Part shown: positions 1 to 64,000 of the stretch, one piece after another
Numbering within the stretch: position 1 is the first letter of the stretch
How the letters are laid out: every line of letters begins with the position of its first letter
DNA from: Streptomyces noursei ATCC 11455
GTDB lineage: Bacteria > Actinomycetota > Actinomycetes > Streptomycetales > Streptomycetaceae
DNA length: 64,000 nt
Reading direction: 5' to 3'
Assembly (NCBI RefSeq): GCF_001704275.1
Contig: NZ_CP011533.1
Coordinates: 1,860,001-1,924,000 of the forward strand
Position numbers and translations under genes: made by a program
The notes under the pieces: model-generated
Seen by the model: only the letters and a program-made list of their open reading frames with translations
What the model was told of the DNA's origin: nothing
Database searches by the model: none

Positions 1-751
1 CGGCCACGCCGATCATCCCGCCCTCACGCGCGCTGCGGGCGCCGCCGATGGCGACCCGTTCGTTCATCAGCGTGGTCCGGGCGACCTGCCAGCCGTCGCC
101 GACGGCGCCGAGCCGATGGGCGTCGGGGATCTCGACGCCGCTGAGGAAGACCTCGTTGAACTCCGCCTCGCCGGTGATCTGGCGCAGCGGGCGCACGTCG
201 ACGCCGGGGTCGGTCATGTCGCAGACGAAGTACGTCAGCCCCTGGTGCTTGGGCACGGCCGGGTCGGTGCGGGCGACCAGGATCGCCCAGCGCGCCAGAT
301 GGGCGCTGGAGGTCCAGACCTTCTGCCCGTCCACCACCCAGTCGCCGTCCTCGTCCCGGACGGCGCGGGTGGCCAGCGCGGCCAGGTCGGAGCCGGCGCC
401 GGGCTCGCTGAACAGCTGGCACCACACCTCCTCGCCGGTCCACAGGGGCCGCAGGAAGCGCTGCTTCTGCTCCTCGGTGCCGTAGCGCAGGAGGGTCGGC
501 GCGGCCATTCCCAGGCCGATGCCGATCCGGCTGGGGGTGTTGTCCGGGGCGCCGGCGGCGGCGAGTTCGGCGTCCACGACGGCCTGGAGGGAGCGCGGGG
601 CGTCCAGGCCGCCGAGCCCCTCGGGGAAGTGCACCCAGGCCAGTCCGGCGTCGAAGCGGGCGCGCAGGAAGTCCAGCCGGTCGGTGGTCTTCGGGGGGTG
701 GGTGGCGAGCAGTTCGGCGGTGCGCCGGCGCAGGTCGGCGGCGTCGGTCAT
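1..751 (-). CDS. acyl-CoA dehydrogenase (partial, C-terminus off the left edge)
   Basis: FAD-dependent acyl-CoA dehydrogenase, which would introduce a double bond into an acyl-CoA. About 250 N-terminal residues are visible. They include the family segment around FSEPGAGSDLA, which binds substrate and flavin, followed by the WTSSAHLA stretch typical of the middle beta domain. The ATG at 751 overlaps the stop of the upstream quinone oxidoreductase gene by four bases (ATGA), so the two are probably translationally coupled. The C-terminal helical domain with the catalytic base is not in the window, so substrate class cannot be judged. Confidence 0.9.
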   Translation of the reverse strand, partial: MTDAADLRRRTAELLATHPPKTTDRLDFLRARFDAGLAWVHFPEGLGGLDAPRSLQAVVDAELAAAGAPDNTPSRIGIGLGMAAPTLLRYGTEEQKQRFLRPLWTGEEVWCQLFSEPGAGSDLAALATRAVRDEDGDWVVDGQKVWTSSAHLARWAILVARTDPAVPKHQGLTYFVCDMTDPGVDVRPLRQITGEAEFNEVFLSGVEIPDAHRLGAVGDGWQVARTTLMNERVAIGGARSAREGGMIGVA

Positions 752-1746
752 CGGTTCTCCTCCGTTCCGGGAACCACCACGAGGCGGCCGACGGAGTCCC
801 CGTCGGCGACCCGTTGGACGGCGTCGGCGGCCCCCGCCAAGGGGACCCGGTCGCCGATCAGGGGCTTGATCGCCCCCTGGGCGGCGAGCTTGGTCAGCTC
901 CTCGTGGCAGGCGTCGACAGCGGCCGGGTCCTTGGTGTTGTACAGGCCCCAGTGCAGGCCCAGGATCGCGTAGTTCTTGACCAGGGCATGGTTGAGGGCC
1001 GGGGTGGGGATGGCGCCGCCGGCGAAGCCGACGACGAGGATCCGGCCCTCGAAGGCGATGCACTTGGTGGACTTGGCGTACGCGTCGCCGCCCACCGGGT
1101 CGTAGACCACGTCCGCGCCGCGTCCGCCGGTGGCCTCCTTCACCGCCGCGACGAGGTCGTCGGACCGCCGGTCGAGGACCAGGTCGCAGCCCAACTCGCG
1201 GGCGGTGCGGGCCTTTTCGGGGCCGCCCACGACGCCGATGACCCGGGCGCCGGCGGCCCGGCCGAGCTGGACCGCGGCGCTGCCGACGCCGCCGGCCGCG
1301 GCGTGCACCAGCAGCGTCTCGCCCGCCTGGAGCCGGGCCCGGCGGTGCAGTCCGAACCAGCCGGTCTGGTAGCCGATGTGCAGTGCGGCGGCCTCGGCGT
1401 CGTCCAGTGCCTCGGGGGCCGGCCGGACCGCCGCGGCGTCGGCGACGGCCAGCTCCGCGAAGCCGCCGCCGGGCAGTGCCGGCTGGGCCAGTACCCGCGC
1501 GCCGACCTCGCCGGTCGCGCCCTGGCCCACCGCCAGCACCTCGCCGCAGATCTCCACGCCGGGGGTGAACGGGAGCGGTGGCCGGACCTGGTACTGGCCC
1601 CGGCACAGCAGCGCGTCGGGGAAGTTGACGTTGGCGGCCCGCACCCGCAGCAGCAGCTGGCCGGGGCCGGGCTGCGGGTCCGGCACCTCCTCCAGCCGCA
1701 TCGCCGCTCGCGGCTCCCCGTTCGCGTGCACGCGCCATGCCTTCAC
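748..1746 (-). CDS. zinc-free NADPH:quinone oxidoreductase (MDR family)
   Basis: 332-residue medium-chain dehydrogenase/reductase of the quinone oxidoreductase type. An N-terminal GroES-like domain (about 1-120) is followed by a Rossmann domain with the AAAGGVG nucleotide loop at about 149-155. The cysteine/histidine zinc ligands of alcohol dehydrogenases are absent, so a reductase acting on quinones or enones is expected. It is the first gene of a minus-strand pair with the acyl-CoA dehydrogenase (4-base overlap), and its promoter lies in the divergent gap before the XRE gene. Membership in a fatty-acid or ketone catabolic operon is inferred from the partner gene only. Confidence 0.88.
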   Translation of the reverse strand: MKAWRVHANGEPRAAMRLEEVPDPQPGPGQLLLRVRAANVNFPDALLCRGQYQVRPPLPFTPGVEICGEVLAVGQGATGEVGARVLAQPALPGGGFAELAVADAAAVRPAPEALDDAEAAALHIGYQTGWFGLHRRARLQAGETLLVHAAAGGVGSAAVQLGRAAGARVIGVVGGPEKARTARELGCDLVLDRRSDDLVAAVKEATGGRGADVVYDPVGGDAYAKSTKCIAFEGRILVVGFAGGAIPTPALNHALVKNYAILGLHWGLYNTKDPAAVDACHEELTKLAAQGAIKPLIGDRVPLAGAADAVQRVADGDSVGRLVVVPGTEENR

Positions 1747-1814
1747 GTGATGCCTCCACAGACCTGAAGTCGTACGGCCGGTGCGGGGCCGGACCCGGCC
1801 CTCGCCACCGGCAT

Positions 1815-1831
1815 ACTAAGCGGTCGGTAAC
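1815..1831. promoter_or_regulatory. possible TetR-type operator in the divergent gap
   Basis: ACTAAGCGGTCGGTAAC lies between the oxidoreductase start (1746) and the XRE gene (1958). AAGCGGTCGGT resembles half-sites bound by TetR-family regulators of actinobacterial acyl-CoA dehydrogenase operons. No such TetR gene is adjacent, and the symmetry is imperfect, so this is only a candidate. Confidence 0.3.
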
Positions 1832-1957
1832 ATCCAGGGAACAGTTCCGGCCGGCCCCGTCGCGGGCGATCCGCCGGTCCCGGAGCGGGCCCCGATCGGC
1901 AGCCTGCCCCTGACAGGGACAGGCGACCCGGCCACCGCGTGACGCACACTGGCGGGC

Positions 1958-2854
1958 ATGGACGCTTCCGCCACCACCGGCCCCTCCGCACTGGGGGACT
2001 TCCTGCGCACCCGCCGCGCCCGGCTGCAGCCGGAGGACGTCGGCCTGGTCTCCTACGGGGCGCGCCGCCGGGTCCCCGGACTGCGGCGCGAGGAGCTCGC
2101 CCAGCTCGCCGGCGTCAGCGTCGCCTACTACACCCGCCTCGAACAGGGCCAGAGCCACAACGCCTCGGAGGGCGTGCTGGACGCCCTGGCCCGGGCGCTC
2201 CGGCTGACCCCCGACGAGCGCGCCCACCTGCGGCAGCTCGCCCGCCCGACGCCGAACCGGCGCCGCCCGGCGGTCCGCCCCGACACCGCCCGCCCCGGCG
2301 TGCGGCAGCTGCTCGCCGCCGTGGACGGCGTGCCGGCCCTCGCCCTCGGGCCGCGCTTCGAGGTCCTGGCGTGGAACCGCCTCGGGCACGCCCTGATCGC
2401 CGGCCACCTGGACTTCGACAGCCCGTCCCGCCCGCTGGACCGGCCCAACACCCAGCGGCTGCTCTTCCTCGACCCGCACACCCGCGAGCTCTACCCCGAA
2501 CGCGAGGGGGAGACCCGGCGCGCGGTCGCCTCGCTGCGGGTGGCCGCCGGGCAGCGCCCCGACGACCAGCAACTGGCCGAGCTGATCGGTGAGTTGTCCA
2601 TGAAGAGCACCGAGTTCAGCGGTCTGTGGTCGCGCCACGTGGTCAACAACTGCACCTTCGGCACCAAGCACTTCCACCATCCGCTGGTGGGCGAACTGGC
2701 CCTGGACTTCGAGATGATGCAGACCCCGGACGGCTCCGGCCAGGGCGTCCTGATGTTCTCCGCCCCCGTGGGCTCGCCCTCCGAGGCCGCGCTACGGCTG
2801 CTCGCCGCGGAACGCGGCCCAGACGTCCGGGTCCTCGAACCCCAGCGCCCATAG
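1958..2854 (+). CDS. XRE-family regulator with MmyB-like ligand-binding domain
   Basis: 298 residues. An N-terminal helix-turn-helix spans about 30-90, with the segment RREELAQLAGVSVAYYTRLE typical of this family. A C-terminal MmyB-type domain follows, including VLAWN and the ending GTKHFHHPLVGELALDFE. In this family the C-terminal domain is thought to bind small hydrophobic ligands, and the genes usually regulate a divergently placed oxidoreductase. Here that would be the quinone oxidoreductase/acyl-CoA dehydrogenase pair. Its last 63 bases overlap the 3' end of the convergent GH18 gene. Confidence 0.9.
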   Translation: MDASATTGPSALGDFLRTRRARLQPEDVGLVSYGARRRVPGLRREELAQLAGVSVAYYTRLEQGQSHNASEGVLDALARALRLTPDERAHLRQLARPTPNRRRPAVRPDTARPGVRQLLAAVDGVPALALGPRFEVLAWNRLGHALIAGHLDFDSPSRPLDRPNTQRLLFLDPHTRELYPEREGETRRAVASLRVAAGQRPDDQQLAELIGELSMKSTEFSGLWSRHVVNNCTFGTKHFHHPLVGELALDFEMMQTPDGSGQGVLMFSAPVGSPSEAALRLLAAERGPDVRVLEPQRP

Positions 2855-3865
2855 GCCCCGGCCCCGCACCCCGTACTGCGCCAGCAGCGGCAGCTGCGCC
2901 CGGACGCCCCGCGCGTCCTGGTACCAGACCTCGTGCCGCTCACCGCCGCGCGCGTAGCGGAAGTGCGGGGTGCCGGAGACCTCGTCGAAGGTGTACGGGG
3001 CGCCCACCCGCTTCCGCAGCGCCTCGGCCTCGTGCCAGGTCACGTGCGTGGCGCGCCGGCCGCTGCCCGGCACCCAGTCCCAGCCGTACCCGGGGAACGC
3101 CAGCTCGATCCGGTCCCGGGGCACCTCGGCGGTGGCCTGGCGCAGGATCTCCGCGTACCACTCCTTCGAGGACAGCGGTCCCGGCTCCCCCATGGACCAG
3201 TGCAGGTCGTAGCCCATGTAGCGCACGGTGTCGGCGAGCGCGCCCAGCCTCCGGTAGTCGAAGGCCGCGCCGGCGCCCCGGGTCCGCGGCATCACCGTCA
3301 CCACGCACGTCTTGCCGCTGCCGTGCAGCCGGGCGCAGAGCTCGCCGACGAGCGTGACGTAGCCGCTGCGCACCCGCTCCCGGGCCGCCGCGTCGCCGGT
3401 CACCGCCATCGTCTCGTAGTCCAGGTCGATGCCGTCGTACCCCTGGCGCGCCACCGTCGCCACCAGCGCGTCGACATGGGCCCGGCGCCGCGCCGGGTCG
3501 TGCAGGAGTGCCGCCATCGCCGTGGCGTCCGGCGTCTCGGTCACCGTGGGCACCACCGCGATGCCGGCCCGGTGCAGCCCCGCCACCATGTCCGGGCGGA
3601 CCGCGCCGGGCCGGCCGGTGACCGCGCGCTCGGACGTCGCCTCGTACCAGAAGGGGCTGACCGTGTGCAGCTGCCCGGCGTGCGCCAGCGCGTCCCGGTA
3701 GGCCCCCTCGACGTCGCCCCAGAACGGCAGCCACGCCGACATCCCGCGCTCCCGCGTCCGGGGCGCGGGAGCCGCCCCGGACGGCAGCACCGCCCCCGCC
3801 ATCAACACCAGGGCCAGCAACAGCACTCCGCCGACCCGCTTCCGCATCCGCCACGTCCACGTCAT
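2792..3865 (-). CDS. secreted glycoside hydrolase family 18 (chitinase-like) protein
   Basis: 357 residues from the ATG at 3865. A signal peptide (MRKRVGGVLLLALVLMAGAV followed by an AxA region) is followed by a GH18 barrel. The catalytic signature DGIDLDYE (DxxDxDxE type, final Glu the acid/base) is intact, and strand motifs such as MGYDLHW are present. The length fits single-domain GH18 proteins without chitin-binding modules, so the target could be chitin, another GlcNAc polymer or spore cortex-like material. The coding sequence runs 63 bases into the convergent XRE gene. A longer upstream reading frame exists, but the signal peptide fixes this start. Confidence 0.85.
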   Translation of the reverse strand: MTWTWRMRKRVGGVLLLALVLMAGAVLPSGAAPAPRTRERGMSAWLPFWGDVEGAYRDALAHAGQLHTVSPFWYEATSERAVTGRPGAVRPDMVAGLHRAGIAVVPTVTETPDATAMAALLHDPARRRAHVDALVATVARQGYDGIDLDYETMAVTGDAAARERVRSGYVTLVGELCARLHGSGKTCVVTVMPRTRGAGAAFDYRRLGALADTVRYMGYDLHWSMGEPGPLSSKEWYAEILRQATAEVPRDRIELAFPGYGWDWVPGSGRRATHVTWHEAEALRKRVGAPYTFDEVSGTPHFRYARGGERHEVWYQDARGVRAQLPLLAQYGVRGRGLWALGFEDPDVWAAFRGEQP

Positions 3866-3936
3866 GCCCCGAGCCTCGCCCGGTCCGGCCCCCGGCACTC
3901 CTCGACGCGGCCGAACGGCGGGGTGGTGGCCGGTGG

Positions 3937-4344
3937 CTACGCCGTGCCGTCGAGCCGTCGGCACAGCCGCCGGGCCTGCCGCTCCGCGGTGCCGGGCGGG
4001 TTCCGCGGGAGCGCGGCGTGCAGGGTGCGGACGGTCTGCGCCCAGGCGGCCAACTGTCGTTCGGTCAGGGGGGTTCCGCGCAAGGGGGTGCCGGGCAGCC
4101 GGGACATCACCAGGGTGGGCGGGTCGCCGGCGTGCGCCGGGGCGTGGGAACTCAGCAGGGTCGGGGCGACGCCCGGGGCGTGTCTGCCGAGCAGGGTCAG
4201 CGCGCGCCGTTCGCGCACGTAGGGGCCGGGCCCCTCGACAGCGCGGAAGCGTTTGACGACGCGGTCCGGGTGGAGGGTGAGGTCGTGGGTGTGCCAGCGG
4301 CCGGTTCCGGAGGGCGCGGGCGGCGGTGTCCGGTGGGTGTTCAC
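3937..4344 (-). pseudogene. truncated aminoglycoside/choline phosphotransferase-like kinase
   Basis: 135 codons from GTG 4344. It reads like the N-lobe of an APH-type kinase: a strand with Lys in DRVVKRF, a helix with ERRALTLLGRHAPGV, then LVMSRLPGTPL as hinge. It stops after the first helix of the C-lobe. The whole catalytic half (HGD...N and the IDW-type metal site) is missing, and only about 70 bases separate the stop from the GH18 start, so the gene looks cut down by a deletion. If translated it would probably be inactive. A small intact protein of new function cannot be excluded. Confidence 0.6.
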
Positions 4345-4436
4345 CGGACGGACGGTGGCACGGGCGCAAGGCCGCGGCAAGGACGGCGGCCGGCGACATC
4401 GGGCGGTCGCCGGCCGCGGGGGCGGTCGGTCGTCGT

Positions 4437-5081
4437 TCAGGCCGTGGTCGGGTCCGGGGTGCGTTCGCCGGGACGGGTCTCCTCGATCCGGCCGGCCGCG
4501 AGGGCCTCGGCGAGGGTGAGGCGGTCCTGGGCGAGGGCGACGCAGGTCGCGGTGGCCATGCGCAGGACGGTGTCGGGGTGGGTGGCGGGGCCGTCGGCGT
4601 AGCGGGCGGCGGCCGGGCCGTCCGGGTCGAGGACGATGTGGAAGGCGCCCTCGTCCAGGGCGACGTCGATGACGCGGACCGCGTCGCCCGGGTAGTGCCG
4701 GGCGAGCCGGGCCATCAGCGGGACCGCGGACCAGTGGGCGCGGACCGCGTCGGTGGGGCGCTGCTCGTCGAGGGCCGGGGCGCCCCAGTCGGCGAGTGCG
4801 GTCAGGGCCGGGAGCAGGGCGCGGCCGCGCGGGGTGAGTTCGTAGACGAAGGCGGCGCCCGGTGGGGGGAGGCGGCGGCGGGTGAGCAGTTCGTCGCGCT
4901 CCATGTCCTTCAGGCGGGAGGCGAGCATGTCCGTACTGACGCCCGGCAGGTCGGCGTGCAGGTCGGTGTAGCGGCGGGAGCCGCCCAGCAGTTCCCGGAC
5001 GATCAGCAGCGTCCAACGGTCGCCGACGGCGTCCAGGGCCCGGGCGACGGCGCAGTACTGGTCATAACTTCGGCGCGGCAT
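4437..5081 (-). CDS. HxlR-family winged-helix regulator with C-terminal SCP2-like domain
   Basis: 214 residues. An HxlR helix-turn-helix spans about 1-105, with GDRWTLLIVRELLGGSRRYT and the wing region VYELTPRGRALLPAL. A C-terminal domain of about 100 residues is followed by an acidic/Pro tail and is similar to the SCP2 sterol-carrier-like extension seen in many actinobacterial HxlR proteins. It is divergent from the aminotransferase at 5198. Two related palindromes lie in the 116-base gap, so autoregulation and control of the aminotransferase are likely. The cysteine early in the protein (YDQYCAVA) is at the place used for redox sensing in some relatives. Confidence 0.9.
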   Translation of the reverse strand: MPRRSYDQYCAVARALDAVGDRWTLLIVRELLGGSRRYTDLHADLPGVSTDMLASRLKDMERDELLTRRRLPPPGAAFVYELTPRGRALLPALTALADWGAPALDEQRPTDAVRAHWSAVPLMARLARHYPGDAVRVIDVALDEGAFHIVLDPDGPAAARYADGPATHPDTVLRMATATCVALAQDRLTLAEALAAGRIEETRPGERTPDPTTA

Positions 5082-5102
5082 GACACCAGCATAGACATGT
5101 GA

Positions 5103-5136
5103 TTGGATTTTCCAAGCTAGAAGTTGGGAAAACCAA
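5103..5136. promoter_or_regulatory. paired TTGG-N5-CCAA palindromes, probable HxlR operator
   Basis: TTGGATTTTCCAA (5103-5115) and TTGGGAAAACCAA (5124-5136) are each inverted repeats and are nearly reverse complements of one another. Their starts are 21 bases apart, two helical turns, as expected for two dimers binding one DNA face. They lie 22 bases upstream of the HxlR ATG and 61 before the aminotransferase start, and are AT-rich against a GC background. Confidence 0.6.
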
Positions 5137-5197
5137 GTACGGTGTCACGCGTGCTGCCGCGCCCCGCGGCGGGCGAGAGAACCAGGGAGGCCGCCGC

Positions 5198-6409
5198 ATG
5201 CAGTTCAAGCAGTCCAGCAAGATGGCCGACGTCTGCTACGAGATCCGCGGGCCGGTGATCGAGCACGCGGACGCGTTGGAGGAGGCCGGCCACAGCGTGC
5301 TGCGGCTGAACACCGGCAATCCGGCACTGTTCGGCTTCGAGTGCCCGGAGGAGATCCTCCAGGACGTGATGCGCAACCTCTCCCGCGCGCACGGCTACAC
5401 CGAGTCCCGGGGCATCCTCGCCGCCCGCCGCGCGGTGGCCCAGCGCTACCAGGAGGCCGGGCTGACGGACGTCGACGTCGACGACGTCTATCTGGGCAAC
5501 GGCGTCTCCGAGCTGGTCTCGATGGCGGTCCAGGCACTGCTGGACGACGGGGACGAAGTCCTCATCCCGGCGCCCGACTTCCCGCTGTGGACGGCGGTCA
5601 CCAGCCTGGCCGGCGGCAAGCCGGTGCACTACCTGTGCGACGAGTCCGCCGACTGGCTGCCGGACCTCGATGACCTCGCCTCGAAGATCACCGACCGGAC
5701 CCGGGCGCTGGTCATCATCAACCCCAACAACCCCACCGGCGCGGTCTATCCGCGCGAGCTGCTGGAGGGCATGCTCGACCTGGCCCGCCGCCACCAGCTG
5801 ATGGTCTTCGCCGACGAGATCTACGACCGGATCCTCTACGACGACTCCGTCCACCACCACGCCGCGGTGCTCGCCCCGGACCTGGTGTGCCTGACCTTCA
5901 GCGGCCTGTCCAAGTCGTACCGGGTGGCCGGGTTCCGCTCCGGCTGGCTGGTGGTCTCCGGCCCCAAGGAGCACGCCGCGGACTACCTGGAGGGGCTGGG
6001 CACCCTCGCCTCCATGCGGCTGTGCCCCAACGCCCCGGCGCAGTACGCGATCCAGGCGGCTCTCGGCGGCCGGCAGACCATCACGGACCTGGTCCTCCCC
6101 GGCGGCCGGCTGCGCGAACAGCGCGACCGGGCCTGGGAGCGGCTCAACGAGATCCCGGGCGTCTCCTGCGTCAAGCCCAAGGGCGCGCTGTACGCGTTCC
6201 CCCGTCTCGACCCGGCGGTCCACAAGATCCACGACGACGAGAAGTTCGTGCTCGACCTGCTGCTGCGGGAGAAGATCCAGGTCGTCCAGGGCACCGGCTT
6301 CAACTGGCCGCGCCCGGACCACTTCCGGATCCTCACCCTCCCGCACGCCGACGACCTCGACGCGGCGATCGGCCGGATCGGACGCTTCCTCGCCGGATAC
6401 CGGCAGTAG
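5198..6409 (+). CDS. PLP-dependent aminotransferase (AlaA-like, class I/II)
   Basis: 403 residues from ATG 5198, chosen because GGGAGG lies seven bases upstream and the protein then begins like AlaA-type alanine aminotransferases (MQFKQSSKMADVCYEIRGP). Fold-type I features are present: NPNNPTGAVYP, FADEIYD and the PLP lysine K239 in SGLSKSYRVAGFRSGW. The family transfers amino groups between alanine and 2-oxoglutarate, or related pairs. The gene is divergent from the HxlR regulator and not part of the egt operon that follows 221 bases later. A role as the missing EgtE lyase is unlikely because the motifs are those of AlaA. Confidence 0.9.
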   Translation: MQFKQSSKMADVCYEIRGPVIEHADALEEAGHSVLRLNTGNPALFGFECPEEILQDVMRNLSRAHGYTESRGILAARRAVAQRYQEAGLTDVDVDDVYLGNGVSELVSMAVQALLDDGDEVLIPAPDFPLWTAVTSLAGGKPVHYLCDESADWLPDLDDLASKITDRTRALVIINPNNPTGAVYPRELLEGMLDLARRHQLMVFADEIYDRILYDDSVHHHAAVLAPDLVCLTFSGLSKSYRVAGFRSGWLVVSGPKEHAADYLEGLGTLASMRLCPNAPAQYAIQAALGGRQTITDLVLPGGRLREQRDRAWERLNEIPGVSCVKPKGALYAFPRLDPAVHKIHDDEKFVLDLLLREKIQVVQGTGFNWPRPDHFRILTLPHADDLDAAIGRIGRFLAGYRQ

Positions 6410-6630
6410 GGCGGGCGGCGCGGCCGGGGCGCCCGCCGCCCCCGGCCGCGGTCATGGTCGCGCACCACCCGAACGGGCGTACTGGTTTTCCCGCGGTGCT
6501 CCCCCGTCCCACCTGCCCGGTCCTCCGTGCCGGGCCGCCCACCACGGGCAGGCGCTCTTGAGCGGACCGCCCGCAGCGGCTTAGGTGGAGGGCGGCAATC
6601 CTGCCGCCGCCCGGAGGGGAGAGGGAAGCG

Positions 6631-7959
6631 ATGCCCGTACGACCGTCGGTATCGGAAGCGGAACTCGAGGCCCACTTGAGTGGGATCTGCTTCAAGACGG
6701 GCCCGCCGCGCCGCATAGGCGTCGAGATAGAACTGCTGGTCCACGACGCGCACAACCCTCGATGTCCGGTCCCACCGGATCGGATGCACCAGGCGGCCCG
6801 CGCACTGCGCGCCCAGCCGCTGCACTCCTGCCTCACCTTCGAACCCGGCGGCCAACTGGAGCTCAGCTCGCTGCCCGCCGACTCCCTCACCGCCTGCGTC
6901 GAGGCGGTGGCCGCCGATCTCGCCCGGGTCCGGCCCGTCCTGCGGGAACTGGGCCTCGGTCTCGCGGGCCACGGCCACAATCCCTGGCACCCGCCCCGAC
7001 GGGTACTCACCGCACCGCGCTACGACGCCATGGAGGCGTACTTCGACCGGCACGGACCGGCCGGCCGGTCCATGATGTGCGGCACCGCCTCCGTGCAGGT
7101 CTGCGTGGACGCCGGTCACGAGGAGCCGGGGCCGCTGGGGCTCGGCAGACGGTGGCTGCTGGCGCACCTGCTGGGTGCCGTGCTGGCCGCCGCGTTCGCC
7201 AACTCCCCGCTCGCCGAGGGGCGCCCGACGGGCTACCGCACCACCCGCCAGGCCATCTGGACGCAACTCGACCCGGGCCGCACCCTCGCCCCGCCCCAGG
7301 ACGCGGAGCCGCGTACCGCGTGGGCCCGCTACGCCCTGGACGCCCCGGTGATGTGCGTCCGGAGCCAGGACGGCCCCTGGGACGCCCCGGAGGGCCTCAC
7401 CTTCCGCGAGTGGATCCGCACCGGACTGCCCCGGCCGGTGACACGGGAGGACCTGGACTACCACATCACCACGCTCTTCCCGCCGGTGCGGCCGCGCGGT
7501 CATCTGGAGCTGCGGATGATCGACGCGCAGCCGGGCCCGGACGGGTGGATCGTGCCGCTGGCCGTCACCGCCGCCCTGTTCGACGATCCGGAGGCGGCCG
7601 AGTTCGCCTATCGGACCGTCAAGCCCCTTGCGGAGACGGCCGGCCTGCGCCCGCCGCCGGAGAACCCGCTGTGGCGGACCGCGGCCCGGGACGGGCTCAC
7701 CGACCCCGAGCTGGGCGCCGCCGCGGTCGCCTGCTTCGCCGCCGCGCAGGAGGCGCTGCCGCGGCTGGGCGCCGCCCCCGGGATCCGGGCGGCGGTCGCG
7801 GAGTTCACCGAGCGCTATGTGGCGCGCGGCCGGTGCCCCGCCGACGACCAGCTGGACGCGCTGCCCGCAGCGGACGTCGCCGGCGGCCCGGACCCGGCGG
7901 GCGGCGGGCCCGGCGCCGCGGCCGAGGGCCGCCGCATCCGTGGGAAGGACAGCCTGTGA
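6631..7959 (+). CDS. egtA: EgtA, glutamate-cysteine ligase of ergothioneine synthesis
   Basis: 442 residues, GCS2-type glutamate-cysteine ligase. It makes gamma-glutamylcysteine, the sulfur donor used by EgtB. The N-terminal GVEIELLVHD strand (glutamate and metal binding) and the later HLELRMIDAQPGPDGW segment, with catalytic acid and arginine residues, are visible. A strong Shine-Dalgarno (GGAGGGGAGAGG) lies just upstream of the ATG. It is first in a four-gene run in which every stop overlaps the next start. The operon context, rather than the fold alone, supports the EgtA call over a general gamma-glutamylcysteine ligase. Confidence 0.93.
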   Translation: MPVRPSVSEAELEAHLSGICFKTGPPRRIGVEIELLVHDAHNPRCPVPPDRMHQAARALRAQPLHSCLTFEPGGQLELSSLPADSLTACVEAVAADLARVRPVLRELGLGLAGHGHNPWHPPRRVLTAPRYDAMEAYFDRHGPAGRSMMCGTASVQVCVDAGHEEPGPLGLGRRWLLAHLLGAVLAAAFANSPLAEGRPTGYRTTRQAIWTQLDPGRTLAPPQDAEPRTAWARYALDAPVMCVRSQDGPWDAPEGLTFREWIRTGLPRPVTREDLDYHITTLFPPVRPRGHLELRMIDAQPGPDGWIVPLAVTAALFDDPEAAEFAYRTVKPLAETAGLRPPPENPLWRTAARDGLTDPELGAAAVACFAAAQEALPRLGAAPGIRAAVAEFTERYVARGRCPADDQLDALPAADVAGGPDPAGGGPGAAAEGRRIRGKDSL

Positions 7960-9281
7960 CCATCGACCCCGAGCCGTTCCGGGAGCGGGCCGCCGCGGCG
8001 CTGCTCGCCGCCCGCGACCGCACCCGCCTGCTGACCGGCTGCGTCGAGGACCCCGACCTGGTCGCCCAGCACTCGCCGCTGATGTCCCCGCTGGTGTGGG
8101 ACCTGACGCACATCGGCAACCAGGAGGAGCAGTGGCTGCTGCGCACCGTCGGCGGTCGTGACGCGCTGCGCCCGGACATCGACTCCGTCTACGACGCCTT
8201 CGAGCACCCGCGGGCCGAGCGGCCCGCGCTGCCGCTGCTGCCGCCGACCGAGGCCCGCGACTATGTGGCCGAGGTCCGCGGCCGGGTGCTGGACGTCCTG
8301 GAGCGCGCCGAGCTGCACGGCGGCCCGCTGCTGTCGGGCGGCTTCGCCTTCGGGATGATCGCCCAGCACGAACAGCAGCACGACGAGACGATGTTGATCA
8401 CCCATCAGCTGCGCAAGGGCCCGCCGGTGCTCACCGCGCCCGAGCCGCCGCCCGCACCCACCGGCCCCCTGCCGTCCGAAGTGCTGGTCCCCGGCGGGCC
8501 GTTCCTGATGGGGACGTCCACCGAGCCCTGGGCGCTGGACAACGAACGCCCCGCGCACCGGCGGACGGTGCCGTCGTTCTTCCTCGACACCACCCCGGTG
8601 AGCAACGGCGCCTACCAGCGCTTCATCGAGGACGGCGGCTACGACGACCCGCGCTGGTGGGCCCCGGAGGGCTGGGCGCAGGTCGGCGAACACCGGCTGC
8701 GGGCGCCGCTGTTCTGGCGGCTGGAGGGCCGGCAGTGGCTGCGCCGGCGGTTCGGGGTGACCGAGCCGGTGCCGCCGGACGAGCCGGTGCTGCACGTCAG
8801 TTGGTACGAGGCGGACGCGTACGCGCGGTGGGCCGGGCGGCGCCTTCCCACGGAGGCCGAGTGGGAGAAGGCGGCCCGCCACGACCCGGCGTCCGGGCGG
8901 GACCGGCGCTACCCGTGGGGCGACGCGGACCCTTCGCCGGAGCACGCCAATCTCGGCCAGCGGCATCTGCGGCCGGCCCCGGTCGGCAGCTACCCCGACG
9001 GCGCCTCGCCGCTCGGCGTCCATCAGCTGATCGGCGACGTCTGGGAGTGGACGGCAAGCGACTTCCTGCCCTACCCCGGCTTCGCCGCGTTCCCCTACCG
9101 GGAGTACTCCGAGGTGTTCTTCGGCAGCGCGTACAAGGTGCTGCGCGGCGGCTCGTTCGCCGTCGACCCGGTCGCCTGCCGCGGCACCTTCCGCAACTGG
9201 GACCTTCCGGTGCGGCGGCAGATCTTCGCCGGGTTCCGCACCGCCCGGGACGCCGGGCCGGCGACCGAGGACCTGATCTGA
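7956..9281 (+). CDS. egtB: EgtB, hercynine/gamma-glutamyl-cysteine sulfoxide synthase
   Basis: 441 residues from GTG 7956, overlapping the egtA stop (GTGA). Non-heme iron enzyme that joins gamma-glutamylcysteine to hercynine with O2. An N-terminal DinB-like helical domain (about 1-165) carries the iron-binding HX3HXE pattern in AQHEQQHDETM. The C-terminal formylglycine-generating-enzyme-like domain (about 180-440) shows GGPFLMG, LPTEAEWEKAAR and VWEWTASDFLPYPGF. Both halves are intact and the length matches actinobacterial EgtB. Confidence 0.95.
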   Translation: MTIDPEPFRERAAAALLAARDRTRLLTGCVEDPDLVAQHSPLMSPLVWDLTHIGNQEEQWLLRTVGGRDALRPDIDSVYDAFEHPRAERPALPLLPPTEARDYVAEVRGRVLDVLERAELHGGPLLSGGFAFGMIAQHEQQHDETMLITHQLRKGPPVLTAPEPPPAPTGPLPSEVLVPGGPFLMGTSTEPWALDNERPAHRRTVPSFFLDTTPVSNGAYQRFIEDGGYDDPRWWAPEGWAQVGEHRLRAPLFWRLEGRQWLRRRFGVTEPVPPDEPVLHVSWYEADAYARWAGRRLPTEAEWEKAARHDPASGRDRRYPWGDADPSPEHANLGQRHLRPAPVGSYPDGASPLGVHQLIGDVWEWTASDFLPYPGFAAFPYREYSEVFFGSAYKVLRGGSFAVDPVACRGTFRNWDLPVRRQIFAGFRTARDAGPATEDLI

Positions 9282-10036
9282 TGTGCCGTCATCTCGCCTA
9301 TCTGGGCCCGGAGATGTCGCTCGGTCAGGTGGTGCTGGCGCCGCCGCACGGGTTGTACCGGCAGTCCTGGGCGCCGCGCCACCAGCGGCACGGCACGGTC
9401 AACGCGGACGGCTTCGGCGTCGGCTGGTACGCGCCCGGCGACCCGGTGCCGGCCCGCTACCGCCGGGCCGGGCCGATCTGGGCCGACGAGCAACTGCCCG
9501 ACCTGGCCCGGGTGATCCGCACCGGGGCGCTGCTGGCCGCGGTCCGGGACGCCACCGTGGCCGGCGCCGACGCCGAGGCCGCCGCCGCGCCGTTCACCTC
9601 CGGGCGGTACCTCTTCAGTCACAACGGCGCGGTGGCCGGCTGGCCGGACGCCCTGGCACCGCTGGCCGCCGGGCTGCCCGCGGCGGAGCTGCTGCGGCTC
9701 CAGGCCCGCAGCGACACCGCGTTCCTGTGGGCGCTGGTGCACCACCGGCTGGCCGCCGGCGACGACCCGGGGCGGGCGCTGGCCGGCACGGTGGAGGAGG
9801 TCGCCGCGGCGGCCCCCGGCTCCCGGCTCAACCTGCTGCTCACCGACGGCACCTGCATCGCCGCGACCACCTGGGGCGACACCCTGTTCCACCGGGCCGT
9901 CCCCGGCGGCGGCCGGGTCGTCGCCTCCGAACCCTATGACGACTCCCCCCACTGGACCGAGGTCCCCGAGAGCACGCTGCTGTGCGCGACCCGCACCGAG
10001 GTCCATCTCACCCCGCTCAAGGAGCCCGCAACGTGA
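9281..10036 (+). CDS. egtC: EgtC, gamma-glutamyl hercynylcysteine sulfoxide amidohydrolase
   Basis: 251-residue class II glutamine-amidotransferase-like hydrolase that removes the glutamyl group from the EgtB product. Cys2 (MCRHLAY) becomes the N-terminal nucleophile. NADGFGVGWY and FSHNGAV are the usual Ntn-fold loops that hold the substrate. The ATG overlaps the egtB stop by one base (TGATG). No ammonia-using partner domain is present, as expected for EgtC. Confidence 0.94.
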   Translation: MCRHLAYLGPEMSLGQVVLAPPHGLYRQSWAPRHQRHGTVNADGFGVGWYAPGDPVPARYRRAGPIWADEQLPDLARVIRTGALLAAVRDATVAGADAEAAAAPFTSGRYLFSHNGAVAGWPDALAPLAAGLPAAELLRLQARSDTAFLWALVHHRLAAGDDPGRALAGTVEEVAAAAPGSRLNLLLTDGTCIAATTWGDTLFHRAVPGGGRVVASEPYDDSPHWTEVPESTLLCATRTEVHLTPLKEPAT

Positions 10037-10995
10037 GCCCGCTCAGCATCACCCGCACCCTGCCCGCCGACGCCACCGCGGCCGCACTGCGCGCCGATGT
10101 CGTCGCGGGACTGTCCCGCACGCCCAAGCAGCTGCCGCCGAAGTGGTTCTACGACGCCCACGGCAGCGAGCTGTTCGACGAGATCACCACCCTGTCCGAG
10201 TACTACCCCACCCGCGCCGAACGCGAGATCCTGCTGGCCACCGCGGACCGGATCGCCGCCGCCACCGGCGCCCGCACCCTCATCGAGCTGGGCTCCGGCT
10301 CGTCCGACAAGACCCGCCACCTGCTGCGCGCGCTCACCGACCTGCACACCTACCTGCCGGTCGACGTCAGCGAGTCCGCGCTGCGGGCGGCCGGCGAGGG
10401 GCTGCTGGCCGAGCACCCCGGACTGACCGTGCACGCCCTGGTCGCCGACTTCCAGCAGGGCCTCACCCTGCCGCCCACGCCCGGACCGCGACTGCTGGCC
10501 TTCCTCGGCGGCACCATCGGCAACCTGCTGCCGGGCGAGCGGGCCGCGTTCCTGCGCGCCGTGCGCGACCTGCTCGCGCCCGGCGACGCCCTGCTGCTCG
10601 GCACCGACCTGGTCAAGGACGAGGCCACCCTGGTCGCCGCGTACGACGACGCCCGCGGGGTGACGGCCGCCTTCAACAAGAACGTCCTGGCGGTCATCAA
10701 CCGCGAGCTGGGCGGCGACTTCGATCCGGAGGCGTTCGACCACGTCGCGCGGTGGAACGCCGCACAGGAGTGGATCGAGATGCGGCTGCGGGCCCGCACG
10801 GAACTGACCGTCAAGATCCCCGACGTGGACCTCATCGTGCCGTTCGAGGCCGGTGAGGAGCTGCGCACGGAGATCTCCGCGAAGTTCCGGGAGGAGGGGG
10901 TGCGCGCCGAACTCGCCGCCGCCGGGCTGCGGCTGACCGAGTGGTGGACCGACCGCGCCGGCCGGTTCGCGCTGTCGCTGGCGCTGCGGGTCTGA
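10033..10995 (+). CDS. egtD: EgtD, histidine N-alpha-methyltransferase
   Basis: 320 residues from GTG 10033 (GTGA overlap with egtC). SAM-dependent enzyme that trimethylates histidine to hercynine, the committed step. The SAM motif LIELGSGSSDKT and the family segments KWFYDAHGSELFDEIT and FLGGTIGNL are visible. It is last in the operon; egtE, the PLP C-S lyase of the classic mycobacterial cluster, does not follow. The next gene, 126 bases on, is an unrelated secreted phospholipase. Confidence 0.95.
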   Translation: MSPLSITRTLPADATAAALRADVVAGLSRTPKQLPPKWFYDAHGSELFDEITTLSEYYPTRAEREILLATADRIAAATGARTLIELGSGSSDKTRHLLRALTDLHTYLPVDVSESALRAAGEGLLAEHPGLTVHALVADFQQGLTLPPTPGPRLLAFLGGTIGNLLPGERAAFLRAVRDLLAPGDALLLGTDLVKDEATLVAAYDDARGVTAAFNKNVLAVINRELGGDFDPEAFDHVARWNAAQEWIEMRLRARTELTVKIPDVDLIVPFEAGEELRTEISAKFREEGVRAELAAAGLRLTEWWTDRAGRFALSLALRV

Positions 10996-11121
10996 CCCGT
11001 TCCGGCCACCGGGTGCCCTGTCCCCCGCCGATGTGGTTCGATGCCCCGATCGCACATCCGTACGCGTCGCCGGCTCGCCCGCCGCGTGCGGACCCACACG
11101 GGCTCGACGGAGGGGCAGGGC

Positions 11122-12054
11122 ATGGGCACGGCGCTGGATCGGCGGAGTTTCCTCAGGGGCGCGGCGGGGCTGTCCGCCGCCGGGCTGCTCGCGGGCATCG
11201 GCGGTGGCGGGTCCGCGGCGGCCGCCGCCCCGGCCGCGGTGTCGGTGCGGGACTGGATGTCCGCCCTCGGCGACGCCACGCCCGTGCAGCGGCTGAGCAT
11301 CCCCGGGACCCATGACTCCGGCGCCCGGATCGGCGGGCCGTGGGTGGAGTGCCAGAACACCTCGGTCACCGAGCAACTCGCCGCCGGCATCCGGTTCCTG
11401 GACGTCCGTTGCCGGGCCATCGACGACGTCTTCGCGATCCACCACGGTGCGTTCTTCCAGGAGCTGATGTTCGGCGACGTGCTCAACGCCTGCCGGGACT
11501 TCCTGCGGGCGCATCCGTCCGAGACCGTGCTGATGCGGGTCAAGCAGGAGTACTCGGAGGTCTCCGCGGCGGAGTTCCGCCGGATCTTCGAGATCTACCT
11601 GGACGGCAAGGGCTACCGCTCGCTGTTCCGGCTGGATCAGGGGCTGCCGACGCTGGGCGCGGCCCGGGGGCGGGTCGTGCTGCTGGCGGACTCCGACGGG
11701 CTGGGCGGGGTGCGGTACGCCGACCCGGCGCTGTTCGACATCCAGGACGACTACATGACCGAGCCGATCGGGAAGTACCCCAAGGTCGAGGCGCAGTTCC
11801 GCAAGGCCGTCGCCCAGCCCGGCAAGCTCTTCGTCAACTACGTCTCGACCGCCGCCCTGCTGCCGCCGCGGTCCAACGCCGACCGGCTCAATCCGCGGGT
11901 CAAGAGCCTGCTGGAGGGTTCCGAGGGCAGTGCCTGGCGGGGCCTGGGCATCGTCCCGATGGACTTTCCCAACGAGTTCGGGATGGCCGAGACCCTGATC
12001 CGGCACAACCTGGCCGGGCTCGGCGTCACTCTGCCGGCCCAGCCGCACACGTGA
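11122..12054 (+). CDS. secreted phosphatidylinositol-specific phospholipase C (Tat substrate)
   Basis: 310 residues from ATG 11122. This start is preferred to 11041 because GGAGGGG sits six bases upstream and a Tat signal then begins at once (DRRSFLRGAAG, hydrophobic stretch, Ala-rich cleavage region). The PLC X-domain barrel follows, with one catalytic His in SIPGTHDSG and a second in FAIHHGAFF. Bacterial members cleave phosphatidylinositol to cyclic inositol phosphate and diacylglycerol without calcium. A second, unrelated PLC lies 1.2 kb downstream on the other strand. Confidence 0.88.
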   Translation: MGTALDRRSFLRGAAGLSAAGLLAGIGGGGSAAAAAPAAVSVRDWMSALGDATPVQRLSIPGTHDSGARIGGPWVECQNTSVTEQLAAGIRFLDVRCRAIDDVFAIHHGAFFQELMFGDVLNACRDFLRAHPSETVLMRVKQEYSEVSAAEFRRIFEIYLDGKGYRSLFRLDQGLPTLGAARGRVVLLADSDGLGGVRYADPALFDIQDDYMTEPIGKYPKVEAQFRKAVAQPGKLFVNYVSTAALLPPRSNADRLNPRVKSLLEGSEGSAWRGLGIVPMDFPNEFGMAETLIRHNLAGLGVTLPAQPHT

Positions 12055-12186
12055 TCGGCCGTCGAACCGAACCACTAGGCGCCGCCGTGCATCAGACTGG
12101 TTGAAATGTCTGGTTCCGGCGCTGGCCCCGCCCCGCACGACGGCGTGCGGTGCGGCGGCGCCGGCTGAAGCGCAAGGCGGCACCTG

Positions 12187-13251
12187 GTGGAGACGAGCGA
12201 ACGCGAGCCCGGGGCGGCGGTACAGGATGCGCGGTGCGCGCCCGGCACGACCGGGGCGCCCCGGTCCGGGCCGGCGTCGGAACCGCCGGAGCCCGGCGGG
12301 CCGGTCCGCACCGGGCGGGCCCGCGCGGGGGTGCCGCTGCGGGTGACCCTGACGCTCGGGATACTGACGGTCGTCGTGGGCGGGACGGCGCTGGCCCTGA
12401 AGGCTGCGCGGCAGGACCCTTACGTGGCGCCCGGGAACCCGGCCACCGGGACGTACCTCGCCTCGCGGTCCGCCGGTGACCGGGCCGCCGCCGCGGTGCT
12501 GGCCGGTCCGTACCGCGAGGTGCCGGGACCGGCGGCGACCGCCGCGCGCGGGGCCGACGGCGCGCCGGCCCCGCTGCCCGTCTCCCGCCCGCTGGTGGCC
12601 AGTGCGGCGACCCCCGCGCCGCCGGTCGGCGCGCTCTTCTCCCCCGGCGACGACGGCGACCCCGGTCACTACTGCACCGCCAGCGTGGTGCACTCCCCCG
12701 CCGGGAACCTCGTCGCCACCGCCGCGCACTGCGTCCACGACGGCGGGTTCCGCACCCGACTGGTCTTCGCGCCCGGCCTGCACGACGGGGTCGCGCCGTA
12801 CGGGCTGTGGGTGCCGACCCGGATCGACGTGGATCCGCGCTGGATCAGCGACCGGGACCCGGACCACGACGTGGCGTTCCTCCGGGTCCGCCGGCACGGC
12901 GGCACGGACCAGCGCATCGAGGACGTCACCGGCGCCGAGCAGATCCGGTTCGACGCCCCGCCCGGCCGGCCGGCGCAGTTGACCGGCTACCCGTCCGACC
13001 GCGACACCCCGGTCAGCTGCCGGCACACCGCGGACGCGGAGGGGCCGAGCCAGCTCCGCTTCCCCTGCGCCGGTTTCCCCAACGGGACCAGCGGCGGCCC
13101 GATGCTCACCGACGTCGATCCGGTGACCGGCACCGGCTCGCTCATCGGGGTGATCGGCGGCCAGGACGAGGGCGGCGACGACACCACGTCGTACAGCAGC
13201 CGCTTCGGGTCGGACGTGGCGGAGCTGTACCGGCGGGCCGTCCGGGGCTAG
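12187..13251 (+). CDS. membrane-anchored trypsin-like (S1) serine protease
   Basis: 354 residues from GTG 12187. A cytoplasmic N-terminus of about 50 residues, one membrane segment (about 51-73), a Pro/Ala-rich linker and then an S1 protease domain. The triad is visible: H181 in TAAHC, D228 in DHDVAF and S302 in GTSGGP. Cys163/Cys182 and Cys278/Cys294 could form disulfides. The protein would face outward as a signal-anchored or cleaved protease. Its TAG stop lies inside a copy of an intergenic repeat end (13248-13276), so insertion of that sequence may have set the C-terminus. Confidence 0.82.
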   Translation: METSEREPGAAVQDARCAPGTTGAPRSGPASEPPEPGGPVRTGRARAGVPLRVTLTLGILTVVVGGTALALKAARQDPYVAPGNPATGTYLASRSAGDRAAAAVLAGPYREVPGPAATAARGADGAPAPLPVSRPLVASAATPAPPVGALFSPGDDGDPGHYCTASVVHSPAGNLVATAAHCVHDGGFRTRLVFAPGLHDGVAPYGLWVPTRIDVDPRWISDRDPDHDVAFLRVRRHGGTDQRIEDVTGAEQIRFDAPPGRPAQLTGYPSDRDTPVSCRHTADAEGPSQLRFPCAGFPNGTSGGPMLTDVDPVTGTGSLIGVIGGQDEGGDDTTSYSSRFGSDVAELYRRAVRG

Positions 13252-13276
13252 GGCCTGTCCGATGGGTCAGGGTCGG
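13248..13276 (+). repeat. solo terminal repeat of the palindromic element found complete at 54023-54193
   Basis: The 29 bases match the left end of the element at 54023 essentially perfectly (CTAGGGCCTGTCCGATGGGT, then CAGGGTCGG), but no second end follows. It includes the stop codon of the S1 protease and sits in the 29-base gap before the convergent PLC gene, so it looks like a solo end or a small exapted fragment. Confidence 0.75.
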
Positions 13277-13280
13277 GCCG

Positions 13281-14342
13281 TCAGGCGCCGCCGCGCGGGA
13301 CGACCGTGGCGAGGACCGACGGCAGCGGGTACCAGTCGGCGGTGGCGAGGCTGGCGTGCGCGGCGGCGAGTTTCCCGACCCGGGCCAGCGCCTCGGCCTC
13401 GGTGGGGTGGGTGGGGTCGAGGGCCGGGGGCACCTTGTGGGCGTCGGTCATGATGAGCAGGTAGTGCCGGGCGTCGTACCAGGAGGTGTCGATGGTGCCG
13501 TCGAGATACGTGGCCGCGTCGCCGTCGAACACCACGAACCAGGGGCGCAGGGCGGGGTCGGCGTAGCGCTCCCGGGGGTCGCCGGGCGCGGCGCCGTGGA
13601 CGGCGGGGAAGGCGGTGGCCCGGCCCAACTGGCCGCGGGCCGCGAGGTCCTTGAGGTGGCCGGCGTACTCGACGTCGGTCCACAGCTTGTCGAGCGGGTT
13701 GTTCTCCTCGACGGTGCCCGGTATGAGCTCGAAGAGGAACTTGCCGGCCAGGTCGGCGCGCGAGGGCCAGCCGCCGGCCCGCACCGCCTCGTCCAGGGTG
13801 GTGCGGCCGGCCGCCAGGTCGCCGGGGCCGTATACCGCGTCGCCCAGTTTCTGCCGGATCAGGGCGTCGAACTCGGCCGGTCCGCGCCCGCCCTTGGCGT
13901 TGAAACCGTCCTTCATCTCGACCTTGACGAGGATCGGGCGGTGGCCGGGGTGGGCGTCGTGCCAGGCGCGCATGTCGGCGAGGCAGCCGGCGAAGCCCTG
14001 GTCGCGGTCCTTGGTGCGCAGTTCGGCGGCGGTGGTCGCGCCGACGCAGTTGCTGTTGTTCCCCAGCGGGTTGCTGTGCGCGACCCGCCACGACGCGCCC
14101 AGGCCGTTGGTCCAGACGTCCACCTCGACGAGGGCGGCGCCGGAGTCCAACGCGTCGGCGAAGTAGGGGTACTTGGCCTTCTCGTACGCGTTGTGGACCC
14201 CGACCGCGGTGGTGGTGTCGTAGGTGGAGGAGGCCGTCGTGGCGGCCGTCGCCGGGGCCGGCTCCGCGCCCGCCGGGGCGGTCACCGCGATCATCGCCGC
14301 CGCCGCGACGGCGACCGTTCCCGCACACCGCTTCCTGTTCAT
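13281..14342 (-). CDS. secreted Ca2+-dependent phosphoinositide phospholipase C (PI-PLC-C1 type)
   Basis: 353 residues with a signal peptide (MNRKRCAGTVAVAAAAMIAV, cleavage near AGAEPA). The mature part matches the bacterial Ca2+-dependent PLC family: GVHNAYEKAKYPYFADAL near the N-terminus, VEVDVWTN with acidic metal ligands, and PILVKVEMKDGF. It is not related in sequence to the PLC at 11122 apart from the shared barrel idea. It converges on the S1 protease, with 29 bases between stops. Likely an extracellular lipid hydrolase used for phosphate or lipid scavenging (inference). Confidence 0.85.
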   Translation of the reverse strand: MNRKRCAGTVAVAAAAMIAVTAPAGAEPAPATAATTASSTYDTTTAVGVHNAYEKAKYPYFADALDSGAALVEVDVWTNGLGASWRVAHSNPLGNNSNCVGATTAAELRTKDRDQGFAGCLADMRAWHDAHPGHRPILVKVEMKDGFNAKGGRGPAEFDALIRQKLGDAVYGPGDLAAGRTTLDEAVRAGGWPSRADLAGKFLFELIPGTVEENNPLDKLWTDVEYAGHLKDLAARGQLGRATAFPAVHGAAPGDPRERYADPALRPWFVVFDGDAATYLDGTIDTSWYDARHYLLIMTDAHKVPPALDPTHPTEAEALARVGKLAAAHASLATADWYPLPSVLATVVPRGGA

Positions 14343-14470
14343 GTTCCCCGCTTTCCCCTGGTGTCCTGCCTGGTCGGTCAGCAGCGTACGGGAGTTGGCG
14401 GTCGGCGAGCGGAACGGGAGCAGGCACGATACGGTCAGCGACGCGAACGACTGAACGAAAGGGCGTACGA

Positions 14471-15031
14471 ATGCAAAACCGGGGGAACACGACCACCTCC
14501 AACGGGCTGTCCTGGGCGGCGGCGGTGTCGACGGGGATGGTGGCGCTGTACATCACGCTGGTGGCCTTCGGGAACATCACCGACTTCGGCACCAACCAGG
14601 CGTACGTCCGCCATGTGCTGGCGATGGACACCACCTTCCAGGACCCGGACCTGATGTGGCGGGCCATCACCTCGCGGACGGTACAGGACGCCGCGTATGT
14701 CGCGGTGATCGTCTGGGAGTCGGCGGCGGCGCTGGTGCTGCTGGCGGCCACCGCGCTGTGGGCGCTGCGGGGGCGGTCCGGCGGTGCCGCGCGGGCCCGG
14801 CGACTGGCCACCGTGGGGCTGCTGATGATGATGGTGCTGTTCGGCGCCGGGTTCTGGGCGATCGGCGGCGAGTGGTTCTCGATGTGGCAGTCGAAGCAGT
14901 GGAACGGGGTCGAGGCCGCGGTGCGGAACTTCCTCATGACCGGCGTGGTGCTGCTCCTGGTGCAGCTGTCGGGGATGGCGCCGGGGACGACCGCGCGGCC
15001 GGCCGGCACGGACGACGGCGCCGAGGACTAG
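14471..15031 (+). CDS. DUF2165 small integral membrane protein
   Basis: 186 residues with four hydrophobic segments: about 13-33, 75-97, 110-130 and 148-166. The pattern VSTGMVALYITLVAFGNITDF, shown here only in part as GMVALYITLVAFGNITD, and the loop FWAIGGEWFSMWQS are typical of DUF2165. Function is unknown. It ends 73 bases before the convergent P450 gene, and a perfect 17-bp hairpin lies between the two stops. Confidence 0.85.
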   Translation: MQNRGNTTTSNGLSWAAAVSTGMVALYITLVAFGNITDFGTNQAYVRHVLAMDTTFQDPDLMWRAITSRTVQDAAYVAVIVWESAAALVLLAATALWALRGRSGGAARARRLATVGLLMMMVLFGAGFWAIGGEWFSMWQSKQWNGVEAAVRNFLMTGVVLLLVQLSGMAPGTTARPAGTDDGAED

Positions 15032-15051
15032 GCACGATCGGCGACGTCGAT

Positions 15052-15088
15052 CGGCGGCGGGTGCGGGAGGATCCCGCACCCGCCGCCG
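15052..15088. terminator. strong bidirectional hairpin between DUF2165 and CYP102
   Basis: A perfect 17-bp inverted repeat (15052-15068 with 15072-15088) around a three-base loop, between two convergent stop codons. There is no T-tract, as usual for Streptomyces terminators. Confidence 0.8.
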
Positions 15089-15104
15089 GCGGTTCGGCCG
15101 GGCG

Positions 15105-18100
15105 TCAGCCGGCCGCGTAGACGTCCTCGATGTAGCGGCCGGAGGCGGTCAGTTCGCGCAGCCACGCCTCCGACTCCTGTTCCGAGGCGCCGGTGCCGGC
15201 CCGGTGCACGGCGCGGAAGGCGGCCCGGACGCCGGGGGCCATCCGGCTGCCGTCCCCGCAGACGTAGACCCGGGCCCCGGCCCGCAGCAGCTCCCACACC
15301 TCGGCGGCCTCGGCCTCGATCCGGTGCTGGACGAAGCGGTGGCCGCGCTCGGGGCGGGCGCTGAAGACGGGGCGGACGGCGAGCGCGCCGGCCCGCTCGG
15401 CGGCGGCGAACTCCGCGGCGTGCAGGAAGTCGCCGTCGGGGTCGTCGCAGCCGAAGTAGAGCCGGGCCGAGGTGGTCCGGCCGGTGGCGACGCGGTCGGC
15501 GACGGCGCCGCGGAAGGGCGCCAGTCCGGTGCCGGCGGCGACCATGATGACCGGGGTGTCGTCGGCCGGGTCGAGGCGGAACGCCTCCCGGCACGGCTGG
15601 ACCCGGGCCAGCACGGTGTCACCGGGCCGCAGGGTGTGCAGATACGTCGAGCCGGTGCCGCCGGGCAGCAGCGAGACCATCAGGTCGGCGTGCCGGGGGT
15701 CGGCGGCGGGCGACGACGACAGCGAGTAGTGGCGGATGCGGAGCGGCGACAGCAGTTCCAGCACCACCGGCCAGGGCAGTGCGCCGCGCAGCGCGGGGTG
15801 CGCCTCGATCAGCTCGACGAGGGTGCGCGGATCGTCCTCGGGGAGGTTCTCCAGGGCGTGCCGCTCGGGCGGGCAGGGGTTGTGGGCGGCGAGCAGGGCG
15901 CGCTGTTCGGCGGTCGGGCGGGTGTTCAACTCCAGGTGATGCGTAAGGAGTTGACGGACCGTCAACGGCCGGTCGACGGGCAGGGTGGCGCGGGCCGGGC
16001 GGCCGGTGGGCGGGCGCAGCGCCAGGACGGTGTCCAGGTCGACGCCGAGCGCCCGCGCGGTGCGGGCCACCGCCTCCGGGGTGTTGACCGGCAGCACGGC
16101 GAGGTGGTCGGCGGTGCGGTAGCCGACGCCGTCGGGCAGCGCCAGCCGCAGGAAGCGCTTGGGGCGCGGCCAGCCCTCGGCGGTCAGGTCGTACGCCTCG
16201 GTGACGGTCATCGGGACGAGGTCGTGCCGGGCGGCGAGCGCGTCGAGCGGGCCACCAGTGAGCGCGGTGACGGCGTAGCCGGAGTCGTCGACGGCGTCGG
16301 AGGCGGCGTCACCGATGGTCGTCGGGTCGCCGTGGCGGATCAGCAGCTCGACGCGGAGCGCGGCGGCGAACTCCTTGACGGTGCCCATGAGTTCACCGGA
16401 GGCGTCGGCCTCGGCGCGGGGCAGCAGCCGCGCCCCGCCGAGCGCGGTCAGCCGGTCGTCGATGAGGGTGGGGACCTGCTGGTAGGTCGCGGCCCAGTTG
16501 CGGTCGCCGACGCCCAGCACGGCGTAGCCGACGCCGGCCGCCGCGCCCTCGGGGGCGGTGGAGAGCCAGGCGGTGAAGTCGGTGGCGTCATCGGTCGGCT
16601 GGCCGTTGTAGGAGGCGGCGACGATGACGACGGGGCGGTCGGCGGGGAGCCCGCCGGCGTAGGCGTTGAGCGGGGCGACGTCGGTGGCGAAGCCCAGGGC
16701 GGCGGCCTCGTCGGCGAGCCGCTCGGCGAACTCCCGGCAGGTGCCGTAGTTGGTGCCGTGCAGCAGGAGCAGGCCGGTGTCCTGCGGGACGCGGGTGGGC
16801 AGGCCGTCGTCGGGGGCGGCGCCGGTGGCGGTGTCCTCGGGGGACCCGCCGGGCAGCACGGCCAGCGCGGCGCGGACCGCGGCCCGGTCGGCGGGGGTGC
16901 GGGGGGCGAGCGCGAGGGTGAAGCCGTCGGGCTTGAGGGTGAGGGTCTCCTTGACGCGGAGCCGGTAGCCGGTGTGGTCGATCAGCCGGTAGCGGTGCAC
17001 CAGCAGCGCCAGCAGCATGGTCGCCTCGTGCAGCGCGAACTGCCGCCCGATGCAGGCGCGTTCACCGGTGCCGAAGGGCTTGTAGGCGTGCGGGGAGCGG
17101 GCCGCCTCGGCCTCCGGGGTGAAGCGGAACGGGTCGAACGCCTCGGGGTTGTCGCCCCAGACCGGGTCGCGGTGGAGCATCGGGGTGAGGACGGTGACCA
17201 GTTCGCCGGCCGCGACCGGGTAGCGGCCGCCGAGCACGGTGTCGGTGCGGGCCTGGCGGGTGAAGGCGGCGGCGGTCGGCCACAGGCGCAGCGCCTCGTT
17301 GAGGACCTGACGGGTGAACGCCAGCTTGCCGATGTCCTCGAAGGAGGGGTCCGGGTCGGGGTCGTCGCCCCACAGCTCGTCCGCCTCGCGCTGCGCCAGC
17401 CGCAGCGCGACCGGGTCCTTGAGCAGGTGGTACAGGGCGAAGGACAGCGCGCCGGAGGTGGTCTCGTGGCCGGCGATCAGGAAGGTGATGACCTGGTTGC
17501 GGATGTTGGCGAGGTCCAGGACCGGGCCCTGGTGCGCACCGTCGCCGTCCCCGGCGGCGAGCATCAGGCCCAGCAGGTCGTCGTCGCGCTGCTCCCCGCT
17601 GGCCCGGCGGGCGGCGATCACCTCGTCGACGACGGACGCGAGGTAGTCGGCGTCCGCGCGGAACGCCGCGTCGGCGGCGGAGTGGTCGGTGCCCGGCCGG
17701 CGGGCGAACCTGGTCATGCTCCACTCCAGGCAGCGCACCATCGCGTCGACGAAGGGGTGCGGGGTGTCCCGGGAGAACGACTCGAAGTCGAAGCCGAAGC
17801 CGGCCAGTCCGATGGTGTCCAGCGTCATCCGGGTCATGTCGTCGGCGACCTCGATGGGACGGCCCTCGGCCATCCGTCGGTCCCAGGCCGCCATGACCCG
17901 GCGGGCGACCTTCAGCATCGCCGGGTGGTACGTCCGCATCGAGCCCAGCGCGAAGGCCGGCATCAGCAGCTCGTGGGCCTTGGCCCAGTTGGGCTCGTCG
18001 TTGTAGGCGGTGAACAGACCGTCACCGGCGAACTCCCGCACGTCCTCCAGGATCACCGAGACGCCCTTGGCGAAGCGGGTCTCGTCGGAGACCTCGGTGA

Positions 18101-18293
18101 CCAGGTCGAGGGAGGAGAGGAACAGCGTCTCGCGCGCACCGAACTTGCGCAGATAGGCCGGGCCGTGGATCCGCGCGAGGTCCATGGCCTGCTGTAGGGG
18201 TGTGTTGCTGATGCCGGTCGCCGTGAGGTCCGCGACCGGGGCGCCCATGGCGTCCGTGAGGTCGCCCGTCCGGGGTGCGATGGTGTCGGTCAT
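15105..18293 (-). CDS. self-sufficient cytochrome P450/NADPH-P450 reductase (CYP102, P450 BM3-like)
   Basis: 1062 residues from ATG 18293, close to the 1049 of P450 BM3. The P450 domain (about 20-475) has the oxygen-activating helix AGHETTSG and heme ligand C414 in FGTGERACIGRQ. A linker leads to an FMN flavodoxin domain (from about 505, LLLLHGTNYGTCREF) and then FAD/NADPH-binding parts (RHYSLSSSP and VAAGTGLAPFRG). The family hydroxylates fatty acids or related lipids near the omega end in one polypeptide. It is divergent from a PAS-LuxR gene with two palindromes in the 146-base gap, which suggests ligand-controlled expression. Confidence 0.94.
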   Translation of the reverse strand: MTDTIAPRTGDLTDAMGAPVADLTATGISNTPLQQAMDLARIHGPAYLRKFGARETLFLSSLDLVTEVSDETRFAKGVSVILEDVREFAGDGLFTAYNDEPNWAKAHELLMPAFALGSMRTYHPAMLKVARRVMAAWDRRMAEGRPIEVADDMTRMTLDTIGLAGFGFDFESFSRDTPHPFVDAMVRCLEWSMTRFARRPGTDHSAADAAFRADADYLASVVDEVIAARRASGEQRDDDLLGLMLAAGDGDGAHQGPVLDLANIRNQVITFLIAGHETTSGALSFALYHLLKDPVALRLAQREADELWGDDPDPDPSFEDIGKLAFTRQVLNEALRLWPTAAAFTRQARTDTVLGGRYPVAAGELVTVLTPMLHRDPVWGDNPEAFDPFRFTPEAEAARSPHAYKPFGTGERACIGRQFALHEATMLLALLVHRYRLIDHTGYRLRVKETLTLKPDGFTLALAPRTPADRAAVRAALAVLPGGSPEDTATGAAPDDGLPTRVPQDTGLLLLHGTNYGTCREFAERLADEAAALGFATDVAPLNAYAGGLPADRPVVIVAASYNGQPTDDATDFTAWLSTAPEGAAAGVGYAVLGVGDRNWAATYQQVPTLIDDRLTALGGARLLPRAEADASGELMGTVKEFAAALRVELLIRHGDPTTIGDAASDAVDDSGYAVTALTGGPLDALAARHDLVPMTVTEAYDLTAEGWPRPKRFLRLALPDGVGYRTADHLAVLPVNTPEAVARTARALGVDLDTVLALRPPTGRPARATLPVDRPLTVRQLLTHHLELNTRPTAEQRALLAAHNPCPPERHALENLPEDDPRTLVELIEAHPALRGALPWPVVLELLSPLRIRHYSLSSSPAADPRHADLMVSLLPGGTGSTYLHTLRPGDTVLARVQPCREAFRLDPADDTPVIMVAAGTGLAPFRGAVADRVATGRTTSARLYFGCDDPDGDFLHAAEFAAAERAGALAVRPVFSARPERGHRFVQHRIEAEAAEVWELLRAGARVYVCGDGSRMAPGVRAAFRAVHRAGTGASEQESEAWLRELTASGRYIEDVYAAG

Positions 18294-18337
18294 GTCTCCA
18301 GCGTGACCGGCCCGGTGACCGCCCTCGCCCCAGGGAA

Positions 18338-18379
18338 CTGCATGATTGTGCAGTGGTTCGTCGTCGCGCACTCTTGCGC
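18338..18379. promoter_or_regulatory. two palindromes in the CYP102/PAS-LuxR divergent promoter
   Basis: CTGCA-TGATTG-TGCAG (18338-18353) and GCGCA-CTCT-TGCGC (18366-18379) are perfect inverted repeats sharing the TGC...GCA outline, with centres about 27 bases apart. They sit 45-86 bases upstream of the P450 start and 60-100 upstream of the regulator start, so both genes could be controlled. Confidence 0.5.
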
Positions 18380-18439
18380 ACGGGGCGAGGATGGGGCAGG
18401 GGCGGCCGGCGGCACGGGAGAAAGGGCGGAAACCGGGCG

Positions 18440-19186
18440 ATGGGCGGAGCGACGCACGGTGGTGCGCCGGAGGACGACCCGGGCGGGGACTGTCCACGCC
18501 GGGAGCCGCAGGCCCTGCCCGACCCGCCCCCGGCCGGTTCCTACCGCGACTACTTCGTGATGCTGCTGTACCGCATCCCCACGCCGATCGCGGTGTGCCG
18601 GGCGGACGGTATGGTGCTGATCGCCAATCCGGCGATGGCGGCGCAGTGGGGCGCGGTCCCCGGGCAGTTGCGCGGCCGCAACCTGCTCGACCGGTTCCGG
18701 CCCCGGGACCCGGCGCAGATCGCCCGGATCATGGAGGCGCTGCGGCTGGGCCGGCGGTCCCGCTATCCGGTCGAGGTGCGGTGGCGGACCGGGCCCGACG
18801 AGCCGGAGCGGCAGGGCGAGCTGACGATCGATCCGGTCGGCGACCCGTCCGCGGCACCGCCGGCACTGCTGGCCCTGTTGCGGGAGGACGGCGGGGCCGT
18901 CGCCGCCGCCCCGCCGGCCGTGCCACGCGCCGCGGCCAGCCCCGTCGAGGCCCGGATCCTGGCGCTGGCGGCCGGCGGGGCGACCACCGCCGCGGTCGGC
19001 AGCGCCCTGGGCCTGACCGTCGACGGGGTGAACTACCACCTCACCCGGCTGGCCCGCCGCTGGCGCGTGCAGGGCCGCACCGCGCTGGTGGCGAAGGCGT
19101 ACGTGCTCGGGGTGCTCGCCCCGGACCGCTGGCCGCCGGCGCCCGCGGCACCCGAGGACGGCGACGCGCACCCCACCGCCCCCTGA
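18440..19186 (+). CDS. PAS domain plus LuxR-type helix-turn-helix regulator
   Basis: 248 residues from ATG 18440. A disordered N-terminal 40 residues lead into a PAS-like domain (about 42-145, PTPIAVCRADGMVLIANPAM), then a LuxR/GerE-like DNA-binding domain (about 175-235, ILALAAGGATTAAVGSALGL and NYHLTRLARRW). PAS-LuxR pairs in actinomycetes sense small ligands or redox state. Position and divergent orientation make CYP102 the likely target. The HTH is somewhat divergent from textbook LuxR (GVNYHLTRL in place of the usual THxxxI pattern), which is common in this subgroup. Confidence 0.82.
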   Translation: MGGATHGGAPEDDPGGDCPRREPQALPDPPPAGSYRDYFVMLLYRIPTPIAVCRADGMVLIANPAMAAQWGAVPGQLRGRNLLDRFRPRDPAQIARIMEALRLGRRSRYPVEVRWRTGPDEPERQGELTIDPVGDPSAAPPALLALLREDGGAVAAAPPAVPRAAASPVEARILALAAGGATTAAVGSALGLTVDGVNYHLTRLARRWRVQGRTALVAKAYVLGVLAPDRWPPAPAAPEDGDAHPTAP

Positions 19187-19222
19187 GCCCGACTGCACGT
19201 GTGTGCGGATAACCTCGCTGGT

Positions 19223-19684
19223 GTGGAGGACAATGCAGCCGCGCGGTTCGAGCGCGGAACGGACGGCCCGAAGGTCATCGTCGTCGGCGTCGACGGCTCC
19301 GACTCGTCCTGGCGCGCCGCGGCGTACGCGGCCGGACTGGCCAGGCGCCAGGGCTCGAAGCTGGTGATGGTCTACGTCCAGCCGGTGCTGGCGACCGGGG
19401 CCGCGATGGGCGCGCCGGTCATGGACGCCACCAACGAGGTGGCCGAGGAGCTGATGGCCGAGATCCGCCGGGCCACCGAGCGGCTCGACGGGATCTACCA
19501 GCTGCGGTGGGAGTTCCACACCCTGCGTGGTGACCCGTACAACGGCATGGTGCAGATGGCCGACGAGCTCAGGGCGGACGCGGTGGTGGTGGGCGCCTCG
19601 GAGTCCGCCGGACACCGGATCATGGGCTCGGTCGCGGTGCGCCTGGTGAAGGCCGGCCGGTGGCCGGTCACAGTGGTCCCCTAG
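19223..19684 (+). CDS. universal stress protein (UspA family)
   Basis: 153 residues from GTG 19223; an alternative GTG at 19199 adds eight. Neither start has a Shine-Dalgarno, but TAACCT lies seven bases before 19223, fitting a leaderless transcript. The single Usp fold shows VIVVGVDGSDSSWRAAAYAA at the first strand and DAVVVGASES with GHRIMGSVA near the end. The usual ATP loop (GxxGxxxxxxxxxGS) is only partly kept, so ATP binding is uncertain. It precedes dodecin and a permease on the same strand. Confidence 0.85.
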   Translation: MEDNAAARFERGTDGPKVIVVGVDGSDSSWRAAAYAAGLARRQGSKLVMVYVQPVLATGAAMGAPVMDATNEVAEELMAEIRRATERLDGIYQLRWEFHTLRGDPYNGMVQMADELRADAVVVGASESAGHRIMGSVAVRLVKAGRWPVTVVP

Positions 19685-19788
19685 GTCGTGTCCGGCAGGT
19701 CGTGTCCGGCTCCGCTGGTGAGCCGGACGCGGCTGAGGCACGGTGGAGGGTGGACGGGCGGAGTGCCGCCCCGACGAGGGAGACCACC

Positions 19789-20004
19789 GTGACCGACCGC
19801 ACCTATCGCGTCACCGAGATCGTGGGGACGTCCCAACAGAGCGTGGACGCCGCGATCCAGAACGGCATCAAGCGCGCCTCCAACACCCTGCGCAATCTCG
19901 ACTGGTTCGAGATCACGCAGGTCCGCGGCCATATCGTCGAGGGCCGGATCGACCACTACCAGGTCGGTCTGAAGGTCGGTTTCCGGCTGGAGGACACGGG
20001 CTGA
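19789..20004 (+). CDS. dodecin
   Basis: 71 residues from GTG 19789, with CGAGGGAG about seven bases upstream. The full dodecin pattern is present: TYRVTEIVGTS, helix with AAIQNGIKRASNTL, the flavin-stacking Trp in LDWFEI, and VGLKVGFRLED. Dodecins form 12-subunit shells that store or protect flavins and in bacteria often bind FMN or CoA. Length is exactly that of the family. Confidence 0.95.
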   Translation: MTDRTYRVTEIVGTSQQSVDAAIQNGIKRASNTLRNLDWFEITQVRGHIVEGRIDHYQVGLKVGFRLEDTG

Positions 20005-20124
20005 AGCACCGGGGCCGAATGGCTCCCCGCCGCCGCGTCGCCTTCGTCCGGCGTCGCCGGCGGTCCATGATGATCCGCCGTCGGACCACGACGGGCACGT
20101 ACCGAGCGTACGGAGGGATCACCC

Positions 20125-21564
20125 ATGGCACGCCTGCTGCGCGCGGGAGAGGGCGTATGGCGCCGTAAACCCATCGAGCACATCGAGGAGCCCGAGGGCA
20201 CCGCGGCCCAGCAGCTCACCCGCGAACTCGGGCTGTGGCAACTGACCGCGATCGGCGTCGGAGGCATCATCGGCGCCGGCATCTTCACGCTCGCCGGCAC
20301 CGTCGCGCACGAGAAGGCCGGCCCGGCGGTGCTGGTCTCCTTCCTCATCGCGGGCGTGGCCAGCGCCGCGGCGGCCTTCTCCTACGCCGAGTTCGCCGGG
20401 CTGATCCCGAAGGCGGGCTCGGCGTACACCTACGGCTATGCGGTGCTGGGCGAACTGGCCGGCTGGTTCATCGGCTGGGACCTGCTGCTGGAGTACACCG
20501 CGATCGTGGCGGTGGTCGCGATCGGCATCTCCGGCTACTTCTCCTTCCTGCTCGGCGAGCTGGGCGTGAAGCTGCCGGCGTGGCTGCTCGGCGCGCCCGG
20601 CACCGGCCCCGGGCACCGGGTGGACCTCTTCGCGGCGGTGCTGTGTCTGCTGATCGCGTATCTGCTGACGCTGGGCATCAAGAACGCCGCACGGTTCGAG
20701 ACGATCGTGGTCGGGCTGAAGGTGCTGGTGGTGCTGGTCGTCATCGGGGTCGGCTTCTTCCACCTCGACACCGCCAACTACCGGCCGTTCTTCCCGTTCG
20801 GGGTGAGCGGCGCGTTCACCGGCGCGGCCACCGTCTTCTTCGCGGTCTTCGGCTACGACGCGATGAGCACCGCCGCCGAGGAGTCCCGGGACGCCCAGCG
20901 CCACATGCCCAGGGCGATCATGTATTCGCTGGCCGTGTCGATGGTGCTGTACGTGCTGGCCTGCCTGGTGCTGACGGGCATGCAGAACTACCGGCAGATC
21001 GACCCGGAGAGCGGTTTCTCCTCGGCCTTCAAGTCGGTCGGGCTGCGCGGGCTGGCGGACGTGATCGCGGTCGGCGCGATCATCGGCATCCTGACCGTGA
21101 TGTTCACCTTCATGCTCGGGGTGACCCGGGTGTGGTTCTCGATGAGCCGCGACGGGTTGCTGCCCAAGTGGTTCGCCAAGACCAGCGCCACCCACCACGT
21201 GCCGGTCCGGGTCACCTGGATCGTCGGGGCGGCGTCCGCGCTGATCGCCGGTTTCCTGCCGATCGGGGAGGCCGCCGAACTGACCAACATCGGCATCCTG
21301 CTGGCGTTCGTGGTGGTGTGCGTCGCGGTGATCGTGCTCCGCTACCGGCGCCCCGAACTGCCGCGCACCTTCCGCACGCCGGGCATGCCGGTGGTCCCGG
21401 CGATCGGGGTGTGCTTCTCGCTGTGGCTGATCACCTTCCTGGAGTGGCAGACCTGGGTGCGGTTCGTGGTGTGGTTCCTGGTCGGCCTGGTCATCTACTT
21501 CTCGTACTCCTACCGGAAGTCGGAGCTGGCGAGGGCGGACGGGACGGCCGCGGGGCGGCGGTGA
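20125..21564 (+). CDS. APC-superfamily cationic amino-acid permease
   Basis: 479 residues with about 12 membrane helices. The first helix carries the APC substrate-loop signature GVGGIIGAGIFTLAG, and the cationic amino-acid transporter subgroup is suggested by AGSAYTYGYAVLGELAGWFIG and FFAVFGYDAMSTAAEE. Likely a proton-coupled importer of basic or broad amino acids in the cytoplasmic membrane. ACGGAGGGATC upstream provides a ribosome site. Its last 74 bases overlap the convergent ArsR-like gene. Confidence 0.92.
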   Translation: MARLLRAGEGVWRRKPIEHIEEPEGTAAQQLTRELGLWQLTAIGVGGIIGAGIFTLAGTVAHEKAGPAVLVSFLIAGVASAAAAFSYAEFAGLIPKAGSAYTYGYAVLGELAGWFIGWDLLLEYTAIVAVVAIGISGYFSFLLGELGVKLPAWLLGAPGTGPGHRVDLFAAVLCLLIAYLLTLGIKNAARFETIVVGLKVLVVLVVIGVGFFHLDTANYRPFFPFGVSGAFTGAATVFFAVFGYDAMSTAAEESRDAQRHMPRAIMYSLAVSMVLYVLACLVLTGMQNYRQIDPESGFSSAFKSVGLRGLADVIAVGAIIGILTVMFTFMLGVTRVWFSMSRDGLLPKWFAKTSATHHVPVRVTWIVGAASALIAGFLPIGEAAELTNIGILLAFVVVCVAVIVLRYRRPELPRTFRTPGMPVVPAIGVCFSLWLITFLEWQTWVRFVVWFLVGLVIYFSYSYRKSELARADGTAAGRR

Positions 21565-22540
21565 CGGCCCGTACGACCGCCTCGCCGGCCTCCGTCCAGC
21601 GGTAGAGCACGCTGCGCCCGGCCCGGCGGCGGGCGATCAGCCGGGCGTCGCGGAGGACTTGGAGGTGTCGGCCGACCGAGCCCAGGCCCTGGCCGGTGAG
21701 CGCGACGAGCTGGGTGGTGCTCTTCGGCGTACCGAGCAGTGCCAGGACGGCCGCCCGGCCGGGGCCGAGCAGCGCGGCCAACGCCCCGGGCGCCGGCGGC
21801 CGGTCCGGCTCGGCCAGCGCACCGGAGCAGGGGTAGACCACCGCGGAGCGGTGCGGCCGGCGTCCGCCGGTGTCCCAGCACAGCCAGGACTGCCGCGGGG
21901 TGACGGGCACGAACAGCAGGCTGGCCCCGTCCAGTTGGCGCGGCGGTCGGCCGTGGACGCCGATCCGCAGGCGGTTCCCGCCGAGCCAGCGCAGGCCGGG
22001 CCGCATCCCGTCCAGGGCCGCGGCCCAACCGCCGTCGCCGAGCCGGGCGGTGCGCGCCAGCACGTCGGCCTCCAGGACGCGGCGGCGGCGCGGCCAGTCC
22101 GGGAGCACGGTGTGCCGCCAGACCCAGTCGAGCAGGGCGGCGGCGCGCTCCGGCAGGTCGTCGCGGTCGCGGAGGGCGGCGGGCAGCGGGGCGCCGCCCA
22201 GGGCTTCGACGAGGTCGGTGCGGGCGGTGGCCGGCGGGGTGTCGCGGACCCGGGCCAGTTCGGCGGGGAAGTCCTGGTCGCGGTCGCCGCTCGGGGCCGG
22301 GGTCAGGAAGGTCGCGTTCCAGGCGGGGCCGAGGGCGCAGCACACGAGCTGGGCGGTCGGCGGGTCGTCGGCCAGGCGGGCGCGGTAGGCGGGCAGTCGG
22401 GCGTCGAGCCAGGCGCGTTCGCCCGGGTCGCCGGCGCTGCCGCGGTGCAGCGTCTTCAGGGCGGCGGTGGTCTCGGCCAGCGGTGAGACGACGAACCGGC
22501 CCGTGGCGAGGGTGTCCGCGTCGATCTGCCACCAACCCAC
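21491..22540 (-). CDS. ArsR-like winged-helix regulator (DUF5937-type N-terminal part)
   Basis: 349 residues from GTG 22540. About 250 N-terminal residues form a conserved actinobacterial domain (starts GWWQIDADTLATGRFVVSPL) of unknown ligand. The C-terminal 90 residues are an ArsR-type winged helix (LGPGRAAVLALLGTPKSTT, VGRHLQVLRDARLIARRR). There is no metal-binding ELCVCDL motif. It is divergent from the MFS transporter, 84 bases between starts, so it probably controls that exporter. The C-terminus runs 74 bases into the permease gene. Confidence 0.8.
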   Translation of the reverse strand: MGWWQIDADTLATGRFVVSPLAETTAALKTLHRGSAGDPGERAWLDARLPAYRARLADDPPTAQLVCCALGPAWNATFLTPAPSGDRDQDFPAELARVRDTPPATARTDLVEALGGAPLPAALRDRDDLPERAAALLDWVWRHTVLPDWPRRRRVLEADVLARTARLGDGGWAAALDGMRPGLRWLGGNRLRIGVHGRPPRQLDGASLLFVPVTPRQSWLCWDTGGRRPHRSAVVYPCSGALAEPDRPPAPGALAALLGPGRAAVLALLGTPKSTTQLVALTGQGLGSVGRHLQVLRDARLIARRRAGRSVLYRWTEAGEAVVRAVTAAPRPSRPPSPAPTSGRSTRSR

Positions 22541-22624
22541 GTCCGCCGCCCCCTCGTTCCGCGCTCGTTTCGCGCGCCCGCGAAACTGTACGTCGGGGCA
22601 CCGGGCGGCCCGGAGACTCCCGGC

Positions 22625-23827
22625 ATGCGCACCTATCGCGAGCTCTTCCGCACGCCGGAGTTCTCCCCGCTCCTCGTCGCGTCCGCCTGCCAGGTGGCCG
22701 GGCAGACGGTCGGTGGTCTGGCCCTGGGCACCTTGGTGTACGGGACGACCGGCTCGCCGCTGCTGTCGTCCCTGGCCATGTTCGGCCCGGCCCTGGCCCA
22801 GGTGGTCGGCGCGGCCACGCTGCTGTCGGCGGCCGACCGGCTGCCGCCGCGCGCCGCGCTGACCGGGCTGGGCCTGCTGCCGGCCCTCGGCACCGCCGTC
22901 CTGGCCGTGCCGGGGCTGCCGCTGTGGGCGTCCTTCGCGGTGCTGACGGTGCTGGGGGTGCTGGCCTCCCTGGGCGGCGGGGTGCGGTACGGACTGCTCA
23001 ACGAGCTGCTGGCGCGGGAGGGTTACCTCCTGGGCCGCTCGGTGTTCGGCATGGCGTCGGGGGTGCTGCAGATCGGCGGCTTCGCGGTGGGCGGGGCGCT
23101 GGTGGCGACGCTCTCGCCGCGCGGCACCCTGCTGGCCGCGGCCGCGCTGTACGCCGCCGGGGCGGCCGTCGCCCACCGTGGCCTCGCCGCCCGTCCGCCG
23201 CGCGCCACCGGACGCCCCTCCCTCGCCCGGACCCGGCGCGCCAACGCCCTGCTGTGGACCGACCGGCCGCGGCGGTCCGTCTACCTCGCGCTGTGGCTGC
23301 CCAACGGCCTGATCGTCGGCTGCGAGTCGCTCTATGTGCCGTACGCGCCCCGGCAGGCCGGGCTGCTGTTCGCCTGCGGTGCACTCGGCATGCTGATCGG
23401 GGACACCCTCGTCGGCCGGTGGGTCCCCCGTCACCGGGCGGGCCGTCTGGCGGTCCCGCTGTGTCTGCTGCTGGCCGGGCCGTACCTGGTCTTCGCGGTG
23501 CGGCCGCCGACGGCCCTGGCGGTGGCGGCGGTGCTGCTGGCCACCCTCGGCTACGCCTCGGGCCTGCTGCTCCAGGACCGGCTGATGGCCCTGACCCCGG
23601 ACGAGTTGGGCGGCCACGCCCTCGGGCTGCACTCCTCCGGCATGCTCACCTGCCAGGGGGTGGGCGCCGCCCTGGCCGGGGCGCTGGCCGAATGGCTCCC
23701 GCCGGGACGGGCGATGGCGGCGCTCGCGGTGGCGTCGATGGGAGTGACGGTGGTGGTGGCGCCCGGGCTGCGGGCGGAGCCGGCGCCCCGCGCACCGAGC
23801 GGGACGGGCGCCGCACCCGACGCATGA
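22625..23827 (+). CDS. MFS transporter
   Basis: 400 residues, about 11-12 membrane helices, Ala/Leu-rich. It begins MRTYRELFRTPEFSPLLVAS, as in many actinobacterial MFS proteins of the EntS/macrolide-exporter type. An Arg-rich loop (ARPPRATGRPSLARTRRAN) marks the middle of the protein. No substrate can be read off. The divergent ArsR-like gene suggests an inducible exporter. Confidence 0.85.
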   Translation: MRTYRELFRTPEFSPLLVASACQVAGQTVGGLALGTLVYGTTGSPLLSSLAMFGPALAQVVGAATLLSAADRLPPRAALTGLGLLPALGTAVLAVPGLPLWASFAVLTVLGVLASLGGGVRYGLLNELLAREGYLLGRSVFGMASGVLQIGGFAVGGALVATLSPRGTLLAAAALYAAGAAVAHRGLAARPPRATGRPSLARTRRANALLWTDRPRRSVYLALWLPNGLIVGCESLYVPYAPRQAGLLFACGALGMLIGDTLVGRWVPRHRAGRLAVPLCLLLAGPYLVFAVRPPTALAVAAVLLATLGYASGLLLQDRLMALTPDELGGHALGLHSSGMLTCQGVGAALAGALAEWLPPGRAMAALAVASMGVTVVVAPGLRAEPAPRAPSGTGAAPDA

Positions 23828-23828
23828 C

Positions 23829-23852
23829 GCCCGGCGGCGCGGCCCGCCGGGC
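23829..23852. terminator. hairpin between convergent MFS and HEAT-like genes
   Basis: Nine perfect base pairs (GCCCGGCGG with CCGCCGGGC) around a six-base loop between two stops 29 bases apart. Confidence 0.65.
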
Positions 23853-23856
23853 GGGT

Positions 23857-24732
23857 TCAGTCGCGCCGCCGCAACCGCCGCCGCGCCGCTCGCCAGCGCC
23901 GCCCGACGCTCCGGTGCCACCACAGCCACCACGGCAGGCGGCGGCGCGGAACGTACGCCCAGAGGTCCATGTCGGCCTCGGTGTCGCGCGGGCAGCGGCG
24001 CAGCAGCGCCAGGCAGCGGGCGTCCACCGTGCGGTGCAGCCGGGCGGTGTGGGCCAGCGCGACGATGCCCTGGTGGCGCAGGCCGGCGTCGTCCGCCGCC
24101 AGGGCCCGCTCCAGGGTCCGTGCGACGCGGGGCAGGATCGCCCGGGGGCTCGGGTGGGTGAGGGCCAGGCCGATGACCGCGACGCCGACGCGTTCCTCGC
24201 CGCGGGCGAAGGCGGCGTCCACCTCCTCGGGGCGGTCGGTGCCGAGCAGCGCGGAGTCCTCCTGCCAGTTCATGCCCCGGCCGGGGACCGTCCGGGCGAG
24301 GAGGAACTCGGCGCGGCCGGCGTCGAGTCGGGACTCGGTCACGGTCCGGTCACCGCGGTCGGCCCGGCGGCAGCCGGCGAGGTAGTCCCAGATCCGCTCC
24401 GGGGCACGCCCGTCCCCGTCCTCGTCGGCGGGCGCGATCTCCCGGCAGACCGCGTGGAGTTCGGCGGTCCGACCCGTCGCCACCGACGCGCCCGCCCGGT
24501 GGATCCGCTCGAACGCGATCCCGTCCGTCCCGAGGTCGCAGCGCCGGAGGAACGCCAGCTCGACGGTGTCCTCGGCGGTCAGCCTGGCGTGCAGGTATCC
24601 CCAGGCGAGTTCGACCGCGTCCAGGGCGACGGCGTACCGGACGAACGCGGCGGGCAGGGCGGCGGGAACGGCCGGGTCCGGATGTTCCGGTCGTGTGTCC
24701 CGGTCCGCCGGGGGTGGATCCGAGGGCTGCAC
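23857..24732 (-). CDS. hypothetical protein with HEAT-like helical repeats
   Basis: 291 residues from GTG 24732. I do not recognise a named family. The C-terminal half (about 190-270) reads as paired helices (ILPRVARTLERALAADDAGL, RHQGIVALAHTARLH) similar to HEAT repeats, and the tail is very Arg/Trp-rich. The middle has a conserved-looking NWQEDSALLGTDRPEEVDAAFARGE stretch, shown here by its ends NWQEDSALLG and AAFARGE. Such proteins in actinomycetes are sometimes immunity-like partners of polymorphic toxins, but no toxin is adjacent. Codon use is normal for the region. Confidence 0.7.
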   Translation of the reverse strand: MQPSDPPPADRDTRPEHPDPAVPAALPAAFVRYAVALDAVELAWGYLHARLTAEDTVELAFLRRCDLGTDGIAFERIHRAGASVATGRTAELHAVCREIAPADEDGDGRAPERIWDYLAGCRRADRGDRTVTESRLDAGRAEFLLARTVPGRGMNWQEDSALLGTDRPEEVDAAFARGEERVGVAVIGLALTHPSPRAILPRVARTLERALAADDAGLRHQGIVALAHTARLHRTVDARCLALLRRCPRDTEADMDLWAYVPRRRLPWWLWWHRSVGRRWRAARRRLRRRD

Positions 24733-24813
24733 AAGGCAAGGGTAGGCGAGGGGTGTTGGCGCATCGCGGCCCCTTGACGCGCCCTCGCCCGGGCCCAAGA
24801 ATGAGCCCGCCCT

Positions 24814-24825
24814 GACAACGTTGTC
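24814..24825. promoter_or_regulatory. perfect palindrome GACAACGTTGTC upstream of GH92
   Basis: A 12-bp perfect palindrome 22 bases before the GH92 start. The central CG and overall form match operators of LacI-family sugar regulators in Streptomyces. No LacI gene lies in the window, so the regulator would act in trans. Confidence 0.6.
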
Positions 24826-24846
24826 GGCCCTCCTGGAGGTCTGCCC

Positions 24847-27258
24847 ATGCCCTGGACCCGACGCACCCGGCCGCGCACCGCGGGCGCGGCGGTGGCGGCC
24901 GTGCTCCTCGGAAGCGTGCTCACCGCCCCGGCCGCGCACGCCGCCCCCGCGCCGGCCGAACCGCCCGGCGGCCGCCTCACCGACCTGGTCAACCCCTTCA
25001 TCGGCAGCCGGAACGACGGCAACACCTACCCCGGGGCCGCGGTGCCGTTCGGCATGGTGCAGCTCTCCCCCGACACCGGGCACACCACCGGCTACGACTA
25101 CGACGACGACCACATCCGCGGATTCAGCTCGGTGCACATCTCCGGGGTCGGCTGCGGGCTCGGCGGCGACCTGCCGGTCCTGCCGACCACCGGCACCGTC
25201 ACCGAGACCGACTACGCGAAGTACGCCGCGGCCTTCACCCATGACGGCGAGTCCGCCCGCCCGGGCTCCTACCGCGTCCGGCTGACCTCGTACGGCGGGA
25301 TCACCGCCGAGCTGACCGCGACCGCCCGCACCGGCCGCCAGCGCTACACCTTCCCGGCCACCGACCGGGCCAATGTGCTGCTCAACACCGGCCAGTCGCT
25401 GCACCGGACGGTCTCCACCCGCGTCGAGGTGCTGGACTCCCGCACCGTCCGCACCGCGATCACCGGCCGCGGCTTCTGCCAGGACACCCGGCCGTACACC
25501 GTCTACACCGTGACCCGTTTCAACCGGCCGTTCACCGCGTACGGGACGTGGCGCGGCGGCACCGTGACACCCGGGTCCGGGGACTCCACCGGGTCCGGCC
25601 GGAACGGCGCCTACGTCCGGTTCGACACCCGCAAGGACCGCGTCGTCGAGGCGACCACCGCCCTGAGCTACGTGGACGCGGCCGGCGCGGCACGCAACCT
25701 CGCGGCGGAGGGCGGGAGTTCCTTCGACCGGGCGAGGGCGGCGGCGGACGCGGCCTGGGAGCGGCGGCTGGGCTTGGTGCGGGTCCGCGGCGGCGACCGC
25801 ACCCTGCGCCGGACCTTCTACTCCTCCCTCTACCGCTCCTTCCTCGCGCCGAACCTCGGCACCGACGTGGACGGCCGCTACACCGGCTGGGACCAACGCC
25901 CGCACCGGGCAAAGGGGTTCACCTACTACCAGAACTGGTCGCTGTGGGACACCTACCGCACCCAGTCCCAGCTGCTGTCGCTGCTCGCGCCGCAGGAGGC
26001 GCGCGACATGGCGCTGTCGGTGCTGCGCATCGACAAGGAGGGCGGCTGGCTGCCCAAGTGGGGCTACGGCACCGTCGAGACCAACATCATGACCGGCGAC
26101 CCGGTGACCCCGTTCCTCACCAACGCCTACCGTCAGGGACTGCTCAGGGGGCACGAGGAGGAGGCGTACGCCGCGCTGCGGAAGAACGCCGACGGGGTGC
26201 CGCCGGCCGCCTCCCCCGCCGTCGGCCGGGAGGCGAACGCCGCCTACCTCAAGAACGGCTACGCGCCGTACCTCAAGGGCCGCCCGCACACCAAGCCCGG
26301 TGACTCCGACTTCGACCACGGCGCCTCGGCGACGCTGGAGTACGCCCTGTCGGACGCGATGCTGGCGCAGATGGCGCACGACCTGGGCCACCGCGCGGAC
26401 GCCGCACGGTACGCCGCACGGGCGCTCAACTACCGCACGCTCTTCGACCGTTCCACCGGCTTCTTCCGGGCCCGGGACGCCTCGGGTGCCTTCGTCGGCC
26501 CCGCCGACCCGGCCAAGAGCGAAGGCTTCCACGAGGGCACGGCCTGGCAGTACCAGTGGCTGGTGCCGCAGGACCTGCCGGGGATGGTGGCGCTGATCGG
26601 CGGCAAGGAGAAGGCCACCGCCCGGCTCGACTCCTTCTTCGCCTACCGGCAGTTGCTCGCCGACCCGGCGAGGACGGCCCGCGAGGTGTGGGTGAACGGC
26701 CCCTACGACTACTACAACGCCGACAAGTACAACCCGCAGAACGAACCCGACCTGATCGCCCCGTACACCTATCTCTCCACCGGGCAGCCCTGGAAGACCA
26801 CCGACGTGGTGCACGCCGCGCTGACCCTCTTCACCGACACCCCCACCGGGATGACGGGCAACGACGACCTGGGCACCATGTCGGCGTGGATGGTGCTCTC
26901 CTCGATCGGCGTCTTCCCGGTCCAGCCGGGCACCGACACCTGGGGGCTGAGCACCCCGGTCTTCGACCGGGTGGACCTGACCCTGGACCGCCGGTACTAC
27001 CCCGCCGGCCACTTCTCCGTCCTGGCCCCGGGCACCTCGTCCGCCCACCGCTACGTCCAGTCGGTGCGGCTCGACGGCACGCCCCGGGACCGCACCTATC
27101 TGACCAGCGACGAGTTGCGCGCCGGTCGTGCGCTGGCGTTCTCCGTGGGCCCGGAGCCGTCCCGCTGGGGCACCGGCGAGGGGGCGGCCCCGCCGCCGGT
27201 GGGGACGCCGGGCGCGCTCGCCGCGGCCCCGCGGCGGCCGGCCGGGGGCGGGCGCTGA
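24847..27258 (+). CDS. secreted GH92 alpha-1,2-mannosidase
   Basis: 803 residues with a signal peptide (TAGAAVAAVLLGSVLTAPAA, cleavage near HAAPA). GH92 landmarks are in order: NPFIGSRNDGNTYPGA, PFGMVQLSPDTG, HISGVGCG, EGTAWQYQWLVPQD and the catalytic-site block GNDDLGTMSAWMVLSSIG, which carries the acid/base region of this Ca2+-dependent inverting family. Target would be mannosylated glycoproteins or fungal cell-wall mannan. GGAGG lies eight bases upstream. No other glycan genes are adjacent. Confidence 0.93.
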   Translation: MPWTRRTRPRTAGAAVAAVLLGSVLTAPAAHAAPAPAEPPGGRLTDLVNPFIGSRNDGNTYPGAAVPFGMVQLSPDTGHTTGYDYDDDHIRGFSSVHISGVGCGLGGDLPVLPTTGTVTETDYAKYAAAFTHDGESARPGSYRVRLTSYGGITAELTATARTGRQRYTFPATDRANVLLNTGQSLHRTVSTRVEVLDSRTVRTAITGRGFCQDTRPYTVYTVTRFNRPFTAYGTWRGGTVTPGSGDSTGSGRNGAYVRFDTRKDRVVEATTALSYVDAAGAARNLAAEGGSSFDRARAAADAAWERRLGLVRVRGGDRTLRRTFYSSLYRSFLAPNLGTDVDGRYTGWDQRPHRAKGFTYYQNWSLWDTYRTQSQLLSLLAPQEARDMALSVLRIDKEGGWLPKWGYGTVETNIMTGDPVTPFLTNAYRQGLLRGHEEEAYAALRKNADGVPPAASPAVGREANAAYLKNGYAPYLKGRPHTKPGDSDFDHGASATLEYALSDAMLAQMAHDLGHRADAARYAARALNYRTLFDRSTGFFRARDASGAFVGPADPAKSEGFHEGTAWQYQWLVPQDLPGMVALIGGKEKATARLDSFFAYRQLLADPARTAREVWVNGPYDYYNADKYNPQNEPDLIAPYTYLSTGQPWKTTDVVHAALTLFTDTPTGMTGNDDLGTMSAWMVLSSIGVFPVQPGTDTWGLSTPVFDRVDLTLDRRYYPAGHFSVLAPGTSSAHRYVQSVRLDGTPRDRTYLTSDELRAGRALAFSVGPEPSRWGTGEGAAPPPVGTPGALAAAPRRPAGGGR

Positions 27259-27276
27259 ACGCACCGCGGTCAAGCG

Positions 27277-27305
27277 GCGGGACCGGGCGCACGGCCCGGT
27301 CCCGC
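27277..27305. terminator. hairpin between GH92 and EF-hand genes
   Basis: Twelve perfect base pairs (27277-27288 with 27294-27305), five-base loop, between convergent stops. Confidence 0.75.
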
Positions 27306-27308
27306 GAC

Positions 27309-27521
27309 TCAGCCCTGGACCGACTTCCAGAACTCGTCGAAGGACATCAGGCCGTCACCGTCGCTGTCCTTGGCCTTGATGACCGCTTCGGCCATCGGGC
27401 CGGTGACCAGGTGGTCGCCCATCGCGGCCATCGCGCTCTTGAACTCGTCCGGCGTGACCCGGCCGTCGCCGTCCGCGTCGAACTTCGCAAACGTGGCCTT
27501 GGCCTGCTCTATGTCTGCCAC
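27309..27521 (-). CDS. small EF-hand calcium-binding protein
   Basis: 70 residues from GTG 27521, chosen because the frame upstream is not protein-like and the protein then begins ADIEQAKATFAKF, as in Streptomyces Cab-type proteins. Two complete EF-hand loops are visible: DADGDGRVTPDEF (about 20-32) and DSDGDGLMSFDEF (about 53-65), with Asp/Asp/Asp and the bidentate Glu in each. A calcium buffer or sensor is expected; partner unknown. Confidence 0.9.
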   Translation of the reverse strand: MADIEQAKATFAKFDADGDGRVTPDEFKSAMAAMGDHLVTGPMAEAVIKAKDSDGDGLMSFDEFWKSVQG

Positions 27522-27603
27522 GGGTGGTGCCCCTTCGTCGTGCCGCAGCCGGTCTCTGTGCCGGAACCGCGAGGTGAACTGACCCGCGTACATTAGCGGA
27601 CCG

Positions 27604-30081
27604 TCAAGAACGCTCCGGGTGTGCCCTATGGCGGGCTCGGGCGAGGTAGGGGGAGGTGCGGCTGCCGGGGGCGGCGGCGACCTCGGCGGGGGTGCCCGCG
27701 GCGACGATCCGGCCGCCCTCCGCGCCGCCGCCGGGGCCCAGGTCGATGACGTGGTCGGCGCCCGCCACCACGCCCATGTCGTGTTCGACGACCACGACGG
27801 TGTTGCCGGCGTCCACCAGGCCGTGCAACTGCCGCAGCAGCACCTCGGTGTCGGCGGGGTGCAGACCGGTGGTGGGTTCGTCGAGGAGGTAGAGGGTGTG
27901 GCCGCGGCGGGCCCGCTGGAGTTCGGCGGCGAGTTTGATGCGCTGGGCCTCGCCGCCGGAGAGTTCGGTGGCGGGTTGGCCGAGCCGCAGATAGCCGAGC
28001 CCGACGTCCTGGAGGGTGCGCAGGCTGCGGGCGGCGGCGGGCACGTCGGCCAGGAACCCGGCCGCGTCGTCGACGGTCAGCCCCAGGACGTCGGCGACGG
28101 TCCGGCCGCGGTAGGTGATCTGGAGGGTCTCGGGGTTGTAGCGGGCGCCGTGGCAGTCGGCGCAGGGGGCGTAGGTGCCGGGCAGGAAGAGGAGTTCGAC
28201 GGCGGTGAAGCCCTCGCCCTGGCAGGTCTCGCAGCGGCCGGCGGCGACGTTGAAGGAGAACCGGCCGGCGGTGTAGCCGCGGGCGCGGGCCTCGTCGGTG
28301 GCGGCGAAGACCTTGCGGACGGCGTCGAACAGGCCGGTGTAGGTGGCGAGGTTGGAGCGCGGGGTGCGGCCGATGGGCTTCTGGTCGACGCGGACCAGTC
28401 GGTCGACCGCCTCCAGGCCGGTGGCGGCGGTGAGCCGGGCGCGGGGCGCCGGTCCGGTGTCCTGATCGTCGGCGGTGGTGGTGTCGTCGGCGTCCGGGCG
28501 GGGGTCGGCGGTGCCCAGGTGGTCCTGGACTGCCTCCGCGAGGACCCGGGTGACCAGGGTCGATTTGCCGGACCCGGAGACGCCGGTGACGGCGGTGAAG
28601 ACGCCGAGCGGGAACGCGGCGTCCAGGTCGCGGAGGTTGTGCAGGGTGACGCCGTGCAGGGCCAGGGTGCCGGTGGGGGTGCGCGGGGTCCGGGCCGGGG
28701 GCGGTGCGGCGGCGAACAGGAAGCGGCGGGTGGCGGAGTGCTCGGCGTCCGCGAGGGCGGCGACCGGGCCGCTGTGCAGGACCCGGCCGCCGTGCTCCCC
28801 GGCGCGCGGACCGATGTCCACGATCCAGTCGGCGTGCCGGACCACGTCCATGTCGTGCTCGACGACGAAGAGGGTGTTCCCGGCCTCCTTGAGGCGACCG
28901 AGCACGGTGAGCAGGGCTTCGGTGTCGGCGGGGTGCAGGCCGGCGGAGGGTTCGTCCAGGACGTAGACCACGCCGAAGAGGCCGGAGCGCAGCTGAGTGG
29001 CGAGGCGGAGGCGCTGGAGTTCGCCGGCGGAGAGGGTGGGCGCGGGCCGGTCCATGCTGAGGTAGCCCAGGCCGAGTTCGGTGAGGACCTCGATGCGGGC
29101 GACCAGGTCGCGGGCGAGGGCCGGCGCGGGTGCGTCGCCGGGGCGGGCGGCGGTGGGGCGGAGGAGGTGCGCGAGGGTGGCCAGCGGCAGGCCGGCGAGG
29201 GTGGCGATGTCCCGGCCCTCGAAGGTGACCGCCAGCGCCTCGGGGCGCAGTCGGCGTCCACCGCACACCGGACAGGGCTCGGCGGTCATGAACTGGCGGA
29301 CGCGCTTGCGCAGCGTCTCGCTCTTGGAGTCGGCGAAGGTGTGCAGGACGTAGCGCCGGGCGCTCATGTACTGGCCCTTGTAGGGCCGTTGGATGCGGCC
29401 GGCCTCGCGGACCGGGTGGACGGTGACGACCGGCTGTTCGTCGGTGAACAGGATCCACTCGCGGTCGGCGGGCGGGAGGTCGCGCCAGGGGCGGTCGATG
29501 TCGTGGCCGAGAGTGGCGAGGATGTCGCGGAGGTTCTTGCCCTGCCAGGCACCGGGCCAGGCGGCGACGGCACCGTCGCGGATGGAGCGGGACGCGTCGG
29601 GGACGAGGGAGTCCTCGGTGACACGGTGGACGGTGCCCAGCCCGTGGCACTCGGGGCAGGCGCCGGCGGCGGTGTTGGGCGAGAAGGCGTCGGAGTCGAG
29701 CCGGCCGGTGCTGCCGGCCGGATAGTCGCCGGCGCGGGAGTAGAGCATCCGCAGGGTGTTGGAGAGGGTGGTGACGGTGCCGACCGAGGAGCGGGAGGTG
29801 GGCGCGGAGCGACGCTGCTCCAGGGCGACGGCCGGTGGCAGTCCGCTGATCTCCTCGACCTTGGGCGCGCCGACCTGGTGGATCAGCCGCCGGGCGTAGG
29901 GGGCGACCGACTCGAAGTAGCGGCGCTGCGCCTCGGCGTAGAGGGTGCCGAAGGCCAGCGAGGACTTGCCCGATCCGGACACCCCGGTGAACGCGACCAG
30001 CGCGTCCCTCGGGATGTCCACATCGATACCGCGGAGGTTGTGCTCACGGGCGCCGCGCACCCGGACGTACGAGTCGGTCAT
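27604..30081 (-). CDS. UvrA-like ABC ATPase (UvrA2/drug-resistance type)
   Basis: 825 residues from ATG 30081, shorter than housekeeping UvrA (about 950), as in UvrA2 proteins lacking the UvrB-binding domain. Two ATPase halves: Walker A GVSGSGKSSLAFG near the start with signature LSAGELQR, and GVSGSGKSTLV with signature LSGGEAQR. Zinc-finger cysteines occur in CPECHGLG, CPVCGGRRL and CETCQGEG/CADCHGARYN. UvrA2 proteins are linked to tolerance of DNA-binding drugs rather than core excision repair. It stands alone, 61 bases upstream of the ferredoxin reductase stop. Confidence 0.9.
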   Translation of the reverse strand: MTDSYVRVRGAREHNLRGIDVDIPRDALVAFTGVSGSGKSSLAFGTLYAEAQRRYFESVAPYARRLIHQVGAPKVEEISGLPPAVALEQRRSAPTSRSSVGTVTTLSNTLRMLYSRAGDYPAGSTGRLDSDAFSPNTAAGACPECHGLGTVHRVTEDSLVPDASRSIRDGAVAAWPGAWQGKNLRDILATLGHDIDRPWRDLPPADREWILFTDEQPVVTVHPVREAGRIQRPYKGQYMSARRYVLHTFADSKSETLRKRVRQFMTAEPCPVCGGRRLRPEALAVTFEGRDIATLAGLPLATLAHLLRPTAARPGDAPAPALARDLVARIEVLTELGLGYLSMDRPAPTLSAGELQRLRLATQLRSGLFGVVYVLDEPSAGLHPADTEALLTVLGRLKEAGNTLFVVEHDMDVVRHADWIVDIGPRAGEHGGRVLHSGPVAALADAEHSATRRFLFAAAPPPARTPRTPTGTLALHGVTLHNLRDLDAAFPLGVFTAVTGVSGSGKSTLVTRVLAEAVQDHLGTADPRPDADDTTTADDQDTGPAPRARLTAATGLEAVDRLVRVDQKPIGRTPRSNLATYTGLFDAVRKVFAATDEARARGYTAGRFSFNVAAGRCETCQGEGFTAVELLFLPGTYAPCADCHGARYNPETLQITYRGRTVADVLGLTVDDAAGFLADVPAAARSLRTLQDVGLGYLRLGQPATELSGGEAQRIKLAAELQRARRGHTLYLLDEPTTGLHPADTEVLLRQLHGLVDAGNTVVVVEHDMGVVAGADHVIDLGPGGGAEGGRIVAAGTPAEVAAAPGSRTSPYLARARHRAHPERS

Positions 30082-30142
30082 GCCTCCATGATCGGACACC
30101 GTCCGCCGGGGCTGCGGCACCCCTGCGCGGTGGGCGCCACGC

Positions 30143-31420
30143 TCAGCCGGTGGCGGTGGCGGCCCGGACCCGGTCGCGTGCCTCCTCCCAGGGGACGGGG
30201 GTGGCGACCACCGCGCGCAGCGCCCGTATCTGACGTGGCGGCAGGGCGCAGGCCAGCACGCCGACGGCCAGGCCGTCGCGGCCGTAGAGCGCGACGGCGC
30301 GGCGGGCTTCCCCGTCCAGGACGGTGGTCTCCACCTCGTCGGCGCCGCTGGTCAGGCCGTATGCCTGGAGCTTGAGGCCGTACTGGTCGGACCAGAAGTA
30401 GGGCACGGGGGCGAACGGTCGGCGCTCCTGCGGCTCCGTGCCCTCCGCTGTCGCCACGACACCCTCGGCGGTCAGTTCGGCGACGAGGTTGCGGGCGGCG
30501 GCCATGGCCTGTTCGGTGGCGTTCATCCGGTGCTCGAAGCGGAGCGGGCGACCGTGCCCGGGGTGCTCCCAGCGGGCCACGTCGCCCGCCGCGTAGATCC
30601 CGGGGGCGGCGGCGCAGTAGGCGTCGCAGCCGAGCCCGTCGGCGGTGTCCAGGGCCGGGTCGGCCAGCCAGCCCACGGCGGGCTCGGAGCCGATGGCGAG
30701 CAGCACCAGGTCCGCGGGGTGCAGGCTGCCGTCGGCCAGCCGGACGCCGCCGACCCGGGCGGCGCTCCCGTCCGCGACGGTCTCGAACTCGGCCACCTCC
30801 CCGGTCACCAGGCGGACGCCGCGGGCCCGGTGCTCCTCGGCGAGGAGTTCCCCGATGCCCGCGCCGACGGCGACGGCCATCGGCACCGGCTCCCGGCCGA
30901 CGAGGGTGACCTCGTGTCCCAGCTCCCGGGCCACCGCGGCGGCCTCGCAGCCCAGGACGCCGTTGCCGACCACGACCAGGCGGCGGGCGCCCTCGGACAG
31001 CCGGTCGCGCAGCGCCAGCGCGTCGTCCAGGGTGCGCAGGGTGAAGACGCCGGCCAGGCCGTCGGCGGCGGGCAGTGTGCGGGCCGCGACGCCGGTGGCG
31101 ATGATCACGCCGGCGCAGGCCAGGCGCTCGCCCCCGTCGAGGGTGAGGGTGCGGGTGGCGACGTCGAGGCCGGTGGCGCGGGTGCCGAGCCGCAGATCGA
31201 GGTCGAGCGGGGCGAGTTGCTCCTCGGTGCGCAGCAGCAGCTTCGCCGGCTCCCAGGCGCCGTGCAGCAGCTGCTTGGACAGCGGCGGCCGGTCGTACGG
31301 GAGGTGGGGCTCGTCGCCGATCAGGGTCAGCGGGCCGTCCCAGCCGGCCCGGCGCAGGGCCTCGGCGGCGGTGATCCCGGCGGCCGAGGCGCCGACGACG
31401 GCGATCGGAAGGGTCGTCAT
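30143..31420 (-). CDS. NAD(P)H:ferredoxin reductase (FAD-dependent) for the P450
   Basis: 425 residues, rhodocoxin/putidaredoxin-reductase type. The FAD motif VVGASAAGITAAEALR is at the N-terminus, NAD(P)H motif VVVGNGVLGCEAAAVA at about 150, and the second FAD contact GIYAAGDVARW at about 280. It receives electrons from NAD(P)H and passes them to the ferredoxin encoded directly upstream, whose stop overlaps this ATG by four bases. With the P450 at 31665 the three genes form a complete class I system. Confidence 0.93.
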   Translation of the reverse strand: MTTLPIAVVGASAAGITAAEALRRAGWDGPLTLIGDEPHLPYDRPPLSKQLLHGAWEPAKLLLRTEEQLAPLDLDLRLGTRATGLDVATRTLTLDGGERLACAGVIIATGVAARTLPAADGLAGVFTLRTLDDALALRDRLSEGARRLVVVGNGVLGCEAAAVARELGHEVTLVGREPVPMAVAVGAGIGELLAEEHRARGVRLVTGEVAEFETVADGSAARVGGVRLADGSLHPADLVLLAIGSEPAVGWLADPALDTADGLGCDAYCAAAPGIYAAGDVARWEHPGHGRPLRFEHRMNATEQAMAAARNLVAELTAEGVVATAEGTEPQERRPFAPVPYFWSDQYGLKLQAYGLTSGADEVETTVLDGEARRAVALYGRDGLAVGVLACALPPRQIRALRAVVATPVPWEEARDRVRAATATG

Positions 31421-31611
31421 TCCTGCACCTCGATCACGGCGGCGGGGCAGATGGCGGCCGCCTCGCGGACCGCGGCGTGCTGCGCGGCGGGCGGCTCGGC
31501 GTCGAGGAGGACGACCACGCCGTCCTCGTCACGCTGGTCGAAGACCTCGGGGGCGACCAGCACGCACTGGCCGGCGGCGCAGCACTTGTCGGCATCAAGG
31601 GTGATCTTCAT
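31417..31611 (-). CDS. [3Fe-4S] ferredoxin of P450 type
   Basis: 64 residues. Cluster cysteines are C10, C16 and C55 in the patterns CCAAGQC and ICPAAVI; the middle position of the second CxxC is Ala/Gly, so a 3Fe-4S cluster is expected. Such ferredoxins feed CYP105-type P450s in Streptomyces. It lies 53 bases downstream of the P450 and overlaps the reductase. Confidence 0.93.
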   Translation of the reverse strand: MKITLDADKCCAAGQCVLVAPEVFDQRDEDGVVVLLDAEPPAAQHAAVREAAAICPAAVIEVQE

Positions 31612-31664
31612 GGTGGTGGCTCCATGGGCGTTGGGCGGGACGGTGGGACGGTCGGTGCGGCCGG

Positions 31665-32927
31665 TCACCATGTGACGGGCAGGGCGTGGCAGCCGTAGAT
31701 GGCCATGTCCGTGCGGAAGGGGATCTCCTCGACGGGCACGGCGGGCCGCAGGGTGGGGAAGCGGCGGAGCAGGGTGGCTATGACGACCTGGAGCTCGACC
31801 CGGGCGAGGGCCTGGCCGAGGCACTGGTGGATGCCGTAGCCGAAGGCGACGTGGTGCTGGGCGTTGGGCCGGCCGACGTCGAGGCGGTCGGGGTCGGCGA
31901 AGACGGTGTCGTCGCGGTTGGCGGACGGGACGGCCACCACGACGCCCTCGCCGGTGCGGATGAGGGCTCCGCCGATCTCGATGTCGGTGGTGGCGACCCG
32001 GCGCGGGCCGTTGCGGATGATGCTGTGGAAGCGCAGCAGTTCCTCGACGGCGCCGCGGATCAGCGTCGGGTCCTGGCGGAGCCGCTCGGCGGAGTCGGCG
32101 TCCTGCATCAGCGTCAGGGCGCTGAGGCCGATCATGTTGGCGGTGGTCTCGTGCCCGGCGATCAGCAGCAGGGCGGCGAAGGCGGCGACGTCGTCGTGGT
32201 CGATCTCGCCGGTGCGCTGCTGCTCGACGATCAGCCGGCCGAGGATGTCGTCGCCCGGCTCCTGCTCCTTGGCGGTGACCAACGCGTCGAGGTAGTCGCG
32301 GAGTTCGCTCCGGGCGGCCTCGCGCTCCTCGTCCGCGATGGTGCGGGAGAGCAGCTTGCCGGTGAGCCGCTGGAAGACCTCGTGGTCGTCGTAGGGGACG
32401 CCGAGCAGCAGGCTGATGACGAGCGAGGGGACGGGCAGGGCGAGCGCCTCGACCAGGTCCACCGGCTCGCCGGCCCGGCGCTCCATCGCGTCGCACAGCT
32501 CGTCGGTCAGGCGCTGGATCTCCGGACGCAGCGCCTCGACGCGCTTGACCATGAACTCGCGGGTGACCATCCGCCGGAGCCGGGTGTGCTCCGGCGGATC
32601 CATGCGGATGAAGCCGCGGTTCCTGGTGTCGCCGCCGCCTGTCATGCCGCTGAGCGGGTAGCCGTGGAGGGTGGTGTCGGAGCTGAAGCGGGTGTCGCCG
32701 AGGATCGCGCGGATGTCGGCATAGCGGGTGGCCAGCCAGGCCCAACTGCCGTCGGGGAGCGAGATCTTGGAGATCGGCTCCTCGGAGCGCAGGGTGCCGA
32801 ACGCGCGGTGCGGGTCCCCCCGCTCCAGCAGGTCGGCGTGCGGCGGCGGTTCGAAGGGGCAGCCGCTCGGGGGGTGGACGGGCGGCACCGGGGCGGCGGG
32901 GACTGTCGTGTCGATCATCTCGGTCAT
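31665..32927 (-). CDS. cytochrome P450, CYP105-like
   Basis: 420 residues from ATG 32927, with GAGGAG five bases upstream. I-helix AGHETTAN, ExxR in EELLRFHS, and heme ligand C369 in FGYGIHQCLGQALA. The N-terminal PSGCPFEPP and the WLATRYADIRAIL segment are characteristic of the CYP105 family, which oxidises varied xenobiotics and secondary metabolites. Ferredoxin and reductase follow in one operon. A TetR gene lies 171 bases upstream on the same strand with palindromes in between, pointing to inducible expression. Confidence 0.92.
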   Translation of the reverse strand: MTEMIDTTVPAAPVPPVHPPSGCPFEPPPHADLLERGDPHRAFGTLRSEEPISKISLPDGSWAWLATRYADIRAILGDTRFSSDTTLHGYPLSGMTGGGDTRNRGFIRMDPPEHTRLRRMVTREFMVKRVEALRPEIQRLTDELCDAMERRAGEPVDLVEALALPVPSLVISLLLGVPYDDHEVFQRLTGKLLSRTIADEEREAARSELRDYLDALVTAKEQEPGDDILGRLIVEQQRTGEIDHDDVAAFAALLLIAGHETTANMIGLSALTLMQDADSAERLRQDPTLIRGAVEELLRFHSIIRNGPRRVATTDIEIGGALIRTGEGVVVAVPSANRDDTVFADPDRLDVGRPNAQHHVAFGYGIHQCLGQALARVELQVVIATLLRRFPTLRPAVPVEEIPFRTDMAIYGCHALPVTW

Positions 32928-32941
32928 CTCGCTCCTCGTGC

Positions 32942-32999
32942 GCACACCGATCGGGTGTGCGCCATGAGTCGATCCTTCGCCTAACAAGCGTAAACTTAC
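32942..32999. promoter_or_regulatory. palindromes upstream of the CYP105 operon
   Basis: GCACACC-GATCG-GGTGTGC (32942-32960) is a perfect 7-bp-arm inverted repeat just before the ribosome site of the P450, and GTAA-AC-TTAC (32990-32999) a shorter one in an AT-rich stretch that may hold the promoter. They are likely sites for the TetR protein encoded at 33099-33719. Confidence 0.5.
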
Positions 33000-33098
33000 A
33001 TCCGTAATGATCGGGTAAACGTCTGGGGGGTCTCGGTGAAACGTGAGCGACGGAACACCCGCGGCCGTCCGGCGGCGGGTGCGCACAGGGAGCCGGGT

Positions 33099-33719
33099 TC
33101 AGTGCTCCAGCAGCAGTTGGAGGAGTTCCTCCACGAACCCGTCCAGCCGGCTGGTGTCCTTGCGGCTCGGCATGACCTGCCAGATCATGACCCGGCCGTG
33201 CACCGCCGACCACAGCAGATACGGCGCCTCGGCGCGCGAGCCGCGCACCCGCCAGCCGGCCTCCTCGCAGGCGGTCAGCGCGTGGTGCCAGCTGCGCACC
33301 AGCAGCCCGGCCGGGTGCCCGGCGAGCCGCTCGGGGCCGACCGGGGTCTGCCGGGTCTCGTAGAGCAGGCGGTAGTTCGCCGGGTGCTCTATGGCATAGC
33401 GGCAGTAGGCCCGCAGCTGGGCGCGCAGCCGGTCCACCGGATCGGCGTCGTCGGCCTCCGCGGCGGCGTCGGCCATCGCGTGCGCCAACCGCTCGTAACT
33501 GACCTCCAGGGTCGCCCAGACCAGTTCGGTCTTGTCGGCGAAGTGCCGGTAGATGCTCGGCGCGGCGACCCCGGCCTCCCGGGCCACCGCGCGCAGCGAC
33601 AGCGCGTCCTCGCTGCCGACCTCCTCCAGGAGGCGCTCGGTCGCCCGCAGCAGTTCCTCCCGCAGGCGCTCGCCCTGTCCGCGCGGGTTACGGGGCCGGA
33701 CGGCCGCACTCTCGCTCAC
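33099..33719 (-). CDS. TetR-family transcriptional regulator
   Basis: 206 residues from GTG 33719. The N-terminal TetR helix-turn-helix is clear (LSLRAVAREAGVAAPSIYRH, FADKTELVWA at about 40-70), followed by a C-terminal all-helical ligand domain of the WHG type (GWRVRGSRAEAPYLLWSAVH). GGAGG precedes the start closely. Immediately upstream of the CYP105 operon on the same strand, so it is the presumed repressor of that operon. Confidence 0.9.
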   Translation of the reverse strand: MSESAAVRPRNPRGQGERLREELLRATERLLEEVGSEDALSLRAVAREAGVAAPSIYRHFADKTELVWATLEVSYERLAHAMADAAAEADDADPVDRLRAQLRAYCRYAIEHPANYRLLYETRQTPVGPERLAGHPAGLLVRSWHHALTACEEAGWRVRGSRAEAPYLLWSAVHGRVMIWQVMPSRKDTSRLDGFVEELLQLLLEH

Positions 33720-33839
33720 TGCCCTCCGGTCCTTTCCTGGCCTGGCCGATCCGGTCGTCGGCGGGGTCGGCACACTTCATCAGGGTTTCACACCCCGGCG
33801 GCGGACCGTACCGGAGGAGCACAGCCCGGTCCCGCCCGG

Positions 33840-34044
33840 CCGCACGACGGCCCACCCCGGGCGAACTCACGTACGGTCGTGGTCGCCGGGATACGGACGG
33901 TGACGGCGTCGCCCTCAGTACCGGTGAAGCCGAACCCGCCGCTGGTCCACTGATCCGCCCCAGGCGCGACAGGGCCATTTCGGGCTCGAAAAGACCGAGC
34001 GCGGTCGCCGCGATCTTCTCGGACTTCAGAAAGCCGTCAGCCAC
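33840..34044 (-). pseudogene. frameshifted phage major capsid protein fragment
   Basis: The minus strand begins ADGFLKSEKIAATALGLFEP from ATG 34044, the typical N-terminus of actinophage major capsid proteins (xFLKPEKIxxTALGLLExE). About 100 bases on, the match continues in another frame as GFGFTGTEGDAVTVRIPATT, again capsid-like. The frameshift and the loss of the remaining 200 or so residues show a decayed gene. Its order downstream of a scaffold-like remnant fits a phage head module. Confidence 0.55.
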
Positions 34045-34086
34045 GTGCTCCGCTCAGGGCAGGGCCCGGGCCAGCACGCAGCACAG

Positions 34087-34117
34087 CCAAGGGCTTTGGG
34101 CATGAACCCTTGGTTTT
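34087..34117 (+). terminator. hairpin followed by TTTT
   Basis: CCAAGGG (34087-34093) pairs perfectly with CCCTTGG (34107-34113) and is followed by TTTT. It is the first of two tandem terminator-like hairpins on the plus strand; the loop contains an ATG opening a Trp-rich frame. Confidence 0.45.
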
Positions 34118-34130
34118 GGTTGCGTGAAGG

Positions 34131-34166
34131 CCCCAAGAACACGAGGTGGTGTTCCTGGGGGTTTTT
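34131..34166 (+). terminator. rho-independent terminator with T-tract
   Basis: CCCCAAGAACAC (34131-34142) pairs with GTGTTCCTGGGG (34149-34160) with one mismatch, then GTTTTT. A textbook intrinsic terminator, unusual for this GC-rich genome, and with no intact plus-strand gene ahead of it. It lies 157 bases upstream of the small secreted-peptide gene, so an attenuator or the end of a small RNA is possible. Confidence 0.65.
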
Positions 34167-34322
34167 GGGACGTGCGGTACCAGCGTCAGGGCCTCGAACA
34201 TCGAGCAAGGAAGCGATAGATCGATTCAGCGCCACCCACAAAGAGGACCTTGGGCCTATCGGCACATGGCCGGGGAAAGTTGTCGCCAGATCAGCCAAAT
34301 TCCTTACCACGAGGAGCAGTTA

Positions 34323-34511
34323 ATGCGCCGCATCGCCTCTGTCATCGTCGGGACCATGGCACTCTTCGGGGTCCTCGCCACCCCGGCCCAAGCATCGACC
34401 GGCCCCATCGCCGATCACGCTCTCGCCTTCGTCGGCCATGTGTGGGGCGCCGTCGCTCCGGCAAGCCTCACGGACAGCGCGGCGCACGCGGCCCTCGAAG
34501 CCAGCAGGTGA
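34323..34511 (+). CDS. small secreted peptide, unknown function
   Basis: 62 residues from ATG 34323, with GAGGAG seven bases upstream. A clear signal peptide (MRRIASVIVGTMALFGVLAT, cleavage after AQA) leaves a mature peptide of about 38 residues, rich in Ala/His, without cysteine. It is not a chaplin or rodlin by motif. It lies on the strand opposite to the phage-head remnants, between the capsid and scaffold pieces. A preceding open frame ends in TAATG over this start, so coupling is possible. Confidence 0.6.
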   Translation: MRRIASVIVGTMALFGVLATPAQASTGPIADHALAFVGHVWGAVAPASLTDSAAHAALEASR

Positions 34512-34589
34512 CGACGAGGCCCCATAGGCCGTCCGCCGGCGCGCGCGGGATGCTGGCGGCCGGCCCTCCCGGATCGCCGGGGGCCGGCG

Positions 34590-34880
34590 CGACCGACGGG
34601 TCAAGGCCGCCCCGCCCCAGGGCGTCCGGCAGGTGGTAGCGGCGGGCCAGGCGCTCCCGGTGCAGTTCCGTCTCCAGCCCCGCGGCCCGGTCGGCCACGG
34701 CCTGGAACTGCTCCGGGATCCGGGCCGCCTTCAGCGCCCTTACCTCCTCCCCTGCCTCGGTGCGGCACTTCGCCGCCTCTGCCCGTACGGCCTTCAACTC
34801 CGCTCGGAGCGCGTCGGCGCCCCGCTCCTGGCCGTCGCCGCGCTCCTCCGGACGCGCCAGCTCCTCAGGACCGTTCGTCG
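34590..34880 (-). pseudogene. phage scaffold-like coiled-coil fragment
   Basis: The minus-strand frame reads EELARPEERGDGQERGADAL, then alternating Lys/Glu helices (AELKAVRAEAAKCRTEAGEE) and ends near LHRERLARRYHLPDAL. This is the usual plan of tailed-phage scaffold proteins of actinophages: coiled coil followed by a 'LARRHGLPDxLAxRL' segment. There is no good start and the frame dissolves after LPDAL. Together with the capsid and MuF remnants it marks a degraded prophage. Confidence 0.45.
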
Positions 34881-35047
34881 CGCCGGTCGGGGATTCGATG
34901 TGCGGCCCGACCCCAGGCGCCCGGGCCGGACAGTTAGGTGAAGCAACGGGGCCTGATTGGGTTAACTGCCTTGCGTAAACGGATCGAAGGACAGCCACCA
35001 GGGGACGTTCCCAGCACGTAGTTCCGCTTCGACCCTTGGAGATTTCC

Positions 35048-35224
35048 ATGCGCATTCGCACTGCAATTGCTGCCGCAGCCCTGGTCACGACAGCCGTACT
35101 CCATGGCGCGGGTGCGGCCGCTGCCGTCGCGCACAAGGCTCCCTCGACCCATACCAAGCAGGTCGTCTCCTCCTCGGATGACGACGACGATGACGACGAG
35201 ACGGGCCAGAGCGACGAAGACTGA
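35048..35224 (+). CDS. small secreted acidic peptide
   Basis: 58 residues from ATG 35048, with GGAG six bases upstream. A signal peptide (MRIRTAIAAAALVTTAVLHG, cleavage near AAAVA) is followed by a Ser/Thr/Lys stretch and an acidic tail with seven Asp in a row then ETGQSDED. No cysteines. The Asp run suggests divalent-cation binding or a spacer; function unknown. It lies between two pieces of the phage relic, on the opposite strand. Confidence 0.6.
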   Translation: MRIRTAIAAAALVTTAVLHGAGAAAAVAHKAPSTHTKQVVSSSDDDDDDDETGQSDED

Positions 35225-36084
35225 GCACGAACGAGGGGTGAACGGCCAGCTCATGTGCCTGGCCAGTGCCCACTAGACGCCTCAACGTGGCGACACCATG
35301 CCCTCCGGGCCTCCGCGCCGGTCATTCCGCGGGTGAGCTCCTGCCGATGGCGGTCGTGGTCGCGGGCCTGGGGGGCATGAAGTCATTGCGTGAGGAGATG
35401 GGGACCGTCTGGCAGGGGCACCCGTTGTGGTCGCGGGTCAGGTCCTCCCGGGCGACCGGAGGCCGCCGGTTCGCACGGACCCGGCCGTCCGGGGAGCCCT
35501 CGGGCTTGCACCGGCCGCCTACGGCCGCCGTGGCCCGGAACGTGTAGCCGGCGCCCCGACGGGCGAGCACGACGCGGAACGCACACGGGTTGCCGTCCGT
35601 GATCCTCGATCCTCGCCCGGCCCACGACCCGCCGGCCCCGGCACCGCGCCTGGTCGATCAGGTCCCGCCGGCCCGCAGGGCCTCGCGGTGGACCGCCCCA
35701 GCGGAGGCCCGGCCGGCAGTGTCCACCGCACCCTCCAGCTCCTGGAGGAACCCGCCGTCGTCCGGCCGGCCCCTGGGACACCAGGGACGCCGCGGCCACC
35801 CTCGGCGCCGGACTGGCAACTTCCTCCCGCTTCCGCTGGCGGTATCGGCGTCACATTCGATTTCCGGCGTCAACGGGCACCTGCTCTCGCACTTCGATGC
35901 GGTGGCCTCCATGTGACCATGCAGCACATCCCCTCATGACCCACCACGCTCGCGACAGTAGCCATCGGCAGTGGCGCCGCCTGGTGGAGGAGCCGTTGAG
36001 ATGGGCACCGACGGTCGGCCCGCGTCGGCTCAGCCGAATCGTCGGTTCAGCAGGTTTGGCAACCGACTTGCCCCCTCTGCACGC
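35225..36084. other. gene-poor phage-relic region
   Basis: Apart from the MuF-like remnant, no frame here has both a plausible start and normal codon bias. The stretches 35225-35399 and 35791-36084 hold short frames only and are lower in GC than the flanks. Nothing else is recognised. Confidence 0.5.
35400..35790 (-). pseudogene. frameshifted phage MuF-like minor head protein fragment
   Basis: On the minus strand one frame reads ITDGNPCAFRVVLARRGAGY and ends DHNGCPCQTVP, matching the C-terminus of phage MuF/capsid-maturation proteins (VTDGxPCAFCxMLASRGPVY ... HxxCxCxxVP). Just upstream, other frames give pieces such as VAAASLVSQG and GRDLIDQA expected before it. At least two frameshifts and loss of a zinc-type Cys show decay. 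It is the first gene of the head-module order seen here. Confidence 0.5.
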
Positions 36085-36111
36085 CAACTAATTGCTGAGC
36101 TGCGCTAGTTG
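36085..36111. promoter_or_regulatory. inverted repeat upstream of the five-repeat gene
   Basis: CAACTA (36085-36090) and TAGTTG (36106-36111) are perfect complements 15 bases apart, in an AT-rich stretch 55 bases before the repeat-protein start. It may be an operator or part of the promoter. Confidence 0.4.
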
Positions 36112-36165
36112 ATCGGACGTATGGTCTTAGGTGCCGTTCATCGGGAACCAGCAAGGGACTTCGGC

Positions 36166-36366
36166 ATGCCAAAGGTCTATATCGTCAACCGCGCCTGGGA
36201 AGCGGACGAAAAGGTCTACCTCGTCAACCGCGCCTGGGAGGCGAAGGAGAAGATCTACATCGTCAACCGCGCCTGGGAAGCGGAGAAGAAGGTCTATATC
36301 GTCAACCGGGCCTGGGAGGCGGACAAGAAGGTCTACATAGTTCAGAACGCTTGGGAAGCGAGTTGA
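36166..36366 (+). CDS. five-repeat small protein (KVYIVNRAWEADE repeats)
   Basis: 66 residues from ATG 36166, with AAGGGA seven bases upstream. After Met-Pro the whole protein is five tandem 13-residue units: KVYIVNRAWEADE, KVYLVNRAWEAKE, KIYIVNRAWEAEK, KVYIVNRAWEADK and KVYIVQNAWEAS. Each has a beta-strand-like KVYIV followed by a turn or short helix RAWEA. The DNA is five 39-base repeats (36172-36363) at about 56% GC, far below the flanks. No signal peptide or membrane segment. It resembles, from memory, the repeats of DUF6150/Septknot proteins; a repeat-type precursor peptide is an alternative. It sits between the phage relic and a tRNA fragment. Confidence 0.8.
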   Translation: MPKVYIVNRAWEADEKVYLVNRAWEAKEKIYIVNRAWEAEKKVYIVNRAWEADKKVYIVQNAWEAS

Positions 36367-36475
36367 TCGCCCCAGGTGCCGGATCGTTGAGCGCACGGGA
36401 CGGGCATCGGCTCGGCCGGAGCGGGACGCAGACGCAGGTGATCCACCTCCGCAGTGGGCACGAGCCGCCCGCAGA

Positions 36476-36520
36476 TGGCGGGCCCGGCCGGAATCGAACC
36501 GGCGGCCGCGTTGCCGTCAT
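36476..36520 (-). other. 3' half of a tRNA gene (probable attachment-site scar)
   Basis: On the minus strand, a tRNA 3' half from anticodon loop to CCA: loop ATGACGG with U33, anticodon-stem strand CAACG, T-arm GCCGG-TTCGATT-CCGGC with a perfect stem, acceptor strand CGGGCCC, G73 and CCA. The 5' half (expected acceptor GGGCCCG and D-arm) is absent; its place is taken by the end of the capA-like gene. Integrases of actinophages and integrative plasmids often recombine at exactly this segment. Confidence 0.65.
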
Positions 36521-37779
36521 CTGCCCATGACCAATCCGGCCTTGCGCGCGCCCCTGCTCAGCACCGTGTGCCGGATGCTGTGGCGGACGGGCTTGAGGTC
36601 CGGGCGTCCTGCCCTGATCGCCTTGTTCACGTTGATCACGCGGCCCGCCTCGGCGTCCCACCACAGTGGGAGGAACTCGGCCTTGGTGATCTTCCAGCGA
36701 TCGCCCGGAGCGGGCGGCGGGGTGAACGTGAACCGGGCGACGGCGCTCATCCTTCCGTTCTCGTCATGATGGGTGCCTCCGAGGAGGTCGCCCAGCCCGT
36801 AGGCGACCCATGTACCGCTGTCGTGCATGTCGGCCTCTGTTTGCCGGTCGTCGTCCGGTGTCCGGGTGCCCCGGGTGCCGTGCAGCCTCTCGAACGGCTG
36901 CGGGGTGTGTGCGTGGCTGCCGACGATCAGGTCGATGTCGGGGCGGCCGGCGGTGCGGGCGGCGGTCAGGACGCGGGCGAGCCGGCGCTGGCGGGCGTCG
37001 GGGGCGGTGCGGTACTCGGTGCCCCAGTAGAGGCTGACGGCCACCACGTCGGCGCCGGCCCGGCGGGCCGCCCGGGCGTCGGCGAGGATCCGCCCGGGGG
37101 CGATGCGGTTGACCGCCCACGGCGCGACCCGCGGGGGCCGGGCGTCGTCGGTGCCGTAGGCGTAGGCGAGGTGTGCCACCAGGGCGCCGCCGGGGGCGCG
37201 CAGCAGGGCCGGGCGGGCGGCCTCGGCGGCGTTCCGGGCCGTGCCGGTGTGCCGCAGCCCGACCGTGTCCAGCGCCTCCAGGGTCCGGCGCACCCCTTCC
37301 CCGCCCTGGTCGAGGGCGTGGTCGGAGGCGGTGGCGCAGGAGTCGAAGCCGGTGGCCTTGAGCGCGGTGGCCACCTGCGGCGGCGCCTGGAGTTCCGGGT
37401 AGCCGGTGAACGGGCCGTCCAGCGGGCCGAGCGGCGCCTCCAGGTGGCACAGCGCCAGGTCGGCGGCGCGGACGACGGGGGCGACGCCCCGCAGCATCGG
37501 CCGGAAGTCGTAGCCGCCGTCCACCGGCGCGTCGTCCTGTGCCGTGCCGAGCACCTCGGGGTGGGCGGGGATGACGTCGCCGGTGGCGACCAGGGTGAAC
37601 GGCCGGGCCGGGTCGGCGGCAGGGGGACGGGCGCCGGCGCGGCGGTGCGGCGCGAGGGCGCGGTGTGCGGGATGCGAGGGGGCCGATGGGGTTGCGGGCG
37701 GGTCGTCCGGCCGGGCGCCGCAGCCGACGGCCAGCGCGATGAGCAGAACGACCGCCGCATACCGAGTTGACGCGCACAT
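36517..37779 (-). CDS. CapA-family (PgsA-like) metallophosphatase-fold protein
   Basis: 420 residues from ATG 37779. An N-terminal hydrophobic stretch ends in LAVGCG, a possible lipobox, so a surface lipoprotein is likely. The CapA fold follows: LVATGDVIPAH, HLEAPLG, CATASDHALDQG, VVAVSLYWGTEY and GSHAHTPQPFE. These Asp/His/Asn positions resemble the metal ligands of calcineurin-like phosphatases. In Bacillus CapA/PgsA takes part in poly-gamma-glutamate export; no pgsBC genes are adjacent, so the role here is open. The last codon overlaps the tRNA-half scar. Confidence 0.85.
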   Translation of the reverse strand: MCASTRYAAVVLLIALAVGCGARPDDPPATPSAPSHPAHRALAPHRRAGARPPAADPARPFTLVATGDVIPAHPEVLGTAQDDAPVDGGYDFRPMLRGVAPVVRAADLALCHLEAPLGPLDGPFTGYPELQAPPQVATALKATGFDSCATASDHALDQGGEGVRRTLEALDTVGLRHTGTARNAAEAARPALLRAPGGALVAHLAYAYGTDDARPPRVAPWAVNRIAPGRILADARAARRAGADVVAVSLYWGTEYRTAPDARQRRLARVLTAARTAGRPDIDLIVGSHAHTPQPFERLHGTRGTRTPDDDRQTEADMHDSGTWVAYGLGDLLGGTHHDENGRMSAVARFTFTPPPAPGDRWKITKAEFLPLWWDAEAGRVINVNKAIRAGRPDLKPVRHSIRHTVLSRGARKAGLVMGR

Positions 37780-38053
37780 ATCCGACAGATACCAGGCCCC
37801 CGCGCGGGAAAATGACCGCGTGCGGTGATGTCCGGCGGTATCCCTCGGACGGCCGACCCGGCACCCGCGGCCGGCCGCCCGGCCGACCACCGGATGCTCC
37901 CCCGTCGCACTGTCGGCCGCGCGCCCGCTCGGACGGCTTCCGCCCACCACGACCGCCACAATTCCCCTGACACCCGCACCCGTTGTCCGGGGGCCTGCGG
38001 CAACACAGGCCATGTGCCGCCCTGTTGACGGGTGCGATCCGCCCGGACACGCC
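37780..38053. other. divergent promoter region, no gene
   Basis: Gap between the divergent capA-like gene and the alpha/beta hydrolase. Short frames only. It must hold both promoters, but I cannot point to convincing -35/-10 pairs. The repeat fragment at 38054-38096 closes it. Confidence 0.4.
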
Positions 38054-38096
38054 CAGGGTCTGTCCGACCCTGGCCCATCGGACAGGCGGCCCTAGG
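38054..38096 (-). repeat. degenerate copy of the intergenic palindromic repeat
   Basis: CCCATCGGACAGGCGGCCCTAG is the reverse complement of the element end seen at 54023 with a small insertion, given here as CCCATCGGACAGG then CGGCCCTAG. TGTCCGA (38061-38067) and TCGGACA (38078-38084) also pair, so this fragment folds into its own hairpin. It ends eleven bases before the hydrolase ATG. Confidence 0.6.
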
Positions 38097-38106
38097 GTGG
38101 CTTGGT

Positions 38107-38898
38107 ATGGACGAGGAACCGCTTCATGTGACGGTGTGGGACGAGGGGCCGACCGGTGCGCCGCGGGCGCTGCTGGTGCACGGCACGATGACCTGGGGCA
38201 CCGAGTGCTTCGCCGGGCAACGACCGCTGGCCGGGATGTTCCGCCTGGAGCTGATGGACCGGCGCGGCTTCGGCGACAGCCCCGACATCGAGCGCAGCGA
38301 CTACGCGGTGGACGCCGAGGACATCGGCCGGCTGCTCGGCGACGGGGCCCACCTGGTGGGGTGCTCCTACGGCGCGGCGGGCGCGATGCTGGCCGCCGCG
38401 GCGCGTCCGGAGGCCGTCCGGTCGCTCACCCTGATCGAGCCGTCGCCGCTGCGCACCGCGGCCGCGCACCCGGTCGTACGGGCGGCGGTGGAGCGGATCC
38501 GGGCGGCGTTCGCAAGCGCCGAGGGGGCCGGGGAGATGAGCGCGGAGGAGTATCTGCGGCAGTCCACCGAGGCATACGGGATGCGGCTCCCGGAGAGCAC
38601 GCCGCGGCTGCTGCGGGCGGTCCGGTCGGCGATGCGCGAGCGGCCGGTCTGGGACGCGCAGATCCCCCTGGCGCCGCTGGCCCGGGCGCAGATGCCCAAG
38701 ACCGTCGTCAACGGGACGTGGGAGACCGCGCACCCCGACTACCGGGCGTTCGTGGGCAACGCGCTGGCCGCGTGCGGGGAGTACCTCGCCGACATGATCG
38801 GTGCCCGGCACGTGCGGGTGCCGGGTACCGATCACGCGCCGCACCAGGACCGGCCCGAGGTGGTCAACGACGTCCTCGCCCGGCTGTGGCAGAGCTGA
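38107..38898 (+). CDS. alpha/beta hydrolase
   Basis: 263 residues. HG oxyanion region LLVHGTMTWG, nucleophile elbow GCSYGAAG (Ser), and a late His in TDHAPHQ give a complete catalytic pair; the acid is probably the Asp in the preceding strand region. The family covers esterases, lactonases and haloperoxidase-like enzymes, so the substrate is unknown. The small lid domain (about 130-190) is helical. It follows the repeat fragment closely and converges on the Mrr-TerD gene. Confidence 0.85.
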   Translation: MDEEPLHVTVWDEGPTGAPRALLVHGTMTWGTECFAGQRPLAGMFRLELMDRRGFGDSPDIERSDYAVDAEDIGRLLGDGAHLVGCSYGAAGAMLAAAARPEAVRSLTLIEPSPLRTAAAHPVVRAAVERIRAAFASAEGAGEMSAEEYLRQSTEAYGMRLPESTPRLLRAVRSAMRERPVWDAQIPLAPLARAQMPKTVVNGTWETAHPDYRAFVGNALAACGEYLADMIGARHVRVPGTDHAPHQDRPEVVNDVLARLWQS

Positions 38899-38933
38899 CC
38901 GGGCCGGCGCTCCCCGGCGGGGCGTCGGCCCGG
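38899..38933. terminator. hairpin between hydrolase and Mrr-TerD genes
   Basis: CCGGGCCG (38899-38906) pairs with CGGCCCGG (38926-38933); the inner part can extend the stem with one mismatch. It lies wholly between the convergent stops. Confidence 0.6.
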
Positions 38934-38935
38934 AC

Positions 38936-41023
38936 TCACGCCACCTCGATCCCGAAGTCGCCCACCAGCGCGGCCAGCCCGCCGGGGTAGCCCTTGCCGC
39001 CCAGGACGAAGTCCCAGTCGCCGCCGGCGCGGCGGCGGAACGCGCCGAGCACCAGCGCGCGCTCGCCGGGCCGGCCGTCGGAGACCGGCAGCCGGTCGAG
39101 TTCGGTGCCGGCGGCGTCCAGCAGGCGGATCCGGGCGTCGGTGAAGCCGGTGAGGTCGCCGTCCGGGTCGGTTTCCGGGTCCACGGCGGCGACCAGGACC
39201 AGCCGGTCGGCGTCCGGCGGCAGGTCCTCGAAGCGCACCCGCAGGGCGGCGCGGTCCTCGATCACGCCGGCCAGCATCCGCACCGAACCGTCCGGCGTGG
39301 CCGGGTTGTTGAAGAAGACGAAGTGGTCGTCGTCGAGCACGGTGGCGCCCTCGCAGACCAGCGCGCAGACGTCGAGGGCGGCCGGGCCGGACCAGTTCAT
39401 GGCGAGGGTGGTGTGGTCCGGGGCCGGCTCGGCGGGCTCCGGGGTGTCGGGGCCGGCGTCGCCGGGGCCGAGGCGGCCGCGCAGCCCGTGCCGGCCGAGC
39501 AGGTCGACGAGTTCGGGGCCGGCGATGAGGGTGAGCGGCTTGCCCTGGGCGAAGCCGTGCGCGCCGGGCCCGAAGTGGGAGGTCGTCACCAGCACGCCCT
39601 TGTTGGCGCCCTCGGACTGGACCGTGCCGTAGAGGTCGCGGACGGCGGACGGCGGGACGGTGTTGCGGTAGCGCTTGACCTGCACGACGATCTTGCCGCC
39701 GCGGATCGGGTCGGAGTCCAGGGCGTCCACGTCGATCCCGCCGTCGCCGGACCGCTGGGTGGTGACCGCCCGCATCCCCATCGCGCGGAACAGCTCGGCG
39801 ATCAGCTGCTCGAAGGCGAGCGGGTCCATCTCCAGGAGGTCGGGGTCGCCGTCGGTGCCGTGGGAGACCACCGCGCCGCCGGCGATGTCGCCCGGCCGCC
39901 GCCCGGGGCGGACCGGGGTGCGCTGGTCGGGGCGGGCGGAGAGCTGGCCGCGGAGTCCGTCGGTGAGGCAGTCGAGGGCGCTGACCTGGTCCAGGTGGTA
40001 GGACTCGACGGCGCTGCGGGGGGCCAGGACGGTGGCCAGGAAGATCGTGGCGGGGCGACCGGTGACCGGGTCCACGTCGTCGACGAAGCCGTTGAGCGCC
40101 ACCGAGTCCAGGGCGCCGTGGGTGTCGGCGGCGAAGAGGTCGCGCAGCACCAGCAGGACGCCCTGGGCGAGCACCTCGCGGTAGAGCGCCCGGCGTTGGG
40201 CGGCCGGGCGGGCGGTCTCCCGCTCCTCGTCGGCGGTGGGCAGGTAGCGGACCGCCTTGACGTCGGGGACGACGTCGTAGCCCGGCAGTTCCCAGTCGAG
40301 GACGAGCTGGCGGGCGGCGGTGTCGTAGCCGGCGCTGAGCTGGCGGGGGAAGCCCTCGGGCCAGGACGTGCCGGAGTACAGGGCGGCGGAGAAGTACTCC
40401 ACGACGGCGTCCGCGTCGCCGGCGCGCAGGCCCGCGACGAGTTCCTCGACGCCGGCGTTGTGCCGGCGGACCTCTGCCAGGGCGCCGGCCGCCCACTGGT
40501 CGTACTGCTGTTGGTAGGCGGCCAGTTGGGCCTGTCGCCGGGCCTCGGCGGCCTGGGCCGTGTACCAGTCCTGCTCGAAGCGGGCGCGGGCCTCCTGCCG
40601 GTCGCGGTCGCGGCGGGCGCCGGAGCGCAGGCCGCCGGTGGGCACCTGGTAGCGGGCCGGGTCGGGCATGGCCACCGGGGCGGTCAGTGCGCCGGGGGCG
40701 AACGGTTCGACGCGTTCGGGGCGGAGCAGGGCGGCGGGGGTGAAGGCGGGGGCCCGGCAACCGTCGGCGAGCAGGCCGGTCAGGGAGGCGACGCGGGCGT
40801 CGAGTTCCTCGGTGCGGCGGCGGGCGTCGGCCTCGCGCTGCCGGCGGTAGGCGGTCTGCCGCTCGCGGTGCATGCGGGCCATGGCGCGCTCGGCAGCGCG
40901 GGCCTGCCGCTCCTGTTCCCGCTGCTGTTGCAGCCGGGCGCGGTGTGCGGCCTCCGCCTGGCGCTGCTGCTGGCGCTGTGCCTCGGCCCAGATGCCGAGT
41001 AATCCCTGGGAACGGCGGCTCAT
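38936..41023 (-). CDS. Mrr-type nuclease domain fused to a TerD domain
   Basis: 695 residues. The N-terminal 75 are a Gln/Arg/Glu coiled coil, with more coiled coil at about 140-190. A middle domain (about 190-390) is not recognised. An Mrr_cat restriction-endonuclease fold spans about 399-510: LAFEQLIAELFRAMG, D431 in GDGGIDVD and K450 in VVQVKRYRN, the PD-(D/E)xK core with Q replacing E, as is normal for Mrr. A TerD domain spans about 538-695 (MNWSGPAALDVCALVCEG, DHFVFFNN, GDWDFVLGGKGY). Mrr enzymes cut modified DNA; TerD proteins bind calcium in stress and phage responses. A cytoplasmic defence role is inferred. Confidence 0.88.
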   Translation of the reverse strand: MSRRSQGLLGIWAEAQRQQQRQAEAAHRARLQQQREQERQARAAERAMARMHRERQTAYRRQREADARRRTEELDARVASLTGLLADGCRAPAFTPAALLRPERVEPFAPGALTAPVAMPDPARYQVPTGGLRSGARRDRDRQEARARFEQDWYTAQAAEARRQAQLAAYQQQYDQWAAGALAEVRRHNAGVEELVAGLRAGDADAVVEYFSAALYSGTSWPEGFPRQLSAGYDTAARQLVLDWELPGYDVVPDVKAVRYLPTADEERETARPAAQRRALYREVLAQGVLLVLRDLFAADTHGALDSVALNGFVDDVDPVTGRPATIFLATVLAPRSAVESYHLDQVSALDCLTDGLRGQLSARPDQRTPVRPGRRPGDIAGGAVVSHGTDGDPDLLEMDPLAFEQLIAELFRAMGMRAVTTQRSGDGGIDVDALDSDPIRGGKIVVQVKRYRNTVPPSAVRDLYGTVQSEGANKGVLVTTSHFGPGAHGFAQGKPLTLIAGPELVDLLGRHGLRGRLGPGDAGPDTPEPAEPAPDHTTLAMNWSGPAALDVCALVCEGATVLDDDHFVFFNNPATPDGSVRMLAGVIEDRAALRVRFEDLPPDADRLVLVAAVDPETDPDGDLTGFTDARIRLLDAAGTELDRLPVSDGRPGERALVLGAFRRRAGGDWDFVLGGKGYPGGLAALVGDFGIEVA

Positions 41024-41227
41024 CTGACGGTTCGTCCTCCCCCCGGGGCGGCGCCCCCGGTACCCGCGGCAGCGTGGCGTCTGTGCCGGTCTGCCCTGGT
41101 CTGCAGTGGTGAGGCGACTTTAGCGGGGGGTGCCCGGCGGCGATCAGGGGGTGACCGGGCCATGGTCCGGACTCGGGGGCCGGCCGGCGTCCGATGCCCC
41201 CGCCTTCACGGAAATCACAGAGATCCC

Positions 41228-41261
41228 GTGAACTTCACGTCTTGATTTGAGAACTTCACGT
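41228..41261. promoter_or_regulatory. two GAACTTCACGT sites upstream of the broken isomerase gene
   Basis: GTGAACTTCAC (41228-41238, palindromic) and GAGAACTTCAC (41249-41259), each followed by GT, are 21 bases apart and 20-55 bases upstream of the ATG. This is the spacing expected for a dimeric regulator bound twice to one face. Confidence 0.5.
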
Positions 41262-41281
41262 GCGATTCCGTTGGATACATC

Positions 41282-41974
41282 ATGAGCGACGTGATTGCTG
41301 ACGCCGTGCCCCTTCACCACGCGACGGCCCCCACGGCACCCCGACCGGTGGTCGGCGTCTCGCTGAAGCTGTACTTCGGCCTGGCACGGACCCGGGCCTG
41401 GCTCACCGAGGTGGCCGCCCTCGACGCGGTGCCGACCTCCCTCCCCCGCCCCGTCGACCTCTTCGTCCTGCCGTCCTTCCCGGCGCTGGCGGACGCCCGG
41501 GAGCTGCTGTCCGGCACCCGCATCGGCTGCGGCGCGCAGGACGTGCACTGGGCCGAACAGGGCGCGTGAACCGGCGAGGTGTGGGCCGGGAGGCTCGTCG
41601 AGACCGGCGCCCGCTACGTCGAGGTCGGGCACGCCGAGCGCCGCCGGCAGTTCGGCGAGACCGACGAGACGGTGGCGGCCCAGACCCGGGCGGCCCGCGG
41701 CGGCACCTTCCAGCAGTTCGGCTGCGCGCCCGATCAGGAGACCGCGCGGTTCTCGCCGTTCCGGATCTACCACGACGAGCTCCGGATCGTGGGCAGCATG
41801 GCCATCCTGCACGGCTTCGGGCGCGCGGTGGAACTGCTGGGCAAGGGCGTCGTCGACGCCGAGACCATGATCACGCACCGGTTCGGGCTCGACTCCTACG
41901 CCACCGCCCTGGAGACCTTCCGGCGGGGCACCGGCCGCAAGCTCCAGATCGTCCCGAGCGGGGCGGCGACATGA
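41282..41974 (+). pseudogene. triosephosphate isomerase/zinc-dehydrogenase chimera with an in-frame TGA
   Basis: The frame opens like a sugar-operon triosephosphate isomerase (VGVSLKLYFGLARTRAW, IGCGAQDVHWAEQGA), meets TGA at 41567-41569 where relatives have Tyr, and continues in the same frame (TGEVWAGRLVETGARYVEVG, HAERRRQFGETDE). After TDETVAAQTRAA it changes to the C-terminal 85 residues of a medium-chain dehydrogenase (FSPFRIYHDELRIVGSM, ITHRFGLDSYATALETFRRG). An internal deletion between neighbouring catabolic genes plus a nonsense mutation explains this. No product of either activity is expected. Confidence 0.85.
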
Positions 41975-42022
41975 CGGCCACGGTGCCCCGGCGGTAGCGG
42001 CGGTCGGCCGGCCCGGAGCCGG

Positions 42023-43063
42023 TCAGCCGCCCAGCGCGGCCAGTTCCGTGCCGGCCAGCAGGAACGCCCCGACGCCGAAGTCGGCGGTGCTGTCGTGGGT
42101 GACCGGCTGGCTCGACTCCGGCCGGTCGCCGACGTTCTGGACGTACCCCAGGAAGCCGTCGGGGTGCACGGCCGTGGTCGCCATCGCCGCCCAGGCGCGG
42201 GCGGCCGTCGGCAGGTAGTCGCCGCGCGGGACGACCCCGGAGCGGATCGCGGCGGCCATGGCGAAGGTGAAGAACGCGGTGCCGCTGGTCTCCGGGCCGG
42301 GCAGGTGGCCGGGGTCGGCGAGGTTGACGTTCCAGAAGCCGTCCGGTCGCTGGACGGTGCGCAGCGCGGCCAGTTGCGCGGCCAGGGTCCGGCGGTAGCC
42401 GGCCGTCGGCCCGAAGGTGTCCGGCAGCACCGCCAGCACCTTGGCGTGCGCGGCCGCCACCCAGCCGTTGCCGCGCGACCACAGCACCGGTCCGCCGTCC
42501 GGGGAGGTGATCCCGCCGGGCAGGAAGCGCTTGTCGCGGTACCAGAGTCCGCTGCCGGCGTCGCGCAGGCCGGGCCCGCCCTCGGCGTCCCGGGTGTGGC
42601 GGTAGAAGGCGTCCATCGCGTCCCAGTAGGAGCGGTCGGCGCGCAGCGCGCCGAGCCGGGCGAACGACGGCATCGCCATGTGCAGTGCGTCGTCCCACCA
42701 CCAGTCGTCGTGCCGTTGCGCCGCCCCGTCGGTCATCCGCCGCACGGACTCCTCGATGGCGGCCGATTTCGCCGGGTCGGGCGCGGGGTCCAGGGCGTAC
42801 AGGTCGAGGTGGACCTGGCCGGCGCACTGGTCGTCGGCGTGCCGGGTGGTGGGGCCGTTGTGCAGCCCGTACCCGTGGTGTTCGGCCCAGGCGCGGGTGT
42901 AGGCGAGGTAGCGGGGTTCGCGGGTGAGGCGGTGCAGGGCCATCAGCCCGCAGAAGAAGGTGGCGCGGGCCCACTGGTTGTCGCCGGGGTCGCGGTGCGC
43001 GCCGATCCAGTGGTCGGCGACCCGGCGCAGTACGGCGACGGTGCGGACGTGCCGGCGTTCCAT
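42023..43063 (-). CDS. GH105/GH88-type unsaturated glucuronyl/rhamnogalacturonyl hydrolase
   Basis: 346 residues from ATG 43063, chosen over GTG 43069 because GGAGGG then has correct spacing. The (alpha/alpha)6 barrel family is recognised from HADDQCAGQ, DDWWWDDALHMAMPSFARL, SRGNGWVAAA and ETSGTAFFTFA; the paired Asp residues are the hydration-type catalytic acids. No signal peptide, as usual, since these enzymes act on imported oligosaccharides. It probably belonged with the broken catabolic genes next door. Confidence 0.9.
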   Translation of the reverse strand: MERRHVRTVAVLRRVADHWIGAHRDPGDNQWARATFFCGLMALHRLTREPRYLAYTRAWAEHHGYGLHNGPTTRHADDQCAGQVHLDLYALDPAPDPAKSAAIEESVRRMTDGAAQRHDDWWWDDALHMAMPSFARLGALRADRSYWDAMDAFYRHTRDAEGGPGLRDAGSGLWYRDKRFLPGGITSPDGGPVLWSRGNGWVAAAHAKVLAVLPDTFGPTAGYRRTLAAQLAALRTVQRPDGFWNVNLADPGHLPGPETSGTAFFTFAMAAAIRSGVVPRGDYLPTAARAWAAMATTAVHPDGFLGYVQNVGDRPESSQPVTHDSTADFGVGAFLLAGTELAALGG

Positions 43064-43114
43064 GGACACCCCTCCGGGACGACAGCAGGGATATTCACGT
43101 ACACGAACTGCGTT

Positions 43115-43128
43115 CCCTCACGTGAGGG
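43115..43128. promoter_or_regulatory. perfect palindrome CCCTCACGTGAGGG upstream of GH105
   Basis: A 14-bp perfect palindrome with a central CACGTG, 52 bases before the GH105 start and 163 bases after the ligase stop. Operator for a sugar regulator, or a short hairpin; the position near a start favours an operator. Confidence 0.45.
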
Positions 43129-43291
43129 AGCGGGGGACATCGTGGCAGTCAACTCCCTGCTGCGGAAGGGGCGGAGGGGCACCGGACGGTCCACCGCACG
43201 GATCCGGAACGGCCCGCCGAGCGCGACCGGGTCTTCGCCCGCGCCGTCGAGGCCGCCCCGGGCCGGGCCGCGCCGGACGCGGCCGCGGGAG

Positions 43292-44854
43292 TCATATCCG
43301 GCGGCCGTGCCCCTCCCAGTACGGGTCCCGCAGCTGCCGCTTGAACAGCTTCCCCGACTCGTCCCGGGGCAGCCGACGCTCGAACACCACGGTCCGGGGC
43401 ACCTTGTACCTGGCGAGCCGTTCGGCGACATGGGCGCGGACCGCGGCGGCGGTGAGCCGCACCCCGGGGTCGGTCTCCAGGTGCGCGGCGAGGGCCTCGC
43501 CGAACTCCTCGTCGGGGATGCCGAACACCGCCGCGTCGTGCACCCCGTCCAGGGCGAGCAGGCAGCCCTCGATCTCCGCCGGGTAGATGTTGACACCGCC
43601 GGAGATCACCAGGTCGTTGCGGCGGTCGCTGAGGTAGAGGTAGCCGTCCTCGTCGAGGTGGCCGATGTCGCCGAGGGTGACGTATCCCGGCCGGCCCGGC
43701 GCCTCCATGGCGGCGCGTTTGCCCGGGTCGCCGAGGTAGCTGAAGCGCGGCCAGTTCTCGGCGGGCCGGACGTAGATCTCGCCCGTGGCGCCGGCCGGCA
43801 GCGGCGCGCCGTCGGGCCCGAGGACGGCGACCGCGCAGGTGCCCTGGGCGCGCCCGACGGTGCCGGGGTGGGACAGCCACTCCGCGCTGTCGCACCAGGT
43901 CACCGCGCCGGTCTCGCTGCCGCCGTAGTACTCGCGCAACACCGGTCCCAGCCAGTCGATCATGGCGTGTTTGATGTGCGGCGGGCAGGGCGCGGCGGCA
44001 TGCACCACCGAGCTGAGCGAGGACAGGTCGTAGCGCTCGCGGACGTCCTTGGGCAGCCGCAGCAGCCGGACGAACATGGTGGGGACCACCTGCGCCTGCT
44101 CGATGCGGTGCCGTTCGACCAGCCGCAGGAACTCCTCCGCGTCGAAGCGCGGCATCAGCGTGATGTCCAGGCCGGCCGCCAGCGCCAGCACCGCGTGCTG
44201 GCTGGGCGAGGCGTGGTAGAGCGGGGCGGGGATCAGGGTGCGGCCGCCCGGGGCGACCGCGAAGTACTCCAGGAAGCTCGTCACGGCCTCGGCGAGCCGG
44301 TCCGGGCCGACCGGTTCGCGCAGAACCCCCTTGGGCCGTCCGGTCGTTCCCGAGCTGTAGATGACGGTGGGCGGGCGGGCCTCGGCGGGCCGGGCCAGCG
44401 GCGGCCGGTCGGCCAGCCAGTCGTCGAGGACGGGGTACCGGCCGGTGACCGGTGGGGCGGTGGTGCCGCAGGCCGCCGCCACGCCGGGCGGCACGGCGAC
44501 CTCGACGACCCGCACCCCCTCGGGGAGGACGGCGGTCACCGCGTCCAGCAGGTCGGTGTGGGCGAAGACCACCGCGCTGCCGCTGTCGGTGAGCACATGG
44601 CGCAGGTCGTCCTGGCGGAAGTGCCAGTTGACGGGGACGGCGGCGGCGCCGAGCTGGGCGGCGGCGGTGGTGATCTCCAGATGGGCGGGCTCGTTGCGGA
44701 GCACCACGGCGACCCGGTCGCCGGGGGTGACTCCCCATGCGGCCAGGCCCGTTGCGATCCGTGCGGCGCGGTCGAGGAACTCCGGATAGCCGCGGGCCTG
44801 TCCGGCGCAGCGGATGGCGGGGGCGCCGGCGGCGGGCGGTGCGACGGATTCCAT
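43292..44854 (-). CDS. AMP-forming acyl-CoA synthetase
   Basis: 520 residues, ANL superfamily. The P-loop YSSGTTGRPKGV, the A5 motif YYGGSETG, A7/A8 GDIGHLDEDGYLYLSDRRN and the A10 lysine in ESGKLFKRQL are all intact, so both half-reactions should work. GGAGG lies four bases before the ATG. Substrate not predictable; relatives act on medium-chain, aromatic or bile-acid-type carboxylates. It is divergent from the TIGR03086 gene. Confidence 0.92.
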   Translation of the reverse strand: MESVAPPAAGAPAIRCAGQARGYPEFLDRAARIATGLAAWGVTPGDRVAVVLRNEPAHLEITTAAAQLGAAAVPVNWHFRQDDLRHVLTDSGSAVVFAHTDLLDAVTAVLPEGVRVVEVAVPPGVAAACGTTAPPVTGRYPVLDDWLADRPPLARPAEARPPTVIYSSGTTGRPKGVLREPVGPDRLAEAVTSFLEYFAVAPGGRTLIPAPLYHASPSQHAVLALAAGLDITLMPRFDAEEFLRLVERHRIEQAQVVPTMFVRLLRLPKDVRERYDLSSLSSVVHAAAPCPPHIKHAMIDWLGPVLREYYGGSETGAVTWCDSAEWLSHPGTVGRAQGTCAVAVLGPDGAPLPAGATGEIYVRPAENWPRFSYLGDPGKRAAMEAPGRPGYVTLGDIGHLDEDGYLYLSDRRNDLVISGGVNIYPAEIEGCLLALDGVHDAAVFGIPDEEFGEALAAHLETDPGVRLTAAAVRAHVAERLARYKVPRTVVFERRLPRDESGKLFKRQLRDPYWEGHGRRI

Positions 44855-45016
44855 GGTGCCTCCAGAGGGAGCGGCCAGGACCGGCGCACACCGGTCCGGC
44901 TCATTGAAGCGCCAACCGCCGGGCGACCACCAGAGCGCACCGCGCCATCCCTGTCGGGTGCTCCGATCGCCCCGCACAGGGGGCCGTCGCCGATGGCCGC
45001 TCCTATCCTCGGGACC

Positions 45017-45592
45017 ATGGGCAACAACGACATCCTGGGCACCCACGGCGAGGCGCTGAAGCTCTTCGGCGCCCGGGTCCACGCCGTCCGGGACGACCAG
45101 TGGGAGGCGCCCACGCCGTGCGCGGAATGGTCGGTGTTCGATCTGGTCAACCACCTGACCGCGGAGCAGCTGTGGGTGCCCCGCCTGGTCCGGGACGGGT
45201 CCCTGATCGCGGAGGTGGACGGGGACTTCGACGGCGACCAGCTCGGCGAGGATCCGGTCGGCGCCTGGGACCGGGCGTCGGCGGCGGCGATGGCGGCGTT
45301 CGCCGAGCCGGGCGCCCTGCACCGGTCGGTCCACCTCTCCTACGGCACCACGCCGGCCGACGCGTACTGCACGCAGCTGACGGCCGACGCCGTGGTGCAC
45401 ACCTGGGACCTGTCCCGGGCGATCGGCGCGGACGAACGGCTGCCGGAGCGCCTGGTGTCCGCGGCGCTGCGCGAGGTGGAGCCGTACGCCGACGTGCTGG
45501 AGGCGTCGGGGCTGTTCGCCGCGCCGGTGGAGCCCCCGGCGGACGCGGACGACCTGACCCGGTTGCTGTGCCTGCTCGGTCGCCGGCCCTGA
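45017..45592 (+). CDS. TIGR03086 family (mycothiol maleylpyruvate isomerase-like) protein
   Basis: 191 residues, DinB-like four-helix fold. TPCAEWSVFDLVNHLTAEQ and the late DAVVHTWDLSRAIGAD carry the His residues that bind a metal in this group. Mycothiol-dependent enzymes of this fold act on small electrophiles, but many TIGR03086 proteins have no known reaction. The gene stands alone with hairpin 45607-45641 after it. Confidence 0.88.
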   Translation: MGNNDILGTHGEALKLFGARVHAVRDDQWEAPTPCAEWSVFDLVNHLTAEQLWVPRLVRDGSLIAEVDGDFDGDQLGEDPVGAWDRASAAAMAAFAEPGALHRSVHLSYGTTPADAYCTQLTADAVVHTWDLSRAIGADERLPERLVSAALREVEPYADVLEASGLFAAPVEPPADADDLTRLLCLLGRRP

Positions 45593-45606
45593 GAGGCGGA
45601 GCAGGG

Positions 45607-45641
45607 GCCGGCCCCGCCCCCGCGGAGGGGTCGGGGCCGGC
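45607..45641. terminator. hairpin between TIGR03086 gene and small orphan gene
   Basis: GCCGGCCCCG (45607-45616) pairs with CGGGGCCGGC (45632-45641), extended by CCCC/GGGG with one bulge; between convergent stops. Confidence 0.7.
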
Positions 45642-45658
45642 GGACACCCGCGGTCGGG

Positions 45659-45829
45659 TCAGTCGATGCCGCGGACGATATGGGGTTCGACGGGGTCCTC
45701 CTCGCAGCCGGCCAGACGGACCGGAGCACAGCGGTCCCAGGCTTCGAGATTGCGGACTTCCTTGATACGCCCGGGGCGCTCGCCCTGCTTCAGGCGGGGC
45801 TGCTTGTGTTGAGCCTTGTGCAATGCCAC
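45659..45829 (-). CDS. small hypothetical protein with two cysteines
   Basis: 56 residues from GTG 45829, with AAGGAG six bases upstream; an ATG at 45844 without a ribosome site would add five. Codon use is good Streptomyces. The first half is Lys/Arg/Gln-rich (HKAQHKQPRLKQGERPGRIK), the second has WDRCAPVRLAGCEEDPVEPH, then IVRGID. Not recognised. The basic leader, Cys-x7-Cys segment and conserved-looking tail would fit a peptide precursor, but no modifying enzyme is adjacent. About 420 bases of quiet DNA lie upstream. Confidence 0.55.
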   Translation of the reverse strand: MALHKAQHKQPRLKQGERPGRIKEVRNLEAWDRCAPVRLAGCEEDPVEPHIVRGID

Positions 45830-46252
45830 CACGCACTCCTTCATCGAGGTATTGGTTCCGACGCGGTGGCGCCTTGTTCACAAACCGGGAGGTCGGCCAG
45901 GGTTTGTGGCGTTCCCGCGACGGGCCAATGGTGTTGGCGTCTCCCAGGAGGGTCGTCCGTCGTCCTCCAGAATATCGACGCGACTCGTCGTCCGCTCGGC
46001 ATTTTCCGGCGAAATCGGCACGTCTCGGGGCGGCGGGAATCCCGTCCGGCACCACCGCGGCCCCGGGGCGCCCCGAACACGTTGCGTCATTCACCCGGAC
46101 GGCCGTCAGCCCCTCTTCCGCGCCGCGTTCGCGGCGCCCCGGTTGCCGGGGTCGGGGGCCCGCGTAGCGTGGAAAGGTAGGGCGTATGCGCGAGGGCGCC
46201 CTCCCGCGTGCCGTGTCCCGGCGCCGGTGGCCGCGGTGCTACCCATGGGCGT
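45830..46252. other. divergent intergenic region, no gene
   Basis: Lower-GC gap between the small orphan gene and the lipase maturation factor. No supported coding frame. It should hold promoters in both directions; no clear operator was seen. Confidence 0.45.
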
Positions 46253-47677
46253 GTGGAATGGTTCTCGGATCCCGGCTCCTGGCTGGGGCGGCTGGTCTTC
46301 CAGCGTCTGCTGGCGGTGCTCTACCTGGTCGCGTTCGTCTCCGCGGCCGGACAGTTCCGGGCGCTGCTGGGGTCCCGGGGGATGTTGCCGATCCCGGACT
46401 TCACGGCGCGGGTGCCGTTCCGGCTGTCCCCGTCGGTCTTCCAGCTGTGCTACTCGGACCGCTTCTTCGCGGGCTGGGCCTGGAGCGGGGCGGCGCTGGC
46501 GGCGGCGGTCGCGGCCGGGGCGGCGGACGCGGTGCCGCTGTGGGCGGCGATGCCGATGTGGGCCGTGCTGTGGGCGATGTACCTGTCCATCGTCAACGTC
46601 GGGCAGACCTGGTACGGGTTCGGGTGGGAGACGCTGCTGCTGGAGGCGGGGGCGCTGGCGGTGTTCCTCGGCAACGCCGACACCGCTCCCCCGATGCTGA
46701 TCATGTGGCTGCTGCGGTGGCTGCTGTTCCGGGTGGAGTTCGGCGCCGGACTGATCAAGATGCGCGGGGACCGCTGCTGGCGCGATCTGACCTGCCTCTA
46801 CTACCACCACGAGACCCAGCCGATGCCGGGCCCGCTCAGCTGGTTCTTCCACCACCTGCCGAAGCCGTTGCACCGGGTCGAGACGGCCGCCAACCACGTC
46901 GCCCAACTCCTCCTGCCGATCCTGCTGTTCACCCCGCAGCCGGTGGCCGGGTGGGCGGCCCTCGGAATGGCCGCCACCCAGCTGTGGCTGGTGCTGTCCG
47001 GCAACTTCGCCTGGCTGAACTGGATCACCATCGCGCTCGCCCTGTCGGCCGCCGCCCCGCTGTGGGCCGGTCCCCCGGCGGCGCCGGGTGCCCCGCCGGT
47101 GTGGTTCGAGGCGGTGGTGGGCGCCGCCGCGGTCGGCGTCCTCGCGCTCAGCTACCGTCCGGCGCGCAACCTGGTCTCCCGGGGCCAGCTGATGAACACC
47201 TCCTACGAGCCGCTGCACCTGGTCAACTCCTACGGCGCGTTCGGCAGCATCACCCGGGTCCGCCGGGAGATCGTCGTCGAGGGCACCGAGGACGCGGTCT
47301 CCGGCCCCGGGACGACCTGGCACGCCTACGAGTTCCACGGCAAGCCCGGCGAACTGCGGCGTCTGCCACGCCAGTTCGCCCCCTTTCACCTGCGGTTGGA
47401 CTGGCTGATGTGGTTCGCGGCGCTGTCGCCGGCCTACGCCCGGGCGTGGTTCCTGCCGTTCGTGGCACGGCTGCTGGAGAACGACCGGGACACCCTGCGG
47501 CTGCTGCGTCGCAATCCGTTCCCCGATCTGCCGCCGGCCCGGGTGCGGGCCAGGGTCTTCCGCTACCGCTTCACGACCTGGCGGGAACTGCGGGAGAGCG
47601 GAGAGTGGTGGCACCGGACCGCGGAGCGGGAGTTCCTGCCGCCGGTGTCGCGGTCAGCTCTGTACGGAAGGCGATGA
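46253..47677 (+). CDS. lipase maturation factor family membrane protein
   Basis: 474 residues from GTG 46253. Seven to nine membrane helices in the first 300 residues and the conserved family blocks RVEFGAGLIKMRGDRCWRDL, YYHHETQPMPGPLSW and NSYGAFGSITRVR. The C-terminal soluble part (about 320-470) has EFHGKPGELRRLPRQFAPFH and RLDWLMWFAAL. In animals LMF1 helps lipases fold in the ER; the bacterial role is unknown. No ribosome site is evident. The last 107 bases overlap the convergent TPR gene. Confidence 0.88.
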   Translation: MEWFSDPGSWLGRLVFQRLLAVLYLVAFVSAAGQFRALLGSRGMLPIPDFTARVPFRLSPSVFQLCYSDRFFAGWAWSGAALAAAVAAGAADAVPLWAAMPMWAVLWAMYLSIVNVGQTWYGFGWETLLLEAGALAVFLGNADTAPPMLIMWLLRWLLFRVEFGAGLIKMRGDRCWRDLTCLYYHHETQPMPGPLSWFFHHLPKPLHRVETAANHVAQLLLPILLFTPQPVAGWAALGMAATQLWLVLSGNFAWLNWITIALALSAAAPLWAGPPAAPGAPPVWFEAVVGAAAVGVLALSYRPARNLVSRGQLMNTSYEPLHLVNSYGAFGSITRVRREIVVEGTEDAVSGPGTTWHAYEFHGKPGELRRLPRQFAPFHLRLDWLMWFAALSPAYARAWFLPFVARLLENDRDTLRLLRRNPFPDLPPARVRARVFRYRFTTWRELRESGEWWHRTAEREFLPPVSRSALYGRR

Positions 47678-48668
47678 CCATCTCGCGGGCGTGCCGCAGC
47701 CCGATCCGGGCGAAGTCCCGCTCCAGCACGTCGAGTTCGGCCAGGGTCCGGGCACGGTCGCGGCCCAGCCGGGCGCGGGACTTGGCCAGGCCCAGCCGGG
47801 AGAGCGCCTCGCCGCGCGGCTCCCCCATCGCGCGGAACTCGTGCAGCGCGCCGGTATAGGTGTCGCGGGCCTCGGCGTAGCGGCCGGCGCGGTAGAGGAC
47901 GTTTCCGCGCATCTTGTGGTTGTAGGCGAGCGCGCCGGCCAGGTCCATGGTGCGGCAGATGGCCTCCGCCTCGGACAGCAGGGCCAGCGCCCGGTCCGGC
48001 TCGCCGCGGACGGACAGCACGTCGGCCACCCCGCGCAGCGACCAGGCCCGGCCGCGGAAGTCGTCGGCCTCGTCGGCGATCCGGGCGGACTCCTCGAACA
48101 GTTCCAGGGCCTTGCGGTGTTCGCCGGTGTTGCGGTGCATCTGGGCGATGCCGGACATCGCCCAGACCATGTGCCGGGCCTCGCCGTGCGCCCTGGCCTG
48201 GTCCAGGAGTTGCTGGTGCAGCTCGGCGACCGCCGCGTAGTCGCCCTGGATGCGGCCGGTCTCGGCGAGGCCGGCGAGGGAGTAGCCGTGGGCCAGGCGG
48301 TCGCCGCCGGTCTCGGCCAGCGCCACCGCGTGGCCGAGCAGCCGCCGGGCCAGCGCCAGGGTGCCGCACTGGCGCGCCAGGGTGCCGCCGCTCCACAGTG
48401 CCCAGGCCATGGCGGCCGGGTCGCCGGCGGTGCGGGCGCTGCGGTAGGCGGCCCGCCAGGCGGCGCCCGCCGCGTCCGCCCGGCCCAGCCGCCGGTTGGC
48501 CTCGGCGACGGCCAGTTGGGCTCTGGACCGGGCGAGCGCGGTGTCCGCGTCGGCGAGTGTCCGGTGCGCCGTGGCCAGCACCTCTTCGTAGGAGGAGTTC
48601 ACGCTCAGCGCCGAGCCCAGTTCGCCCTGGTACTCCGGGGCGAATGCCTTGCCGTACATCAGATCCAT
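47571..48668 (-). CDS. tetratricopeptide repeat protein
   Basis: 365 residues made almost wholly of helical pairs with TPR spacing, e.g. ALARSRAQLAVAEANRRLG, AWALWSGGTLARQCG, GIAQMHRNTGEHRKALELFE and GNVLYRAGRYAEARDTYTGA. No effector or DNA-binding domain. Probably a scaffold or the sensor half of a regulatory pair. Its C-terminal 35 residues run into the LMF gene and are low-complexity. The start ATG follows GAGAGG. Confidence 0.85.
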   Translation of the reverse strand: MDLMYGKAFAPEYQGELGSALSVNSSYEEVLATAHRTLADADTALARSRAQLAVAEANRRLGRADAAGAAWRAAYRSARTAGDPAAMAWALWSGGTLARQCGTLALARRLLGHAVALAETGGDRLAHGYSLAGLAETGRIQGDYAAVAELHQQLLDQARAHGEARHMVWAMSGIAQMHRNTGEHRKALELFEESARIADEADDFRGRAWSLRGVADVLSVRGEPDRALALLSEAEAICRTMDLAGALAYNHKMRGNVLYRAGRYAEARDTYTGALHEFRAMGEPRGEALSRLGLAKSRARLGRDRARTLAELDVLERDFARIGLRHAREMVIAFRTELTATPAAGTPAPRSGATTLRSPAVPARS

Positions 48669-48915
48669 GGCCTCTCGATCATTCGTTTGCCGTGCTCACG
48701 AACGTACGAAAGGTGGGGGGTGCAGCGAATCCGTCCCCGTATGGGTTGTGTCGTACGACTGGAGTGCTACGCGTGGGGGTGCTGGTCATCATCGCGACGT
48801 ACGGGGTACTCGGGGTTCGGGGGGCCTGAGTGAACTGACTGGGCGTCAAAAGCGGTGCCCTTGCGGGGTGGTGGGGAGCCGGTCACCCTGACTGGCACCG
48901 GACCGGAGGTGTGGC

Positions 48916-50079
48916 ATGGGTGAGGCGGCAGGGGCGCGCGGCGGGATCGGGCGGCGGCGGTTCGTCGGGGCGATCGGGGCAGTTGCGACGGCGGGGGCGG
49001 CCGGGGTCGGCGCTCCGGCGTGGGCCGGGCAGCGGCGGCTGCGGCCGCTCTTCCTGGGGACGTACACCTCCAAGCCGGGGGGCGGCACCGGCATCGGGCT
49101 GGCCGGTTACGACCCGGCGACCGGGGAGCTCGCCGCCGGCGGCGAGCTCCCGGGGGTCGCCGATCCCTCCTACCTGGCGCTGGCGCCGGACGGCCGGACG
49201 CTCTACGCCGTCGACGAGCAGGAGGACGGCGCGGTGACGGCGATCGCGCTGCGCCGGGACGGCGGCGGGCCGGTGGTGCTCGGCACCCGGTCCACCGGCG
49301 GGGCCGGGCCGTGCCACCTGTCGGTGCACCCCGACGGACAGTGGCTGCTGAGCGCCAACTACCTCTCCGGGAGCGTGGCGGTGCACCCGATCGACCGGCG
49401 CAGTGGCGCGCTGGGGCCGCGCACGGACCTGGTCGTCCACGGCAGCCCGCCGCCCGGCCCCGGGCAGACCGGGCCGCACGCGCACCAGATCGTCACCGCG
49501 CCGGACGGCCGCCATGTGCTGGCCGTGGACCTCGGCAACGACACCGTCTACACCTACCGGCTCGACCCGCGGGCCGGGACGCTGACCCAGGTGGCGCACG
49601 CGGCGCTGCGGCCGGGCGCCGGGCCGCGCCATCTGACCTTCCACCCGTCGGGCCGCCACGCCTATCTGGCGAACGAGGTCGACAACACGGTGGTGGTCTG
49701 CGGCTACCACCCGCGCAGCGGGCGGCTGGTGCCCGGGGCGCCGCAGTCCACCGGGACCGGTCCGGGGATCAGCTATCCGGCGCAGATCCTGGTCACCGGC
49801 GACGGCCGGTTCGCCTTCCTGGCCAACCGCGGTGACAACAGCCTCACCCGGTACGCCGTGGAGGCGGGCGGGGCCCGGCTGCGGCTGTTGGACACGGTGC
49901 CGGTGGGCGGCGACTTCCCGCGGCAGATCGCGTTCTCGCCGGATCGGCGGTGGCTGTTCGCCGCGAACCAGAAGTCGGGGTCGGTGACGGTGTTCGCGGT
50001 GGAAGCCCGGAGCGGGGCGCTGGTGCGGGTGGGCGAGCCGTTCGCGGCGCCGATGGCGGTCTGCGTCCTGCCGCGCTGA
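48916..50079 (+). CDS. Tat-exported lactonase (7-bladed propeller)
   Basis: 387 residues. Tat signal RRRFVGAIGAVATAGAAG with cleavage near AWA. The mature part repeats strand patterns such as LALAPDGRTLYAVDE, LSVHPDGQWLLSANY and LTFHPSGRHAYLANE, as in the 6-phosphogluconolactonase/Pgl propeller family. An exported version would act on other lactones or cell-wall sugars. GGAGGTG precedes the ATG by about seven bases. Confidence 0.87.
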   Translation: MGEAAGARGGIGRRRFVGAIGAVATAGAAGVGAPAWAGQRRLRPLFLGTYTSKPGGGTGIGLAGYDPATGELAAGGELPGVADPSYLALAPDGRTLYAVDEQEDGAVTAIALRRDGGGPVVLGTRSTGGAGPCHLSVHPDGQWLLSANYLSGSVAVHPIDRRSGALGPRTDLVVHGSPPPGPGQTGPHAHQIVTAPDGRHVLAVDLGNDTVYTYRLDPRAGTLTQVAHAALRPGAGPRHLTFHPSGRHAYLANEVDNTVVVCGYHPRSGRLVPGAPQSTGTGPGISYPAQILVTGDGRFAFLANRGDNSLTRYAVEAGGARLRLLDTVPVGGDFPRQIAFSPDRRWLFAANQKSGSVTVFAVEARSGALVRVGEPFAAPMAVCVLPR

Positions 50080-50100
50080 CCGGCGCCGCGCTCCGGGCGG

Positions 50101-50127
50101 TCGGCGGGGTCGGCGGGGTCGGCGGGG
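50101..50127 (+). repeat. three tandem 9-base repeats
   Basis: TCGGCGGGG three times in a row in the gap between the lactonase and permease genes. Simple slippage repeat; no function evident. Confidence 0.7.
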
Positions 50128-50180
50128 TCGAAACACTGCGGCAACAGGCCCGCACGGTTGGCGCGTTAGCGTCGCGCCCC

Positions 50181-51608
50181 ATGAGTACGGGAACCACAGC
50201 AGCCGGCGCCGATGGTGCGCCGGACACCGCGAGCCCCGGCGCGGATGCCGCCGGCACCGGCACCGGCACCGGCCTCCGGCAGGGGCTCAAGCGCCGCCAT
50301 GTGCAGCTGATCGCGCTGGGCGGGGTGATCGGGGCGGGTCTGTTCGTCGGCAGCGGGGAGGTGGTGCACTCCGCCGGGCCGGCCGCGGTGCTGTCGTTCC
50401 TGGCGGCCGGCGGACTGACCGTGCTGATCATGCGGATGCTCGCCGAGATGACCGTGGCGCGGCCGGCGCTGGGCTCGTTCTACGCGCACGTCCGGGAGAC
50501 CCTCGGCCACCGGGCGGGCTTCGCGGTGGGCTGGCTGTACTGGTACTTCTTCGTGATCGTGGTCGCGGTCGAGGCGGTGGCGGGCGGCCGGATCGTTCGG
50601 CTGTGGCTGCCCGGCGCGCCGCTGTGGGCGGTCAGCCTTGTGCTGATGGCGCTGCTGACGGCGACGAACATGGTCTCGGCCCGCTCCTACGGCGAGTTCG
50701 AGTACTGGTTCTCGTCGGTCAAGGTCGTGGCGATCGTGGTGTTCCTCTTCCTCGGCGCGCTCTTCGTGCTCGGGCTGTGGCCGGGATCGGGCGGCGGGCT
50801 GGCGCAGCTCACCGCGCACGGCGGCTTCGCGCCGGCCGGGGTCGGCGCGGTGCTGGCCGCCGTCGTGCCCTGCGTCGGCTTCTTCACCGGCGCCGAGATC
50901 GTCACCATCGCCGCCGCGGAATCGGTCGAGCCGGAGCGGGCGGTGGCCCGTGCCATCCGGTCGATCGTGCTGCGGGTGGTGGCGTTCTATGTGCTGTCGA
51001 TCTTCCTGGTGGTCGCCGTGGTGCCGTGGACGTCGAAGGCGATCGAGGTCAGCCCCTATGCGGCGGTGCTGGACCGGCTGGCGGTGCCCGCGGCCGGGAC
51101 GGTGATGAATGCGGTCGTGCTGGTCGCGGTGCTCTCCTGCCTGAATTCCGCGCTCTACACCTCGTCCCGGATGCTCTTCGCGCTCACCCGCAACGGGGAC
51201 GCGCCGCGCGGTTTCACCAAGGTCAGCGCGAGCGGGGTGCCCCGCCGGGCGCTGCTGGCCGGTACCTCGGTCGGATATCTGTCGGTGATCGCGGCGTGGA
51301 TCTCGCCCGATGTCGTCTTCTCGTTCCTGATCAATTCCTATGGCGCCATTGCCCTGTTCGTCTATCTGGCGATCGCGGTCGCGCAACTGCGGATGCGGCG
51401 CCGGCTGGAACGCGAGGAACCGGCCCGGCTGACGCTGCGGATGTGGGGCTTCCCCTGGCTCAGCCGGCTGACCATCGCGCTGATGGCGCTGGTGATCGGG
51501 GCGATGGCGGTGCTGCCGGACAGTCGGGCGCAATTCTGGCTGAGTCTGCTCACGCTGGGTGTCGTCCTGGCCGCGTACGAAATCCGCCGGCGGGTCCGGC
51601 GGAGCTAG
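50181..51608 (+). CDS. APC-superfamily amino-acid permease (GABA/AnsP type)
   Basis: 475 residues, about 12 membrane helices. RRHVQLIALGGVIGAGLFVG is the amino-acid transporter signature, followed by AGPAAVLSFLAAGGLTVLIM and the loop NMVSARSYGEFEYWFSSVK. AAT-family members import GABA, asparagine, aromatic or other amino acids. No Shine-Dalgarno; TAGCGT eight bases before the ATG suggests a leaderless transcript. A 14-bp hairpin follows the stop. Confidence 0.92.
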   Translation: MSTGTTAAGADGAPDTASPGADAAGTGTGTGLRQGLKRRHVQLIALGGVIGAGLFVGSGEVVHSAGPAAVLSFLAAGGLTVLIMRMLAEMTVARPALGSFYAHVRETLGHRAGFAVGWLYWYFFVIVVAVEAVAGGRIVRLWLPGAPLWAVSLVLMALLTATNMVSARSYGEFEYWFSSVKVVAIVVFLFLGALFVLGLWPGSGGGLAQLTAHGGFAPAGVGAVLAAVVPCVGFFTGAEIVTIAAAESVEPERAVARAIRSIVLRVVAFYVLSIFLVVAVVPWTSKAIEVSPYAAVLDRLAVPAAGTVMNAVVLVAVLSCLNSALYTSSRMLFALTRNGDAPRGFTKVSASGVPRRALLAGTSVGYLSVIAAWISPDVVFSFLINSYGAIALFVYLAIAVAQLRMRRRLEREEPARLTLRMWGFPWLSRLTIALMALVIGAMAVLPDSRAQFWLSLLTLGVVLAAYEIRRRVRRS

Positions 51609-51618
51609 ATCAGGTCGC

Positions 51619-51654
51619 GGGCAGGCCGTCCGCGGCGCCTCGGACGGCCTGCCC
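51619..51654. terminator. strong hairpin after the permease
   Basis: Fourteen perfect base pairs (51619-51632 with 51641-51654) and an eight-base loop, eleven bases after the permease stop. Confidence 0.8.
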
Positions 51655-51806
51655 TCCCCCTCTCGCACACCCACTTCCAGAATTCCCCGGAAATCCCTTC
51701 GGATTCCTTGGAGATACCCCCCGGTTTCTCCGCGCATTCCGTTTGCGATTTCCAGGTGATTCACTGTACGGCGGATCTTCTACGGCGGCCGTTCAGCCGC
51801 CGCCAC

Positions 51807-52544
51807 TCACCCCTTGCCGGAGGCTTCGACCCGAAGCCGGGTCCCCGGGTAGATGAGGTTCGGGTCCTCACCGATAACCTGGCGGTTCTGTCGGTAGATT
51901 TCCTGCCAGGGCTTTCCGTGGACGACGGCGATACCGCTCAGGGTGTCTCCCGCATTGACCAACACCAGGCCCACGGAAATCCGGTGCGGCGCCTTCTTGT
52001 AAGGCTTTTCCTGGGGCCTGTGGTGGCGGCCGTGGGTGTGCTTGGGCGTGATCTTCTCGCGGGCCGGCAGGGTGTGCACGCCGCCGCGAGCGACGCCGTG
52101 CAGCCCCAGCGAGGCGGAGCAGGCCGGCCAGGCGCCCCAGCCCTGGCGGGCCAGCACCCGTTCGGCGACCCGGATCTGCTGTTCCCTCGACGCCCGTGAG
52201 GCGCGTGCCGCGTAGCTCCCACCACCGTAGGAACGCCAGGTCGAGTGGCCGAACTGGAGCCCTCCGGAGAATCCGTTGCCGGTGTCGATCCGCCAGTTGC
52301 CGCCGCTCTCGCACTGGGCCAGGCGGTCCCAGGTGCCGGTGCCGACGGCTTCGGCCGGCTCCTCGGACACCGCGCCCAGTGCTCCGGCGGCCAGCAGGAC
52401 GGCGGCCGCGGTGACCCCCCGGGCCCCCCGGCCGCGCAGTGCCTCGCCGCGGACGGCCCGCTCCGCCGGTTCACGGATTTCCGCTGCCCGGCATACCTGC
52501 GGTTCCGGCGATGCCTGCGTTCCCGGTACCTGCTGAGTTTCCAT
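51807..52544 (-). CDS. Rpf-type transglycosylase with C-terminal LysM
   Basis: 245 residues. A long N-terminal export signal (hydrophobic [18 protein letters not shown], about 43-60) precedes a resuscitation-promoting-factor domain (about 70-145): [20 protein letters not shown] with the catalytic Glu in CESGG, and [13 protein letters not shown] His/Lys-rich linker leads to a LysM domain ([36 protein letters not shown]). Rpf enzymes cleave peptidoglycan during germination and regrowth. The gene has a long structured leader. Confidence 0.92.
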
Positions 52545-52780
52545 TTTCGTGCTCCCGTCGCTTGTGCTGTGCGTACTGAGGTGTCGCTCGCACCGAATGT
52601 CTTGGGTGCCGGCATTTCGGTGAGCGCGCAGAGATGTCAGCGATTTCGGCGAGTTTTGGGATTCTGGATCGTCGGGTGGTTTTTTTGCGGGCCATCGAAT
52701 TCGACGAGGAAGAGACAACCATGGGCCTCGTCGACACCGGCAGAGCGCGCGGTAGCGCCTTCGACGGGCGCTCTGCCCCC
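52545..52780 (-). promoter_or_regulatory. structured 5' leader of the Rpf gene
   Basis: The minus-strand leader contains a perfect 10-bp stem (52739-52748 with 52768-52777) and a 9-bp stem TCGACGAGG/CCTCGTCGA (52701-52709 with 52726-52734), then an A-rich stretch before the coding region. Rpf genes of Streptomyces are often under a c-di-AMP (ydaO) riboswitch. I did not find its conserved cores, so the RNA class is unknown. Confidence 0.4.
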
Positions 52781-53249
52781 TCGCCGCCGGAAGGGGGACG
52801 AAATCCTCCGCATGGCGCACGGACCCGACGGGTAGGGGCGCACCCCTCGTGCCCGGGGTACCCGACCGAGCCCCAATCGCCCAGGCGTTCGACTTCCGGG
52901 GGTTACGCCCAGTACATCCGCCGGGGTCGATGCATACGCGCGGCGGGGGGCCGCACACACCGCGCACGGCCCACGGGCCGGTGCAACCGGCCGGGTTCTA
53001 CCGGAACTTGGCAGGTCGTTCCGCGGTCACCGGCCCGCCCCGCGGCGCGCACCGGCCCGGCGCACCGACACCCCACCGGGCGGCCCGCCCCGTGCGCCCC
53101 CGCCCGCGCCCGCATGCCCCGCATCGTCGCGCGTCACCGCGCCGCCCGTGCGCCCCTCCGCCCCGCCGACCCGCCGCCCGCGGGGGGCGGGGAGCGCCGC
53201 GCCAACGGGGTGGCACGTGCGCGGGGCAAGCGCACTGGCCCCGCTCGGA
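52781..53249. other. gene-free C-rich region
   Basis: About 470 bases between the Rpf leader and the PaaX stop. Frames here are low-complexity Pro/Arg/Ala and lack start signals. Nothing recognised; it may hold the distal part of the Rpf promoter. Confidence 0.4.
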
Positions 53250-54008
53250 TCACACTCGGGGCGCCTCGCCGGGGGTCAGGAAGTACCGGAGCAGGTCCCG
53301 GAATTCGGCCTCGAAGGCGTCGTAGCGGGAACGGAGCACGGCGCCCGGCCAGCCGTCCGGGAGGAGGGGTTCCGGCAGCAGCGGGTCGGTGAGGAGGTGG
53401 CGGAGGGCCGCCGCCGCGACGGTGAAGCGGTCCGCGGGGGTGTCCGCGCGGTCCAGCGCGGCCAGCAGTTCGCGGGCATGGGCCGCCCAGCCGTCCAGGT
53501 CCCACAGGCTCCGGGCCAGCGCGGCCGGGTCGCCGTCGGGCGCGCCGGTGAACCAGGTGCACTGCCCGGTGGCCACCGCCGGGCGGGGCCGGTCGAGGTT
53601 GGCGGGGCGCAGCCAGCTGCCCTCGCGCAGCTCGGCCAGTCGCAGCCCGGCCATCGCCTGGCGCAGCGCGGTGCGTTCGGCGGGCGGGCGGCTGCCGTCC
53701 GCGGTGACCACGGCGATCTCCCACGCGCCGTGCCACGGGCGGGTCCGCGGCGCCCGGCTCTCGTCCTGCCGGGCCTGCCGCGCCAGCAGTCGCGCGCTGA
53801 GCGCATAGCCGCCGGTCTGCTGGCGGAGGTCACCGGCCGCCACCATCCGGGAGAGCGCGACCCGGACGGTGCCCTCGGCGATGCCGAACAGCTCGCCGAC
53901 CCGCACCAGCGCGCGCACCGGCAGCCGGGGCGGGTGGTGGCCGAGGAGGGTGCTCAGCACGACGGAGCGGGCGGTCAGCGGCCGGAGGGCGAGCGGGGCG
54001 TCGTTCAT
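53250..54008 (-). CDS. PaaX-family transcriptional regulator
   Basis: 252 residues. The N-terminal winged helix (LTARSVVLSTLLGHHPPRLP, LFGIAEGTVRVALSRMVAAG at about 10-65) and the PaaX central and C-terminal parts (WHGAWEIAVV, WLRPANLDRP, RSLWDLDGWAAHARELLA) are all present. PaaX proteins respond to aryl- or acyl-CoA thioesters and repress catabolic operons. The divergent acyl-CoA dehydrogenase/hydratase operon is the likely target; a mobile-looking repeat lies between them. Confidence 0.92.
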   Translation of the reverse strand: MNDAPLALRPLTARSVVLSTLLGHHPPRLPVRALVRVGELFGIAEGTVRVALSRMVAAGDLRQQTGGYALSARLLARQARQDESRAPRTRPWHGAWEIAVVTADGSRPPAERTALRQAMAGLRLAELREGSWLRPANLDRPRPAVATGQCTWFTGAPDGDPAALARSLWDLDGWAAHARELLAALDRADTPADRFTVAAAALRHLLTDPLLPEPLLPDGWPGAVLRSRYDAFEAEFRDLLRYFLTPGEAPRV

Positions 54009-54022
54009 AGGTGCCCGGAAGT

Positions 54023-54193
54023 CTAGGGCCTGTCCGATGGGTCAGGGTCGGCAAGGCCGTGGCGTCTGGTGCGGTGCATCGCAAGGCGCCGGAGCGGCTC
54101 GATAGCGGAGCTATCGGGGCGTTTCGGCAACGCAGCGAGGGGCCGTACCAGACGCCCCGCGGACCCGGCCATGACCCATCGGACAGGCCCTAG
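54023..54193. mobile_element. 171-bp palindromic intergenic element (MITE-like)
   Basis: Terminal inverted repeats of 22 bases are perfect (54023-54044 with 54172-54193, starting CTAGGGCCTGTCCGATGGGT). Inside are nested inverted repeats: GGCGTCTGGT at 54061 with ACCAGACGCC at 54147, and CGATAGC-GGA-GCTATCG at 54100-54116. The whole can fold into one long cruciform or RNA hairpin. No coding frame. Partial copies occur at 13248 and 38054 in this window. Confidence 0.8.
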
Positions 54194-54297
54194 GTCGTGC
54201 GGGTGGCAGGACCGGGCGCGGGGAGCACCCGGCGCCGGGGCGGCGGGGCCCGGGACCGTCCGGCGCCGCGCCCCGGCCCGGCTCATTACGCTCTTCC

Positions 54298-54322
54298 TTC
54301 GACTGTCGAAAATCTGTAACGT
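54298..54322 (+). promoter_or_regulatory. operator-like palindrome overlapping a leaderless promoter
   Basis: TTCGAC-T-GTCGAA (54298-54310) is a perfect palindrome. TAACGT (54317-54322) then lies six bases before the ATG at 54329, as expected for the -10 box of a leaderless mRNA. The palindrome would cover the -35 to -10 spacer, a good repressor site for the divergent PaaX protein. Confidence 0.5.
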
Positions 54323-54328
54323 CGCGGT

Positions 54329-55978
54329 ATGACCGTCACCCATGAAGTAACCAATCAGGCCCCACCGCTGACCGGTTTCAGCACCGCGGACGAGCCGGCA
54401 CTGCTGGAGGCGCTGCGCCGGGAGGGCGGCGCCTGGGGCGAGTCCGAGGTCGCGGAACTCGGCGCGCTGGCCGGTTCCGCCGCGGTGCAGGACCGGGCGC
54501 GCTGGGCGGAGGGGCAGCCGCCCCGGCTGCACACCCACGACCGGTACGGGCACCGGGTGGACGAGGTCGAGTTCCACCCGGCCTGGCACGAGCTGATGAC
54601 CACCGCCGTGGAACACGGTCTGCACGCCGCGCCGTGGACCGACGACCGCCCGGGGGCGCATCTGGTGCGCGCCGCCAAGTTCTACGTCTGGTCGCAGGCC
54701 GAGGCCGGCCACGGCTGCCCGATCTCGATGACCTACGCCGCGGTGCCCGCGCTGCGCGCCGCGCCCGAACTCGCCGCCCGGTACGAGCCGTTGCTCGCCG
54801 CCGGCACCTACGACTTCGGGCTGCGCGCCCCGCTCACCAAGCGCGGCCTGATCGCGGGCATGTCGATGACGGAGAAGCAGGGCGGCTCCGACGTCCGGGC
54901 CAACACCACCCGGGCGGTGCCGGCCGCGGACGGCAGCTACCGCCTCACCGGCCACAAGTGGTTCACCTCCGCCCCGATGAGCGACGTGTTCCTGGCCCTG
55001 GCGCAGACCGACGAGGGACTGAGCTGCTTCCTGGTGCCGCGGGTGCTGCCGGACGGCACCCGCAACGGCATGCGGCTGATGCGCCTGAAGGACAAGCTGG
55101 GCAACCGCTCCAACGCCTCGTCGGAGATCGAGTACGAGGACGCCGTCGCCTGGCCGGTGGGCGAACCGGGCCGCGGGGTGCGGACCATCGTCGAGATGGT
55201 GAACATGACCCGGCTGGACTGCGTGCTGGGCTCGGCGGCCGGGATGCGGGCGGGGCTGCGGCAGGCGCTGCACCACACCGCCCACCGGCAGGCGTTCGGG
55301 CGGGAGTTGGACCGGCAGCCGCTGATGCGCTCGGTCCTGGCCGACCTCGCCGTCGAGTCGGAGGCGGCCACCGTGCTGGGGATGCGGCTGGCGGCGGCGG
55401 TGGACCGCTCGCAGGCCGGCGACGCCGGGGAGGCCGCGCTGCGCCGCCTGGCGCTGGCGGCCGGCAAATACTGGGTGTGCAAGCGCGGCAGCACCCACGC
55501 CGCGGAGGCCCTGGAGTGCCTGGGCGGCAACGGCTACGTCGAGGACTCGGGGATGCCGCGGCTGTACCGGGAGGCGCCGCTGCTGTCCATCTGGGAGGGC
55601 TCGGGCAACGTCGCCGCGCTGGACGTGCTGCGCGCGCTGGGCCGCGAACCGGCGGGGCTGGAAGCCTACTTCGCCGAGGTCGAGGCAGCGGCCGGCGCCG
55701 ACCGGCGGCTGGACGCGGCGGTCGCCGGGCTGCGCAGGATGCTCGGCGGGCTCGGCGACCCGGAGCGGGCCCAGCTGGTGGCGCGTTCGCTGGCGGAGCG
55801 GCTGGCGCTGGTGCTCCAGGGGTCGCTGCTGGTGCGGCACAGCACCCCGGCGGTCGCCGACGCGTTCCGCGCGTCCCGGCTGGACGGCGAGTGGGGCCAC
55901 GCCTTCGGCACCCTGCCGCCCGGCGCCGACCTCACCGCGATCCTCGGACGCGCCCGGACCGGCGGGGACACCGCCTGA
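54329..55978 (+). CDS. AidB-like acyl-CoA dehydrogenase
   Basis: 549 residues, longer than ordinary acyl-CoA dehydrogenases and matching the AidB group. Landmarks: AGMSMTEKQGGSDVRANTTR, LTGHKWFTSAPMSD, FLVPRVLPDG and the C-terminal LECLGGNGYVEDSGMPRLYRE, then EGSGNVAALDVLRAL. AidB binds FAD and DNA in E. coli; operon members with hydratases more likely work in branched-chain or aromatic acyl-CoA breakdown. No Shine-Dalgarno; probably leaderless. The stop overlaps the next start by one base. Confidence 0.92.
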   Translation: MTVTHEVTNQAPPLTGFSTADEPALLEALRREGGAWGESEVAELGALAGSAAVQDRARWAEGQPPRLHTHDRYGHRVDEVEFHPAWHELMTTAVEHGLHAAPWTDDRPGAHLVRAAKFYVWSQAEAGHGCPISMTYAAVPALRAAPELAARYEPLLAAGTYDFGLRAPLTKRGLIAGMSMTEKQGGSDVRANTTRAVPAADGSYRLTGHKWFTSAPMSDVFLALAQTDEGLSCFLVPRVLPDGTRNGMRLMRLKDKLGNRSNASSEIEYEDAVAWPVGEPGRGVRTIVEMVNMTRLDCVLGSAAGMRAGLRQALHHTAHRQAFGRELDRQPLMRSVLADLAVESEAATVLGMRLAAAVDRSQAGDAGEAALRRLALAAGKYWVCKRGSTHAAEALECLGGNGYVEDSGMPRLYREAPLLSIWEGSGNVAALDVLRALGREPAGLEAYFAEVEAAAGADRRLDAAVAGLRRMLGGLGDPERAQLVARSLAERLALVLQGSLLVRHSTPAVADAFRASRLDGEWGHAFGTLPPGADLTAILGRARTGGDTA

Positions 55979-56772
55979 TGGCGGAGGAGAGCCAGGAGGA
56001 ACACGCCTCGGTCCGGGTCGAGCGGGCCGGGCCGGTGACGACGGTGGTGCTGTCCCGGCCCGCCGCCCGGAACGCGGTGGACGGCCCGACCGCCCGTCGA
56101 CTGGCCGCCGCCTTCCGCGCGTTCGATGCCGACGAGGACGCGCGGGTGGCGGTGCTGTGGGGCGAGGGCGGCACGTTCTGCGCCGGTGCCGACCTCAAGG
56201 CCGTCGGCACCGCGCGCGGCAACCGCGTGGCACCGGACGGCGACGGGCCGATGGGCCCGACCCGGATGCGGCTGGGCAAACCGGTGATCGCGGCGATCGC
56301 CGGGCACGCGGTGGCCGGCGGCCTGGAGCTGGCGCTCTGGTGCGATCTGCGGGTGGCCGAGGCGGACGCGGTCCTCGGGGTGTTCTGCCGGCGGTGGGGC
56401 GTCCCGCTGATCGACGGCGGAACGGTGCGGCTGCCCCGGCTGGTCGGCGCCGGCCGGGCCATGGACCTGGTCCTGACCGGACGCCCGGTGCCGGCCGCGG
56501 AGGCCCTGGACATCGGGCTGGTCAACCGCGTGGTCCCCACCGGCACCGCCCGCACCGCCGCCGAGCGGCTGGCCGCGGAGCTGGCCCGCCTCCCACAGGC
56601 GTGCCTGCGCAGCGACCGGGCGTCCCTGCTGGACCAGGAGGGACGGGACGAGGAAACCGCCATGGCCACCGAACTCCGGTACGGACAGGCGGTGTTGGCA
56701 GAGGGGCTGGTGGGCGCGGCGCGGTTCGCGGCGGGCGCCGGGCGGCACGGGACGGCGGACGACGCCCGATGA
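55978..56772 (+). CDS. enoyl-CoA hydratase/isomerase family protein
   Basis: 264 residues, crotonase fold. Oxyanion-hole segments GGTFCAGADLKAVG and IAGHAVAGGLELALWCDLRV are clear. The position of the second hydratase glutamate falls in WGVPLIDGGTVRLPRLVG, where Asp/Gly are found, so isomerase or another crotonase chemistry is possible. TGATG overlap with the dehydrogenase, ATGA overlap with the DUF1990 gene: a three-gene operon. Confidence 0.9.
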   Translation: MAEESQEEHASVRVERAGPVTTVVLSRPAARNAVDGPTARRLAAAFRAFDADEDARVAVLWGEGGTFCAGADLKAVGTARGNRVAPDGDGPMGPTRMRLGKPVIAAIAGHAVAGGLELALWCDLRVAEADAVLGVFCRRWGVPLIDGGTVRLPRLVGAGRAMDLVLTGRPVPAAEALDIGLVNRVVPTGTARTAAERLAAELARLPQACLRSDRASLLDQEGRDEETAMATELRYGQAVLAEGLVGAARFAAGAGRHGTADDAR

Positions 56773-57296
56773 CCGACGGCGATCTGACCTACCCCGAGCG
56801 GGGCGGCACCCGGCGCTCCCCGCTGCCGCCCGGCTATCGCCCGCTGCGCGAGGCGGTCCGGCTCGGCCACGGCCGGGCGGTGTTCGCCGCCGCCGGCGAC
56901 GCGGTGGCCGGCTTCCGGATGCACCGCGCCGCCGGCACCCGCGTCCGGGCCGACGCGCCACGGGCCGCCCCGGGCGCGGCCGTCGACGTCTCCGTGGGCC
57001 TCGGCCCCCTGCGGGTCACCGGCCCGTGCCGGGTGGTGTGGACGGTGGACACGGCGGACCGGGCCGGCTTCGGGTACGGGTCCCGGCCCGGCCATCCGGT
57101 GTGCGGCGAGGAGGCGTTCGTCGTCGTGCACCGCCCGGACGGCTCGGTGTGGCTCGTCGTCACCGCCTTCAGCCGGCCGGCCCGACCGCTCGCCCGCCTC
57201 GCCGGCCCACTGCTGCCGCTCTTCCAGCGCGCCTACGTCCGTCATCTCGGCCGTACGCTGCGCCGGTTGGTCCGCCGGGCGGACGACCACCACTGA
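56769..57296 (+). CDS. DUF1990 family protein
   Basis: 175 residues. GYRPLREAVRLGHGRAVFAA, FGYGSRPGHPVCGEEAFVV and the Arg-rich C-terminus FQRAYVRHLGRTLRRLVRRA are the family blocks. START/Bet v1-like fold proposed for the family; no reaction known. Last gene of the dehydrogenase operon (4-base overlap). Confidence 0.88.
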   Translation: MTDGDLTYPERGGTRRSPLPPGYRPLREAVRLGHGRAVFAAAGDAVAGFRMHRAAGTRVRADAPRAAPGAAVDVSVGLGPLRVTGPCRVVWTVDTADRAGFGYGSRPGHPVCGEEAFVVVHRPDGSVWLVVTAFSRPARPLARLAGPLLPLFQRAYVRHLGRTLRRLVRRADDHH

Positions 57297-57494
57297 TCGC
57301 CGTACGTCCGCCTCGGCTTCGTCATCCGTCGGGAGGTCCACCACGCCACCCGCTCACGGCACCGGGACATGCCCGCCGGCCGGTGGAGTTCTTCGCCCTG
57401 GACACCATCCCGGCCGTGACGTGCGGTAACACCGTCACCGCGGGTCACGGCCGCCGGGAATGCGGGTCCTCGGGGCCCCGCCTAAGGTGTTCGC

Positions 57495-59642
57495 ATGGCC
57501 GAGCGGCCCCCCGACCCCTCCACGGAGGGCTACGACCCCCGTGCCGACCGGGAAACGCCCCGGGTCGAGGAGGCGGCATCCGGGGTGTCCCACCACGAGC
57601 CGATCGACCTGCGCGAACGGCTCTCGCTCAACCGCATGGGCACCTTCGACTGGGACCTGGACCGCGGGCGCATGGACCTGGACCCCGGTGCCATGGAGGT
57701 CTTCGACCTGCGCCCCGGGGAGTACGACGGCGCGCCGATGTCGCTGATCTCCCGAGTGCCGCCGGAGGAGGGCCTGCGGCTGGACGCCGCGCTCTCCCAG
57801 GCCCTCCAGGACGGCAACTCCTCCTACGGCGCGTACTTCCGGGTCCAGTGCCGCGACGGGACCCGGCGCTGGACCCACTCCCAGGGCCGGATCCTGCACG
57901 ACGCACGGGGCGTGGCGTACCGGGTCATCGGCATCGTCCGGGAGGCGACCAGCGAACTCGCCGACTCCGCGCTGCTGCGCTCGCTCCAGCAGGAACGGCA
58001 GCGGCAGACGGTGATGGTGCAGCAGACCACCGCGGCGCTGGCCCGCGCCCTGTCGGTCGAGGACGTCACGCGGGTGCTGACCGGCAGCGGCGGCGCCCGG
58101 CGGTTCGGCGCGGACGCGCTGGTGCTGGGTCTGGTCCAGAACGACCGGTTCGAGGTGATCGCGGCCGCCGGGCTGGACGGCGAGGTGCCCGCCGACATGA
58201 CGCACTCGCACCTGGACGACACCCTCCCGCTGTCCGACGCGGTGCGCTCCCGGCGGCCGAGCTTCCTGAGCACCCGGGGCGAGCTGATCGCCCGCTATCC
58301 GCGGCTGCGCCCGTACGGGGACGTGCTGCCGACCGGCAGTGCCGCCTTCCTGCCGTTGATCGCGCAGGACACCGTGCTCGGGGCGCTGGGGCTGTTCAAC
58401 CACGAGCCGGCGGTGCAGTCGCCGGAGGCCCGGAACCTGGCGCTGGCGCTGGCCGGTGTGGTGGCGCAGTCCCTGCAGCGGGCCACCCTCTTCGACCAGG
58501 AGCGGGAGTTCGCGACCGGGTTGCAGGCGGCGATGCTGCCGCGCCGGCTGCCGCCCATCGCGGGCGGCCAGGTCACCGTCCGCTACCACCCGGCGAGCGT
58601 CGGGCGGGACGTCGGCGGCGACTGGTACGACGTGATCGCGCTGCCGCAGGGCCGCACCGGGCTGGTGGTCGGCGACGTCCAGGGGCACGACACGCACGCC
58701 GCGGCGGTGATGGGCCAGTTGCGGATCGCGCTGCGCGCCTACGCCAGCGAGGGCCACCCGCCGGAGACGGTGCTGGTGCGGGCCTCCCGCTTCCTGGCGG
58801 AGCTGGAGACCGAGCGGTTCGCGACCTGCACCTACGTCCAGGCCGACCTGGAGTCCGGGGCGCTGTACGTCGCCCGGGCCGGCCACCTGGGGCCGCTGAT
58901 CTGCAACGCCTCCCGGCACATCGACTGGCCGGAGATCCGCGGCGGGCTGCCGCTGGGGCTGGCCACCGGCTTCGGGGAGGACCACTTCCCCGAGACCCAG
59001 CTGTTCCTGGAGCCGGGTTCGACGCTGCTGCTGTGCACCGACGGGCTGGTCGAGCAGCCCGGCCAGGACATCTCGGCCGGGATCGACGCGCTGTCCGCCG
59101 CGGTCCGCGCCGGTCCCACCGCGCTGGAGGCGCTCGCCGACCGGCTCTCCGACCACCTGTGGGCCGAACCCGGCTCGGACGACGACATGGCGCTCCTGCT
59201 GCTGCACCGCAGCACGATCCCGGGCGAGGCCGCCACGCCGCGGCTGCGGCTGCACGTCCACCAGGCCGACCCGGCGGGCACCGCGGAGGTCCGCTCGGCG
59301 CTGCGCCGCACGTTGGACCAGTGGCGGGCGGGCGCGGTCACCCACGACGTGGAGGTGGCCGCCTCCGAGCTGATCGCCAACGCGCTCACCCACACCGAGA
59401 GCGGCGCCCTGGTCTCGGTGGAGGTGGTGCCCGGTTCCCCGCGCCGGCTCCGGCTGGAGGTCGAGGACCGGTCCAGTCAGTGGCCGCGGCGCCGGCACCC
59501 CGGCGAGACGGCGACCTCGGGGCGGGGGCTGCTGCTGGTGGAGGCGCTGTCGGACCGGTGGGGCGCCGAGCCGCGGGGGTCGGGCAAGGCGCTGTGGTGC
59601 GAGTTCGTGCTGCCGGACGACCCGGCCGGAAACGGAGCCTGA
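57495..59642 (+). CDS. PAS-GAF-SpoIIE phosphatase with C-terminal HATPase
   Basis: 715 residues. PAS (about 40-150, GTFDWDLDRGRMDL), GAF (about 170-330, FGADALVLGLVQNDRFEVIA), PP2C-type SpoIIE/RsbU phosphatase (about 350-570, DVGGDWYDVIALPQGRTGLV, VGDVQGHD, CTDGLVEQ, DDDMALLLL) and an RsbW-like HATPase (about 590-710, EVAASELIANALTHTESGAL). These proteins set anti-anti-sigma phosphorylation, controlling SigB/SigF-type sigma factors; carrying both phosphatase and kinase halves is typical in Streptomyces. The ATG follows AAGGTG. Confidence 0.93.
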   Translation: MAERPPDPSTEGYDPRADRETPRVEEAASGVSHHEPIDLRERLSLNRMGTFDWDLDRGRMDLDPGAMEVFDLRPGEYDGAPMSLISRVPPEEGLRLDAALSQALQDGNSSYGAYFRVQCRDGTRRWTHSQGRILHDARGVAYRVIGIVREATSELADSALLRSLQQERQRQTVMVQQTTAALARALSVEDVTRVLTGSGGARRFGADALVLGLVQNDRFEVIAAAGLDGEVPADMTHSHLDDTLPLSDAVRSRRPSFLSTRGELIARYPRLRPYGDVLPTGSAAFLPLIAQDTVLGALGLFNHEPAVQSPEARNLALALAGVVAQSLQRATLFDQEREFATGLQAAMLPRRLPPIAGGQVTVRYHPASVGRDVGGDWYDVIALPQGRTGLVVGDVQGHDTHAAAVMGQLRIALRAYASEGHPPETVLVRASRFLAELETERFATCTYVQADLESGALYVARAGHLGPLICNASRHIDWPEIRGGLPLGLATGFGEDHFPETQLFLEPGSTLLLCTDGLVEQPGQDISAGIDALSAAVRAGPTALEALADRLSDHLWAEPGSDDDMALLLLHRSTIPGEAATPRLRLHVHQADPAGTAEVRSALRRTLDQWRAGAVTHDVEVAASELIANALTHTESGALVSVEVVPGSPRRLRLEVEDRSSQWPRRRHPGETATSGRGLLLVEALSDRWGAEPRGSGKALWCEFVLPDDPAGNGA

Positions 59643-59771
59643 ACTCCCTTTTCCGGTACGGGAGATGATTCCGTGCGGATCGGCCGCGCGGGGCTGCCGG
59701 AACGGGGCCGCCGGCCGCCGCTGTCGTGTCAGGATGGCGGCGACCGTTCGTCATGCAGGGGGAGGGCACCG

Positions 59772-61337
59772 ATGAGTGGCAGACCCGCCGGCCGGTGGTT
59801 CCCGTACGGGCCCGGCAGTCGTGCCGTACTGATCGGGACGAGCCGCTTCAGCAGCCCGGACCTGCCGGGCATCCCGTCGGTGGCGAGCAACCTCCAGGGG
59901 CTGTGGGCGGCCCTGACCCACCCCGTGCGGGGGCTGTTGGCCCCGGAGCACTGCCGGGTGGTGCCGGACCCCACCGACGCGTCGGCGGTCGGCGCGGCGC
60001 TGGCCTGGGCGGTGCGGGAGGCGGAGGAACTGCTGCTGGTCTACTACGCGGGGCACGGTGTGCTGGACGACACCGGGCTGCTGCACCTGGGGTTGGTGCA
60101 CACCGACCTCGACCAGGTGGGCTTCTCCGCGGTCCCGATCGAGCTGGTGAAACGGCATGTGGGCGAGGCCCGGGCGCGGGCCCGGGTGCTGGTGGTGGAC
60201 TGCTGCTTCTCGGGCCGGGCGGTGGCCGCGATGGCCGAGCCGGCCGGGCTCGCCGTCGGCCAGCTCGACCTGGCCGGCACCTACACGCTGACGTCCACGA
60301 CCCGGACCGCCCCGGCCCACGCGCCGGCCGGGGAGACCTACACCGCCTTCACCGGTGCGCTGCTGGCCGCGCTGGCCGAGCCGGTCCCGCTCACCCTCGA
60401 CGAGGTGCACGGGCGGGTGGACGGGACGTTGCGCTCCCGGGGGTTGCCCCGGCCGCAGCGCCGGTCGGCGGGCGCCGCGGGGTCGCTGGTCCTGGTGCGC
60501 GAGGCGGCGGGAGCGGCGGATACGGCGCGCGCCGCGGGCCCGGTGCCGCCCCCGCCACCCCGCACCCCACCGCCCCGCACCCCACCGCCCGGCGGCCCGC
60601 CGCCGTTCCACCTCGGCGCGCCCGTCCCGCCGCCGCGGTCGGCCCGCCGCCCCGTGCTGGTCGCGGCGGCAGTGGGCGGCGTCGTCGCCCTGCTTCTGAC
60701 ATCACCGCTGGTCCGAGGGATGTTCTCGGGTGACGGCGGGAGCGACGGGCGCTCCGGGAGCGGTTCCGCATCGGGCGGCCGAACCGCTCCCGGCGGTTCC
60801 GGCGGCAGTACCGGGGGCACGGACCCTTCGTCCGCCGGCCCCTCCGCCCCGCAGGCCGACGGCCCCACCCACCCGGCCAAGGTGGTCTACCGCGACCGGA
60901 CGTTGATCTGGCGCGCGGCGAGCTGTCTGGGCAGCGTCTCCCAGGCACTGGACCTCGACACGCCCGCGGTCACCCCCGGCCTGATGGACGGTTCCGGCGC
61001 CACCGACCTCGACTACATCGGCTGCCAGAACGGTATGAACGGCGCCCAGGCGGTGATCACAGTCAGCCACAGCTACGGCAGCCCCGTCCGGGCCGGCACC
61101 GCCGACGCCCGGACCGATACCGCCGCGGCCTGCCGCGCGGCCGCCGAGGGCAGCCCGCTGGGCACGTACACCAATGCCGGAAAGATCCCCGTCGGGACGG
61201 TGTGGTGCGTGGTGACCGGACGCAACCAGGTGGCCAAGGTGACCTTCACCGGGGTGGACCCGCAGGACGGCAGCAGCGGCGCCACCGCGGACAACCCGAC
61301 CTTCCGCCTGTCCCTCACCCTGTGGGCGGCACCCTGA
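59772..61337 (+). CDS. membrane-anchored caspase-like (metacaspase/EACC-type) protein
   Basis: 521 residues from ATG 59772 (GGGGAGGG about six bases upstream). A caspase-fold domain spans about 1-260: AVLIGTSRF, catalytic H95 in VYYAGHGVL and C145 in VVDCCFSG. A Pro-rich linker (about 262-290), one membrane helix (about 293-313), a Gly/Ser spacer and an outer domain with three cysteines (about 365-521, ASCLGSVSQALDLDTPAV, CQNGMNGAQAVITV) follow. The protease would be inside, the C-terminal domain outside. Relatives are linked to signalling or programmed death; target unknown. Confidence 0.85.
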   Translation: MSGRPAGRWFPYGPGSRAVLIGTSRFSSPDLPGIPSVASNLQGLWAALTHPVRGLLAPEHCRVVPDPTDASAVGAALAWAVREAEELLLVYYAGHGVLDDTGLLHLGLVHTDLDQVGFSAVPIELVKRHVGEARARARVLVVDCCFSGRAVAAMAEPAGLAVGQLDLAGTYTLTSTTRTAPAHAPAGETYTAFTGALLAALAEPVPLTLDEVHGRVDGTLRSRGLPRPQRRSAGAAGSLVLVREAAGAADTARAAGPVPPPPPRTPPPRTPPPGGPPPFHLGAPVPPPRSARRPVLVAAAVGGVVALLLTSPLVRGMFSGDGGSDGRSGSGSASGGRTAPGGSGGSTGGTDPSSAGPSAPQADGPTHPAKVVYRDRTLIWRAASCLGSVSQALDLDTPAVTPGLMDGSGATDLDYIGCQNGMNGAQAVITVSHSYGSPVRAGTADARTDTAAACRAAAEGSPLGTYTNAGKIPVGTVWCVVTGRNQVAKVTFTGVDPQDGSSGATADNPTFRLSLTLWAAP

Positions 61338-61359
61338 CCCGGCGGGCGACACCGCCGGG
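61338..61359. terminator. hairpin after the caspase-like gene
   Basis: CCCGGCGG (61338-61345) pairs with CCGCCGGG (61352-61359), six-base loop, between convergent stops. Confidence 0.6.
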
Positions 61360-61389
61360 CCAGGGCACTCCGGGCAGAGGTGGTCAGGT

Positions 61390-62787
61390 TCAGTCCTCCG
61401 GCCCGTACCACAGCGTCGTCATGTTGCAGAACTCGCGCATGCCGTGGCCGGAGAGCTCCCGGCCGTAGCCGGAGCGCTTGGCGCCGCCGAAGGGCATGCC
61501 GGGGTGCGAGGCGGTCATGCCGTTGAAGTACACCCCGCCGGCCTGGAGTTCCCGGGCCAGCCGCTCCTGTTCGACGGCGTCCCGGGTCCAGGCGTTGGAA
61601 CTGAGGCCGAACGGCGTGTCGTTGGCGAGCTCGATCGCCTCGTCGAGGTCGGCGACGCGGTAGAGCGTGGCGACCGGGCCGAACGCCTCCTCGTGGTGGA
61701 TGCGCATGCTCGGGGTGATGCCGGCGAGCACGGTCGGCTCGTAGAACCAGCCGGCGCGGTGGTCGGGCGGGCGCCGGCCGCCGCACAGTGCCCGGGCCCC
61801 CTGGTGGACCGCGTCGTCGACGAGTTCCTCCAGGTCGGAGCGGCCCTGTTCGCTGGCGAGCGGTCCGACGTCGGTGGCCTCGTCCATCGGGTCGCCGACG
61901 GTGAGCGCGGCCATGCCGGCGGTGAATCGCTCGGCGAAGGCGTCGTGGACGTCCTCGTGGACGATGAACCGCTTGGCGGCGATGCAGGATTGGCCGTTGT
62001 TCTGGACCCGGGCGGTGACGCCGACCCGGGCGGCCTTGTCGAGGTCGGCCGAGGGCAGCACGACGTAGGGGTCGCTGCCGCCCAGTTCGAGGACGGTCTT
62101 CTTGATCTCGTCGCCGGCGACGGCGGCGACCGAGCGGCCGGCGGGTTCACTGCCGGTGAGGGTGGCGGCGGCGATCCGCGGGTCGCGCAGCACCTCCTCG
62201 ACGGCGCCGGAGCCGATCAGCAGGGTCTGGAAGCAGCCGTCGGGGTAGCCGGCGCGGCGGAAGAGCTCCTCCAGGTAGAGCGCGGTCTGCGGGACGTTGG
62301 AGGCGTGTTTGAGCAGCCCGGTGTTGCCGGCCATCAGGGCGGGGGCGGCGAACCGGACGACCTGCCAGAGCGGGAAGTTCCAGGGCATCACCGCGAGGAT
62401 GGTGCCGAGCGGGCGGTAGCGCACCACCGCGCGGATGGCTCCGGAGTCGCGGACGTCGGCGGGGTCGGGCCGCTCGTCGGCGAGCAGCGCCTCGGCGTGG
62501 TCGGCGTACCAGCGCATCGCTTTGACGCACTTGGCGGCCTCGGCGCGGGCCTGGACCAGGGGTTTGCCCATCTCGGTGGTGAGGGTGCGGGCGACGCCGT
62601 CCTGGTCGGCTTCGAGCAGGTCGGCGGCGCGGTGCAGGAGTTCGGCGCGGCGGGCGAACGACGTGCCGCGGTGGATCTGGAACGCCTGGTCGGCGCGGAC
62701 CAGGCGGTCCTCGATCTCGCCCGCGTTGAGCGCGTCGAAGGTCTTGAGGGTCTCGCCGGTGGCCGGGTTGACCGTGGCGATGGCCAT
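61390..62787 (-). CDS. NAD(P)-dependent succinate-semialdehyde dehydrogenase
   Basis: 465 residues from ATG 62787; AAGGAGG lies seven bases upstream and overlaps the competing GTG at 62796. The aldehyde dehydrogenase core has the catalytic Glu in LELGGSDP and Cys in NNGQSCIAAKRFI, and MPWNFPLWQVVRFAAPALMA is characteristic of the GabD/Sad group. Converts succinate semialdehyde to succinate, ending GABA or tyrosine breakdown. No gabT is adjacent. Confidence 0.92.
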   Translation of the reverse strand: MAIATVNPATGETLKTFDALNAGEIEDRLVRADQAFQIHRGTSFARRAELLHRAADLLEADQDGVARTLTTEMGKPLVQARAEAAKCVKAMRWYADHAEALLADERPDPADVRDSGAIRAVVRYRPLGTILAVMPWNFPLWQVVRFAAPALMAGNTGLLKHASNVPQTALYLEELFRRAGYPDGCFQTLLIGSGAVEEVLRDPRIAAATLTGSEPAGRSVAAVAGDEIKKTVLELGGSDPYVVLPSADLDKAARVGVTARVQNNGQSCIAAKRFIVHEDVHDAFAERFTAGMAALTVGDPMDEATDVGPLASEQGRSDLEELVDDAVHQGARALCGGRRPPDHRAGWFYEPTVLAGITPSMRIHHEEAFGPVATLYRVADLDEAIELANDTPFGLSSNAWTRDAVEQERLARELQAGGVYFNGMTASHPGMPFGGAKRSGYGRELSGHGMREFCNMTTLWYGPED

Positions 62788-62838
62788 GGTCAGCACCTCC
62801 TTGCGGTGTGGTGCGGTAGCGGGGTGCGACGGCCGGGC

Positions 62839-63171
62839 TCAGGGCCCGGCTTCACATGCCTGTCCGCCCCGCGGCTCCTGGGTGAGCGGCCGGGGGGCCG
62901 GGGACGGCTCCGGGACCGGGTCGGGGTCGGGTCCGGGCGGGCGCGGCACCGGCAAGGGTTCCGGGGGGATCGGCTCGGGCGGCTCCGGCGGGGCGGGCGG
63001 CCCGGGCAGCGGCTCGGGCGGGGCGGGGCCGGGCGGCGGCTCCGGGATCGGGCCGGGCGGGGGTTCCGGGACGGGGCCGGGCGGCGGGCCACCGGGGTCC
63101 GGCGGAAGCGGCGGTGGCTCCCGGTCGCAGACGGGTGCGCGGTCACGGCGGACGAGCGGTTGCCGCTGCAC
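62839..63171 (-). CDS. proline-rich low-complexity protein
   Basis: 110 residues from GTG 63171, with GGAGG exactly six bases upstream. After a basic start (QRQPLVRRDRAPVCDRE) nearly all the protein is Pro with Gly/Glu in the pattern EPPPGPxP, from about 19 to 95. No export signal is evident. Such frames can arise by chance in 75% GC DNA, but the ribosome site argues for a gene. The function, if any, may be a spacer or wall-associated polyproline. Confidence 0.4.
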   Translation of the reverse strand: MQRQPLVRRDRAPVCDREPPPLPPDPGGPPPGPVPEPPPGPIPEPPPGPAPPEPLPGPPAPPEPPEPIPPEPLPVPRPPGPDPDPVPEPSPAPRPLTQEPRGGQACEAGP

Positions 63172-63310
63172 GACGGGCCTCCGGGATGAGACGACGGGTG
63201 GCGGATGAGCCCCCGTACCCGAGTCTGGCCCGTCCGCGGCCGGGCCGCACGGCGGATTCCGGCGCCGGGGCGGGCCGGTCTCCCGGCACCGGAAGGCCCG
63301 CCCCGGGGCG

Positions 63311-64000
63311 TCAGGGCTGCGGGTCGCGGGCGTCGTAGCGGGCGAAGGCGCGCCGGCCCAGTCCGAGCGCGGTCACGACCAGGACGCAGGCCAGGCCGCC
63401 GCCGACCACCGCGACGGCGGGCGAGCTCAGGTCGGCCGTGGAACCGGCGAGGAAGTCGCCGAGCCGCGGCCCGCCGGCGACCACCACGATGAAGACGCCC
63501 TGGAGCCGGCCGCGCATCTCGTCCGGGGTGGCGGCCTGCAGCATGGTGCTGCGGAACACCATGGACACGGTGTCCGCGCAGCCCGCGACGGCCAGGAAGA
63601 ACAGGCCCAGCCACAGGTGCCGGGAGAGGCCGAAGGCGGCGATCGCCGCGCCCCAGGCCGCCACCCCGAGCAGGATGGCCAGGCCGTGCCGGCGGACGCC
63701 GCCGAGCCAGCCGGAGAACAGCCCGCCCAGGACGGCGCCGACCGCGGGGGCGGCGACCAGCAGGCCGACGGTCCTGGCGTCGCCGCCGAACCACAGTGCG
63801 GCGATCGCCGGGTACAGCGCGCGCGGCTGGGCCAGCACCATCGCCGCGAGGTCGGCGAAGAACGTCATCCGCAGGTTGGGGCGGGTGGCGAGGAAGCGCA
63901 GGCCGTCCAGGACGGAGGCCCGGCGGGGTGGTCCTTCGCCCTGGTCGGGCCGCATGGCGGGCAGGCGCCACATCGCGTAGAGCGAGGCGCCGAAGGCGAC
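63311..64000 (-). CDS. MFS exporter (partial, N-terminus beyond the right edge)
   Basis: The last 229 codons of an MFS protein; the frame is open to 64000. Six membrane helices of the C-terminal half are visible, with the EntS-like block MLQAATPDEMRGRLQGVFIV (DExRGR loop) and FWRSTM-like FRSTM. The group includes enterobactin and macrolide exporters. Substrate and regulation cannot be judged without the missing half. Confidence 0.85.
   Translation of the reverse strand, partial: VAFGASLYAMWRLPAMRPDQGEGPPRRASVLDGLRFLATRPNLRMTFFADLAAMVLAQPRALYPAIAALWFGGDARTVGLLVAAPAVGAVLGGLFSGWLGGVRRHGLAILLGVAAWGAAIAAFGLSRHLWLGLFFLAVAGCADTVSMVFRSTMLQAATPDEMRGRLQGVFIVVVAGGPRLGDFLAGSTADLSSPAVAVVGGGLACVLVVTALGLGRRAFARYDARDPQP

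Follow-up and report, generated by a model that had tools for sequence, protein, structure and literature searches.

What kind of product is encoded by the short repetitive reading frame at 36166-36366, and how did it come to lie beside phage remains in Streptomyces noursei ATCC 11455? The window (the whole stretch of DNA analysed, 64,000 nucleotides) holds the following features at this place.

36108..36165, forward strand: 58-base leader, 94.8% identical to the S. noursei orthologue locus, gapless
36153..36158, forward strand: ribosome-binding site AAGGGA, 7 bases ahead of the ATG
36166..36366, forward strand: coding sequence of the five-unit DUF6150 protein (P0001), 66 residues plus stop, from translation, Pfam, orthologue and selection
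36172..36210, forward strand: repeat unit 1, KVYIVNRAWEADE, from Tandem Repeats Finder and translation
36211..36249, forward strand: repeat unit 2, KVYLVNRAWEAKE, from the same sources
36250..36288, forward strand: repeat unit 3, KIYIVNRAWEAEK, from the same sources
36289..36327, forward strand: repeat unit 4, KVYIVNRAWEADK, from the same sources
36328..36363, forward strand: repeat unit 5, KVYIVQNAWEAS, 12 residues, from the same sources

The translation (MPKVYIVNRAWEADE-KVYLVNRAWEAKE-KIYIVNRAWEAEK-KVYIVNRAWEADK-KVYIVQNAWEAS) consists of Met-Pro and five contiguous units of 13, 13, 13, 13 and 12 residues. The first-pass annotation had described Met-Pro with five near-perfect 13-residue repeats, repeat DNA of about 56% GC in GC-rich surroundings, and a good ribosome site; all three descriptions were borne out, with the fifth unit found to be 12 residues long, the GC content measured as 56.2% for the reading frame against 74.3% for the window, and the site located at 36153-36158. 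Third-position GC of the frame was 83%, so its low overall GC probably comes largely from codons for Lys, Tyr, Ile, Asn and Glu. Homologue N-termini (MPKVY, MAKVY or MIKVY) agree with the annotated ATG start, and a search for a sigma-70 promoter or a terminator found neither. The array was reported as three Tandem Repeats Finder rows with scores of 217-262, the top score elsewhere in the window being 106. Identity at a lag of 39 over 156 bases was 0.80 in the array; elsewhere in the window it reached 0.57 at most, and in 30 shuffles 0.51. From these scores, the lag-39 identity and shuffles, and the orthologue comparison given below, a chance or low-complexity origin of the array was rejected.

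Residues 3-65 of P0001 matched Pfam PF19647 (DUF6150) with 35.3 bits (cut-off 27, E 1.1e-8), which upholds the kinship with this family that had been proposed from the sequence. The repeated units have the form K-V-Y-x-V-x5-A-D, as in PF19647, and six of seven relatives scanned with the same profile scored over the cut-off, P0006 falling below it (22.6). Searching 5.8 billion proteins with P0001 as a single sequence returned 1 relative at E up to 0.01; alignments of three rows and, for the uninterrupted form, seven rows returned 16 and 95, respectively, both at E up to 10. Architectures were surveyed in the full sequences of 56 of 100 returned proteins, and three were found. The first opens with a hydrophobic, signal-like N-terminus and has five or six units, a central GxWYF loop and Ala-Gly-Trp as its last residues. 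The second is about 70 residues long with a longer insertion following unit 2 (for example P0052). The third is uninterrupted: exactly five units make up P0001, P0003, P0004, P0005 and P0019; four units are followed by a truncated fifth in P0006 and by a stub in P0023; P0002 and P0007 stop at four, and shorter pieces (P0008, P0034 and others) contain two or three.

The unit K-V-Y-x-V-x5-A-D is common to P0001 and canonical PF19647 members (P0020, P0021, P0024). P0001 differs from the canonical form in lacking the hydrophobic N-terminus, the third unit with its GxWYF loop, and the Ala-Gly-Trp ending, and in having its five units unbroken; MAFFT paired its units 1-5 with units 1, 2, 4, 5 and 6 of the six-unit form. 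Judged by its sequence, with none of the three canonical features present, P0001 is a variant of DUF6150 and not the canonical form. It is a new, minimal, uninterrupted five-unit variant.

A 17-residue piece also matched Pfam PF24024 (DUF7336) with 24.8 bits in P0001 and 26.8 in the orthologue (cut-off 25), covering only 16 of 60 profile positions, and P0001 was not counted as a member. This near-cut-off match to unit KVYIVNRAWEADKKVY suggests that the start of DUF7336 resembles a strand-loop unit. In the PDB sequence search P0001 matched potassium channel subunits of the KCNE1 type (E 0.023-0.053); this and its matches to PHROGs (best 0.001) and to a PADLOC model (E 0.0016) were set aside as short repeat matches.

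AlphaFold2 with a 32-sequence alignment predicted five strand-plus-short-helix units at pLDDT 95, each modelled unit comprising a short strand (E/K-K-V-Y-I), a turn, a 3-residue helix (A-W-E) and a turn. The only confident Foldseek matches in the PDB were four chains of Q9PR55 from Ureaplasma (PDB 8IWA, 8IWB, 8JRM; probability 0.99-1.00, E not below 1e-3). Residues 1-59 of the predicted P0001 superpose on residues 35-89 of this protein, with about 22-27% identity in the structural alignments. By model and structure comparison P0001 is thus predicted to share the fold of the solved Q9PR55, and its unit structure and this resemblance are predicted with high confidence; the Septknot-type fold suggested by the first-pass annotation finds support here. 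Q9PR55 is a solved 7_1 knot of 89 residues, whereas the predicted P0001 has 66. Searches of the PDB sequences with profiles built from 14, 32 and 22 members (E up to 1, 1 and 10, respectively) did not bring up Q9PR55, and neither did three single-sequence searches. A viral structure library gave a best E of 2.0 and nothing useful, and the names 'DUF6150', 'PF19647' and 'Septknot' were not found in the literature searched. Knotted solenoids (PMC13123833, excerpted text) were considered for P0001 and are absent from the structural matches, which does not exclude them.

Would such a chain be knotted, and in what way? The 7_1 knot of Q9PR55, confirmed by crystallography (PMC13352647, excerpt), has its core at residues 27-83; P73136 has a predicted 5_1 knot, and Q9PR55 corresponds to P73136 with one winding more (PMC9278004, excerpt). 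In the tandem-repeat logic set out in the excerpted text of PMC10598012, N units turning by 720/N degrees each give a (2,N) torus knot, and the designed kcTRP3 and kcTRP5 are closed repeats of N like units arranged in this way, five for the pentafoil. The kcTRP designs described there have large helical units of identical sequence, whereas P0001 has 13-residue strand-turn-helix units that differ at residue 13. On an idealised torus an open five-unit chain turning by 144 degrees gave 5_1 in 10 of 12 random closures from one start phase and in 11 of 12 from another, and four units gave mostly 3_1. At 72 degrees the chain was unknotted through six units; with seven-fold winding, five units were mostly 3_1 and seven units 7_1.

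In the arrangement that we favour, the five 13-residue units would wind as in Q9PR55 into a compact knotted torus, held together by the framework K-V-Y-x-V and the Ala-Asp residues. In pentafoil order each strand would lie two places from the preceding one (1-3-5-2-4). From the model, we regard it as quite probable that the predicted chain is knotted in one way or another; that the knot is the (2,5) pentafoil, 5_1, is a plausible reading that we stop short of calling probable. For scale, MJ0366 has 92 residues (82 resolved) and Q9PR55 89, and P0001 is smaller than both.

Two patterns within the units bear on the arrangement of the strands. In eight uninterrupted proteins, pairs of units agreed at positions 6-10 in 52-75% of comparisons within a protein and in 8-18% between proteins. 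Positions 1, 2, 5, 11 and 12 were near-equally conserved within and between proteins, and position 3 agreed at 83% within and 69% between. This set excluded the near-duplicate P0003, the shorter or cut P0008, P0009, P0014, P0017, P0022, P0034 and P0088, and also P0036 and P0067, which have four contiguous units, the canonical ending and I, K, L and V, K, L, respectively, at residue 13. When the 54 of 102 proteins with at least three regular units were shuffled, with kinship and recent unit duplication ignored by the shuffles, near-duplicates kept in and some contiguous proteins (P0007, P0019) missed by the search pattern, the agreement within proteins at positions 6-10 was reached in none of 200 shuffles. 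The same shuffles showed a slight excess at positions 3, 5 and 11 (3, 1 and 1 of 200) and the opposite at position 12. Positions 6-10 may form a face of matching like residues, as if equivalent loops met round an axis.

Position 13 behaved in the opposite way: in the eight proteins it agreed at 68% with the same-numbered unit of other proteins and at 26% within a protein. Strands 2 to 5 of the predicted model begin with this residue. The five-unit form has E, E, K, K here (P0004 with Arg for one Lys, P0019 with Tyr in place of the first Glu), and P0023 has W, E, K, K; the exceptions are P0002 and P0007 (E, K, K), P0008 (K, K), P0009 (K, I, M), P0014 (K, M) and P0017 (E, K). Both unit patterns look new. 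Residue 13, by opening the next strand, would give like units an identity and favour the skip-one order through E-K neighbours. Charged neighbours round the ring were counted in seven proteins (the four-unit P0002 and P0007 also taken out, P0003 put in), giving 17 opposite and 0 like pairs in the skip-one ring and 7 opposite and 12 like in the sequential ring. Since four of 12 possible ring orders are free of like pairs and two of these score 19 opposite, the charge pattern supports the pentafoil order and does not prove it; the code is weakened because the shorter relatives differ and two ring orders score better.

A knot of another type, either a trefoil or the 7_1 of Q9PR55, appears rather unlikely. 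It draws on the designed pentafoil of five identical units, which crystallised as an asymmetric trefoil and whose authors thought that unit identity may have aided the misfolding (PMC10598012, excerpt), on the 3_1 knots mostly given by five units at seven-fold winding, and on the 57 residues that suffice for 7_1 in Q9PR55 (PMC9278004, excerpt). A ring of five strands, however, fits (2,5) best, and E, E, K, K makes the units of P0001 non-identical and fits the skip-one order, among others.

The same unit structure could also be built with strands running sequentially round a ring, or as a short solenoid, leaving the chain unknotted. AlphaFold2 without an alignment gave long paired strands at low confidence, and it predicted the first-generation designed pentafoils as unknotted barrels (PMC10598012, section 11, excerpt). 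AlphaFold is able to pass chains through each other, and the 5_1 and 7_1 cases are described as single domains with no visible dense packing (PMC10672856, excerpt). Against this arrangement, which we consider improbable, the sole confident structural matches of P0001 are to a 7_1-knotted protein, aligned over residues 1-59, and a sequential ring would set like charges side by side, as counted above. The knotted torus is kept as the preferred reading. Its fullest form is a natural 5_1 knot in 66 residues of five near-identical units, in which a single residue where the strands begin, reading E, E, K, K, would serve as an address code and so solve the problem of the designed pentafoil, and in which quasi-five-fold symmetry would show five matched loops to a partner; taken in all its parts, this form is doubtful.

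Is the gene maintained? Its orthologue in S. noursei A-2-1 encodes a 94% identical protein in the same gene order and without indels. The gene DNA is 93.0% identical and gapless, with 10 synonymous and 4 non-synonymous differences (dN 0.026, dS 0.317, dN/dS 0.08), and the substitution pattern indicates that the repeat gene is under purifying selection. In the neighbouring CapA gene (first 80 codons excluded) dN was 0.037 and dS 0.062; the repeat gene thus varies less in its protein sequence and has diverged five times more at silent sites, from which it follows that the whole relic has changed faster than the adjoining chromosome. The Glu codons at unit position 10 run GAA, GAG, GAA, GAG, GAA through units 1-5 in both orthologues. 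Silent codon states therefore match by unit position, which makes it improbable that one unit was copied over another after the orthologues split.

That the gene is a non-functional leftover of the phage relic is very unlikely. The adjoining phage genes are indeed broken or missing pieces and the family occurs in one of 392 sampled Streptomyces genomes, but dN/dS is 0.08, and gene and 58-base leader are free of indels, against 5 gap runs in the 240 columns upstream of the leader (83.8% identity). The remains that surround this conserved gene are as follows.

33884..34120, reverse strand: remnant of the start of the major capsid gene with adjoining spacer
34533..34891, reverse strand: decayed head scaffolding protein gene (phrog_233)
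35287..35801, reverse strand: decayed piece of the head maturation protease gene, seen as two BLAST pieces that match a prophage at another place in the genome
36483..36503, reverse strand: 21 bases identical to the 3' part of tRNA-Val(GAC) at 7.58 Mb, a probable attachment-site scar

The head genes sit upstream of the repeat gene on the opposite strand, and the scar lies on its other side. Scaffold, protease and capsid pieces all match a prophage that this genome carries at 7.57-7.59 Mb. This relative of the relic (L035, G000:C1:7572000-7591900) carries integrase, terminase, portal, protease, scaffold, capsid and tail genes, has its integrase gene within half a kilobase of the tRNA-Val(GAC) gene, and itself is without a DUF6150 gene. 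Two further prophage-matching pieces, from just inside the tRNA (L035 4448-4847), occur in the S. noursei A-2-1 locus only. Read across both loci, each of which alone is colinear with the L035 prophage, the composite order runs capsid, scaffold, protease, tRNA-proximal pieces, repeat gene, tRNA scar; this composite order places the repeat gene beside the attachment site. Phages often carry cargo beside the attachment site. The repeat gene would accordingly have been cargo of a phage that integrates at tRNA-Val, and would have been retained while the prophage decayed. Its position between a phage relic and a tRNA scar had been recognised in the first-pass annotation, and the head-gene pieces (phrog_233 among them), the prophage matches and the 21-base identity agree both with that placement and with the mobile-element cargo then proposed. 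The 21-base match was not found in the S. noursei A-2-1 stretch searched (L003 7300-10600), ARAGORN found no intact tRNA in the window, and Rfam gave no match there at the gathering threshold. A weak tRNA-Sec match near the scar (E 6.3) was not used. A small reading frame on the forward strand at 35048-35224 (L003 about 8733-8909), between the scaffold and protease pieces, is conserved in S. noursei A-2-1; it has a signal-like N-terminus, an acidic tail (SSSDDDDDDDETGQSDED) and no Pfam match.

Among 392 sampled Streptomyces genomes DUF6150 was found in the window's own only, where it is a single match, and among 396 sampled Actinomycetota genomes in two, the window's own and G800. The latter, a distant member of the phylum, encodes a divergent 95-residue DUF6150 protein (L005:1477-1764, reverse strand, 48.6 bits). 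A scan with a single genome for each species, able to pick up close relatives only, added S. noursei A-2-1. With the low-complexity filter on, tblastn of P0001 (E up to 1) gave no match in 50,697 phage and 72,556 plasmid records, nor did the canonical P0028 with that filter in phage and plasmid records; the locus DNA had no match among the plasmid records. DUF6150 relatives are encoded on four uncultured viral contigs, and the three of them that were inspected (L006, L007, L009) carry the longer form with a hydrophobic N-terminus. Viral contig L004 was the sole match to a DNA pattern; it lay antisense to a long reading frame with no repeat array and was taken as chance. An empty-site search by DNA found no close related locus in 40 other Streptomyces genomes, and CapA homologues of 47-64% identity in 64 others of 150 genomes were not accepted as orthologous places.

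What might the product do? The five matched NRAWE loops may make up a repeated face for multivalent binding of a partner, carried by a very stable scaffold. We propose, tentatively, that the product is a scaffold, hyperstable and resistant to proteolysis, that its five like loops engage a partner several-fold, and that it first served the phage or lysogen and was kept by the host. Genes nearby encode CapA, a hydrolase, an Mrr-TerD nuclease (2.6 kb from the repeat gene), TetR and, 3 kb away, a P450. The Mrr-type nuclease fused to TerD (window 38936-41023, reverse strand) matches PADLOC type IV restriction enzymes. On viral contig L009 a canonical DUF6150 gene (7941-8285) lies between McrBC and Exo_endo_phos genes; the relative on L006 has genes for a PD-(D/E)XK nuclease, a SLOG-family protein and a glycosyltransferase as neighbours. 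Proximity to restriction genes (McrBC on L009, Mrr-TerD in the window) is a weak lead, being two cases that prove nothing. A multi-core precursor peptide, cross-linked at Tyr and Trp and cut into 13-mers, which the first-pass annotation had offered as its alternative, is scarcely credible despite Tyr and Trp in all units and the P450 gene 3 kb off, as there is no leader peptide (the units begin at residue 3), the protein belongs to a Pfam domain family with a confident predicted fold, the position-9 Trp is replaced in relatives by Tyr, Phe, Ala, Ser, Asp and others, and the P450 lies in a chromosome stretch 98% identical in S. noursei A-2-1, beyond the TetR gene and the phage relic.

The proposal as a whole, in which phage cargo kept after prophage decay encodes a five-unit DUF6150 protein that folds as a knotted torus, most likely a pentafoil, with a five-loop binding face, is one that we lean towards. 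If knotted, P0001 would be among the shortest knotted proteins, possibly alongside further DUF6150 members that are about 70 residues long, and in information the simplest, one 13-residue unit written five times. Folding of a torus knot would then be open to study unit by unit (four, five, six units), and it could be tested whether breaking repeat identity at one residue steers a chain to the right knot, where the designed pentafoil failed (PMC10598012, excerpt). The five near-identical repeats would be a natural test of knot-tying if the predicted fold, that of the most complex protein knot known, is true. For the DUF6150 family, a structural frame is gained and a phage-borne use in actinobacteria is indicated.
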